Program-made: the position numbers and the translations under genes
The notes under the pieces: model-generated
Databases searched by the model: none
The model's input: only the letters and a program-made list of their open reading frames with translations
Told to the model about the DNA's origin: nothing
In this document: one piece after another, positions 1-43,406 of the stretch
Layout of the letters: each line of letters begins with the position of its first letter
How positions within the stretch are numbered: the stretch's first letter is position 1
Origin: Candidatus Onthovivens merdipullorum
GTDB lineage: Bacteria > Bacillota_I > Bacilli_A > RFN20 > CAG-826
Direction: 5' to 3'
DNA: 43,406 nucleotides
Assembly (NCBI GenBank): GCA_017694345.1
Contig: JADIMY010000086.1
Span: 1 to 43,406 of the forward strand

Positions 1-94
1 TTTCATCTCTACTAAATTGGGAAATTGATTTATTTGAACATTTAAATTTCTTTACAGTTTCCAATCTTTCATAATCACTTTTGTATTTGCTCAT
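1..94 (-). CDS. 5' part of an unknown ORF running off the left edge (MSKYKSDYERLETVKKFKCSNKSISQFSRDE...); possible HTH/transposase-like N-terminus
   Basis: ATG on the minus strand at 94 preceded by GAGGTG RBS (+ strand 'cacctc' at 101-106); open to the window edge; helix-turn-helix-like sequence. Confidence 0.4.
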   Translation of the reverse strand, partial: MSKYKSDYERLETVKKFKCSNKSISQFSRDE

Positions 95-204
95 TTATAT
101 CACCTCGATGCTATTTTAAAATGAACAAATACTTTTGTTAGGGTGTTATTTATTTACGTTTACGATAAAAAATTTGAATGGAATTTAAATTAATTTTAGT
201 ACTA

Positions 205-242
205 AAAAATTTAGAGCTAGTTGCAACCACGGTAACTAGCTC
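205..242 (-). terminator. Rho-independent terminator for galT
   Basis: 9-bp perfect inverted repeat GAGCTAGTT (214-222) / AACTAGCTC (234-242), followed on the minus strand by TAAATTTTTTAG. Confidence 0.65.
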
Positions 243-371
243 AAATTAATCATTAAGTACCATATTAGGTTATTCTTTAATTTTAAAAACTATTTTATTG
301 GCTTTAGGTGAATATTATTTGATTTCTTAAATTTTGTGTACGAATTTCAGTAAAAAATTAATCTTTAAATA

Positions 372-1916
372 CTACATAGCGGTTAAGCTGATGTTATTTA
401 AAAATTTCTCAAAACCTTGTTGACCTTTAGGAGTATCTTTAAAAACTGCAGTGTTTTCTAAGATATGGGTACAAGCATCGTTTACATAATCTATAACTAA
501 TTTATTAGCTTCCTCTTTTGTTATATATTTCTTTGCGTTAAATAACTTTTTAATCATATCTTTATGAACAAACAAATCGTTAGTTGGTTTATTTAAAGAT
601 GTTTCATCATATTTAGTTTTTCCACAAAGCATATCTTCTATTTCATTAAATTGTCTTTTTAACCTGCCAGGAAGAATGAATAACCCCATCGCTTCAATTA
701 AACCTATACTTTCTTTTTTAATATTGTGATATTCAGGGTGAACATGGAATATTCCATCAGGATATTTTTCGTTACAACGGTTATTTCTTAAAATGATTGT
801 AAATTTATAAATATCATTTTCTTTTCTTAAAATAGGGGAAACAGTGTTATGTGGAGTATTATCAGTGTGCGAAAGAATCTCATTATCTAAATCATCGTAA
901 TTTTCCCAAGTTTTTATTATTTTTTGAGCAAGTTTAATGACATTTTCTTTATTTTTACCATTAATTTGAATTGCACTATTATACCAATCTAAAATGCCTA
1001 ATTCTAAATCATTAAATTCACTAGAAGTAAAATGCTTTCTAATAGTAGCATAATGCATTGGCATTAAGTGAAGTCCGCCTTGAAAATGTTCATGATTTAA
1101 AATAGAACCGCCTATAATTGGAAGACAAGCATTACTTCCGATAAAGTAGTTAGGTAAATAATCGACAAAGTTGACTAATTTAATAGGCGTAGTTTCATCA
1201 ATTTTCATCGGATGATGATCTTCGTTAATAACTATACAATGCTCATTATAATATGCATAAGGAGAATATTGCATAAACCAGTTTTCGCCATTTAATTTAA
1301 GTTTAATTGTGCGTATATTTCTTCTAGCAGGATGAGTTAAAGTGCCTTCATACCCTTCATTTTCTTTACAAAGTAGACATAAAGGATATTTTTTATCTTG
1401 CTTAATTGTTAGTAGTTTTGCGGTATCTTTATTATTTTTTTCTGGTTTAGATAAGTTTATTGTAATTTCTAAGTATTTATTTGAATTAGTAGGTCTATAG
1501 GTCCACATTAAGTTTTTTTCAATAGCTGTTTTTTGAATATAATAATTAGCTATTGATAAATTAAATAAGTAGTCACAAGCTTTTTGTGGGCTTTCTTTTT
1601 TTAATTTAATAAATTCTTCATTAATTTTACTAGGTAATGGACTAAGTATTCCAAATATATCAACAATAAAAATGTCGAGATGTTCTTCATCAACTATTTT
1701 ATTTTCAAGTAAATATTCTTTTAATTTATTAACGATTAGATCAGGTCGATCTAAATCTTTAATATAAGATAAATCTAATTTTTCTCCTTCATAAGGAGAA
1801 TCAACCTTTAATTTTGAAAGTAAAACATTTTTAAAATAAATTTCATCAATTGGTGCTAAATCTAAATGGTCTTTAGCATATTCCATTAATTCTTCAATTA
1901 TTATTTTTCCATCCAT
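372..1916 (-). CDS. galT: UDP-glucose--hexose-1-phosphate uridylyltransferase (class II GalT); ORF can extend to 1958
   Basis: GGSILNHEHFQGG motif and overall class II GalT architecture; likely start MDGKIIIEELMEYAKDHL. Confidence 0.9.
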   Translation of the reverse strand: MDGKIIIEELMEYAKDHLDLAPIDEIYFKNVLLSKLKVDSPYEGEKLDLSYIKDLDRPDLIVNKLKEYLLENKIVDEEHLDIFIVDIFGILSPLPSKINEEFIKLKKESPQKACDYLFNLSIANYYIQKTAIEKNLMWTYRPTNSNKYLEITINLSKPEKNNKDTAKLLTIKQDKKYPLCLLCKENEGYEGTLTHPARRNIRTIKLKLNGENWFMQYSPYAYYNEHCIVINEDHHPMKIDETTPIKLVNFVDYLPNYFIGSNACLPIIGGSILNHEHFQGGLHLMPMHYATIRKHFTSSEFNDLELGILDWYNSAIQINGKNKENVIKLAQKIIKTWENYDDLDNEILSHTDNTPHNTVSPILRKENDIYKFTIILRNNRCNEKYPDGIFHVHPEYHNIKKESIGLIEAMGLFILPGRLKRQFNEIEDMLCGKTKYDETSLNKPTNDLFVHKDMIKKLFNAKKYITKEEANKLVIDYVNDACTHILENTAVFKDTPKGQQGFEKFLNNISLTAM

Positions 1917-2057
1917 AATTCTTTTCCCCATTAATATATTACCATAACTAGCGAACAATTACTTGAGCAATTCTTTTGGTTTTCTTGCTTTAAAAATATT
2001 ACTTTAATATAATTTAAGTCGTTCACGAGACCTTTTAGGCTTGTAGAGGAGGAAATT

Positions 2058-2813
2058 ATGATTTTAGTATGTGATCTTGGTAACACCATGATTAAATTTG
2101 GAGTCTACGATGGAGATAATTTATTAAATAATTTCTCGTTAAAGACTGATAAAAATAAAAGTAGTGATGAATATGGGGTATTACTTTATACTTTATTAAA
2201 AAATTGCCCAATTGATGGAGCGATTATTAGTAGTGTAGTGCCATCTTTAACTAAAAGTTTAAGCGAAGCAATTAAAAAAGTAACTGATGTTAATTCACTA
2301 ATTGTTTCAAAAAATATTAAGACTAAAATGCCTATTAAAATCGATAATCCTAATGAGCTAGGAAGCGATATGCTAATAGGAGCGGTTGGTGCATCTAAAT
2401 TATATAAAAATAGTATTTTAGTTGTTGATTTAGGAACTGCTAGTAAGATTTATGTAATCGATAAAAATAGTAATTTTATTGGTGGAATAATAAGTAGTGG
2501 ACTAATGACTAGTTTAAAAGCATTAGTGAATTCTACTAGTTTACTTTTAGAAGTTCCTTTAGTTTTTCCTAAAAAAGTAATTGGTAAAAATACTAAAGAT
2601 TGTATTCAAAGTGGATTATTAAATAGTGTAGTTTTTGAGATATTAGGTTTTAGTAAAGACTTTGAAAACGAACTAGGATATCCCTTAAAAAAAATAATTA
2701 CAGGCGGGTTTTGCAGGCTTTTTAAAGAAAAATTAATAGATTTTGAAGTTATCGAGAACTTGAATTTATTTGGTTTAAAAGAAATTTATAGGATGAATCA
2801 ATATGAGAAATAA
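2058..2813 (+). CDS. coaX: Type III pantothenate kinase
   Basis: N-terminal MILVCDLGNTMIKFGVYDG, internal VVDLGTASKIYVID; RBS GAGGAGG. Confidence 0.88.
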   Translation: MILVCDLGNTMIKFGVYDGDNLLNNFSLKTDKNKSSDEYGVLLYTLLKNCPIDGAIISSVVPSLTKSLSEAIKKVTDVNSLIVSKNIKTKMPIKIDNPNELGSDMLIGAVGASKLYKNSILVVDLGTASKIYVIDKNSNFIGGIISSGLMTSLKALVNSTSLLLEVPLVFPKKVIGKNTKDCIQSGLLNSVVFEILGFSKDFENELGYPLKKIITGGFCRLFKEKLIDFEVIENLNLFGLKEIYRMNQYEK

Positions 2814-3486
2814 AATTAGAATGATTGCCTATGATGCAATCTTAATAGCGATTATTATTTTATTTACTTTTGTAGATTATTTAGGATATATAAATTTAGG
2901 TGTAATCTCATTTACAACCATTCATATTATTGTTTTAATTGGAGCGAGCTTATTTGGATATAAAAGAGGAATGATTTATGGATTTATATTTGGATTATCA
3001 TCTTTACTTAAAGCTTTAAGCTACCCAGGAACAGCAAATTACTTTTTTATTAATCCTTTTGTAAGTATTTTACCTAGAGTTTTATTTGGATTTTTAGCTG
3101 GTTTAACTTTTGATTTATTTAAAAAATATTTTTCCCAAAAAACATTTAATATATTAGTTGCTCCAGCTTCTGGAGTTTTAACTTTTATTCATACTTTATT
3201 AACAATGCTATGTTTATATTTATTTGGTATTTTAGATCCATTTAAAATAAGTGCAGCACTTGGATTAACTCCTTTAATTGAAAATGGTGAAATTATGACT
3301 ACTTTAATTAGTTTTATTTCAATTGGTTCAGTTTGCGAAATTATTGCTGCAGCTTTACTTACAGGAGGAATTTATTTAATAATCTCTAAAAATTTTAAAA
3401 TTGGTCTAGTAAGCGAAGGAAATTTTAAAAGAAAAAATATTGAAACAAATAAAAATGTAGAAAAGCCAAATAGCATGGATAATTAA
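2803..3486 (+). CDS. ECF transporter S component, possibly pantothenate-related (translationally overlaps coaX)
   Basis: Multi-TM protein with ECF-S-like fold pattern (GASLFGYKRGMIYGFIFGLSSLL); 11-nt overlap with coaX. Confidence 0.65.
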   Translation: MRNKIRMIAYDAILIAIIILFTFVDYLGYINLGVISFTTIHIIVLIGASLFGYKRGMIYGFIFGLSSLLKALSYPGTANYFFINPFVSILPRVLFGFLAGLTFDLFKKYFSQKTFNILVAPASGVLTFIHTLLTMLCLYLFGILDPFKISAALGLTPLIENGEIMTTLISFISIGSVCEIIAAALLTGGIYLIISKNFKIGLVSEGNFKRKNIETNKNVEKPNSMDN

Positions 3487-3541
3487 TAATTCTAAATGTA
3501 ATTTAGCTCAATTTTTATTATAATTTCTTCGAGGTAATTTT

Positions 3542-4906
3542 ATGGATATAAATTTTAAAAATTTAGTAAAAAAATACGAAGGCGAAAACTTAAAGACTTT
3601 AAAAGGATTAATAAAAATAAATAGTATTTATGATGAAAAAAGTGTTACTAAAGATAGTCCTTATGGAAAAGGCGTACAAAATGCTTTTAACTATGTGAAA
3701 GAAATTGCTTTAAAAGATGGATTTAAAGTTGATACTTGTGATGGACATTGTTTAGAGATTAGTTGTGGTGAAGGAAAAACTTTAGTAGGAATTTTTGCTC
3801 ATTTAGATACAGTACCTGTTAGTGGAAATTGGATGTATGATCCATTTGGTGGTGAAATTCACGACAATAAAATGTATGGAAGAGGAACAAGTGATGATAA
3901 AGGACCTGCAATTGCTGCTTATTATGCCTTAAAAGCTTTAAAAGACAACGATTTAATAAAAAATTACCGTGTAAAATTAGTTTTAGGTGGAGACGAAGAA
4001 AGAGGTTCATCTTGTTTAGAATATTATTTTAAAAATTTAAAAAAAGAAGAAGTAACTTATGGATTTACTCCTGATGGAGATTTTCCTTTAATTTATGGAG
4101 AAAAGGGTATAACAAATTATTGTGTTGAAGGAAAGATTTTTTTAGGACCTATTAAAGAGATTAACGCAGGAGTAGCTAGTAATAGTGTTATTGATAAAGC
4201 ACTTATAAAAACATTTGATAAAAAGAAATTATTAGATTATTTAGATAAACACCAAGATATTAAATTTGAAGTCTTAGAAGAAAACGATGATGAGATCACT
4301 ATTAATTTTATAGGCAAAAGTGCTCATGGTAGTGTCCCTCAACTTGGTATAAATAGTGGAATTATTGCTTTAGATACTTTAGGAAAGGCTTTTGATATTA
4401 AATTTTTAAAAGATTTAGCCAACGATTATAAAGATCCTTTTGGTAAAAATTTAAATCAATATTATAAAAGCGAGGAAATGGGAGAAACAACATATAATGT
4501 TGGTTTAATTTCTTATAAAGATGACTATTTTAAGATGACAGTTAATTTTAGATATCCTGAAATAGTGAGTTCTAAAAAGGTTATTGAAGAATTAAGTAAA
4601 GATAGTCCTTTGCCTATTAAAGTTTTAAGTGAATCTAGTTATTTATATTATCCACTTAATACCCCTTTTATTAAAACCCTTTACGAAGTATATGTTAAAG
4701 AAACTAATGATACAATTAATAAACCAATGACAATCGGTGGAGGAACTTATGCTAAAGAAGCAAAAAATATAGTTGCTTTTGGTAGTCACTTTGTTGGTAA
4801 AGAAGATCACATCCACGAAGAAAACGAAAAGATTGATTTAGAAGATTTATTTAATTCAATGAGTTTATATGCCCATGCAATTTATGCTTTAGGAAATCTT
4901 AAATGA
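3542..4906 (+). CDS. pepV: Dipeptidase PepV (M20 family)
   Basis: HLDTVPVSGNWMYDPFGGEIHDNKMYGRGTSDDKGP motif. Confidence 0.88.
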   Translation: MDINFKNLVKKYEGENLKTLKGLIKINSIYDEKSVTKDSPYGKGVQNAFNYVKEIALKDGFKVDTCDGHCLEISCGEGKTLVGIFAHLDTVPVSGNWMYDPFGGEIHDNKMYGRGTSDDKGPAIAAYYALKALKDNDLIKNYRVKLVLGGDEERGSSCLEYYFKNLKKEEVTYGFTPDGDFPLIYGEKGITNYCVEGKIFLGPIKEINAGVASNSVIDKALIKTFDKKKLLDYLDKHQDIKFEVLEENDDEITINFIGKSAHGSVPQLGINSGIIALDTLGKAFDIKFLKDLANDYKDPFGKNLNQYYKSEEMGETTYNVGLISYKDDYFKMTVNFRYPEIVSSKKVIEELSKDSPLPIKVLSESSYLYYPLNTPFIKTLYEVYVKETNDTINKPMTIGGGTYAKEAKNIVAFGSHFVGKEDHIHEENEKIDLEDLFNSMSLYAHAIYALGNLK

Positions 4907-5565
4907 GAGTAAAATATAACGAAAAAGCAGTTAGTTATTTAAACGAAAATTTAGAAAATAAATTGAGTTTTGAAGACTTTTTGAATGAAAAACATGACTT
5001 TTTATCTCAAAAAAAAGATTTTTATTTAGAAATCGGACCTGGAAAAGGAAAGTTTATAATAGACTTAGCAGCTCGCTATTTAAACTTAAATTTTATTGTC
5101 TGTGAAATAAATAAAACAATTGCAGGGTATTGTTTAAAAGCAGTTGATGAGAGCGATTTAAAAAATGTTAAAGTTTGTGACTTTGATTTTTATAAATTAG
5201 CTGGGGTTTTAAAAAAAGATTTTTTTAGTGGTATTTTTTTAAATTTTAGTGATCCTTGGCCTAAAAAAAGACATACAAAGAGAAGATTAACAAGTGATCA
5301 ATTTTTTAAAGAATACTTTAAGATTTTAAAATTAAATCACTATATATATTTTAAGTCTGACAATGATAGATTTTACGAATTTTCTTTAGAGCAAGCTAAA
5401 AAATTTAAATATGAAATAGTTTATAATAATCTTGATTATAAAGATGATGATTTATTTGATAGTAAAACAGAGTATGAAGAAAAGTTTTTACAAAAAGGTA
5501 TAAAAATTAAAAGGTTTATCGCTAAAAAAGTGGAGGATACAGTTGATGAAATTAACGAAAATTGA
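4903..5565 (+). CDS. trmB: tRNA (guanine-N7-)-methyltransferase
   Basis: EIGPGKGKFI SAM motif and SDPWPKKRHTKRRL TrmB signature. Confidence 0.92.
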   Translation: MRVKYNEKAVSYLNENLENKLSFEDFLNEKHDFLSQKKDFYLEIGPGKGKFIIDLAARYLNLNFIVCEINKTIAGYCLKAVDESDLKNVKVCDFDFYKLAGVLKKDFFSGIFLNFSDPWPKKRHTKRRLTSDQFFKEYFKILKLNHYIYFKSDNDRFYEFSLEQAKKFKYEIVYNNLDYKDDDLFDSKTEYEEKFLQKGIKIKRFIAKKVEDTVDEINEN

Positions 5566-6619
5566 TGAAAGATATTTAAAAGATTTAACACAAATTATTG
5601 CTCCTAGTGGTGTTGAAAATGATATTGCAACCTATCTAATTTCTGAATTTAAAAAGATGAATTTAGAAATTATTAAAGATAACTTAGGGAGTGTTTTTGC
5701 TTTAAAAAAATCTAAAAATCCAAATGCTAAAAAAGTTATGCTTTGTGCTCATATGGATGAAGTAGGTTTTTATGTTAAAAATATCTTACAAAACGGAATG
5801 ATTAAAGTTGTGACGATTGGTGGTTTTAATTTATCAACTTTACCTAGTCAACGAGTCATCCTTGTTAATAAAAACGGAAAGAAATTTTATGGAATGGTCG
5901 ATGCTTTACCTCCACATCTATTAAATGGCGAGCAAAAAGGAATCAAAGAAGATGATTTATTATTTGATTTTGGCTTTAAATCAAAAGATGAAGTATTAAA
6001 TAACGATGTAAATATCGGTGATTTTATTGTTTGTGAAGGTGAATTTCATTATACATTTAATGAAGAATCAATAATTTCAAAAGCAATCGATGATCGAGCC
6101 GGTTTAAGCTTAATAATGTCATCATTAAATGAAATTCTTAATACTGATTTAGATTATGATTTATATATTGGAGGAACAGTTCAAGAAGAAGTTGGTTGTC
6201 GAGGAGCTTTAACTAGTTCTTATTTAATAAAACCAGATGTTGCAATTGTTGTAGATGTTTCTCCAGCTAGAGATTCTAGTAGTAGCGATGCTATAGGAAA
6301 ACTTGGTGAAGGAGTTTTAATTAGATATTTTGATCGAACAATGATTGCCAATAAAAAGTTACTCGATTTGCAAATTGAAGCTTGTAAAAATGTTAATGCT
6401 AAATATCAATATTTTGATAGTCCTGGTGGCACTGATGCTGGCTCGATTCATAAAAATTTAGGTGGAATCTTCACTTTAACTCATTGTATATGTGCTAGAA
6501 GTATTCATAGTGCTAGTACCTTATTTAGAGTTAGTGATTATTTAGCCGCAAAGAATTCTTTAATCGAATTACTAACTAATATTTTAAATTCTAATTTAAT
6601 CGAGGAGTTAAAAAAATAA
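5546..6619 (+). CDS. M42 family metallopeptidase (glutamyl aminopeptidase/endoglucanase-like)
   Basis: CAHMDEVGFYV, AIDDRAG, QEEVGCRGA, PGGTDAG motifs. Confidence 0.9.
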   Translation: MKLTKIDERYLKDLTQIIAPSGVENDIATYLISEFKKMNLEIIKDNLGSVFALKKSKNPNAKKVMLCAHMDEVGFYVKNILQNGMIKVVTIGGFNLSTLPSQRVILVNKNGKKFYGMVDALPPHLLNGEQKGIKEDDLLFDFGFKSKDEVLNNDVNIGDFIVCEGEFHYTFNEESIISKAIDDRAGLSLIMSSLNEILNTDLDYDLYIGGTVQEEVGCRGALTSSYLIKPDVAIVVDVSPARDSSSSDAIGKLGEGVLIRYFDRTMIANKKLLDLQIEACKNVNAKYQYFDSPGGTDAGSIHKNLGGIFTLTHCICARSIHSASTLFRVSDYLAAKNSLIELLTNILNSNLIEELKK

Positions 6620-6620
6620 T

Positions 6621-7232
6621 ATGAATTATGGTTTATATTACAATAAAGAAAAATTAGGGGATATTTTATTTTTGATTATTGAAAGTAGCACTCATCCAAA
6701 TAAAATTTTAAAAAACGATGAATTTGTTTTACTTTATAAAGAAGAAAAATTAATTGGTATTAATTTTTTAAATATTTCAAATAAAGTTAATCTTAATACG
6801 ACTGGTTTAATTTCTTTGCCTAGTAAAGAATTAATAAATACATTAAATAAAATCCTTATATCTACAAATATTGTGATTCCTCAAAAAGAAAATAGCGGTT
6901 TTATTGTTTCAAAAATTATTGATATTGAGGAACATCCTGAAAGTGACCATCTCCATATTTGTAAAGTCGATTGTGGAGAGAAAGAACCTATACAAGTAGT
7001 TTGTGGCGGATATAACGCTAGACTTAATTTAAAAACTGTTTTAGCTAAGCCATATACTTTTATGCCAGATGGATCTGAGATTATTCCTTCTAAGTTATTA
7101 GGTATAGAAAGTTATGGAATGCTTTGTAGTGAAAAAGAGCTTCATTTAGATAAACTAGAATATAAAAGAGGAATCATTGAGCTTGATGAAGCTTATAGTA
7201 TCGGGGACGATTTTTTTAAAGTAATTCAATAA
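6621..7232 (+). CDS. ytpR: YtpR-like protein with tRNA-binding (EMAP/OB) domain
   Basis: DIEEHPESDHLHICKVDCGEKEPIQVVCGGYNA typical of the tRNA-binding domain. Confidence 0.85.
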   Translation: MNYGLYYNKEKLGDILFLIIESSTHPNKILKNDEFVLLYKEEKLIGINFLNISNKVNLNTTGLISLPSKELINTLNKILISTNIVIPQKENSGFIVSKIIDIEEHPESDHLHICKVDCGEKEPIQVVCGGYNARLNLKTVLAKPYTFMPDGSEIIPSKLLGIESYGMLCSEKELHLDKLEYKRGIIELDEAYSIGDDFFKVIQ

Positions 7233-7279
7233 AAATTTAAAAAAATTAAATTTATACCCCCCACTACCCCTCAATTTTT

Positions 7280-7304
7280 TACCACTTGTATATGTAAGGT
7301 GGTA
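7280..7304 (+). promoter_or_regulatory. RBS-sequestering hairpin in the leader of the Tad-like operon
   Basis: TACCACTT (7280-7287) pairs with AGGTGGTA (7297-7304; one T-G wobble); the 3' arm contains the AAGGTGG Shine-Dalgarno. Confidence 0.5.
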
Positions 7305-7307
7305 AAG

Positions 7308-8345
7308 ATGAGAAAATTATTAATATTATTCACTTCATTATTAAGTCTAACTTCACTTGGATTCATAAAAAAGAATGCTTTAAGTAGTAAAAATTATACT
7401 GAAAAGACTTATAAAGCTCCTAGCTATTATCAAATTAAAAATTTTGTACATTCTTTTGATTCCAAAAATGAATATCTAGTAGGAGAAGTTCCTTTAACAA
7501 TAAAATTAATTAATACTCAATATTATGTTGGAATAAATTATATTGATAAAAATAATAAAGAAATAAATTTAATTGAAGAGACTGTTAGAGATAAAGTAAG
7601 TTCTTCAAATAAAAATTATACATTAGATTTTAAATTGCCTTTAGCTAATTTAAAAGCGAATAGTAAAATTACAATTTATATTGAAGCTCCTTTATTAAGA
7701 AATGAATTAGAGATTACTTATAATATTACAAACCCAAAAGAAATAATTGATTTAAGCGAGAATAATAAAATCTATTACAATTTTGAATATTTTAATAATA
7801 CTGGTAAAAATTACTTTTATGAAGTAGTTCCTACTAGTTTTATAGAATGCGAGAAAAATATTTTTTATTTCGATTATTTTTCTTTTAAAGATTTTTATAT
7901 TGAATCTAATTATAGTAATACACCAAATCCATATTTATATATTTACGATAAATCAACTTTGTTTTTGAATGTTTTTACAACCATGAGTGGGGAAAGTACT
8001 TCAAAAAAATTTACTCCTTTAATCTTAACTAAAGATGGAAATAAATATTATATAGGTTATAAAAATAAAATTTATTTAAATAAGAATAATAATATTATGT
8101 ATTTAAATAATTTAGGAAATTATATAGAAGTAGAAGATAGAATCTATATGCCTAGTAATTATTACTATACATATAAAGATTTTAAAATTGGAATTTACTT
8201 TAAAAATTTTTCCAGTTTTAAATATCGTTTAACTTATGAAATTGAAATTCATTTTGAAGAAAATTATCGAAAAGAAGATAGTGTAATTTATAAAGAATAT
8301 GGATATGTTACACAAGATGATGTTTTAGAAGGAGTAAAAGTATGA
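7308..8345 (+). CDS. Secreted beta-rich protein, first gene of the Tad-like locus
   Basis: N-terminal signal peptide MRKLLILFTSLLSLTSLGF; ATG overlap with the next gene; RBS AAGGTGG. Confidence 0.7.
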   Translation: MRKLLILFTSLLSLTSLGFIKKNALSSKNYTEKTYKAPSYYQIKNFVHSFDSKNEYLVGEVPLTIKLINTQYYVGINYIDKNNKEINLIEETVRDKVSSSNKNYTLDFKLPLANLKANSKITIYIEAPLLRNELEITYNITNPKEIIDLSENNKIYYNFEYFNNTGKNYFYEVVPTSFIECEKNIFYFDYFSFKDFYIESNYSNTPNPYLYIYDKSTLFLNVFTTMSGESTSKKFTPLILTKDGNKYYIGYKNKIYLNKNNNIMYLNNLGNYIEVEDRIYMPSNYYYTYKDFKIGIYFKNFSSFKYRLTYEIEIHFEENYRKEDSVIYKEYGYVTQDDVLEGVKV

Positions 8346-8749
8346 ATGTATCAATATTTTTCTTTGTAACAGTAATATTTTTAACTTTATTTAATGGATT
8401 TAATATTGGAATAAAAGGAAACTATATTAGTAGAACTTTTATTGATTTACCTGTAAGTCTTATTAAATCTTGTGTTTTAGTAAATGAAGAATCATATGAT
8501 GAAAATTCTTCTTATTTTGATAAAAATAAGCTTGAAGAAAATGTTAAAGAATATCTTACGATAAACTTAAAAGAACATGTAGAATCATATAATTTATCGT
8601 TTTATTACTTTTATTATGATGAAAATTTGGATTTAATTTATGATTTAGGTAATTATCCAAAAAATGTGCAAATACATTTTAATGCTGATATTTATAAAAA
8701 CATCGATATTGACAAATATTTAGTATTTACAATGGAAGATTTATTTTAA
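8342..8749 (+). CDS. Small membrane-anchored pseudopilin/TadE-like protein
   Basis: Single N-terminal TM segment plus extracytoplasmic domain; operon position directly before the CpaF-like ATPase. Confidence 0.5.
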   Translation: MNVSIFFFVTVIFLTLFNGFNIGIKGNYISRTFIDLPVSLIKSCVLVNEESYDENSSYFDKNKLEENVKEYLTINLKEHVESYNLSFYYFYYDENLDLIYDLGNYPKNVQIHFNADIYKNIDIDKYLVFTMEDLF

Positions 8750-8762
8750 AAAGGAAGAGATT

Positions 8763-9815
8763 ATGGAAAAAGAAAGACTTATTAATTTTATCGAAAATTC
8801 GTTTATTAAGGATTTATTAAATAATCCTAACATTACAGATGTATCTTATAATGGTGAAAATATCTTTTATCAAGATAATATGGTAGGTAGAGTTAAATCT
8901 AGTTTAGAAGTTACTCAAAAAGAAGTACTTGATTTTATCCGTCAAATCGCCAATTTAAGTGATAATCAATTTAGTTACACTGATCCGATTTTAGATATGT
9001 CGATTGGTCGCTATAGAATAAATGCGACACATATGGCAATTGCTAGAAAAAATAGAGCAAACGCAATTACCTTTTCAATTAGAATAGGCTATGATGAACT
9101 AAGAATTAAAGAAGATAATACTTTTATAAAAGATAAGGCAATTGATTTATTAAAATTATTTTTGAACCGAAATAAATCTATTGTTATAGGTGGTTTAACT
9201 AGTAGTGGTAAAACAGAATTTCAAAAATATTTAATCTCTAAACTTAAACCAGCTACTAGAGTAATTATTATTGATAATGTCGATGAATTAGATAGTGATT
9301 ATATTAATAAATCAATAGATTTACAAACTTGGTTAAATCTAGAAAAGTTTAAAAATATTAATTTTGATAATTTGATTAAAAATGCCCTAAGAAATAATCC
9401 TGATTATTTAATAGTAAGTGAAGCTCGAGGAGAAGAAATGCTTTCGATATTAAATAGTGCGATGAGCGGTCACCCAACGATTACAACATTACACTCTAAA
9501 GACATCTATTCAATGTATCATAGAATGACTAGATTATGTATGTTAAAAAATCAAAATCTAAAATTTAATGAAACTTTAGAAGACATTTTTGATCAATTTA
9601 AGCTTTTAATATATCTTAAAAAAGAGATTTCAAAAGATGGAAAAGTAATAAGATATGTCGATCAAATTGCGACAAATCGATTTAAAAATATAAGGCTATT
9701 ATTTAAATATCCTAATACTTATTATCAGATTCCTAACTCCATTAAATATGATTTAAATTTAAGCGATGAAGAATTTATAAGTTTTAAAACAAGATGGGAG
9801 AGTAATAATGCATAA
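8763..9815 (+). CDS. CpaF/TadA-type secretion ATPase
   Basis: Walker A GGLTSSGKTEF, VSEARGEEM Walker B region, TTLHSKD His-box typical of T2SS/Tad ATPases. Confidence 0.88.
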   Translation: MEKERLINFIENSFIKDLLNNPNITDVSYNGENIFYQDNMVGRVKSSLEVTQKEVLDFIRQIANLSDNQFSYTDPILDMSIGRYRINATHMAIARKNRANAITFSIRIGYDELRIKEDNTFIKDKAIDLLKLFLNRNKSIVIGGLTSSGKTEFQKYLISKLKPATRVIIIDNVDELDSDYINKSIDLQTWLNLEKFKNINFDNLIKNALRNNPDYLIVSEARGEEMLSILNSAMSGHPTITTLHSKDIYSMYHRMTRLCMLKNQNLKFNETLEDIFDQFKLLIYLKKEISKDGKVIRYVDQIATNRFKNIRLLFKYPNTYYQIPNSIKYDLNLSDEEFISFKTRWESNNA

Positions 9816-10599
9816 AAGGTTATTAGTATATTTAGTAATTATTCTTTTAACATCGTTTTTATACTATTTTTCTACTAATAATCTATTACTTTCTTTAATA
9901 GTAGGTGTTATTGGAATTTTATCTTTAATACTTATAGAAAATAAAATATTTAATTATTATAAAAAAGCTAAAAAGACCCATGAATGTATTCAGTTTATGA
10001 ATAACTTTATAATTACTTTATCGATAAATAAGAGTATTTTATCAACTTATGAAATATGTTCTAAATCTTTTTCTAAAGAATTAAAACAACAAGATAAATT
10101 ATTAAGTAATCTAGATGTTGAAACAAGAATTCATTATTTATCTAAATATTTTAATAATTCTACATATGAGGTGTTTATTAAACTGTTGGATCAATATATT
10201 TATAATGGTGGTGAAATTTTAAAAATATCGCAAATCTTATTATTTGATGCACGCCAACTTGAAGAAGATATCGATAATCAATATTTACTAATTATTAAGA
10301 AAATATTTGAATTTGGTAGTTTATGGCTGATTACTTTCATTATTTTGGTAATTATAAAATTTAGTTTAAACGATTATTTTCTTAAAATTAGTAATCTTGA
10401 TTACTTTAAATATGGATTACTTGGATTCTTTGGTTTCTTTTATATAAATACTATTTTCTTTGTATATAACGCTTTTAATTTAAATTTTGTTAAAGAAGTT
10501 GTTAAAGAAAATAATAAAAAGAAAGTTACTAAAACTAAAAAAGATAAAAAGGAGAAAATCAAGAATGTTAAAATTAAAAGAAAAAATGCTTTTAACTAA
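9808..10599 (+). CDS. TadB-like type II/IV filament platform membrane protein with Lys-rich tail
   Basis: Position after the ATPase; two N-terminal TMs, cytoplasmic helical (T2SSF-like) domain, C-terminal TMs. Confidence 0.65.
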   Translation: MHKRLLVYLVIILLTSFLYYFSTNNLLLSLIVGVIGILSLILIENKIFNYYKKAKKTHECIQFMNNFIITLSINKSILSTYEICSKSFSKELKQQDKLLSNLDVETRIHYLSKYFNNSTYEVFIKLLDQYIYNGGEILKISQILLFDARQLEEDIDNQYLLIIKKIFEFGSLWLITFIILVIIKFSLNDYFLKISNLDYFKYGLLGFFGFFYINTIFFVYNAFNLNFVKEVVKENNKKKVTKTKKDKKEKIKNVKIKRKNAFN

Positions 10600-11227
10600 T
10601 AAAGATCCTAAAAAAGAGATTCTTAATAATGTGCTAATAAATGTCGTTATATTATTAGTTTCAATTACAACATATTTACTAACGAAAAACTTTATGTATT
10701 TTATATATTTTGGAGCAACTTTAATTTTATTTAATTTTTATTACTTTAGTCGATATGGAAGATCTTTAGGCAAAAATAATGAAGTATTAGTCGATGATTT
10801 TATTGATACATTTACTTATTTTAGAATCTATGTTTCTAATAACCGTAATGTCTACATGTCATTAAAAGAAATTAGTAATTATTCTTCTCCTTTTATAAAA
10901 GGAAAACTTAATGAACTATTAAATGATATTGATGAAGACAAATCTTTAAAACCATTTCTTAAGTTTGCAAGTTATTTTAATAACAGAAAAGTAGAAGAAG
11001 TAATGATAGCGATATATGAAATGATTGATGAAGGAAGTAACGAAAACTATATCAATCAGTTTATTCAAACCTTCATGGCTTTTAAACTTAGGGTTAATAA
11101 AAAAAGAGAAGATAAAAGAAATTCAAATATAAATTTATCAATTACTTTAAGTATTGTTGGAGTAGGTATCTTAATGATTCTAATAATGCTTGGCATTATA
11201 TCAATTTTAGGAGAAATAGTTGTATGA
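10565..11227 (+). CDS. TadC-like platform membrane protein (ORF track start 10487 is probably too early)
   Basis: Start MLKLKEKMLLTNKD with AAGGAG RBS upstream; TM topology similar to the preceding gene; C-terminal TM. Confidence 0.6.
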   Translation: MLKLKEKMLLTNKDPKKEILNNVLINVVILLVSITTYLLTKNFMYFIYFGATLILFNFYYFSRYGRSLGKNNEVLVDDFIDTFTYFRIYVSNNRNVYMSLKEISNYSSPFIKGKLNELLNDIDEDKSLKPFLKFASYFNNRKVEEVMIAIYEMIDEGSNENYINQFIQTFMAFKLRVNKKREDKRNSNINLSITLSIVGVGILMILIMLGIISILGEIVV

Positions 11228-11589
11228 GTAATAAATTAGCATTAATTTTATGTATTCCATTTATTTTATTCGTGTTCTTGTTTGGAGTAGATCTAGTAAT
11301 GATTCAAACAGTCTATACAAATTTAGATTCAATAAGTGAAACGATATCTTATAAGATTTCACAAAACGGGATTGATTCAAATGGGAATATTGATAAAAGT
11401 ATAGAACAATATCTATACGAAACAACAGGAGCGATTATAGTTTCTAACAACAATAATAAGGCTAATTTCTTAGAAGGTGACATCTTCGCCTATACGCTTT
11501 CTAAAGAATATCAACCAATATTATTGTCTAGTAAAACTATAACAATAAATATTGATCGATACGCAGTTATCGGAATTAATCATTCATAA
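11224..11589 (+). CDS. TadE-like pseudopilin
   Basis: N-terminal TM (LALILCIPFILFVFLFGVDLVM) plus small exported domain; ATGA overlap with the preceding gene. Confidence 0.5.
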   Translation: MSNKLALILCIPFILFVFLFGVDLVMIQTVYTNLDSISETISYKISQNGIDSNGNIDKSIEQYLYETTGAIIVSNNNNKANFLEGDIFAYTLSKEYQPILLSSKTITINIDRYAVIGINHS

Positions 11590-11602
11590 GGAGGTATTAA
11601 AC

Positions 11603-11779
11603 ATGGGTGAAATTAAAGGTCAATTATTAGGAATTGTATTAGTATTATCAATCTTTGGTATTGTAGCAACAGCTTTAACTACAGCATTTACAAATGTTAG
11701 CGACGATGTTGTTACCAAAATAGAAAGTTCAACAGAAATTACACCAGCTGCTCAAAATAACGATTTACTTAGCTTCTGA
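11603..11779 (+). CDS. Putative Flp/archaellin-type prepilin, 58 aa
   Basis: MGEIKGQLLGIVLVLSIFGIVATALTTAFTNVSDDVV...: short leader with KG|Q candidate processing site followed by hydrophobic helix; strong AAGGAGG RBS; last gene of operon. Confidence 0.6.
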   Translation: MGEIKGQLLGIVLVLSIFGIVATALTTAFTNVSDDVVTKIESSTEITPAAQNNDLLSF

Positions 11780-11799
11780 GCTAAATAATTAATAGATGT

Positions 11800-11832
11800 A
11801 AAAAAATTAGGTTTATGGGGCCTAATTTTTTT
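11800..11832 (+). terminator. Rho-independent terminator of the Tad-like operon
   Basis: AAAAAAATTAGG / CCTAATTTTTTT inverted repeat with 9-nt loop. Confidence 0.85.
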
Positions 11833-11847
11833 GATTTATTTAATATG

Positions 11848-12242
11848 AAGTAGATGAAGTAGCCACTACATTAATACGAAGCGATAAATATAATGCTTTA
11901 GGTAATAAAGAAAAAGCCGAATTGCTTAAAAAGTTATTCGATTATTATTTTGATTATGCAAAAAATATGACACTTAACTTAAACGAAGGTTCTAGATTTG
12001 TTAAAGCAATGACTTTAATTAATAATTTTGATATATCTAAATATTTATTTCTTAAAGGTGAAACAAAAGAAGAAAGCGTTAAAGAAGTTAATAAAATATT
12101 TATAACAAGAAACCAAAGATTATTTGCTTTATTTTTACTTGGGTATAATTTAACTAAAGAAAACAAACAAGTTCTATATCGATATTTAATTACTTTAGGA
12201 GTGAATAGGAATACTGTTAAAGAATGGGTTGGTATTGAATAA
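11848..12242 (+). pseudogene. 5'-truncated ORF fragment (..EVDEVATTLIRSDKYNALGNKEKAELLKKLFDYYFDYAKNMTL...), probable remnant
   Basis: Open frame begins directly after an in-frame TAA without ATG/GTG or RBS; coding-like sequence upstream of the predicted TTG start at 11922. Confidence 0.4.
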
Positions 12243-12262
12243 GCACAAAAAATAGTAGAAGT

Positions 12263-12285
12263 AACTAGCGTGTTACTAGTTTTTC
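12263..12285 (+). terminator. Possible terminator after the ORF fragment
   Basis: AACTAG (12263-12268) / CTAGTT (12276-12281) followed by TTTCT. Confidence 0.4.
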
Positions 12286-12348
12286 TAATAATTGTTAAGA
12301 CATTTTTAAAAAGTATAAGGTTATTTTTATTTTTAAAATTTTGAAAAA

Positions 12349-12385
12349 GGCTTCCAAAAAGGCTTCCATAGGGGCTTCCAAAAAT
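12349..12385. repeat. 12-bp tandem repeat, three units (GGCTTCCAAAAA-like)
   Basis: GGCTTCC at 12349, 12361 and 12373, exact 12-nt period. Confidence 0.7.
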
Positions 12386-12409
12386 AAAAAAGTTCGATTT
12401 AATCGAACT
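12386..12409 (-). terminator. Terminator of the minus-strand tRNA cluster
   Basis: AGTTCGATT / AATCGAACT inverted repeat (12391-12409), on the minus strand followed by TTTTTTATTTTT. Confidence 0.75.
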
Positions 12410-12420
12410 AATTTGCAATT

Positions 12421-12497
12421 TGGCGCGCCTGACAGGAGTCGAACCCGTAACCTCTTGGTTCGTAGCCAAGCACTCTATCCAGTTGAGCTACAGGCGC
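12421..12497 (-). tRNA. tRNA-Arg(ACG), CCA encoded
   Basis: Cloverleaf GCGCCTG...TTGGCTACGAACCAAG...GGTTCGACTCC...CAGGCGCGCCA. Confidence 0.93.
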
Positions 12498-12542
12498 TTT
12501 AAATAAAAAAAGATACTTTAGCGTATCTTGTATATTTAAGTT

Positions 12543-12619
12543 TGGTCGGGGCGACTGGATTTGAACCAGCGGCCTTCAGTTCCCAAAACTGACGCGATAC
12601 CAAGCTACGCTACGCCCCG
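12543..12619 (-). tRNA. tRNA-Pro(TGG), CCA encoded
   Basis: Cloverleaf CGGGGCG...TCAGTTTTGGGAACTGA...GGTTCAAATCC...CGCCCCGACCA. Confidence 0.93.
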
Positions 12620-12622
12620 AAA

Positions 12623-12699
12623 TGGTGACCTATACGGGATTCGAACCCATGAATGCATGCGTGAAAGGCATGTGAGTTAAGCCACTTCTCCAATAGGCC
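12623..12699 (-). tRNA. tRNA-Glu(TTC), CCA encoded
   Basis: GGCCTAT...CATGCCTTTCACGCATG...GGTTCGAATCC...ATAGGTCACCA. Confidence 0.9.
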
Positions 12700-12701
12700 A
12701 A

Positions 12702-12776
12702 TGGCGCCAACTATAGGGCTCGAACCTACAACCGATCGGTTAACAGCCGATTGCTCTACCATTGAGCTAAGTTGGC
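12702..12776 (-). tRNA. tRNA-Asn(GTT), CCA encoded
   Basis: GCCAACT...ATCGGCTGTTAACCGAT...GGTTCGAGCCC...AGTTGGCGCCA. Confidence 0.92.
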
Positions 12777-12797
12777 GTTGCGCTTGAGCGCTTAATT

Positions 12798-12826
12798 AAT
12801 ATACCAAAACCATGATAATTAATCAA
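12798..12826 (-). promoter_or_regulatory. Sigma-A-like promoter for the tRNA cluster
   Basis: Minus strand TTGATT (12821-12826) - 17 nt - TATATT (12798-12803). Confidence 0.6.
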
Positions 12827-12838
12827 GATTTTTTTAAA

Positions 12839-13063
12839 TTATTTTAGCTTAGATTTTACAAGTCTTAATAAATCACCTAAATTTTTTAATTCTTGGGTTT
12901 CTTGAGGTTCAAATTTAATACCATAGGAATCTTCTAAGTCAAGAATAACTTCGACTACATCTAAAGAATCTAAACCTAGACTTGCTAAAGTAGCATTTTC
13001 ATCAATTTCAGCGATGTTTAATTTTTCTTTAATTTTTTCTTCTATTTCTTCATATTTAACCAT
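12839..13063 (-). CDS. acpP: Acyl carrier protein
   Basis: LGLDSLDVVEVILDLED phosphopantetheine motif; likely start MVKYEEIEEK. Confidence 0.9.
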   Translation of the reverse strand: MVKYEEIEEKIKEKLNIAEIDENATLASLGLDSLDVVEVILDLEDSYGIKFEPQETQELKNLGDLLRLVKSKLK

Positions 13064-13224
13064 AAATTTACCTCGTTTTTGATATTTTAACATAAATTAA
13101 TTTTATAAAAAATATAATATTGCTTAATATTGATTGTGACAGTTAACAAAATATTTTTTGTGGAAATTATTTTTTACTATGATTTAGTCTTAATTTCCTT
13201 TACAATTAGTAAACAGGTGAACAT

Positions 13225-14847
13225 ATGGATAAATCAAAAATGAAGTTTATATTTGTGACTGGTGGAGTAGTTTCTAGTTTAGGAAAAGGAATTAGTGCTG
13301 CGTGTATTGGAAGATTATTGAAAAGAAGAGGTCTTCATATATTTTCTATTAAATTAGATCCATATTTAAATATTGATCCAGGAACAATGTCACCTTATCA
13401 ACATGGAGAAGTTTTTGTTACAAAAGATGGAGCAGAAACTGATTTAGATTTAGGCCATTATGAAAGAATTATTAACACTAGTTTGACTAAAGAAAGTAGT
13501 GTAACTAGCGGTAAAGTTTATCAAACCGTATTAGATAAAGAAAGAAAAGGGGAATATTTAGGAGCCACTATTCAAATTATTCCTCATATTACTAATGAAA
13601 TTAAAAAAAGATTATATGACGGATTTAACGCTAAAGGTGACACCGATGTTTGCATTGTTGAAATAGGCGGAACAGTAGGAGACATTGAATCTTTACCTTT
13701 TTTTGAAGCTATTAGGCAAATGCGTAGAGAACTTGGTTATGAAAATACTTTTTTTATGCATAATACTCTAGTCCCTTATCTAGAAACTAGTGGTGAAATA
13801 AAAACAAAACCAACTCAACATAGTGTTAAAGAACTAACTAGCTTAGGAATTCAACCTGATGCTATTTTACTTAGAAGCAAAAATTTAGTCGATAAAGCTT
13901 CTAGAAAGAAAGTCGCTTTATTTTGCAATGTCGATGATGAAGCAGTGATTAGCGTTAAAGATGTCGATATAATATACGAAGTTGCTTTAAATTTACAAAA
14001 ACAACATCTTGATGATTTAATTGTTAAACATATGAATCTAAAGTGTGAAGACACAGCTTATATGGACGATTATGTTAAACTTATTAGAAAAATTAAAAAT
14101 ATAAAAAAATCTATTAATATCGCTTTAGTTGGTAAATATGTTAAACTTCATGATGCTTATTTAAGTGTTCTTGAATCTTTAAAATATGCCGGATATGTTT
14201 ACGATCTTAATATCGATATTACATGGGTTGATAGTGAAGTTTTAGAGAGCGAAGATGCTAACGAAATTTTTAAGAATGTTGACGGAATCATTGTTCCAGG
14301 AGGATTCGGTAATCGAGGGATCGAAGGCAAAATTAAAGCAATTAAATACGCTAGAGAACACAATATTCCTTTTTTAGGTTTATGTTTAGGTATGCAATTA
14401 TCTTTAATTGAAATTGCTAGAGATGTAATTGGATATAAAGATGCTAATTCAACTGAATTTAATCCTGAAACAACTCACAAGATAATTGATTATTTGCCTA
14501 ATCAATATAAAGGAATCAAACTAGGCGGAACGATGAGACTTGGAGAATACGATTGTAAAATAATAAAGAACACCTTAGCTTATGCTTTATATAAAAAAGA
14601 AGATATTAGAGAAAGACATAGACATCGTTATGAATTTAATAGTGAGTATAAAAAAGATTTTGAAGATGTTGGAGTTGTTTTCAGTGGTTTTAATCCACAA
14701 ACTAAGTTATGTGAAATTATTGAGTATCCTAAAAATTCCTTTTTTATCGCTTGTCAATTTCACCCTGAATTTCAATCTCGACCTTTAAATCCTCATCCAT
14801 TATTTGTAGGTTTTATTGACGCAGCAAAGAAAGTAAAGTTAAATTAA
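13225..14847 (+). CDS. pyrG: CTP synthase
   Basis: FVTGGVVSSLGKGISAACIGRLLKRRGL, GGFGNRG, LGLCLGMQL glutaminase motifs. Confidence 0.97.
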   Translation: MDKSKMKFIFVTGGVVSSLGKGISAACIGRLLKRRGLHIFSIKLDPYLNIDPGTMSPYQHGEVFVTKDGAETDLDLGHYERIINTSLTKESSVTSGKVYQTVLDKERKGEYLGATIQIIPHITNEIKKRLYDGFNAKGDTDVCIVEIGGTVGDIESLPFFEAIRQMRRELGYENTFFMHNTLVPYLETSGEIKTKPTQHSVKELTSLGIQPDAILLRSKNLVDKASRKKVALFCNVDDEAVISVKDVDIIYEVALNLQKQHLDDLIVKHMNLKCEDTAYMDDYVKLIRKIKNIKKSINIALVGKYVKLHDAYLSVLESLKYAGYVYDLNIDITWVDSEVLESEDANEIFKNVDGIIVPGGFGNRGIEGKIKAIKYAREHNIPFLGLCLGMQLSLIEIARDVIGYKDANSTEFNPETTHKIIDYLPNQYKGIKLGGTMRLGEYDCKIIKNTLAYALYKKEDIRERHRHRYEFNSEYKKDFEDVGVVFSGFNPQTKLCEIIEYPKNSFFIACQFHPEFQSRPLNPHPLFVGFIDAAKKVKLN

Positions 14848-14853
14848 ATATAT

Positions 14854-14929
14854 GGGATAATAGCTCAGTTGGGAGAGCATATCGTTCGCAACGATAAGGT
14901 CGCGAGTTCGAGTCTCGTTTATTCCACCA
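14854..14929 (+). tRNA. tRNA-Ala(CGC), CCA encoded
   Basis: GGGATAA/TTATTCC acceptor with G3-U70 pair; anticodon loop TTCGCAA; T-arm TTCGAGT. Confidence 0.88.
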
Positions 14930-14943
14930 TTAATGTAGATTAT

Positions 14944-14976
14944 GCCTGATTCCTTAATGGAGTTCAGGCTTTTTCT
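14944..14976 (+). terminator. Terminator downstream of tRNA-Ala
   Basis: GCCTGA / TCAGGC followed by TTTTTCTTT. Confidence 0.6.
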
Positions 14977-15137
14977 TTATTTACTAATAATAAACTTAAA
15001 AATATTGCCTCATTTGTCATTCAAAAAACCTCTAAAACTCAAATATTGTGACATTGTCAAAAAATTTAATAATAAAAATAAATATTTTTTGTCAATAAGT
15101 CTATTTTTGATACCACTTGTAAGTAGGAGGTGAGAAA

Positions 15138-15737
15138 ATGTATTTTGATATCATTGTAAGTTTATTGGTATTAGTAATTTTTATTTTTACAGTTATAGTT
15201 TATTTAAACGGACTTAAAGTTGATAATAAAATTACTTCATTAGTGATTAAGGAATTTGATAATCGTGAATTTTATGAGAACTTCGATCTTGATGAAGATA
15301 TTAAAGTTTTATTTGAAAATAAAGATTATCAATTTTTAGTAAAGGAGCTTTATAAAAATAAAAGAATTACTTTTTCGTATGATGAATTAATTAAAAAAGT
15401 TAAAAAAACTAAGTTTAAAAATATTACAGTATGTGAAAAAGAATTTAATGATTTAATAGAAAGTTTGCTAAATAAAAAAGATTATTTACCGTTAAATACT
15501 TTTTGTGAAAAGATAAATTATGAACTGTTTAAATTAGAAAACTTTTCTTTTTATGCTTTGACTAATCCTAGTTTAAATGACTATTTATATCAAACTTATA
15601 AGAAAGAATTTATTAATCGAGTTTATAATCTTTCCTTTTTTATTAGTTCGATTGATGAAGATGAATTTAAATATAGTAATATTAGATTGCTTTATGAAAA
15701 ACGGATAAAAAGAAGAATATCTAAATCGTTCTTTTAA
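15138..15737 (+). CDS. Hypothetical protein with single N-terminal TM and charged cytosolic domain
   Basis: MYFDIIVSLLVLVIFIFTVIVYLNG TM; RBS AGGAGGTG. Confidence 0.7.
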   Translation: MYFDIIVSLLVLVIFIFTVIVYLNGLKVDNKITSLVIKEFDNREFYENFDLDEDIKVLFENKDYQFLVKELYKNKRITFSYDELIKKVKKTKFKNITVCEKEFNDLIESLLNKKDYLPLNTFCEKINYELFKLENFSFYALTNPSLNDYLYQTYKKEFINRVYNLSFFISSIDEDEFKYSNIRLLYEKRIKRRISKSFF

Positions 15738-15756
15738 AATTTTAAATTGAAGAAAA

Positions 15757-16698
15757 TTAAGACTGTTCGTTAAAATTTTTATTTAAAAACTCGATGATAA
15801 AAGCGTTACATTTTTTAGAAACATCTAAAAAAGGTCTTGTAACATTATAGACATGATTTGCTTCTAGACTATCTTCATAATAGTAGTCATAATTAAAACC
15901 ATTTTCTTTAAATATATTTAATAAATCATCGACTTGCTTATGAGTTAATTCGTCCCCTTTACTTCCGATGAGTAAGATTGGGATTGATTTATCAAAGAAA
16001 TTTAAAAAATAATGACCATCAGAAAACAAATAGTTTGGAGTAGATTTATAAAATTTGCCAAACAAATCTAAATTAAAATAACGCTGCAAAAATTTATTTA
16101 AAATCTTATTTTTTGGAGTAATAGGAATATTATGAATAAATGGAGCAGGGTGATTCAAGATTAAAGAATTAACTTTTATATCAATAGGTTTAATTGAATA
16201 AATATTACTTAAAAATTTAGAGTTATAAATACTTAATAAAAGTAAAGCAAGTTGTCCGCCAGCACTATCTCCACAAAAAGATATTTTATTTTTATTAATT
16301 GGTAAAGACTCACAATTTAAAATATATCTAATAGAAGAATCAATATCTATTAGCATATCGTTTAATGTTGCACCATCGATAAATAGTCTATAGGACATAG
16401 TTAGTACTATAAAACCGTTTCTTGCTATTTCCATCGCAAATAGACCATTTAAATCTTTATCTCCATAAAACCATCCACCACCATGAATATCAATAATTAA
16501 AGGATATTTTTTAACTAAATCAATATTTTTAGGTAAATAAATATTTAACCTGTGGTAAGGATTATTATCTTCGATATAAGAGTAAGTTTTAATTTCGATG
16601 TCTTTTACATCCTTTTGCATAGCGATGTATTTACTATCTCCATTTTTAATATCTATTTGAGCTTTTCTCAATAACTTTTTAAAAATTTTTCGAAACAT
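15757..16698 (-). CDS. Alpha/beta hydrolase (esterase/lipase family)
   Basis: DIHGGGWFYGDK oxyanion motif, GDSAGGQLA nucleophile elbow, late His in EANHVY. Confidence 0.85.
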   Translation of the reverse strand: MFRKIFKKLLRKAQIDIKNGDSKYIAMQKDVKDIEIKTYSYIEDNNPYHRLNIYLPKNIDLVKKYPLIIDIHGGGWFYGDKDLNGLFAMEIARNGFIVLTMSYRLFIDGATLNDMLIDIDSSIRYILNCESLPINKNKISFCGDSAGGQLALLLLSIYNSKFLSNIYSIKPIDIKVNSLILNHPAPFIHNIPITPKNKILNKFLQRYFNLDLFGKFYKSTPNYLFSDGHYFLNFFDKSIPILLIGSKGDELTHKQVDDLLNIFKENGFNYDYYYEDSLEANHVYNVTRPFLDVSKKCNAFIIEFLNKNFNEQS

Positions 16699-16765
16699 TT
16701 TTAATCCTCGATGGTTTTTATTATAATTTAAAGAAGTTAAAACTCATATAGTTTTTTGGAGGAAT

Positions 16766-17314
16766 ATGAAAGCACTTATTATATCGGATATACATGGTTC
16801 TAGTTATTATTTAAAAAAAGTGTTAGATAACGAATGTTATTTTGATAAACTCATCATTTTAGGAGATATATTATATCATGGTCCTAGAAATGATTTGCCT
16901 TATGGTTATAATCCTAAAGAAGTAATAAAGATTTTAAATAATTTAAAAACAAAAATCATTGCAGTTAAAGGAAATTGTGAGGCTTATGTTGATCAAATGG
17001 TTTTAGATTTTCCAATTTGTGAAAGCTCCTTTGTTTCAATGAATAATTTAGATTTATTTTTAACTCATGGACATTTAATAAATGAGGAACATCCAATTAG
17101 TTTACCTTATAAGACAATTGTTTTATACGGACATACGCACATTCATAAAATTAGTGAAGTAAATGGCAATACTTATTTAAATCCAGGAAGTGTTTCTTTA
17201 GCAAAAGGGGATAAAATTAATAGTTATGCTATATTAGAAAATAATAAAATTACAATTTATGATTTGAATAAAAATGTTTTAATGCAATATAGTCAAAGTA
17301 TTAAATATGAGTAA
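16766..17314 (+). CDS. YfcE/MJ0936-type metallophosphoesterase
   Basis: ISDIHGS, LGDILYHG, VKGNCE, THGH, YGHTHIH motifs. Confidence 0.88.
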   Translation: MKALIISDIHGSSYYLKKVLDNECYFDKLIILGDILYHGPRNDLPYGYNPKEVIKILNNLKTKIIAVKGNCEAYVDQMVLDFPICESSFVSMNNLDLFLTHGHLINEEHPISLPYKTIVLYGHTHIHKISEVNGNTYLNPGSVSLAKGDKINSYAILENNKITIYDLNKNVLMQYSQSIKYE

Positions 17315-17717
17315 ATATATAAAATGTGAAATTTCTAATATGTGTATGGTCTATAATGGCGACTATATTTTAGTAATAGACCGTAAAAAGAAAGATTGGC
17401 CTGGAATTAGTTTTCCTGGTGGACATCTTGAAGATAACGAATCTTTAACTCAATCTGTTATTAGAGAAGTAAAAGAAGAAACTGGTTTAGATATTTTTGA
17501 TCCTATTCTATGTGATATTAAAGAATGGCACTTAGAAGAAGGTGTTTTATATTTAGGTTTACTTTATAAAACCAATAAATTTAAAGGTGAAATTATTTCT
17601 AGTGAGGAAGGCAAAGTTTTTTGGATTAAAAAAGAAGAATTAAGTAAATATAAGTTATCTCAAGATTTTGAAGAATTATTTCATCTTATAGACGATAAGC
17701 AAATTACTTTAAAATAA
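17307..17717 (+). CDS. NUDIX hydrolase (8-oxo-dGTP diphosphatase-like)
   Basis: Nudix box GGHLEDNESLTQSVIREVKEETGLDI. Confidence 0.87.
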   Translation: MSKYIKCEISNMCMVYNGDYILVIDRKKKDWPGISFPGGHLEDNESLTQSVIREVKEETGLDIFDPILCDIKEWHLEEGVLYLGLLYKTNKFKGEIISSEEGKVFWIKKEELSKYKLSQDFEELFHLIDDKQITLK

Positions 17718-17754
17718 TGAAATTTTTCTTTATTGTTTTATTAGAGGTAAATAA

Positions 17755-18672
17755 ATGAAAGAGATATATGATTTAATTATTATCGGAGCTGGACCAAGCG
17801 GAGTTAGTGCAGCAATTTATAGTAATAGAAGCGGATTAAAAACTTTAGTAATTGAAAAAAATGCGATTGGTGGTCAAGTTATTAATGCTTATGAAATTGA
17901 AAACTATCCAGGTTTTCCTAAAGTTCATGGCTTTGATTTAGCTTTAAGTTTTAGTGAACAATTAAAATATAACGAAATTAAAGTAGAATATGATGAAGTA
18001 ATTAGTGTTATCAAACAAGAAGATGATATTTTTAAAATTATTACAAAATCAAGTAGAGAATTTTATTCGAAATATGTTGTATTAGCTTTAGGAAGCAATC
18101 CTAAAAAGTTAGGAATTAATAAAGAAGATGAATTTATTGGTAAAGGTGTTTCTTATTGTGCAACCTGTGATGGTGCTTTTTATCGAAACAAAGATGTAGC
18201 CGTAATTGGCGGAGGAAATAGTGCAATTACTGAAGCGATCTATTTATCCGAGATTACAAATAAAGTTTATGTAATTGTTAGAAATAAACTTAGAGCGGAT
18301 AATGTTGAAATAAGTAGAATGAAAAATAGAAAAAATATTGAAGTTTTAGAGGGTTTTCAAATAAAAGAGCTCCTTGGAAATGAAGTTTTAAATGGGGTTT
18401 TACTAACTAATAATGATGGGTCAATGATTAGAAAATTGGATGTATCAGGTATATTTATTTATATTGGTCAATTACCTCCTACTAAATTTTTGTCTAATTT
18501 AAATATTTTGAATAAAGATGGTTATATTGAAGTTAATGAACACTATGAAACAAAAGTTAAAAATTTATACGCAATAGGTGATGTTATACCAAAACATTTA
18601 AGACAAATTGTTAACGCTGTAAGTGATGGAGCTTTAGTAATAGATAACATTAAAAACATAAATAATTTTTAA
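17755..18672 (+). CDS. trxB: Thioredoxin-disulfide reductase
   Basis: GAGPSGVSAAIY, CATCDGAFY redox motif, GGGNSAITEA. Confidence 0.93.
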   Translation: MKEIYDLIIIGAGPSGVSAAIYSNRSGLKTLVIEKNAIGGQVINAYEIENYPGFPKVHGFDLALSFSEQLKYNEIKVEYDEVISVIKQEDDIFKIITKSSREFYSKYVVLALGSNPKKLGINKEDEFIGKGVSYCATCDGAFYRNKDVAVIGGGNSAITEAIYLSEITNKVYVIVRNKLRADNVEISRMKNRKNIEVLEGFQIKELLGNEVLNGVLLTNNDGSMIRKLDVSGIFIYIGQLPPTKFLSNLNILNKDGYIEVNEHYETKVKNLYAIGDVIPKHLRQIVNAVSDGALVIDNIKNINNF

Positions 18673-18712
18673 TAAAATTCAGTGAAAATATTTTTGTATT
18701 GTTGGCTTTATT

Positions 18713-18752
18713 TTATTGTCAATAACCCTTATAAAAAGTAAAATATAAGGGT
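18713..18752 (+). promoter_or_regulatory. Hydrogenase operon promoter with overlapping palindromic operator candidates
   Basis: TTGTCA (18716-18721) - 17 nt - TAAAAT (18739-18744); palindrome TTATTG-T-CAATAA (18713-18725) and inverted repeat ACCCTTATA-N10-TATAAGGGT (18725-18752). Confidence 0.55.
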
Positions 18753-18767
18753 ACTGGAGATTTTAAT

Positions 18768-19250
18768 ATGTATCTAAGAAAAGAAGCCAAAGATATGATA
18801 AAGGAAATTTGTAATCGTTATAAAGACGAACCAAGTCCTTTAATGCTTATTTTAAGTGACACACAAAAAGAATATGGTTATATTCCTTTAGAAGTTCAAG
18901 AAATTATTAGTGAAGAAACTGGAATTCCAGTTAGCGAAATTTATGGTGTTGTAACTTTTTATTCATTTTTTAGTTTAGTTCCCAAAGGAAGGTATGTTAT
19001 CGGAGTTTGTATTGGAACGGCTTGCTATGTTAAAGGTGGACAGAATGTTTTAGATAAATTTGGAGAATTACTTCATATAAAGCAAGGTCAAACTACAGAA
19101 GATGGATTGTTTACTTTAGATGGACTTAGATGTATTGGAGCTTGTGGTATTGCTCCTGCTATTTCGATAAATGGCAAAGTTTATCCAAAAGTAAAATTAG
19201 CTGATATTCCTAAAATTATTAAAGAATACCGTGAAAAGGAGATTGAATAA
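18768..19250 (+). CDS. NuoE-like [2Fe-2S] subunit of NAD-dependent [FeFe]-hydrogenase (HydC/HndA type)
   Basis: GVVTFYSFF, CIGTACYVKGG, RCIGACGIAPA. Confidence 0.9.
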   Translation: MYLRKEAKDMIKEICNRYKDEPSPLMLILSDTQKEYGYIPLEVQEIISEETGIPVSEIYGVVTFYSFFSLVPKGRYVIGVCIGTACYVKGGQNVLDKFGELLHIKQGQTTEDGLFTLDGLRCIGACGIAPAISINGKVYPKVKLADIPKIIKEYREKEIE

Positions 19251-21127
19251 TGAAAGTTAAATCTATCCAAACTCTAAATGATTTAAATAAAAAAATTAAA
19301 TCTTGTGAAGAATGCGTAACTAAAAAATTTAATGGAGAAGATGGCAAAAGACATATCGTAGTTTGTGGTGGAACTGGATGTTTAAGCAGTGATTCTCAAT
19401 TAATAATCGATAATTTTAATAATCTTATTAAAAAGCATAAACTAGAAGATAAAGTTACTTGTAATGTTGTCGGATGTTTTGGTTTTTGTTCTCAAGGTCC
19501 ATTTGTAAAAATTTATCCTGAAGATACTTTATATCACGCTGTTAAACCAAGTGACTGCGAAAAGATTTTTGAAAGCGATATTTTAAATAATAAAATTGTC
19601 GAGGAACTTTTATATGAAGATCCTAATACTCACGAAAAAATAAAAAGACAAGATGATATTAATTTTTATAAAAAACAACTACGCATTGTTTTAAATGGTT
19701 GTGGGCAAATAAATCCTGAAATTATTGATGAAGCCTTAGGATTTGGTGCCTTTAAAGGTTTAATCAAAGCTTTATCCATGAAACGCCAAGATGTAATTAA
19801 TGAAGTTTTAAATAGCGGACTTAGAGGTAGAGGTGGAGCTGGTTTCTCAACGGGCAAAAAGTGGCAGTTTGCATACAATCAAGATAACAATACAAAATAT
19901 GTAGTTTGTAATGGAGATGAAGGTGACCCAGGTGCATTCATGGATCGTTCTATATTAGAGGGCAATCCAGTTAGTGTTATTGAGGGAATGATGATTGCTG
20001 GTTATGCAATCGGTGCTGAGAATGGTTATTTTTATGTTCGAGCTGAATATCCAATTGCTGTTAAAAGGTTACAAATTGCTATTAAAGAATTAGAAGAACT
20101 TGGCTTATTAGGCAAAAACATTTTAAATAGCGGATTTAACTTTAATGTTCATATTCGTTTAGGTGCTGGAGCCTTTGTTTGTGGAGAAGAAACAGCCTTA
20201 CTTAATTCTATTGAGGGAAAAAGAGGTATGCCTCGTCCTAGACCTCCTTTCCCAGCTGTTAAGGGTTTATGGGGTAAACCAACAATCATTAATAATGTTG
20301 AAACATTAGCTAATGTACCTTATATTTTAAGAATCGGCGCTGAAAAATTTGCAAGTATTGGGACTGAAAAATCTAAAGGAACAAAAGTTTTTGCATTGGG
20401 TGGTAAAGTTAAAAATGTCGGTTTAGTTGAAGTTCCTATGGGAACTACATTAAGAGAATTAATTTATGATATCGGAGGAGGTATTCCTAATAATAAGCGT
20501 TTCCAAGCTATTCAAACAGGTGGTCCTAGTGGTGGATGTTTAACTTTAAGTGAACTCGATACTCCAATTGACTTCGATAATTTAATTGCAAAAGGATCAA
20601 TGATGGGAAGTGGTGGTGCAATTGTTATGGACGAAGATAATTGTATGGTTGATGTTGCTAAATTTTATCTAGAGTTTATTTGTGATGAAAGCTGTGGCAA
20701 ATGTAGTCAATGTCGTATAGGAACAAAGAGATTATTAGAAATTCTTACTAAAGTTACTGATGGAAGAGCAACATTAGAAGATATTGATAAACTTGAATCT
20801 TTAAGCGAATCAATTCAAGTTGGTAGCTTATGTGGCTTAGGACAAACAGCACCTAACCCAGTAATTTCTACTCTTACGAAATTTAGAGATGTTTATCTTA
20901 GACATGTCGTTGATAAAAAGTGTGATGCTGGTGTATGTAAAAATTTAATTAGTTTTCATATCGATCCTAATAAATGTAAGAAGTGTAGTTTGTGTGCTAG
21001 AAACTGTCCAGTTAACGCTATAAGTGGTGTAGTTGGTAAAGAAGTATTTAAGATTGATAATAATAAATGTATTAAATGTGGAACTTGTATTAGTGCTTGT
21101 AAATTTAATGCAATTTATAAAAAGTGA
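19250..21127 (+). CDS. NuoF-like NADH/FMN subunit of [FeFe]-hydrogenase (HydB type) with C-terminal 2[4Fe-4S]
   Basis: GLRGRGGAGFSTGKKW, CNGDEGDPGAFMDR, CGKCSQCRIG, C-terminal CKKCSLCARNCPVNAI and CIKCGTCISACK. Confidence 0.93.
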   Translation: MKVKSIQTLNDLNKKIKSCEECVTKKFNGEDGKRHIVVCGGTGCLSSDSQLIIDNFNNLIKKHKLEDKVTCNVVGCFGFCSQGPFVKIYPEDTLYHAVKPSDCEKIFESDILNNKIVEELLYEDPNTHEKIKRQDDINFYKKQLRIVLNGCGQINPEIIDEALGFGAFKGLIKALSMKRQDVINEVLNSGLRGRGGAGFSTGKKWQFAYNQDNNTKYVVCNGDEGDPGAFMDRSILEGNPVSVIEGMMIAGYAIGAENGYFYVRAEYPIAVKRLQIAIKELEELGLLGKNILNSGFNFNVHIRLGAGAFVCGEETALLNSIEGKRGMPRPRPPFPAVKGLWGKPTIINNVETLANVPYILRIGAEKFASIGTEKSKGTKVFALGGKVKNVGLVEVPMGTTLRELIYDIGGGIPNNKRFQAIQTGGPSGGCLTLSELDTPIDFDNLIAKGSMMGSGGAIVMDEDNCMVDVAKFYLEFICDESCGKCSQCRIGTKRLLEILTKVTDGRATLEDIDKLESLSESIQVGSLCGLGQTAPNPVISTLTKFRDVYLRHVVDKKCDAGVCKNLISFHIDPNKCKKCSLCARNCPVNAISGVVGKEVFKIDNNKCIKCGTCISACKFNAIYKK

Positions 21128-21138
21128 GAAGATATATG

Positions 21139-22917
21139 GCAAAAATTCAGATTTTTATAGAAAATAAACCTTATGTGGTTGAAGAAGGACTAACAATACT
21201 TGAAGCTTGCAAAATTTGCGGGTTTAATATTCCAAATTTATGTAGTTATCGAAATGGTGAATGTAGTGTGGCAAGTTGTCGTGTCTGTTTAGTTCATGTC
21301 GATGGAGAAAGAAGACTTGTTCCGAGTTGTGCTTATCCTATTAGAGAAGGGATACACATTTCAATAAATGATCCAAAAGCTGTCATTGCTAGAAGAACTA
21401 GTGTTGAGCTACTTTTATCTAATCATTATTATAATTGCCAAGCTTGTAGAAAAAACGGACAATGTGAATTACTAGAAGTTGCTAAAAGAGTTGGTGCTCG
21501 TCCTGAAATGTATGTTGGAGAAAAAACTAAAACAACATATGATGATTTAGCACCTAGTTTAGTAAGAGACACATCAAAATGTGTTTTATGTGGTCGCTGT
21601 ATTGAAGCTTGTAAAAAGACCCAAGGTATTGGAATTTTAGGATTTGAAAATCGTGGATTTAATACTATCGTAGGACCAAGTGAAAATCGCTCTTTTGCTA
21701 ATGTTCCTTGCATTCAATGCGGACAATGTACATTAGTTTGTCCTACTGGAGCATTAATGGAACATAATGAAATAGATAAATTAGATAAAGCATTCCAAGA
21801 TGGAAAATATGTTATAGTTCAAACTGCTCCTGCGGTAAGGGCAGCAATTGGCGAAGAATTTGGTGAAAAAATTGGAACTAGAGTAACTGGCAAAATGGTT
21901 GCTGCATTACATCGTCTTGGATTTTATAGAGTTTTTGATACTAATTTTGCAGCTGATTTAACGATAACTGAAGAAGCTAATGAATTTATTCAAAGAATTA
22001 CATCACATCGACCAGGTCCAATGATTACAAGCTGTTCTCCAGGTTGGATTAATTATATTGAATATTATTACCCAGATTTATTACCACATTTATCAAGCTG
22101 CAAATCTCCTCATGAAATGATGGGAGCTATTATTAAATCTTACTTTGCAGAAAAGCATAATATAGATCGTTCACAAATTTGTGTAGTTTCAGTTATGCCT
22201 TGCACTGCTAAAAAATATGAAAAAGAAAGACCTGCAAACAGTGTAGATGGAATTAGTGATGTTGATGTTGTTTTAACTACTAGAGAATTTGCACAATTAA
22301 TTAAAAGAGCTGGTATCGTATGGAAAAAATTACCTGATGAAGAATTCGATGATGATTTAATAGGTGATTATAGTGGAGCTGGTGCAATTTTTGGTGTTAC
22401 TGGGGGAGTTATGGAAGCAGCTATAAGAACTGCTTATCATATTTTAACTAATGAAGAGCTTGAACCTATTGAATTCACTCCTTGTAGAGGTTTAGAAGGT
22501 ATTAAAGAAGCAAGTTTAAAAATTGGTGGACAAACTTATAATTTTGCGATGTGTAGTGGTATGAAAAATGCTAAAGTTATTTTAGAGCAAATTAAAAATA
22601 ACGAATGCAAATACGATTTTGTAGAAGTTATGGGTTGCCCAGGTGGATGTATTAATGGTGGTGGTCAACCATATGTTATTCCTTTATTTTTGCCTAATGA
22701 AGATGATGATATACAAGATACTTACATTAAGAAAAGAGCCGAAGCACTTTATGATGAAGACCGTGCAAGAAAAGTGCGTAGATCCCACTTGAATCCTGAC
22801 ATTATTAAATTATATAAAGATTATTTAGGAGAATATGGTTCACCTAAAGCCCATAAGTTACTACATACAACTTATAATTATCATCGTGAAAAATATCCTG
22901 ATTTAAATAAAGATTAA
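21139..22917 (+). CDS. [FeFe]-hydrogenase catalytic subunit (HydA type); start MAKIQIFIENKP; ORF can extend to 21124
   Basis: H-cluster motifs TSCSPGW, VMPCTAKKYE, MGCPGGCINGGGQP; N-terminal Fe-S domains. Confidence 0.93.
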   Translation, partial: AKIQIFIENKPYVVEEGLTILEACKICGFNIPNLCSYRNGECSVASCRVCLVHVDGERRLVPSCAYPIREGIHISINDPKAVIARRTSVELLLSNHYYNCQACRKNGQCELLEVAKRVGARPEMYVGEKTKTTYDDLAPSLVRDTSKCVLCGRCIEACKKTQGIGILGFENRGFNTIVGPSENRSFANVPCIQCGQCTLVCPTGALMEHNEIDKLDKAFQDGKYVIVQTAPAVRAAIGEEFGEKIGTRVTGKMVAALHRLGFYRVFDTNFAADLTITEEANEFIQRITSHRPGPMITSCSPGWINYIEYYYPDLLPHLSSCKSPHEMMGAIIKSYFAEKHNIDRSQICVVSVMPCTAKKYEKERPANSVDGISDVDVVLTTREFAQLIKRAGIVWKKLPDEEFDDDLIGDYSGAGAIFGVTGGVMEAAIRTAYHILTNEELEPIEFTPCRGLEGIKEASLKIGGQTYNFAMCSGMKNAKVILEQIKNNECKYDFVEVMGCPGGCINGGGQPYVIPLFLPNEDDDIQDTYIKKRAEALYDEDRARKVRRSHLNPDIIKLYKDYLGEYGSPKAHKLLHTTYNYHREKYPDLNKD

Positions 22918-22969
22918 AAGAAGATTTTACTAATATAATGAAGTTACGATTTGAAAGTGAGGTGATTTA

Positions 22970-24595
22970 ATGTTTTTTACCAATAAATATAAAAAAGATC
23001 TGAAGGAAATTGAAGGGAAATATGAGTACCATCATTCTTTACTTAGTGGTGAAATTCAACAAAACATTTCTAAAATTGATTCTATATCTAGAACTAACCT
23101 TTTATATTGTGATATTCATACGAGTTATTTTAAGCGCTACAAAGAAATTAGAGATGATTATGATTCACTTGTTCATGATATCATTGAACAATTAAAAGAA
23201 TACCTTTATTCAAATCGCTTTAAAGAATTTAAAGCTTATAAAAAAGAAAATGCACAATTTATTAATAACTATTGTGATTTAACTGATAAGTTATCAAATG
23301 ATCTTCTCGATATATTAAAGCCTGAAGAAGAAGCTCGCCAAACAATTTTGGAATTAAAAGAAAATTTTCGAGAAGTAAAATCAACTTTTAATAATAAAGA
23401 AATGGAATTAAGTTATTTATCTAATTCTTTTCAATCTGTATTTGATAAAATTGAAGCGAATTTTGATAAATACGAAAGTCTTTTAGAAAGTGCATCATAT
23501 GACGATGCTAAAGAAATTGTCACGGAAATTGAAAAAGTCTTGCCAGCACTTATTAAAATTATCAATAAGACCCCAGAATATCTAAATGAAGTTTTAAACA
23601 TATTGCCTAATGAAATTGATGATATTACTAAGCAATATAAGGAATTAATTTTGAAAGGATTATCTCTTAAAACTTTCGATATCGAAGGAGCTTTAAGCGA
23701 GATTAAAAGTGAGATAGAAGATGTTAAAAACTCTTTAAGATCTTTAAGTATTAATAAAGTAGAAAGAAAGATTGTTAATATTCATAATGAACTAGATGAT
23801 ATTAAGTCAAAATTCGTCGAAGAAGAAGAATCAAAAAATAAATTTGAACAAAACATTAATTCTGTTTCATCAAATTTTTTAAATTTAGAAAAAGAATATG
23901 TAAAAATTTCATCCCAAATCGAAAAAATCGAAAAAATATATATCGTAGATGATGTTCATAAAAATGAATACTTATCAATAAAATCTAAGCTTGATGAAGT
24001 CAGCAAAGATAAAAGAAAGCTCGAAACTTATGTTAATTCTATTGAAACTACACCATATAAAATTTTGTATGGAAAAATGAGTGATCTTTCAAATGGTACT
24101 AAAGATTTAGAAACAAAAATTAATAGTTTTAATGCATATATCCATAGTTTAAAAAATGATGCTGAAAAAGTATATAGCCTTATTAACGGTTTATATTTAA
24201 AAATAAAAAAATATGAGAGTTTTATTCGTGATTTTAATAATGACGATTTTTATAATAAATTTAAAAATAAATTTACCTCAGTATACAAAACAATGGACGA
24301 TATTAGTGCTATCATTAATAAAACTCCTATTGATGTAAGCAAGATTAACCTATTAAGCAATGATTTAACTACAAATTCTAATCTTCTATTTAAAGAAATT
24401 GATGAACTTTTACATTATAAAGAGTTAGCAACTGAAACGATTCTTGAAGGAAATTTAAATAGAACAAAATTTGCTGATGTCAATGCATTACTAGAACAGG
24501 CTGAAAGTTTTTATGATGATTTTGAATTTAAAAAAGCCTATGAGACATCCTTTAACGCTATTGAAAAAATAAATCATCGAAATGGGCTAAATTAA
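22970..24595 (+). CDS. ezrA: EzrA-like septation ring regulator lacking the usual N-terminal TM
   Basis: Coiled-coil protein resembling the EzrA core; position directly before the NifS-like/ThiI pair as in Bacilli. Confidence 0.65.
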   Translation: MFFTNKYKKDLKEIEGKYEYHHSLLSGEIQQNISKIDSISRTNLLYCDIHTSYFKRYKEIRDDYDSLVHDIIEQLKEYLYSNRFKEFKAYKKENAQFINNYCDLTDKLSNDLLDILKPEEEARQTILELKENFREVKSTFNNKEMELSYLSNSFQSVFDKIEANFDKYESLLESASYDDAKEIVTEIEKVLPALIKIINKTPEYLNEVLNILPNEIDDITKQYKELILKGLSLKTFDIEGALSEIKSEIEDVKNSLRSLSINKVERKIVNIHNELDDIKSKFVEEEESKNKFEQNINSVSSNFLNLEKEYVKISSQIEKIEKIYIVDDVHKNEYLSIKSKLDEVSKDKRKLETYVNSIETTPYKILYGKMSDLSNGTKDLETKINSFNAYIHSLKNDAEKVYSLINGLYLKIKKYESFIRDFNNDDFYNKFKNKFTSVYKTMDDISAIINKTPIDVSKINLLSNDLTTNSNLLFKEIDELLHYKELATETILEGNLNRTKFADVNALLEQAESFYDDFEFKKAYETSFNAIEKINHRNGLN

Positions 24596-24598
24596 ATT

Positions 24599-25732
24599 AT
24601 GATTTATTTTGATAATGCTGCTACGACGCCTGTCGATAAAGATGTTTTAGAATGCTATAACAAGAATGTTTTTCGCTATTTTGCTAATCCTAGTTCGATT
24701 CATTATTTAGGAATAGAAGCTTTTAATGTTATTGAAAAAACAAAAACTGACATTTTAAAAAAATTAAAATTAGATCCAAATTTATATCAAATTATTTTTA
24801 CAAGCAGTGCAACTGAAAGTAATAACCTTGCAATTCTAGGCTATTCTTTAAGAAATCATAATAGAGGCAACACAATTGTTACTACTAAAATTGAGCATGC
24901 CAGCGTTTTAGAAGTCTTTAAAATTTTAGAAGAAAAATATAAATTTAATGTTAGATATCTTAATGTTGATGAAAATGGTAAGTTTATAGACGAGGAAATT
25001 AATGAGTATATAAATGATGATACAATATTGGTCTCTTTATCTAGAGTTAATAACGAACTTGGTCTTATTTTAGATTCACAAAAAATAAAAAAAAGAGTTG
25101 ATGAATTTCCTAAGTGTGTTCTGCACTTAGATTTAGCTCAAACAATTGGTAAAGCTGAATTAAATTTTGATTTTGGAGATTTAGCTACCATCTCATCTCA
25201 TAAAATACATGGTTTAAAAAGTATTGCCTGTTTAATTAAGAAAAAGAAAATTAATTTAGAGCCATTATTATATGGTGGTGGACAAGAATATGGCTTAAGA
25301 AGCTCAACAATGGACACTGCTTTAATTTTGTCTTTCAAGTTAGCAATTGATAAAATCATTGATAATTTTAGTAAAAACACTCTAAAAGTCCAATATTTTT
25401 TTGATTTTTTAAAATGTGAATTGTTAAAAATAGATGAAATAATTCTTCATACTTATAAAAATCAGTCGCCGTATATTTTAAATTTTTCTTTAAAAACAAA
25501 AAAAGCCAGTGTTGTTGTCGAAGCCTTGTCTAATTTAGAAATATATGTTAGTAGCGTCAGTGCCTGTTCTAGTAAGCGTGAAGAACCTTCTCATGTTTTA
25601 TTAGGACTAAATAAATCGTTAGATGAAGCAAAAAATTCTATCCGTTTATCTTTTTCGCATTTAAATACAATTGATGAAGCTAGGATTTTTGTTACAAAAT
25701 TAAAAGAAATAATAGCTAAGATAAGGAGTTAA
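24599..25732 (+). CDS. Cysteine desulfurase (NifS/IscS-like)
   Basis: YFDNAATTP, SSHKIHG PLP lysine, SACSSKREEPSHVL catalytic Cys loop. Confidence 0.92.
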   Translation: MIYFDNAATTPVDKDVLECYNKNVFRYFANPSSIHYLGIEAFNVIEKTKTDILKKLKLDPNLYQIIFTSSATESNNLAILGYSLRNHNRGNTIVTTKIEHASVLEVFKILEEKYKFNVRYLNVDENGKFIDEEINEYINDDTILVSLSRVNNELGLILDSQKIKKRVDEFPKCVLHLDLAQTIGKAELNFDFGDLATISSHKIHGLKSIACLIKKKKINLEPLLYGGGQEYGLRSSTMDTALILSFKLAIDKIIDNFSKNTLKVQYFFDFLKCELLKIDEIILHTYKNQSPYILNFSLKTKKASVVVEALSNLEIYVSSVSACSSKREEPSHVLLGLNKSLDEAKNSIRLSFSHLNTIDEARIFVTKLKEIIAKIRS

Positions 25733-25736
25733 TCTT

Positions 25737-26909
25737 ATGGAATACAATGTCATAATAATTAGATTTGGAGAAATGTCTACAAAAGGAAAAAATCGTAAAG
25801 ATTTTATTTTTAAGCTTGCTAAATCTATTAAAAGGAATCTACTTGGATTTAATAAAATTTATACGATGGATGTTAGACACGATCACATCTATTTATACAT
25901 TAATAATATAGAAGAGTTTGATTACACTCCTTTAACCAACATAAGTGGTATAAATAGTTTTTCTCTTGCTAAAAAAGTTGAAGTATTCGAACTTGAAGAT
26001 TTAGTTAATTATGGATTTGATTTTATTAAAGAAGAAAATGGGAATACCTTCAAAGTCCATGCTCGTAGAATTGATAAATCGTTTCCTTATAGTAGCGATG
26101 AAATAAATAGAGCTATTGCTTCAAAAGTCTTAAAAAACACTACTCTAAAAGTTGATGTGCACAATCCAGATATTCTTTTATCAATTGAAATTAGAAGTGA
26201 TGGAGCTTACTTTTTTACTAAAACAATTAAGGGAATTGGGGGTTATCCAATTGGTAGTACTGGAAGAATTTTAATGATGCTTAGCGGAGGAATTGATTCT
26301 CCAGTCGCAACTTATTTATTAATGAAAAGAGGAGTTGAAGTTTCTTGTGTTCATTTTTCAAGTCCACCTTATACCAGCCAAGGAGTAATTATTAAATTAA
26401 AAGATATCCTAGAAAAATTAAATCTATATCAAGAAAAAATTAATTTATACATTGTACCTTTTACTAAAATACAAGAAAAAATATATGAAATTAGTCCTGA
26501 AGGCTATCCAATAACTATAATGCGTAGAATGATGTATCGACTTGCTTCAAAATTAGCTAATAAACTTCATATTGTTGCTTTAGCAGCTGGAGAATCTATA
26601 GGTCAAGTAGCAAGTCAGACTCTAGAAAGCTTAAGGGCTATTAACGAAGTAACTAATCTTCCTATAATTAGACCTTTGTCGACTTATGATAAAATCCAAA
26701 TTATTGATATATCTAAAAAAATTGAAACTTATGACATTTCAATTAGACCATATGAAGATTGTTGCACGATTTTTACTAATAAAAATCCTAAAACAAAACC
26801 TCATCTTGAGGAGTGCCGCAAAATCGAAGAGAAATTCGATTTTGAACCACTTTTAGATGAGGCTATTGAAAATATTAATAAAGTTGTGATAGAACAAGAA
26901 ACTAATTAG
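25737..26909 (+). CDS. thiI: tRNA 4-thiouridine sulfurtransferase ThiI (no rhodanese domain)
   Basis: THUMP domain and SGGIDSPVATYLLMKRG PP-loop. Confidence 0.92.
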   Translation: MEYNVIIIRFGEMSTKGKNRKDFIFKLAKSIKRNLLGFNKIYTMDVRHDHIYLYINNIEEFDYTPLTNISGINSFSLAKKVEVFELEDLVNYGFDFIKEENGNTFKVHARRIDKSFPYSSDEINRAIASKVLKNTTLKVDVHNPDILLSIEIRSDGAYFFTKTIKGIGGYPIGSTGRILMMLSGGIDSPVATYLLMKRGVEVSCVHFSSPPYTSQGVIIKLKDILEKLNLYQEKINLYIVPFTKIQEKIYEISPEGYPITIMRRMMYRLASKLANKLHIVALAAGESIGQVASQTLESLRAINEVTNLPIIRPLSTYDKIQIIDISKKIETYDISIRPYEDCCTIFTNKNPKTKPHLEECRKIEEKFDFEPLLDEAIENINKVVIEQETN

Positions 26910-28834
26910 ATTTCTTTAGGGTTAACTAATAAAGTCTTTTCTTCGATTTCTTTTTTAAGTAAAGTGATAAATTCATCAATCGATACAGTAATTTGATCTT
27001 TTGAACTATATCTACGATAAGTAACACTATTATTGTTAACTTCGTTATCCCCGATAACTACAGAGTAAGGAATTTTGTTAATTTGTGCTAGTCTCATTCG
27101 ATAGCCTAGTTTTTCGTTTGACTCATCAAGTTCGACTCTTAAATTAGCATTTTCAAGATGTTCTTTTAGTTTTTTAGCAAAATCTAAATGTAAGTTATTA
27201 TTTACTGGCAATAAAGAAACTTGAACAGGAGCAATCCAAAGAGGAAAAGCGCCGGCAAAATTTTCAGTTATAATTCCTAAAAATCTTTCAAAAGAACCTA
27301 AAACAGCACGGTGAAGCATAACTGGTCTAACTTTTTCACCTTTTTCGTTAATGTAAGTGCAGTCAAATCTCTCAGGTAAATTCATATCAAGTTGGATAGT
27401 CCCACATTGCCAAACTCTACCCATGCAATCTTTCAATTTAAAGTCTAATTTCGGACCATAAAAAGCCCCATCACCTGGATTAATTTTAAATTCTTTTCCA
27501 CTAGCTAAACAAGCATCACTGAGTATTTTTTCCGATTCATTCCAAATTTCAATATCACCAATATAACCTTCTTCAGGTCTAGTTGATAACACGATACTAT
27601 AATCAAGGCCAAATAAAGAGTAAGTTTGGTCATATAATTTTAATAATCTTTGAATTTCAGATTGAAGTTGTTCACGAGTGCAGAAAATATGTGCATCATC
27701 TTGTGTAAAACATCTAACTCTAAATAAGCCATTTAATGCCCCGCTTGCTTCGTGTCTATGAACTAAACCGAGTTCAGCATATCTTATAGGCAAATCACGA
27801 TATGAATGAAGTTCGTTATTATAAACTAAAATAGCACCAGGACAATTCATTGGTTTAATTGCGTAATCTTTATTGTCTATTTTTGTAGTATACATGTTTT
27901 GTTTATAGTGATCCCAGTGGCCACTAGTTTCCCATAATTCTTTAGAAAGAATCATTGGAGTTTTAATAATTTTGTAACCTTCTTTATCGTGAATATCGTT
28001 CCACCAATATTCGATTTGTCTTCTTAACATGAGACCTTTAGGTAAATAAAAAGGAAATCCTGGACCATATTCACTAAACATAAATAAGCCGAGTTCTTTT
28101 CCAATTTTACGATGGTCTCTCTTTTTAGCTTCGTCTTTTAAATGTAAATAATTTTCTAAATCTTCTTTAGTAAAGAAAGAAGTACCATAAATTCTTGTAA
28201 GTTGTTTATTTTTAGAATCACCTCTCCAATAAGCACCAGCTAAATTTTCAAGTTTGAAATTTTTAATATATCCTGTTGAAGGTAGATGTGGTCCTTTGCA
28301 TAAATCAACAAAATCTCCTTGTCTATATATGGAGATATCTTCATCGTCAGGGAACTCTTTAATAATTTCAACTTTATAAGGATTATTTTTGAATAGTTCT
28401 AGAGCTTTTTCTTTTGATATATCTTCTCTTTTAATATATTGATTTTTCTTGACGAGATTTTTCATTTCTTTTTCAATTTTAGGTAAATCCTCTTCTTTTA
28501 AAATAGTGTTGCCAAAATCAATATCGTAATAAAAACCATTTTCGATAGAAGGACCAATAGCAAATAGTGCATTTGGATATAAAATAGAAATTGCCTCAGC
28601 AAGTAAATGGGCTGTTGAATGGTTTAATAAATCTTTAGCTTCTTCACTTTGACTAGTTATTAATTCAAATTTTCCATCACTTTCAATTGGATGATATAAA
28701 TCAAAGAGCTTATCATTTAATTTATATGCAAGAGCCTCTTTTGCAAGCGATTGAGAAATTTTACTTGCTATATCGTGACCATTTTCGCCTTTTTCAATTA
28801 ATATTTTTTTACCATCTTTTAATTCTAATTCCAT
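26906..28834 (-). CDS. thrS: Threonyl-tRNA synthetase
   Basis: TGS, editing (HSTAHLL) and class II catalytic domains (KPMNCPGA, RYAELGLVHRHEASGAL). Confidence 0.97.
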   Translation of the reverse strand: MELELKDGKKILIEKGENGHDIASKISQSLAKEALAYKLNDKLFDLYHPIESDGKFELITSQSEEAKDLLNHSTAHLLAEAISILYPNALFAIGPSIENGFYYDIDFGNTILKEEDLPKIEKEMKNLVKKNQYIKREDISKEKALELFKNNPYKVEIIKEFPDDEDISIYRQGDFVDLCKGPHLPSTGYIKNFKLENLAGAYWRGDSKNKQLTRIYGTSFFTKEDLENYLHLKDEAKKRDHRKIGKELGLFMFSEYGPGFPFYLPKGLMLRRQIEYWWNDIHDKEGYKIIKTPMILSKELWETSGHWDHYKQNMYTTKIDNKDYAIKPMNCPGAILVYNNELHSYRDLPIRYAELGLVHRHEASGALNGLFRVRCFTQDDAHIFCTREQLQSEIQRLLKLYDQTYSLFGLDYSIVLSTRPEEGYIGDIEIWNESEKILSDACLASGKEFKINPGDGAFYGPKLDFKLKDCMGRVWQCGTIQLDMNLPERFDCTYINEKGEKVRPVMLHRAVLGSFERFLGIITENFAGAFPLWIAPVQVSLLPVNNNLHLDFAKKLKEHLENANLRVELDESNEKLGYRMRLAQINKIPYSVVIGDNEVNNNSVTYRRYSSKDQITVSIDEFITLLKKEIEEKTLLVNPKEI

Positions 28835-28852
28835 ATTAATCTCCTTTAAATT

Positions 28853-29085
28853 AAAAAATCCTTAGACAAATAAGTCTAAGGACGCTTGTTTCACGCGGTA
28901 CCACCTTAGTTATAACTAAAGAGTTATCACTTCATTAAATTGATTAATTACGTTAATCATTCGTTAAGTTACCTTAAGTGCTCCAAAGTGGTATTGTTTA
29001 ATTCTTTTTAAGAAACTTTCACCAATTTGTTTCTTTCTCTAATAAAAGATAGTTAAACAACTTGTCTTTTTCAACGCAATGATAT
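28853..29085 (-). promoter_or_regulatory. T-box leader of thrS (antiterminator AAGGTGGTACCGCG, terminator CCTTAGAC/GTCTAAGG); probable ACC (Thr) specifier
   Basis: T-box sequence at 28894-28907 (complement), terminator hairpin 28860-28881 plus T-run, specifier ACC at 28990-28992 (complement). Confidence 0.88.
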
Positions 29086-29405
29086 CATATAACTATAACT
29101 AATTTTTGTAAATTAATATTTTTTTCTTAATTTTAAAAATTAAAAAAACACCTAAGATTTAAAGACTTTTCAGTAAAAAAATAGATTTATATTTTTTAGG
29201 TATTAATGTTTTTTCTTTACTAAACTTGAGATTTATTGTTTGAAATATAAATCATGTTGTGACTATTTAGGTAAAATTTATTTATTAAATAATATGATTT
29301 CATAAACAATTTATTTCGAGGAAAATATATTTTGCTTAACAAAATTAATCATTTAAATTTAATTTTCTAAGAAAGTATTTATAATATTAAACGGAGGTAA
29401 TAATT

Positions 29406-30776
29406 ATGTATTCAAAGAATGCTTGGAATAAATATGAAGGTAAATCTTTAGATGAATTAATGAAATTTAATGAAGATTACAAAGAATTTTTATCGAATGG
29501 TAAAACTGAAAGATTGTGTGTTAGAAACGCACTTGAACTTGCTAAAGCTAAAGGTTTTAAAGAACTTGAAAAAGCTAAAAGTATTAAACCAGGTGATAAA
29601 CTTTATTCTATTAATCGAGGAAAAAACATTGTTTTATATGTAATTGGTAAAGAAAATGTTAAAGAAGGAATTAATGTTTTAGGAGCTCATATTGATTCTC
29701 CTCGCACTGATATAAAACAAAATCCACTTTATGAATCAACTGATTTTGCTTTACTAGATACTCATTACTATGGTGGGGTAAAGAAATATCAATGGGTTAC
29801 TATTCCATTAGCTTTACATGGTGTAGTTTGTAAAAAGGATGGAACAACTGTTGAAATTCATATTGGAGAAAAAGAAGAGGATCCTATTTTCTGTATAACT
29901 GATTTATTAATACATTTAAGTGGAGAACAATTAACTAAGACAGCTAATAAAGTTATAGAAGGTGAAAACCTCGATGTAACAATTGGTAGTATTCCTTTAA
30001 AAGGTGAAGAAAAAGAACCAGTTAAGAAAAATATCTTAAAAATATTAAAGGAAACTTATGGCATTGAGGAAGAAGATTTCTTAAGTGCTGAAATTGAGGT
30101 AGTTCCTAGTGGAAAAGCTCGTGATTTAGGACTTGATAGAAGTATGGTTGCAGGTTATGGACAAGATGATAGAGTTTGTGCATATACTTCCTTAAGAGCA
30201 ATCTTAGATTTAAACGAAATTCCTAATAAAACAGCTTGCTGTATTTTAGTTGATAAAGAAGAAATTGGTAGTGTTGGAGCAACTGGAGCTTGCTCAAATT
30301 ATTTTATAAATACGATCGCAGAATTACTTGCTTTAGAAGGCAATGGTACTGATTTAAAATTAAGAAGAACATTAACTAAATCGAATATGCTTTCAAGCGA
30401 TGTAAGTGCAGGTGTTGATCCACTTTATTTAGGTGTAAATGAACTAAAAAATAGCTGTTATTTAGGTAAAGGTATTGTTTTTAATAAATATACTGGTAGT
30501 AGAGGAAAAAGTGGATGTAATGATGCTGCTCCTGAATTTATTGCTAAACTTAGAAAGATGCTTGATGATAATGATGTAAATTATCAAACAGCTGAATTAG
30601 GCAAAGTTGATCAAGGTGGTGGAGGAACTATCGCTTATATTTTAGCTAATCAAAATATGAATGTAATTGATGCTGGTGTTGGTGTTTTAAATATGCATGC
30701 TCCTTTAGAAATTACTTCAAAAGTTGATGTCTATGAAGCTTATAAGGCTTATAAAGTCTTCTTATTAAACGCTTAA
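29406..30776 (+). CDS. M18 family aminopeptidase
   Basis: LGAHIDSPRTD, YGQDDRVCAYTSL, DKEEIGSVGATGA, H in LNMHAPLE. Confidence 0.92.
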   Translation: MYSKNAWNKYEGKSLDELMKFNEDYKEFLSNGKTERLCVRNALELAKAKGFKELEKAKSIKPGDKLYSINRGKNIVLYVIGKENVKEGINVLGAHIDSPRTDIKQNPLYESTDFALLDTHYYGGVKKYQWVTIPLALHGVVCKKDGTTVEIHIGEKEEDPIFCITDLLIHLSGEQLTKTANKVIEGENLDVTIGSIPLKGEEKEPVKKNILKILKETYGIEEEDFLSAEIEVVPSGKARDLGLDRSMVAGYGQDDRVCAYTSLRAILDLNEIPNKTACCILVDKEEIGSVGATGACSNYFINTIAELLALEGNGTDLKLRRTLTKSNMLSSDVSAGVDPLYLGVNELKNSCYLGKGIVFNKYTGSRGKSGCNDAAPEFIAKLRKMLDDNDVNYQTAELGKVDQGGGGTIAYILANQNMNVIDAGVGVLNMHAPLEITSKVDVYEAYKAYKVFLLNA

Positions 30777-30800
30777 CTAAATTTAAATTAGCATTTGTTT

Positions 30801-30831
30801 AAAAATAGGTCTTCTTTGACCTATTTTTTTA
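30801..30831 (+). terminator. Terminator after the M18 peptidase gene
   Basis: AAAAATAGGTC TTCTTT GACCTATTTTTTT. Confidence 0.88.
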
Positions 30832-30877
30832 TGTATTTTATTTTTAAAACGAGTTTTAAATCAATATAATATTTTAT

Positions 30878-31429
30878 ATGAAAAGTTTGATTATTTTTAA
30901 AACAAATACTGGATTTAGTAAGCGTTATGCTGAAATGCTTTCTAGAAGAGTTGTACCTTCAGAAATAAAAGACATTAGAAAAGTACATCTAAAAGATTTA
31001 AGGGATTGTGATCATATCTTTTTTATTGGTCCATTAAGAAATAATGTTATTTTAGGACTAAATAAATTTTTAAAGTTTTATGAACACATAAAAGATAAAA
31101 ACATTTATATTATTGCTAATGGAATAGAACCATATAGCGAAGAGAAAAAAGAAAATGTTATTTTTGCTAATGGATTAGATTTATACCATATTCGTCTATA
31201 TTTTGTTAGTGGTGGAATAGATATTTCAAAAATGTCTCCTTTAAAAAGAAAAATGTTTCAAGTTGGCATAAAAATGGCTGCAAAAAAAGAAAATATCGGG
31301 GAAGATTTGATAAAACAAAGATTTGAAACACCTATTGATTTAATTAATTCTTCTAATTTAGATCGAGTTGTTGAAGTGTATCATAGGCTTAATGTAATTT
31401 CTCCTACTGATGGAAAGGAAGATAAATAG
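30878..31429 (+). CDS. Flavodoxin-domain protein
   Basis: IIFKTNTGFSKRYAEML FMN-loop-like start; flavodoxin-like length and fold pattern. Confidence 0.7.
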   Translation: MKSLIIFKTNTGFSKRYAEMLSRRVVPSEIKDIRKVHLKDLRDCDHIFFIGPLRNNVILGLNKFLKFYEHIKDKNIYIIANGIEPYSEEKKENVIFANGLDLYHIRLYFVSGGIDISKMSPLKRKMFQVGIKMAAKKENIGEDLIKQRFETPIDLINSSNLDRVVEVYHRLNVISPTDGKEDK

Positions 31430-31430
31430 A

Positions 31431-33653
31431 ATGGAAAAATTATTTTCTTGTAATAATATGCATTGTGCGGCTTGTAAAGGTAATATTGAAAGAGCTTTAA
31501 GTAAGTTACCTGGAGTAATTTCTTCAGAAGCTAATTCAATTACTTCAAGTGTTAAAGTTATCACTAATAAAGAAGTTAGTGATGAAGACATTATAAAATG
31601 CTGTAAAGAAGCTGGATATAATTTAGAAGTTATTGAAGATGATGAATCTTTGATAGTTAAAAAAGAAAGTTCGAAAGGCTTAATAATTAGGATAATTATT
31701 GGAATTATTTTATTAATTCCTCTTTTATATTTAGGGATGGGCGTTATGTATGAAAATGCTATTCCAGAATTTTTAAAATCTCCGGTTTATGTAAGTTCTT
31801 ATGTTCAACTTGGTTTAACTTTAATAATTATCGGTTTATTTTTTAATTATTATATTAGCGGAGCTAAAGCCCTAATTAAACTTTCTCCTAATATGGATTC
31901 ACTTGTCTTTTTAGGCAGTTTATTTTCTTTATTATATAGCATTTATTTAATCATTACTTTTACAATCGATCCTTCAATTCCTTATACTCATACACATATT
32001 TATTTAGATAGTAGTGCAATGATTTTAGTTATTGTAAGTATTGGAAAATTAATTGAGAATTTATCAAAAAGGAAAGCAAAAAATACAATTAGTGAACTTT
32101 TAAAACTTAGACCAAAAACAGCTCATTTAGTTAAAGGTGGAGCGATTATTGATGTTGACACTAAATTTTTAAAGAAAAACGATATTATATTAGTTAAACC
32201 TGGAGAAACTATTTCTTCTGATGGTATGGTTGTTAGTGGAATTAGTAGTGTTGATGAATCTTTAATTAGTGGTGAAAGTCTACCGGTAAATAAAGAAGAA
32301 GACTCTGAAGTTATCGGTGGATCGATTAATGGTGAAGGTACTTTAAAAGTTTTAATTACTAAAGAAAAGAAAGATAATGTCTTAAGTAAAATTATATCTT
32401 TAGTAATGGAAGCTAGTAATATGAATACAAAGCTTACAAGAAAAATCGACATTGTAAGTAGATATTTTGTTCCTATCGTTATTTTCTTATCAATTTTAAC
32501 TTTTGTTCTTTGGATTAGTATTGATCCAACACATGATTTTAACAATGCTTTTAGTTTTGGTGTTGGTGTTATGGTAATTTCTTGCCCTTGTGCACTTGGA
32601 CTAGCCACTCCTATATCACTACTTGTTGGATCATCGATTTTTGCAAAAAATGGAATACTTGTTAATAAAAGTGAAGCTATTGAAAAATTAAAAGATGTTG
32701 ATACCATTGTTTTAGACAAAACTAATACAATTACTAAAGGCGAATTAGAAGTTGAAAAGGCGAGTATTTTCACAAAAAGCCTGCAAATCCTTGATGAAAT
32801 TTATACTTTAGAAAAATATTCCAGTCACCCTTTAGCTAAGGGAATCGTAAATTATTTAAGTAAAAGTAAAATAAGTGAGAATTTTATTTCAAGTGGAGTT
32901 GAGCCAGGTAAAGGAATTTATGGCAGTTTCAAAGATGAGAAATTATATATTGGTAACATAAGTTATTTAAAGTCATTACAACAAAATATCGATAATAAAA
33001 TCCTTGATGAAATTGAAAACGAAAATAAAAACGGTTTATTGCCATTAATAGCTTTTAATGAAAATGAAATTTATTCTGTATTTTATTTAAAAGATAAAAT
33101 AAAGGATAATGCTAAAGAGTTTATTAGTGAAGCAAAAAAACATTTTAAAAGAATAATTTTATTAACTGGAGATAATAAAATTATCGCTAGTAAGATAGCT
33201 TTAGAAGCAGGTATTGAAGAAGTTATTAGTGAAGTTTTACCAATGGATAAAGATAAAGTAATTAGTAAACTTCAAGAAGAAGGTCATAAAGTAATTATGG
33301 TTGGCGATGGGGTAAATGATTCAATCGCATTAAACCGTGCTGATGTGGGAATAGGTATAGCTAAAGGTAGCGATATAGCTTTAAGTAGTAGTGATTTTAT
33401 TTTAATGAGAAATAATTTATTTGATATTATTAATATATTGAATATTTCTAAAAAAATTAGAAACAATATTACTTTAAACCTTTTCTGGGCATTTATTTAT
33501 AATATTATTTGTATTCCTATTGCTGCTGGATGTTTTGCTAGTTTAGGAGTTAAACTCGAGCCAATGTATTGCTCAATGCTTATGGCTTTAAGTAGTGTTA
33601 CAGTTTGCTTAAATTCTTTAACTTTATTCTTAACTACAAGAAGAAAAAAATAG
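31431..33653 (+). CDS. Copper-type P1B ATPase (CopA-like) with N-terminal HMA domain; ORF can extend to 31410
   Basis: NMHCAACKGNIE HMA, SCPCALGLATP, SSHPLAKG, TGDN, GDGVND; phosphorylation motif reads DKTNT. Confidence 0.9.
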   Translation: MEKLFSCNNMHCAACKGNIERALSKLPGVISSEANSITSSVKVITNKEVSDEDIIKCCKEAGYNLEVIEDDESLIVKKESSKGLIIRIIIGIILLIPLLYLGMGVMYENAIPEFLKSPVYVSSYVQLGLTLIIIGLFFNYYISGAKALIKLSPNMDSLVFLGSLFSLLYSIYLIITFTIDPSIPYTHTHIYLDSSAMILVIVSIGKLIENLSKRKAKNTISELLKLRPKTAHLVKGGAIIDVDTKFLKKNDIILVKPGETISSDGMVVSGISSVDESLISGESLPVNKEEDSEVIGGSINGEGTLKVLITKEKKDNVLSKIISLVMEASNMNTKLTRKIDIVSRYFVPIVIFLSILTFVLWISIDPTHDFNNAFSFGVGVMVISCPCALGLATPISLLVGSSIFAKNGILVNKSEAIEKLKDVDTIVLDKTNTITKGELEVEKASIFTKSLQILDEIYTLEKYSSHPLAKGIVNYLSKSKISENFISSGVEPGKGIYGSFKDEKLYIGNISYLKSLQQNIDNKILDEIENENKNGLLPLIAFNENEIYSVFYLKDKIKDNAKEFISEAKKHFKRIILLTGDNKIIASKIALEAGIEEVISEVLPMDKDKVISKLQEEGHKVIMVGDGVNDSIALNRADVGIGIAKGSDIALSSSDFILMRNNLFDIINILNISKKIRNNITLNLFWAFIYNIICIPIAAGCFASLGVKLEPMYCSMLMALSSVTVCLNSLTLFLTTRRKK

Positions 33654-33687
33654 ATTTTATAGGTAAAAATATTTACAATATTTAAAT

Positions 33688-34146
33688 ATGGTAAAAGAAG
33701 GAATTAAGATTTTAGTAACCAATAAAAAAGCTCACTTTAATTACTTTCTAAGTGATTTTTTAGAAACCGGAATTTCGTTAATGGGAACAGAGATTAAATC
33801 TATTCGTAATCATAATGTCAGTATCAATGATGCTTATGTTGTGATTAAGGATAATGAAGCTTATATCTTAAATATGAATATAGCCCCATATGAAAAGGGA
33901 ACCATTTATAATCATGATCCACTTAGAAGTCGAAAATTATTACTCCATAAAAAAGAAATACTTAAATTATCTCAAAAAATACAAAAAGAAGGTTACACAA
34001 TTATTCCAACAAAAGTTTATTTAAAAAAAGGACGCTGCAAAATTGAAATTGCTTTAGGAAAAGGGAAAAAATTTTACGATAAAAGAGAAGCTATAAAGCA
34101 AAGAGATGATGAGCGTAATATGGCAAAAGCTATAAAAAGAGGGTAA
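33688..34146 (+). CDS. smpB: SsrA-binding protein
   Basis: FLETGISLMGTEIKSIRNHNVSINDAYV, C-terminal basic tail. Confidence 0.96.
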   Translation: MVKEGIKILVTNKKAHFNYFLSDFLETGISLMGTEIKSIRNHNVSINDAYVVIKDNEAYILNMNIAPYEKGTIYNHDPLRSRKLLLHKKEILKLSQKIQKEGYTIIPTKVYLKKGRCKIEIALGKGKKFYDKREAIKQRDDERNMAKAIKRG

Positions 34147-34964
34147 TGGTGCGAAGTTTAACAATTTATCACAAAATATGTTTTTGTGCTTTATTTATCG
34201 CTTTAACTATTATTTTATCGCGCTTTTTTTCTTTACCTGGTTTATTTGGTTTACCATTTTTAAAAATCTCATTCGCTAATAGTGTCGTATTATTTTCTAG
34301 TTTTTATTTAGGGCCACTACGGGGATTAATTGTTGGAGGAGCAAGTGATTGTTTAGGAGCAATATTATTTCCTCAAGGTGGTGGTTTTAATCCTTTATAC
34401 ACTATACCAGCTTTACTTACTGGATTATTTCCTTTTTTATTTTATAAATTTTTAAATTTTTCAAAATTAGAGAAGAAGATTCCTTTTGTTTTAATTTTTA
34501 TTCTATCTTTTTTCTCTTTATTTACCATGTTTTATTTTATTTTTAATGATTATTTAATAAGTGGTAGTAAATCTTATTATATAGATTTATGGCAAAAAAT
34601 AGTTTTAGTTTTGTTAGCTTTTATATTGAGCATCCTTTATATTGTCACAATTATTTATATAAAATATAAGTTCAAAGATAAAAAAGTAAATAAGAACTAT
34701 AATATTTATTCTCTAGCGACTTCAATGTTTTTAACTTATTTTTTGATTAAGATACCAATTGGTAGCTTAATTATGACTTTTTTATTGAATTATTCATTTT
34801 TATTTATATTCTTTTTAAGGCTATTAACTGGATTTTTTACATGTATTGTTCATAGTATTATCGTAATAGTTGCGCTTAATGTTAGTAGTCAATTTAATAT
34901 GAGAAGTGCTATTAATGAAGATCATTATTTTTCAAGGACTACTTTATGGAAAAAGAAAAATTAA
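34146..34964 (+). CDS. folT: ECF transporter S component, FolT-like
   Basis: LSRFFSLPGLFGLPFLKISFANSVVLFSSFYLGPLRGLIVGGASDCLGAILFPQGGGFNPLYTIPALLTG folate S-component pattern. Confidence 0.85.
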   Translation: MVRSLTIYHKICFCALFIALTIILSRFFSLPGLFGLPFLKISFANSVVLFSSFYLGPLRGLIVGGASDCLGAILFPQGGGFNPLYTIPALLTGLFPFLFYKFLNFSKLEKKIPFVLIFILSFFSLFTMFYFIFNDYLISGSKSYYIDLWQKIVLVLLAFILSILYIVTIIYIKYKFKDKKVNKNYNIYSLATSMFLTYFLIKIPIGSLIMTFLLNYSFLFIFFLRLLTGFFTCIVHSIIVIVALNVSSQFNMRSAINEDHYFSRTTLWKKKN

Positions 34965-35110
34965 AGAAAATAATAAAAATTATTTTAATTGTTGTAGTAG
35001 TATTAGTTATTGTTACTGCAATTATTTTAATAATTATTGGTTTATTACCAAATGATAACGGTACGATAAGTGATATATGTACTGGCGATAGTTGTACAGT
35101 TGGTGGCTAA
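34946..35110 (+). CDS. 54-aa single-TM peptide MEKEKLKKIIKIILIVVVVLVIVTAIILIIIGLLPNDNGTISDICTGDSCTVGG
   Basis: Translated by hand; overlaps the 3' end of folT in another frame; not in the ORF track. Confidence 0.5.
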   Translation: MEKEKLKKIIKIILIVVVVLVIVTAIILIIIGLLPNDNGTISDICTGDSCTVGG

Positions 35111-35922
35111 TTTTTAAGTTTATCTAAATCCATTTTATATACTTTAATTGCATTTAAATACATTAACTTTTCATAGTCAATTTTATTTAAGCGTATTTTA
35201 TTTTTAAAATAATCTAAATATATTTCTTCATTTAAAGTTTTATCACCATCTATTGGATTATCAGTTCCAAATAAAACACGGTCCATCAAATTCTCTTCTT
35301 TAAGGTTTTTAATAAAACTTATATTGACCCAAGCTGTATCAATATATAAATTAGAGTATTTTTTTAATAGTTCAATAGTCTCTAGATGATCTGATTCTAA
35401 AATAGCATGAGCGGCAATAAAATTAATATCTTTATAAAGTGAACAGACCTCACATAAATATTTAATTTGACTATATTTATCTAAAGCAGTATGAACTAAA
35501 ATAGGATAATTAAATTTTCTTGCGATATTTAAATAAGGTGCAAGTCGAGGGTCTGAGATTCTTAATCTAGAAGTATAAGGATGAAATTTTAAGCCATAGA
35601 AAAAATCTCTATGTTTTTCTAAAAAAGTCTCTAATTCTTGACTATTTTTTTCAGTATGTGGTCGAATCCATATTAAAGGAAGTAGTGATTTATTTTCTTT
35701 TACAATACTTAAAAGTTTTTTTGAAGCACTAAGTTGAGGAATTAATTTATTAAATCTATTAGGTTCTTTAAATTCAGATCCATCAAAAGAAACAATAGAA
35801 AAATCGATATTATGATTTTTCATTGAAGTAAGTAGTGTGTTTAAAGATGTATTTAAAGTAGGCCAATAACCTAGATGAGTGTGAGCATCAATTATGTATT
35901 TACTTTTTTTCTTTATTTTCAA
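35107..35922 (-). CDS. Amidohydrolase-family TIM-barrel metal-dependent hydrolase
   Basis: IDAHTHLG, GLKFHPYT, VHTAL, AAHA, FGTDNP motifs. Confidence 0.85.
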   Translation of the reverse strand: MKIKKKSKYIIDAHTHLGYWPTLNTSLNTLLTSMKNHNIDFSIVSFDGSEFKEPNRFNKLIPQLSASKKLLSIVKENKSLLPLIWIRPHTEKNSQELETFLEKHRDFFYGLKFHPYTSRLRISDPRLAPYLNIARKFNYPILVHTALDKYSQIKYLCEVCSLYKDINFIAAHAILESDHLETIELLKKYSNLYIDTAWVNISFIKNLKEENLMDRVLFGTDNPIDGDKTLNEEIYLDYFKNKIRLNKIDYEKLMYLNAIKVYKMDLDKLKN

Positions 35923-36742
35923 GTAAAATCACTTTTCCTTTTTCATTGTATGTTTTTAATATACGATTACTAAATGCTTTATTTGTATTTACAAATTGAG
36001 TGAGTGTTCCGTTTTCTTTAGTAAAAGTATTTAAATTAGTCGTCGCTTCAAATTTATTTTGTGAGCCTAAGGGTACAAAAGAAATATCGACATCTTTAGG
36101 TTTATTTAATATTAAATTACGAATAATTTTATCTTTATTTAAATCAACATATTGTCTATAAACATCAAGATTTTTATCCAGTTTAGTAGCCTTTTTAGTA
36201 TTTGCTTCGCCTATAGATCTAAAACCTAAAATTAAAAATCTAACTAAAGCGACAACAGCTAAAATAGCAGTTAACCAAATCATCGCTGCTTTAAAAGCCA
36301 CTTCAAGATTATCTTGACTAAATCCAATTAAAATCATTGTATTCCAAATTAATTGAAGATTATCTTTATAAATTGCAACATAGTAGAAAATTGCTAATGA
36401 GATATAAAAGATTACTCCATCAACTACAATAAGTAATATATCAATGATAGGAAAAATTCTTTTTCTAATGAGCATTAATAATAGAATAATTACTCCAAAA
36501 ATTGCACAAAGAATAGGAATAACTAATAGTATTAAAGCGTATACATTAAAATTTGATTGGAAAACATGTTGCAGAGTTCCAATTGTGATAAATTTTAAAT
36601 TATTTAGACCAAATAAACCGCTTGTATTTGGGGTTATAAGTTGTGAATAGTCATATTCAAAAGTAAAAACGATAGCAACTAAAGTAGCAATTGACCAAAA
36701 TGCTGCTTGAATAAATTTAAAAATAATTTTTATTTTCTTCAT
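35900..36742 (-). CDS. Hypothetical multi-TM membrane protein
   Basis: About four to five TM segments followed by a hydrophilic C-terminal domain; overlaps the amidohydrolase gene. Confidence 0.7.
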   Translation of the reverse strand: MKKIKIIFKFIQAAFWSIATLVAIVFTFEYDYSQLITPNTSGLFGLNNLKFITIGTLQHVFQSNFNVYALILLVIPILCAIFGVIILLLMLIRKRIFPIIDILLIVVDGVIFYISLAIFYYVAIYKDNLQLIWNTMILIGFSQDNLEVAFKAAMIWLTAILAVVALVRFLILGFRSIGEANTKKATKLDKNLDVYRQYVDLNKDKIIRNLILNKPKDVDISFVPLGSQNKFEATTNLNTFTKENGTLTQFVNTNKAFSNRILKTYNEKGKVILLENKEKK

Positions 36743-36816
36743 AAGATAATTTTACTCAAATATTTTACTTTTTTCTATATTTATTATTTAATTTATATGT
36801 TAAAAAGAGGTATTTT

Positions 36817-38016
36817 ATGAATATTTTAGAGAGATTTAAGAAATATATCGCAATTGATACAATGAGTGATGATAATTCAAATTCAATTCCTTCAACTAAT
36901 ACTCAATTAGAATTTGGTAAAATCTTAGTTAATGATTTAAAAGAAATCGGATTAGATAATGCATATCAAGATGAATATGGGTATATTTATGGAAAAATTG
37001 ATGTTCAAAAAGAGAAAACAATTGGTTTAATTGCTCATATGGACACATCTAGTGCTTTTAAGGGTGGAGTTAAAAATACTTTATTAATAAAAAATTATGA
37101 AGGACAAGAAGTGACTTTAGAAAGTAACGATAAATTAAATATTGAGGGGTTTCCAGTTTTACATGATGTAATAGGTGATGATTTACTTTTTACCGATGGA
37201 AAGCATCTTTTAGGAGGTGACGATAAAGCCGGTATTGTCATTATTTTTGAAATTTTGCAATATTTTTTAAAACATAAAGAAGAACTAAATTACAATTTAG
37301 CTATTTGTTTTACTGTAGATGAAGAAATCGGGCGAGGACCTTTAAAATTTGAAACTAAAAAAATGGGAGCAGATGTTGCTTTTACTTTAGATGGAGAATC
37401 GATTTATGAAGCAAACATTGAAAACTTTAATGCTTCTAAAGCTGAAGTAATAATTGAAGGAATCAATGTACATCCAGGCAGTGCAAAAGATCTAATGGTT
37501 AACTCAATTTTATGTGCAATGGAATTTAATAATTTATTACCAAAAGATATGATACCTGAAAAAACTTCTGATCACGAAGGTTTTATTCATTTAGAAGAAA
37601 TTAAAGGTGATGTAAATAAAACTACTTTATCTTATATAATAAGAGATCACGATGAAAAACTTCTAGAAATGAAAAAAGAAATGTTAATAAAAGCAAAAGA
37701 CGAAATTTTAAAAAGACATCCAAAAGCAAAAATTTCTTTAAGTATCGTGGATGAATATAAAAATATGTTTAATTACTTTTTAAGTCATCGAGAAGCAATC
37801 GATTTAATTAATAAAGCTTATCTTATATCGAACAAAAAATTATCATATACACCAATTAGAGGAGGAACAGATGGAGCAACAATTACTTATATGGGACTAC
37901 CATGTCCTAATTTAGGTGTTGGTGATTTTAATCCTCATGGTAAATATGAATTTGTCTCAATTACACAAATGGGAGAAATGGTTAATATTGTCAAAAACCT
38001 TTTAAAACTGAAATAA
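36817..38016 (+). CDS. pepT: Peptidase T (tripeptide aminopeptidase)
   Basis: HMDTSSAFKGGVKN, LLGGDDKAG, VDEEIGRG, RGGTDGA, GVGDFNPHGKYE. Confidence 0.93.
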   Translation: MNILERFKKYIAIDTMSDDNSNSIPSTNTQLEFGKILVNDLKEIGLDNAYQDEYGYIYGKIDVQKEKTIGLIAHMDTSSAFKGGVKNTLLIKNYEGQEVTLESNDKLNIEGFPVLHDVIGDDLLFTDGKHLLGGDDKAGIVIIFEILQYFLKHKEELNYNLAICFTVDEEIGRGPLKFETKKMGADVAFTLDGESIYEANIENFNASKAEVIIEGINVHPGSAKDLMVNSILCAMEFNNLLPKDMIPEKTSDHEGFIHLEEIKGDVNKTTLSYIIRDHDEKLLEMKKEMLIKAKDEILKRHPKAKISLSIVDEYKNMFNYFLSHREAIDLINKAYLISNKKLSYTPIRGGTDGATITYMGLPCPNLGVGDFNPHGKYEFVSITQMGEMVNIVKNLLKLK

Positions 38017-38027
38017 AATTTTTGATT

Positions 38028-38435
38028 TTATTCTTTTTCTGAATTGAAATATAAGTAATTAATTATAGATTTTCTAGTAATAATTCCAATGAAATTTTTT
38101 TGATCATCGAGTACTGGAACAAAGTTTTGGTTAATTGCTAAAGCGATAAGGCTACTCATTTCAGTATTTGAAGGAATAGGAAGATAATCCTTATGTCTAG
38201 AAACTTCCATTATTGAAATATCATCAAATTCACTAATATCTTCAAAAGGATGATTTTTTAAATAATAAAGTAAATCACCTTCACTTATTGATCCTATATA
38301 TTTTCCATCTTTACTTAAGATTGGAATAACTTGATAACGATGATATTCGATTGTTTCTAAGGCTTGTCTTATGCTCATACTATCTAGACAATATTTGATT
38401 AATTTCTTTGGTGTCAAAAAATACAAAACATTCAT
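38028..38435 (-). CDS. CBS-domain protein
   Basis: Two CBS repeats (IPILSKDGKYIGSISEGDLL; VPVLDDQKNFIGIITRKSII). Confidence 0.85.
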   Translation of the reverse strand: MNVLYFLTPKKLIKYCLDSMSIRQALETIEYHRYQVIPILSKDGKYIGSISEGDLLYYLKNHPFEDISEFDDISIMEVSRHKDYLPIPSNTEMSSLIALAINQNFVPVLDDQKNFIGIITRKSIINYLYFNSEKE

Positions 38436-38498
38436 ATTTTTATTATAACATAGTAATAAATAGTGTAAAATGATTTAGGTTAAAAAGGTGATTGAAGT

Positions 38499-38966
38499 AT
38501 GGATAGAATAAGTTGGGACGAATATTTTATGGGTATAGCCCTACTAAGTGCAAAAAGAAGTAAAGATCCTTCTACACAAGTTGGAGCTTGTATTGTAGAT
38601 GACGAAAATAAAGTTGTCTCCATTGGTTATAATGGAATGCCTAGACATTGTGATGACAATAAATTAACTTGGGAAAAAGGTGAAGACTTAGATAATAAAT
38701 ATCTTTATGTTTGTCACGCTGAATTTAACGCTATTTTAAACACCCGTAGTGGTAGTAGTTTAAAAGGAACAAGAATTTATGTTACTTTATTTCCTTGTAA
38801 TGAATGTGCAAAAGCTATTATTCAAGTCGGGATTAAAGAAGTCATCTATCTAAGCGATAAATATGAAAATCAACTTTCAACTCGTGCTAGTAAAAAATTA
38901 TTAGATGTCGCTGGGATAAAATATCATCAATATAAAGGTAGATACACTAAAGTAGAATTAGATTAA
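38499..38966 (+). CDS. Deoxycytidylate (dCMP) deaminase, ComEB-like
   Basis: CHAEFNAILN and PCNECAKAI zinc motifs. Confidence 0.9.
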   Translation: MDRISWDEYFMGIALLSAKRSKDPSTQVGACIVDDENKVVSIGYNGMPRHCDDNKLTWEKGEDLDNKYLYVCHAEFNAILNTRSGSSLKGTRIYVTLFPCNECAKAIIQVGIKEVIYLSDKYENQLSTRASKKLLDVAGIKYHQYKGRYTKVELD

Positions 38967-39802
38967 TGAACGAAGCATTACGACTTGAGCATATTTATTT
39001 TGGTTATGAAGAAGATTTAGACACTTTAATTGATGTTTCTTTTAGTGTCAAAAAAGGAGATTATGTTACTTTAATTGGGCATAACGGAAGTGGTAAATCG
39101 ACACTTGCTAAAATAATTTCTTTTTTATTAAATCCAAATAGCGGAAAGATATTTATTAACGAAGAAGAAATTAATTCTAATGATGAAAATAAATTAAAGA
39201 ATATTAGAAAAATTATTGGAATAGTATTTCAAAACCCTGACAATCAATTTATCGGGTCAACTGTTGAAGATGATATTGCTTTTGGTTTAGAGAATCGAAA
39301 CACTGATGTAAAAAAAATGAAAGAACTAGTCTATGAATATGCTAAAAAAGTAAATATGGACAAATTTTTAAATAAAGAGCCTAGTGAACTTAGTGGTGGA
39401 CAAAAGCAAAGAGTAGCTATTGCTGGAATTTTAGCACTTAATTTAAAAATTATTATTTTTGATGAAGCAACAAGTATGTTAGATCCTGAAGGTGTTGAAG
39501 ATATAAAAAGATTAATTTTTGAGATGAGAGAAAAAGACCCTACCTTAACATTTATCTCAATAACTCACGATATAGAAGAAGCTTATTTAAGTGATTATTG
39601 TATCGTTTTAAATAAGGGAAAAATTTTAAAAGAAGGAAAACCTTTTGAAGTATTTCAAAATGAAGAACTAATATCTTCAACTGGATTAGATATTCCTTTT
39701 GTTTTAAAAGTAAAAAATGCTTTAAAAGATAATGGCATTGAAATTAGTGAAAATATTAAAACAATTGATGAACTTGGTGAATATATATGCAAATTGAAAT
39801 AA
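38966..39802 (+). CDS. ecfA1: ECF transporter ATPase EcfA1
   Basis: GHNGSGKST, LSGGQKQRVAIAGILAL, IIFDEATSMLDPEG. Confidence 0.93.
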   Translation: MNEALRLEHIYFGYEEDLDTLIDVSFSVKKGDYVTLIGHNGSGKSTLAKIISFLLNPNSGKIFINEEEINSNDENKLKNIRKIIGIVFQNPDNQFIGSTVEDDIAFGLENRNTDVKKMKELVYEYAKKVNMDKFLNKEPSELSGGQKQRVAIAGILALNLKIIIFDEATSMLDPEGVEDIKRLIFEMREKDPTLTFISITHDIEEAYLSDYCIVLNKGKILKEGKPFEVFQNEELISSTGLDIPFVLKVKNALKDNGIEISENIKTIDELGEYICKLK

Positions 39803-40686
39803 ATGATATTTATTTTACATATAATAAAAAAAGATATGATGAATTCGAAGCTTTAAAAGGTGTATCTTTAAATATTAATAAAGGAGAATTCGTCTCTTTA
39901 GTAGGAAAAACTGGTAGTGGAAAATCAACTTTGATTCAGATGCTAAATGGCTTACTTTTGCCAACTAAAGGCTATGTAAAGGTCGATGATTTTATTATTA
40001 CTTCTGATAAAAAACTTAAAAAGAATTTATTAAGAAACGCTTCTAAAGAAATAAAAGATTTAAATAAAAAAAGTTATTTATTAAGAAAAAAAGTTGGCAT
40101 TGTTTTTCAATTTCCTGAATACCAACTTTTTGAAGAAACTGTTTTAAAAGATGTAATGTTTGGTCCAATAAACTTTAAAGTTGAAGAAAATTTAGCTAAA
40201 GAGAAGGCAATTAATGCCTTACATAGTGTTGGGATTAATGATTCTTATTTTGCAAGAAGTCCCTTTGAACTTAGTGGTGGAGAAAAAAGGCGAGTTGCAA
40301 TTGCTGGAATTTTAGCTAGTGACCCTGAAATTTTAGTTCTTGATGAACCAACAGCTGGTCTAGATCCAAATGGAAAAAAAGAGATTATGAATTTAGTTAA
40401 GAACATTCATAGCCAGGGTAAGACTATTATTTTAGTAACTCACGATATGGATGTAATTATGAATTATGTCGATAAGGTTTTTGTTATGAACGATGGTAAA
40501 TTAATCGAAGAGACCAGCCCTATAGATTTATTTAATAAAGAAAATATAAATATGTGTTCTTTAGAAATTCCTACATTCTATAAATTTAAAAAAATATTAA
40601 AAAAACATGGGTTTTGCAAGGATTTAAAAGAAATTAATGACTTTTCTTCATTAATTAAATGTATTTCGGAGAGCTTAAATGAGTAA
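39787..40686 (+). CDS. ecfA2: ECF transporter ATPase EcfA2
   Basis: GKTGSGKST, FQFPEYQLFEETV, LSGGEKRRVAIAGILA, LDEPTAGLDPNG. Confidence 0.94.
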   Translation: MQIEINDIYFTYNKKRYDEFEALKGVSLNINKGEFVSLVGKTGSGKSTLIQMLNGLLLPTKGYVKVDDFIITSDKKLKKNLLRNASKEIKDLNKKSYLLRKKVGIVFQFPEYQLFEETVLKDVMFGPINFKVEENLAKEKAINALHSVGINDSYFARSPFELSGGEKRRVAIAGILASDPEILVLDEPTAGLDPNGKKEIMNLVKNIHSQGKTIILVTHDMDVIMNYVDKVFVMNDGKLIEETSPIDLFNKENINMCSLEIPTFYKFKKILKKHGFCKDLKEINDFSSLIKCISESLNE

Positions 40687-41563
40687 TATTTTTGGAAAAT
40701 TTACACATTACAATACAATAATTCATAAATGTGATCCACGCATCAAAATATTTGGTTTAATTTTGATCATGGTCATCTGTTTTTTACCATATGGCAATAA
40801 CTATATGAACCAGCTTTTAATTTTGGCTGTTCTCGGTCTATTTATTTTTTTAACAATGATAATTGCTAAAATTAATTTTCTTGATTTATTTAAGTCATTA
40901 AAGATGATTTGGTTTATGGCAATATTTCTTTTAATCATTAATGTTTTTATTCCTTATGGTAACAATGAACATCCAATGATTATATTTAGTAATGGCTATA
41001 CTTTATACTGGGAAGGTTTACTTAATACCTTTATGGTTTTATTTAGACTTATTTTAATGATTGCTTTAACAATGATACTAACTTCAACGACCTCTCCAAT
41101 GGATATTACATATGGTTTTGAATGGTTTATGATGCCTTTAAAACTTATAAAATTTCCTACACAAGTAGTAGCGATGACGATGTCTTTAGCTTTAAGATTT
41201 ATTCCTACTTTATTAGAAGAAGCTAACCGCATTATGAAAGCTCAAAAAAGTAGAGGTGTTGATTATCAACATGGTTTTCTAATGAAAAAACTTAAATCTA
41301 TAACAACTTTAATTATTCCTTTACTGATAAGTTGTTTTTCTATAAGTGATGATTTAAGTTTAGCAATGGAAGCTAGAGGTTATGATCCTTATAGTAAAAG
41401 AAGTCGATATAGAATATTAAAATTTTCACATTATGATTTAATTGTCATTATTGTTTTATTATTAATTGTTTCATTTTTTATTTTTATAGCAGTTATTTCT
41501 AATCATTATGGCATCAATATTATTGAAACTCTATTTCCTTTGACTAAAGGAGTGACTTTTTAA
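40679..41563 (+). CDS. ecfT: ECF transporter transmembrane subunit EcfT
   Basis: Coupling motifs KAQKSRGVDY and MEARGYDP. Confidence 0.93.
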   Translation: MSNIFGKFTHYNTIIHKCDPRIKIFGLILIMVICFLPYGNNYMNQLLILAVLGLFIFLTMIIAKINFLDLFKSLKMIWFMAIFLLIINVFIPYGNNEHPMIIFSNGYTLYWEGLLNTFMVLFRLILMIALTMILTSTTSPMDITYGFEWFMMPLKLIKFPTQVVAMTMSLALRFIPTLLEEANRIMKAQKSRGVDYQHGFLMKKLKSITTLIIPLLISCFSISDDLSLAMEARGYDPYSKRSRYRILKFSHYDLIVIIVLLLIVSFFIFIAVISNHYGINIIETLFPLTKGVTF

Positions 41564-42285
41564 TGAATTTGAAGATGATTTTTTCTTATAAGGGTAGTAA
41601 TTATTATGGCTATGCTAAGCAACCAAATAAAATTACAATTCAAGGAATTATTGAAGAAAATTTGAATAAAATTTTTCAAGAAAAAATTACTATATTTGCT
41701 AGTGGTAGAACAGATAAATGGGTACACGCTATTAATCAAGTAGCTAATTTTCATATTAATAAAGATATAGAAACTAATAGTCTTACTTATAAATTAAATA
41801 AGTTATTACCTAATGATATTTATATTAAAAATATAGAAGTAGTCGATGAAGAGTTTAATAGTAGACTTAGTGCTAAAAGTAAAACATATTTATATTTAAT
41901 TAATTCTAAATATTCTCCTTTTTTTGAGGATTTAAGTTTAAATTACGAATTTAATAATCTTGAGTTAGTTGAAAAAGGAATGAAATTATTTTCAGGTAAA
42001 CATAATTTTAAAAATTTTACTGGTAAAAAGCTTGATGCTCTAAATTTTATTAGAGAGATTTTCTTTTTTAATCTAGAAAAGAAAGATGATTTTTATCTAT
42101 TTAAAATTAATGGTAATGGATTTATGACTTATATGGTTAGAAAGATAATTGCTACTTTAATTGAACTTGATAAAGGAAATATTTCTATAGAATTTATTAA
42201 AGATTCTTTAAATAAAGAAAATAGAGATATCGTAACTTATACCGCTTCACCTAAAGGATTGTATTTATATGATGTTTTATATTAA
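41563..42285 (+). CDS. truA: tRNA pseudouridine(38-40) synthase TruA, divergent
   Basis: Synteny after ecfA1A2T; SGRTDKWVHAINQ catalytic-Asp region; SAKSKTYLY. Confidence 0.9.
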   Translation: MNLKMIFSYKGSNYYGYAKQPNKITIQGIIEENLNKIFQEKITIFASGRTDKWVHAINQVANFHINKDIETNSLTYKLNKLLPNDIYIKNIEVVDEEFNSRLSAKSKTYLYLINSKYSPFFEDLSLNYEFNNLELVEKGMKLFSGKHNFKNFTGKKLDALNFIREIFFFNLEKKDDFYLFKINGNGFMTYMVRKIIATLIELDKGNISIEFIKDSLNKENRDIVTYTASPKGLYLYDVLY

Positions 42286-42324
42286 AAACCATTTAGATCT
42301 CAACTATTTTTAAGGAAATTATGT

Positions 42325-43406
42325 ATGGAAAGAAAATTTGAAACAGGTGTTTTATTACATATTTCTTCTTTACCAGGAAGATATGGAATTGGTCAAATTG
42401 GACAAAATGCTTATAATTTTATTGATTTTTTAAGTGAAGCTGGTTTTACTTATTGGGAGATTCTTCCTTTAAATCAAACAAGTTTTAGTAATTCTCCTTA
42501 TCAAACTTTATCTGCTTTTGGACTAAATCAATATTTTATTGATTATGATTTACTTGTTAAAGATGGTCTATTAAATAGTAGAGACTTTCAAGGAATTAAA
42601 TTTTTTGATGATGCTAGAAAGGCTAATTTTCAAAAAATATTTGCTAATTCTGATAAACTACTATTTAGGGCTTATAAAAGATTTAATAAAAATAACATAG
42701 ATTTTATTAAGTTTAAATCAAATAATTTTTATTTATCTTATGCAATGTATATGGCTCTAAAAAAGAAAAATGATAACAAAGCATGGTATGATTTTCGACT
42801 AGAAGAACGCTATTTTAACGAAGATTTACAAGAAGAAATATTGTCTAATAATAGTGAAATTGTTGATTATTACTTATTTTTACAATTTATCTTTAATAAG
42901 CAATGGAATGCTTTACATGAATATGCAAAAAGAAAAAATATAAAGATTATTGGCGAAATTCCCCATTTTTTAGACTTTGACAGTGCTTCAGTTTTTACAA
43001 ATAGTGAAGAATTTATGCTAAATAAGTTTAATTTAATGGATGTTGTAGCTGGTTTTCCACCTGATGAATTTACAAAATTTGGTCAAAGATGGGGAGAGCC
43101 TTTATATGATTGGAATTATATGAAATCAACTCACTATAAATGGTGGAAAAAAAGAATTCATCAAGCTTTAGATTTATTTGATTATGTTAAAATAAATCAT
43201 TTTTCAGGCTTTTATAAAGTTTATGGAATTCCTTTTAAAGAAAAATCAAATAAAGAAGGCAAATTTTATTTTGGACCAGGACTTGAACTTTTTAAAGAAT
43301 TTAAAGATGCTCCAATATTAGCTAGTGATCTAGGAGTTTATGATAAAGATGTAGAAAAATTTGTAAAAAGTACAGGGTATACTACATTAAAAACAACTTT
43401 ATTATC
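42325..43406 (+). CDS. GH77 4-alpha-glucanotransferase (MalQ)-like protein, 3'-truncated by the window edge; catalytic motifs degenerate
   Basis: GVLLHISSLPGRYGIG, SPYQTLSAFGLN, GEIPHFLDFDSASVF, VAGFPPDEFTKFGQRWGEPLYDW; open frame to the window end (360 codons, hand-translated). Confidence 0.88.
   Translation, partial: MERKFETGVLLHISSLPGRYGIGQIGQNAYNFIDFLSEAGFTYWEILPLNQTSFSNSPYQTLSAFGLNQYFIDYDLLVKDGLLNSRDFQGIKFFDDARKANFQKIFANSDKLLFRAYKRFNKNNIDFIKFKSNNFYLSYAMYMALKKKNDNKAWYDFRLEERYFNEDLQEEILSNNSEIVDYYLFLQFIFNKQWNALHEYAKRKNIKIIGEIPHFLDFDSASVFTNSEEFMLNKFNLMDVVAGFPPDEFTKFGQRWGEPLYDWNYMKSTHYKWWKKRIHQALDLFDYVKINHFSGFYKVYGIPFKEKSNKEGKFYFGPGLELFKEFKDAPILASDLGVYDKDVEKFVKSTGYTTLKTTLL

Follow-up and report, generated by a model that had tools for sequence, protein, structure and literature searches.

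Tad-type pili elsewhere need a peptidase for the trimming of their subunits, and to our knowledge type IV filament assembly is always taken to include removal of the prepilin leader by an A24 enzyme. Among described systems, the closest to the locus reported here is the Gram-positive Tad or type IVc (Flp) pilus (PMC3244431, PMC12786226), and the tad locus of Bulleidia extructa comprises 13 genes with tadV as the first (PMC12786226). MSH pilus loci have no prepilin peptidase gene; their genomes carry a peptidase in another system, from which it can be borrowed, and surveys accept a peptidase-less locus only where such a genome-encoded system can supply the enzyme (PMC6668835). In an earlier Gram-positive survey the negative set, free of type IV pilus genes, was made up of Mollicutes (PMC3244431). 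Within the open literature, to which our search was confined (subscription papers were outside its scope), we found neither a peptidase-free Tad system nor pili in RFN20.

Here we describe a seven-gene cassette in a 43,406-nucleotide stretch of Candidatus Onthovivens merdipullorum DNA (the whole stretch analysed, hereafter the window). We read it, with a probability of roughly 0.6, as a pared-down Tad-type (type IVc) filament machine that operates with no A24 prepilin peptidase and leaves its pilin uncut.

Cassette architecture

The first-pass annotation had proposed seven tightly packed genes at 7308-11779 with a strong terminator behind them, and both features hold up. Seven plus-strand ORFs lie there, adjacent genes overlapping or at most 14 nt apart, in the order P1-P2-ATPase-TadB-TadC-P6-pilin, and the cassette is closed by a terminator folding at -13.0 kcal/mol, where shuffled sequences average -4.3 (z = -4.3):

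7308..8345, + strand: P1, secreted beta-rich protein, 345 aa (ORF calling, alignment A2, AF2)
8342..8749, + strand: P2, small protein, candidate minor pilin or assembly protein (alignment A3, AF2)
8763..9815, + strand: TadA/CpaF/VirB11-superfamily assembly ATPase, 350 aa (Pfam T2SSE, PDB profile matches, tree)
9808..10599, + strand: TadB-like inner-membrane platform protein (its profile matches that of the TadC-like family; the gene lies between ATPase and TadC)
10565..11227, + strand: TadC-like inner-membrane platform protein (ATG at 10565; T2SSF in family members)
11224..11589, + strand: P6, TadE/TadF-like pseudopilin candidate, 121 aa (weak TadF/TadE matches; alignment A4)
11588..11594, + strand: AAGGAGG, the Shine-Dalgarno site for the pilin (sequence; same arrangement in related loci)
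11603..11779, + strand: Flp-like pilin candidate, 58 aa, MGEIKGQLLGIVLV... (alignment A7; hexapeptide or no leader)
11797..11836, + strand: intrinsic terminator (fold and z as above)

The ATG start of P1 is preceded by an AAGGTGG site and yields 345 aa, while an alternative GTG at 7299 would yield 348 aa. The pilin start was assigned to the ATG at 11603 because of the Shine-Dalgarno site just upstream.

Assembly ATPase and platform proteins

The ATPase, annotated at first pass as CpaF-type, carries the motifs GGLTSSGKTE (Walker A), SEARGEE and TTLHSKD and matches Pfam T2SSE at 1.3e-19. Its profile finds AfGspE2, VirB11 and CpaF in the PDB at 1e-28 to 1e-33 (CpaF 1.4e-28), and its NCBIfam scores stay below the cut-offs for VirB11 (112 bits, cut-off 250), TadA (89 bits, cut-off 373) and ComGA (67 bits, cut-off 300); we class it as the TadA/CpaF-type ATPase that a Tad or type IVc pilus possesses. 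The two platform proteins likewise bear out their first labels, with T2SSF detected in 6 of 30 members of the TadC-like family (best 2.3e-5) and the TadB-like and TadC-like profiles matching one another at E 4.6e-10 (hhalign), such that the cassette has the two separate, neighbouring and here paralogous platform genes TadB and TadC of a Tad system. The nearest outgroup ATPases also adjoin two T2SSF-like platform genes, and in one case RcpC too. As for the first-pass annotation's own alternatives, the cassette lacks the ComG competence set (ComGA-type ATPase, ComGC-type prepilins, ComC), and beyond the VirB11-superfamily ATPase its Pfam/NCBIfam matches include no T4SS component.

P1, P2 and P6

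P1 opens with a signal-peptide-like segment and is the least conserved of all cassette proteins (13-48% identity in alignment A2). Its AF2 model (pLDDT 76.6) has strands all along, it matches no Pfam family, and Foldseek against the PDB returned weak Ig-like/beta-sandwich matches alone, none at E<=0.001. The tip adhesin raised as a possibility at first pass drew no significant structural match from the beta-rich model; P1 is a fast-evolving, beta-rich secreted protein that may be an adhesin or tip protein.

The AF2 model of P2 (pLDDT 89.9) consists of an N-terminal helix of 33 residues and, behind it, an alpha/beta domain; the protein has no Pfam match and no significant PDB fold match by Foldseek. 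P6 begins M[GSA]xKx[GSA] and continues into a hydrophobic segment, and its family gives a weak TadF match (2.5e-4, 2 of 31 members) and TadE at 0.017 in one member. For the two proteins first called TadE-like, support from sequence is weak in the case of P6 and lacking for P2, and the two profiles do not match one another. Sites of the (G/A)x4E type occur in 0 of 35 P2 proteins and, using the looser (G/A)x4[E/D], in 4 of 85 P6 proteins. At one related locus (L045) P1 and P2 are broken, and at another (L053) P2 is short.

Distribution, synteny and selection

Scanning genome contigs with a single-protein query gave no match, and an alignment query gave matches. The cassette ATPase was found in 210 of 280 genomes of an uncultured order of gut-dwelling Bacilli that is probably RFN20, and the pilin in 192 of 274; one genome (G020) lacks the pilin and keeps the remaining cassette genes. 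A synteny survey of the kind proposed at first pass showed the gene order to be exactly kept in 46 of 60 independent loci of other genomes, and across the order frames are intact and most genes and pairs are under purifying selection (dN/dS 0.01-0.4). Given this synteny and dN/dS values mostly <0.4, the cassette is not due to chance. In the ATPase tree the cassette ATPases of the order group together (support 99/98), a grouping for which alone we used the tree because several deep forks are weak and branches are long, and which is compatible with inheritance from the ancestor of the order. These observations bear on whether the locus could be a decaying Tad relic without present function, as the damaged P1 and P2 genes of L045 and L053 might suggest; against intact frames, low dN/dS, kept gene order and a tree compatible with ancestral descent, we consider this very improbable.

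Prepilin peptidase and other Tad components

The first-pass annotation had seen no peptidase in the window, and that absence extends to the window's own genome (86% complete, 137 contigs), which encodes no TadV/A24 prepilin peptidase detectable with PF01478, and nearly to the whole order. PF01478 scored above cut-off in 12 of 280 genomes of the order versus 105 of 246 across the class in the same search, whose sensitivity was 12 positives in 14 control genomes. Among the near-complete genomes of the order, 114 carry the cassette ATPase, and by our tally about 110 of these are devoid of any A24 match. The few A24 peptidases inspected, those of G022, G005 and G042, sit within PilB/PilC clusters with canonical prepilins (e.g., KKG↓FTLIE, the arrow marking the cut). 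A partial PF01478 match in another genome (G003; 61 positions, 94-aa frame) was discarded, being below cut-off with no prepilins nearby.

Since most genomes surveyed are draft MAGs, one might suppose that the peptidase is present in the organism and missing from incomplete assemblies, including the window's own fragmented one. We give this next to no weight in view of the near-complete cassette genomes, above all G270, a single contig of 1.06 Mb that is 99% complete and contains the entire cassette. Searching all but its last 2 kb with an A24 profile, built from five sequences only, gave no credible hit (best E 0.26), and scanning its multi-pass proteins for GxGD and relaxed motifs gave no credible peptidase candidate. 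Five motif-bearing G270 proteins were considered as hidden peptidases and rejected on reading their sequences; to judge by this reading they resemble signal peptidase II, a diadenylate cyclase and something ECF-transporter-like, the remainder appearing unrelated. Absence of the A24 family does not equal absence of the activity, as a non-homologous protease could cut the pilin.

Other Tad components are absent as well: RcpC/CpaB (PF16976) and the secretin RcpA (PF00263) were each found in 0 of 59 relatives, and no TadZ/CpaE gene lies within the cassette. The secretin is a diderm component, so its absence is expected of a monoderm lineage. No peptidoglycan transpeptidases were detectable in the genus, and the host order is apparently largely wall-less, predicted to have no cell wall. 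The first-pass picture of a stripped-down filament machine in a single-membrane bacterium is thereby sustained for the machine and the monoderm lineage, with P1 as no more than a possible adhesin. In such a lineage, predicted to be wall-less, the pilus machine would have no outer membrane or peptidoglycan to cross.

Type II secretion and competence use the same ATPase/platform core, P1 is the operon's first gene with a secreted product, and G020 retains the other genes without a pilin, all of which would fit a secretion or pseudopilus device that exports P1 or other proteins, or takes up DNA, rather than a surface pilus. We find this rather improbable: nearly all loci of the order encode a dedicated Flp-sized pilin of 45-78 aa, no secretin accompanies it in the 59 relatives, and those inspected genomes that have a competence-type ATPase, PilC and prepilins keep these genes in a cluster of their own.

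The pilin N-terminus

All 90 pilins of the order start M[SGA]E[IVLFM]K[GA], with a Shine-Dalgarno site immediately upstream. The pilin is short, as in Flp, and has no (G/A)x4E(Y) site; the canonical (G/A)x4E was found within the first 25 residues in 0 of 90, and the Flp Pfam model gave no match. The reading frame upstream of the ATG is often open for a mere 0-7 codons, which makes a longer leader mostly impossible, and a longer leader from an upstream start was ruled out, since the Shine-Dalgarno site abuts the ATG and the frame soon closes. Residue 2 is G, A or S in 100% of the pilins versus 21% of G270 proteins, and E3 and K5 are invariant, although they lie inside the would-be leader.

Residue 6 is exclusively G or A (90 of 90), and some families of the order have A where others have G. 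Prepilin peptidases tolerate G or A at -1, and with the invariant Lys before it a cut after residue 6 is plausible. The same Tad-like filament could then be built from pilins cut there (MSEIKG↓QLLG...) by a peptidase not recognisable as A24 and encoded elsewhere in the genome, the N-terminus resembling a short class III leader with a tolerated -1 change and 83 of 85 P6 proteins having G, S or A as their sixth residue. We nevertheless regard this as unlikely, because profile and motif searches reveal no such gene in the cassette or the nearly complete G270 sequence, because an invariant E3 and K5 in a discarded part is unlike ordinary leaders, and because Glu at +5, counted from this cut, is missing in all 90 pilins.

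With most order members having no peptidase gene, the pilus may consist of untrimmed subunits. For such an uncut pilin we propose that the ATPase would power TadB and TadC, which would pull the 58-aa pilin out of the membrane to form a thin filament. P6, and possibly P2 too, would serve as initiating or minor pilins, and P1 would be a secreted protein at the surface or tip. The pilin would be made with a cytoplasmic N-terminus of at most 6 residues, devoid of the (G/A)x4E cleavage/assembly motif; methionine aminopeptidase would take off the first Met (residue 2 is S, G or A without exception), everything behind it, with E-x-K-G-Q, would be kept in the mature pilin, and the invariant Glu3/Lys5 would do the charge pairing for which ordinary pilins use Glu5. 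More tentatively, at somewhat less than even odds, we extend this to Tad-type filaments of never-cut pilins across the whole order, with the initiator Met as the only leader and Glu3/Lys5 in place of the Glu5 rule. Selection keeps this filament machine in many genomes without a recognisable A24 enzyme, which makes the need for leader cleavage directly testable with the seven-gene cassette.

Comparison with known systems

With the Gram-positive Tad or type IVc pilus the cassette shares a CpaF/TadA-type ATPase, adjacent TadB and TadC, a very short pilin without a globular domain and a small protein with weak TadF/TadE likeness. It differs in that searches of the genome revealed no A24/TadV peptidase, in the absence of RcpC and of a secretin, in having no TadZ among its seven genes and no (G/A)x4E in the pilin, and in possessing the additional gene P1, which belongs to no known family. 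MSH loci resemble it as loci without a peptidase, whereas most cassette genomes encode none recognisable anywhere. The ComG/ComC-type competence pilus clusters found in this order (L073, L074, L078) fall, like the cassette, into the type IV filament superfamily and differ in their A24 peptidase, canonical prepilins (FTLIE) and ATPase clade.

Among the outgroup ATPases sampled across the class, the best score (9.6e-83) belongs to that of G280, a genome of another family, whose Tad locus (L305) shares the two platform genes and a P6-like gene and differs by a TadV-like A24 peptidase inside the locus (122 aa, IGGGDIKVL); no pilin was found in that locus. The Tad loci of a further Bacilli family, f17 (L307, L310-L313, L315), share the Tad-type ATPase and two platform genes and differ by extra genes, including RcpC/CpaB (L310: PF16976 2e-6), and by an A24 peptidase, which by our tally is present in 26 of the 28 ATPase-bearing genomes. 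Their pilins (MKEATGELNMT...) likewise have a short N-terminus at once and no (G/A)x4E, and since they are motif-less despite A24 in nearly all genomes, the short N-terminus did not arise with peptidase loss.

The cassette and its neighbourhood

We found the seven genes at 7308–11779 to be as tightly packed as the first-pass annotation had described them, with all ORFs present on one strand, overlaps or gaps of at most 14 nt, and a strong hairpin-T terminator 3′ of the cassette, as had been proposed. The window makes up a whole contig (C65) in a draft genome (1.46 Mb, 86% complete), and the features considered here are as follows.

7308–11779, +, seven-gene cassette
11922–12242, +, uncharacterised 106-aa ORF after the cassette
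12421–12776, −, four tRNA genes (Arg, Pro, Glu, Asn) after the cassette
12839–13093, −, acyl carrier protein gene on the opposite strand, behind the four tRNA genes
925188–925445 of the related genome G270, acyl carrier protein gene; no second ACP-like ORF of this size exists in that genome

In 29 of 72 loci such a gene (PP-binding, 2.9e-12) follows the pilin gene on its own strand by no more than 700 nt, a frequency far above chance.

Among the cassette products, Pfam clearly assigned the ATPase alone (T2SSE, 1.3e-19), and its nearest solved structures by profile were archaeal GspE2, VirB11 and CpaF (3.6e-33 to 1.4e-28). The two platform proteins, TadB-like and TadC-like, match each other as paralogues (hhalign, 4.6e-10), some sequences of the TadC family match T2SSF (2.3e-5), and P6, the sixth product, weakly matches TadF/TadE. 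For P2, the small second product, neither sequence nor fold searches bore out the earlier TadE-like label; its confident model (pLDDT 89.9), an N-terminal helix of 33 residues followed by alpha/beta structure, fits a pilin-like protein. P1, the secreted first product, gave a beta-rich model of moderate confidence (pLDDT 76.6) with only weak, Ig-like structural matches, is the least conserved cassette protein and is present in duplicate in three relatives (loci L048–L050), features expected of a surface-exposed protein and no more specific than that. In the window's genus most P1 proteins have an acidic-hydrophobic C-terminus (e.g., DDxLEEVxI; alignment A2), whereas in several other genera G[DER]Cxx[ST]x[WY]C occurs in the C-terminal region. 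Other genera also often carry a gene of ~100–126 aa just upstream of P1 (loci L064–L070; G270 929824–930186), which was found neither in the window nor in the loci of its genus that were read.

Conservation and lineage

Of 59 relatives, 38 carry the cassette ATPase; order-wide it was found in 210 of 280 genomes, and the pilin in 192 of 274. In the synteny survey called for earlier, which took in over 30 loci of related genomes plus 80 named ones, we recovered the exact order P1-P2-ATPase-TadB-TadC-P6-pilin in 46 of the 60 loci that did not belong to the first set; the remaining 14 missed one or more genes at profile threshold, some owing to a contig end or an over-divergent P1. A divergent cassette without a pilin (L072/L316, genome G020; ATPase 31% identical) has in its place two proteins of 320 and 195 aa, each with an N-terminal hydrophobic segment. 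Between close pairs, dN/dS was mostly 0.01–0.4, usually lowest in the ATPase and higher in P1 and, for two pairs and unlike the rest of the cassette, in the pilin (0.5–0.7). In the ATPase tree a well-supported branch (99/98) sets the sequences of the order apart, next to ATPases from other Bacilli with the same two platform genes in the locus, one of which also has RcpC/CpaB; neither RcpC nor secretin was found in any of the 59 relatives. The cassette is thus an old, selected possession of the order rather than a recent import.

Relatives of the window's genome come from rumen and gut, and one, Candidatus Fiminaster equi, is placed in order RFN20, family CAG-826 in GTDB (PMC8957277), which points to RFN20, and probably CAG-826, for the window as well. 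The penicillin-binding transpeptidase domain PF00905, present in several other families of the order, is missing throughout the window's genus, its own genome included, but for a sole match on one contig of G001, a draft with 4% contamination, so the cell in which the machine operates probably has a single membrane and little or no wall. A pilus-like machine is here paired with a probably wall-less lineage.

Near-absence of the A24 prepilin peptidase

That the window holds no peptidase, as noted at first reading, extends genome-wide: the profile of the A24 prepilin peptidase family (PF01478) had no match in its genome. Across the order, 12 of 280 genomes scored over the cut-off, vs 105 of 246 across the class, with a profile that also finds matches in archaea and was positive in 12 of 14 control genomes. 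Tallied from the peptidase and ATPase lists for the order, about 110 of 114 near-complete genomes with the cassette ATPase have no A24 match. G270, a single contig (1.06 Mb, 99% complete) searched except for its last 2 kb, possesses the entire cassette, its pilin starting MSEIKGQFLGMILV..., and yielded no plausible candidate with an A24 profile derived from peptidases of the order and of outgroups (best E 0.26–0.41) or in GxGD and relaxed-motif scans.

In G022, G005 and G042 the peptidase gene is part of a competence/type IV pilus cluster that also encodes PilC, PilB and canonical prepilins (e.g., KKG|FTLIE or KRA|FTLIE). The other peptidase-bearing genomes each had at least one additional ATPase match except G055, with one match only, on a 588-aa frame. 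A competence-type cluster with peptidase and canonical prepilins is kept in a few genomes of the order (L073, L074, L078).

The pilin N-terminus

All 90 collected pilins begin M-[SGA]-E-[IVLFM]-K-[GA], directly behind Shine-Dalgarno sites and often with 0–7 open codons upstream, mostly leaving no room for a long leader. The prepilin site (G/A)x4E was absent from the first 25 residues of all 90 pilins and the first 20 of all 35 P2 proteins, and the looser (G/A)x4[E/D] appeared in merely 4 of 85 P6 proteins, such that enzyme loss and site absence coincide across the cassette.

From these sequences we read the pilin as retaining its N-terminus. Cleavage by a protease of an unrecognised kind seems less likely, though it would suit residue 6, solely G or A and preceded by Lys, as at a genuine −1 position; E3 and K5 are invariant, although they would lie inside the discarded leader. 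Residue 2 is S, G or A in 100% of pilins, vs 21% of G270 proteins generally, and methionine aminopeptidase tolerates these residues; the bias is weak evidence, the counted pilins being orthologues and not independent. Phe is the last residue in roughly half of the pilins, frequently within L-L-x-F or L-x-F (alignment A7).

In f17, another Bacilli family, Tad pilins (MKEATGELNMT...) likewise lack the prepilin motif, and by our tally 26 of 28 genomes with the ATPase carry an A24 peptidase, which may serve competence. The G280 locus, the top-scoring outgroup in the sampled class, still has TadV, the Tad-type A24 peptidase, inside it. On one reading, the pilin would have been freed from the peptidase first, after which the order could lose the enzyme along with competence.

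Comparison with known systems

Most known Gram-positive Tad loci encode TadV, and filament systems without a peptidase gene are thought to borrow one encoded elsewhere in the genome (PMC3244431, PMC12786226, PMC6668835), as with MSH loci, which have none yet are always accompanied by another system having one (PMC6668835). Among open-licence papers we found none that describes a cassette for type IV filaments kept in genomes without any A24 peptidase. The cassette shares the ATPase and double platform with the Tad pilus but is without two of its defining features, TadV and the prepilin site, and we therefore class it, from sequence, as a Tad-like variant distinct from the ordinary Tad pilus and as a candidate pilus machine.
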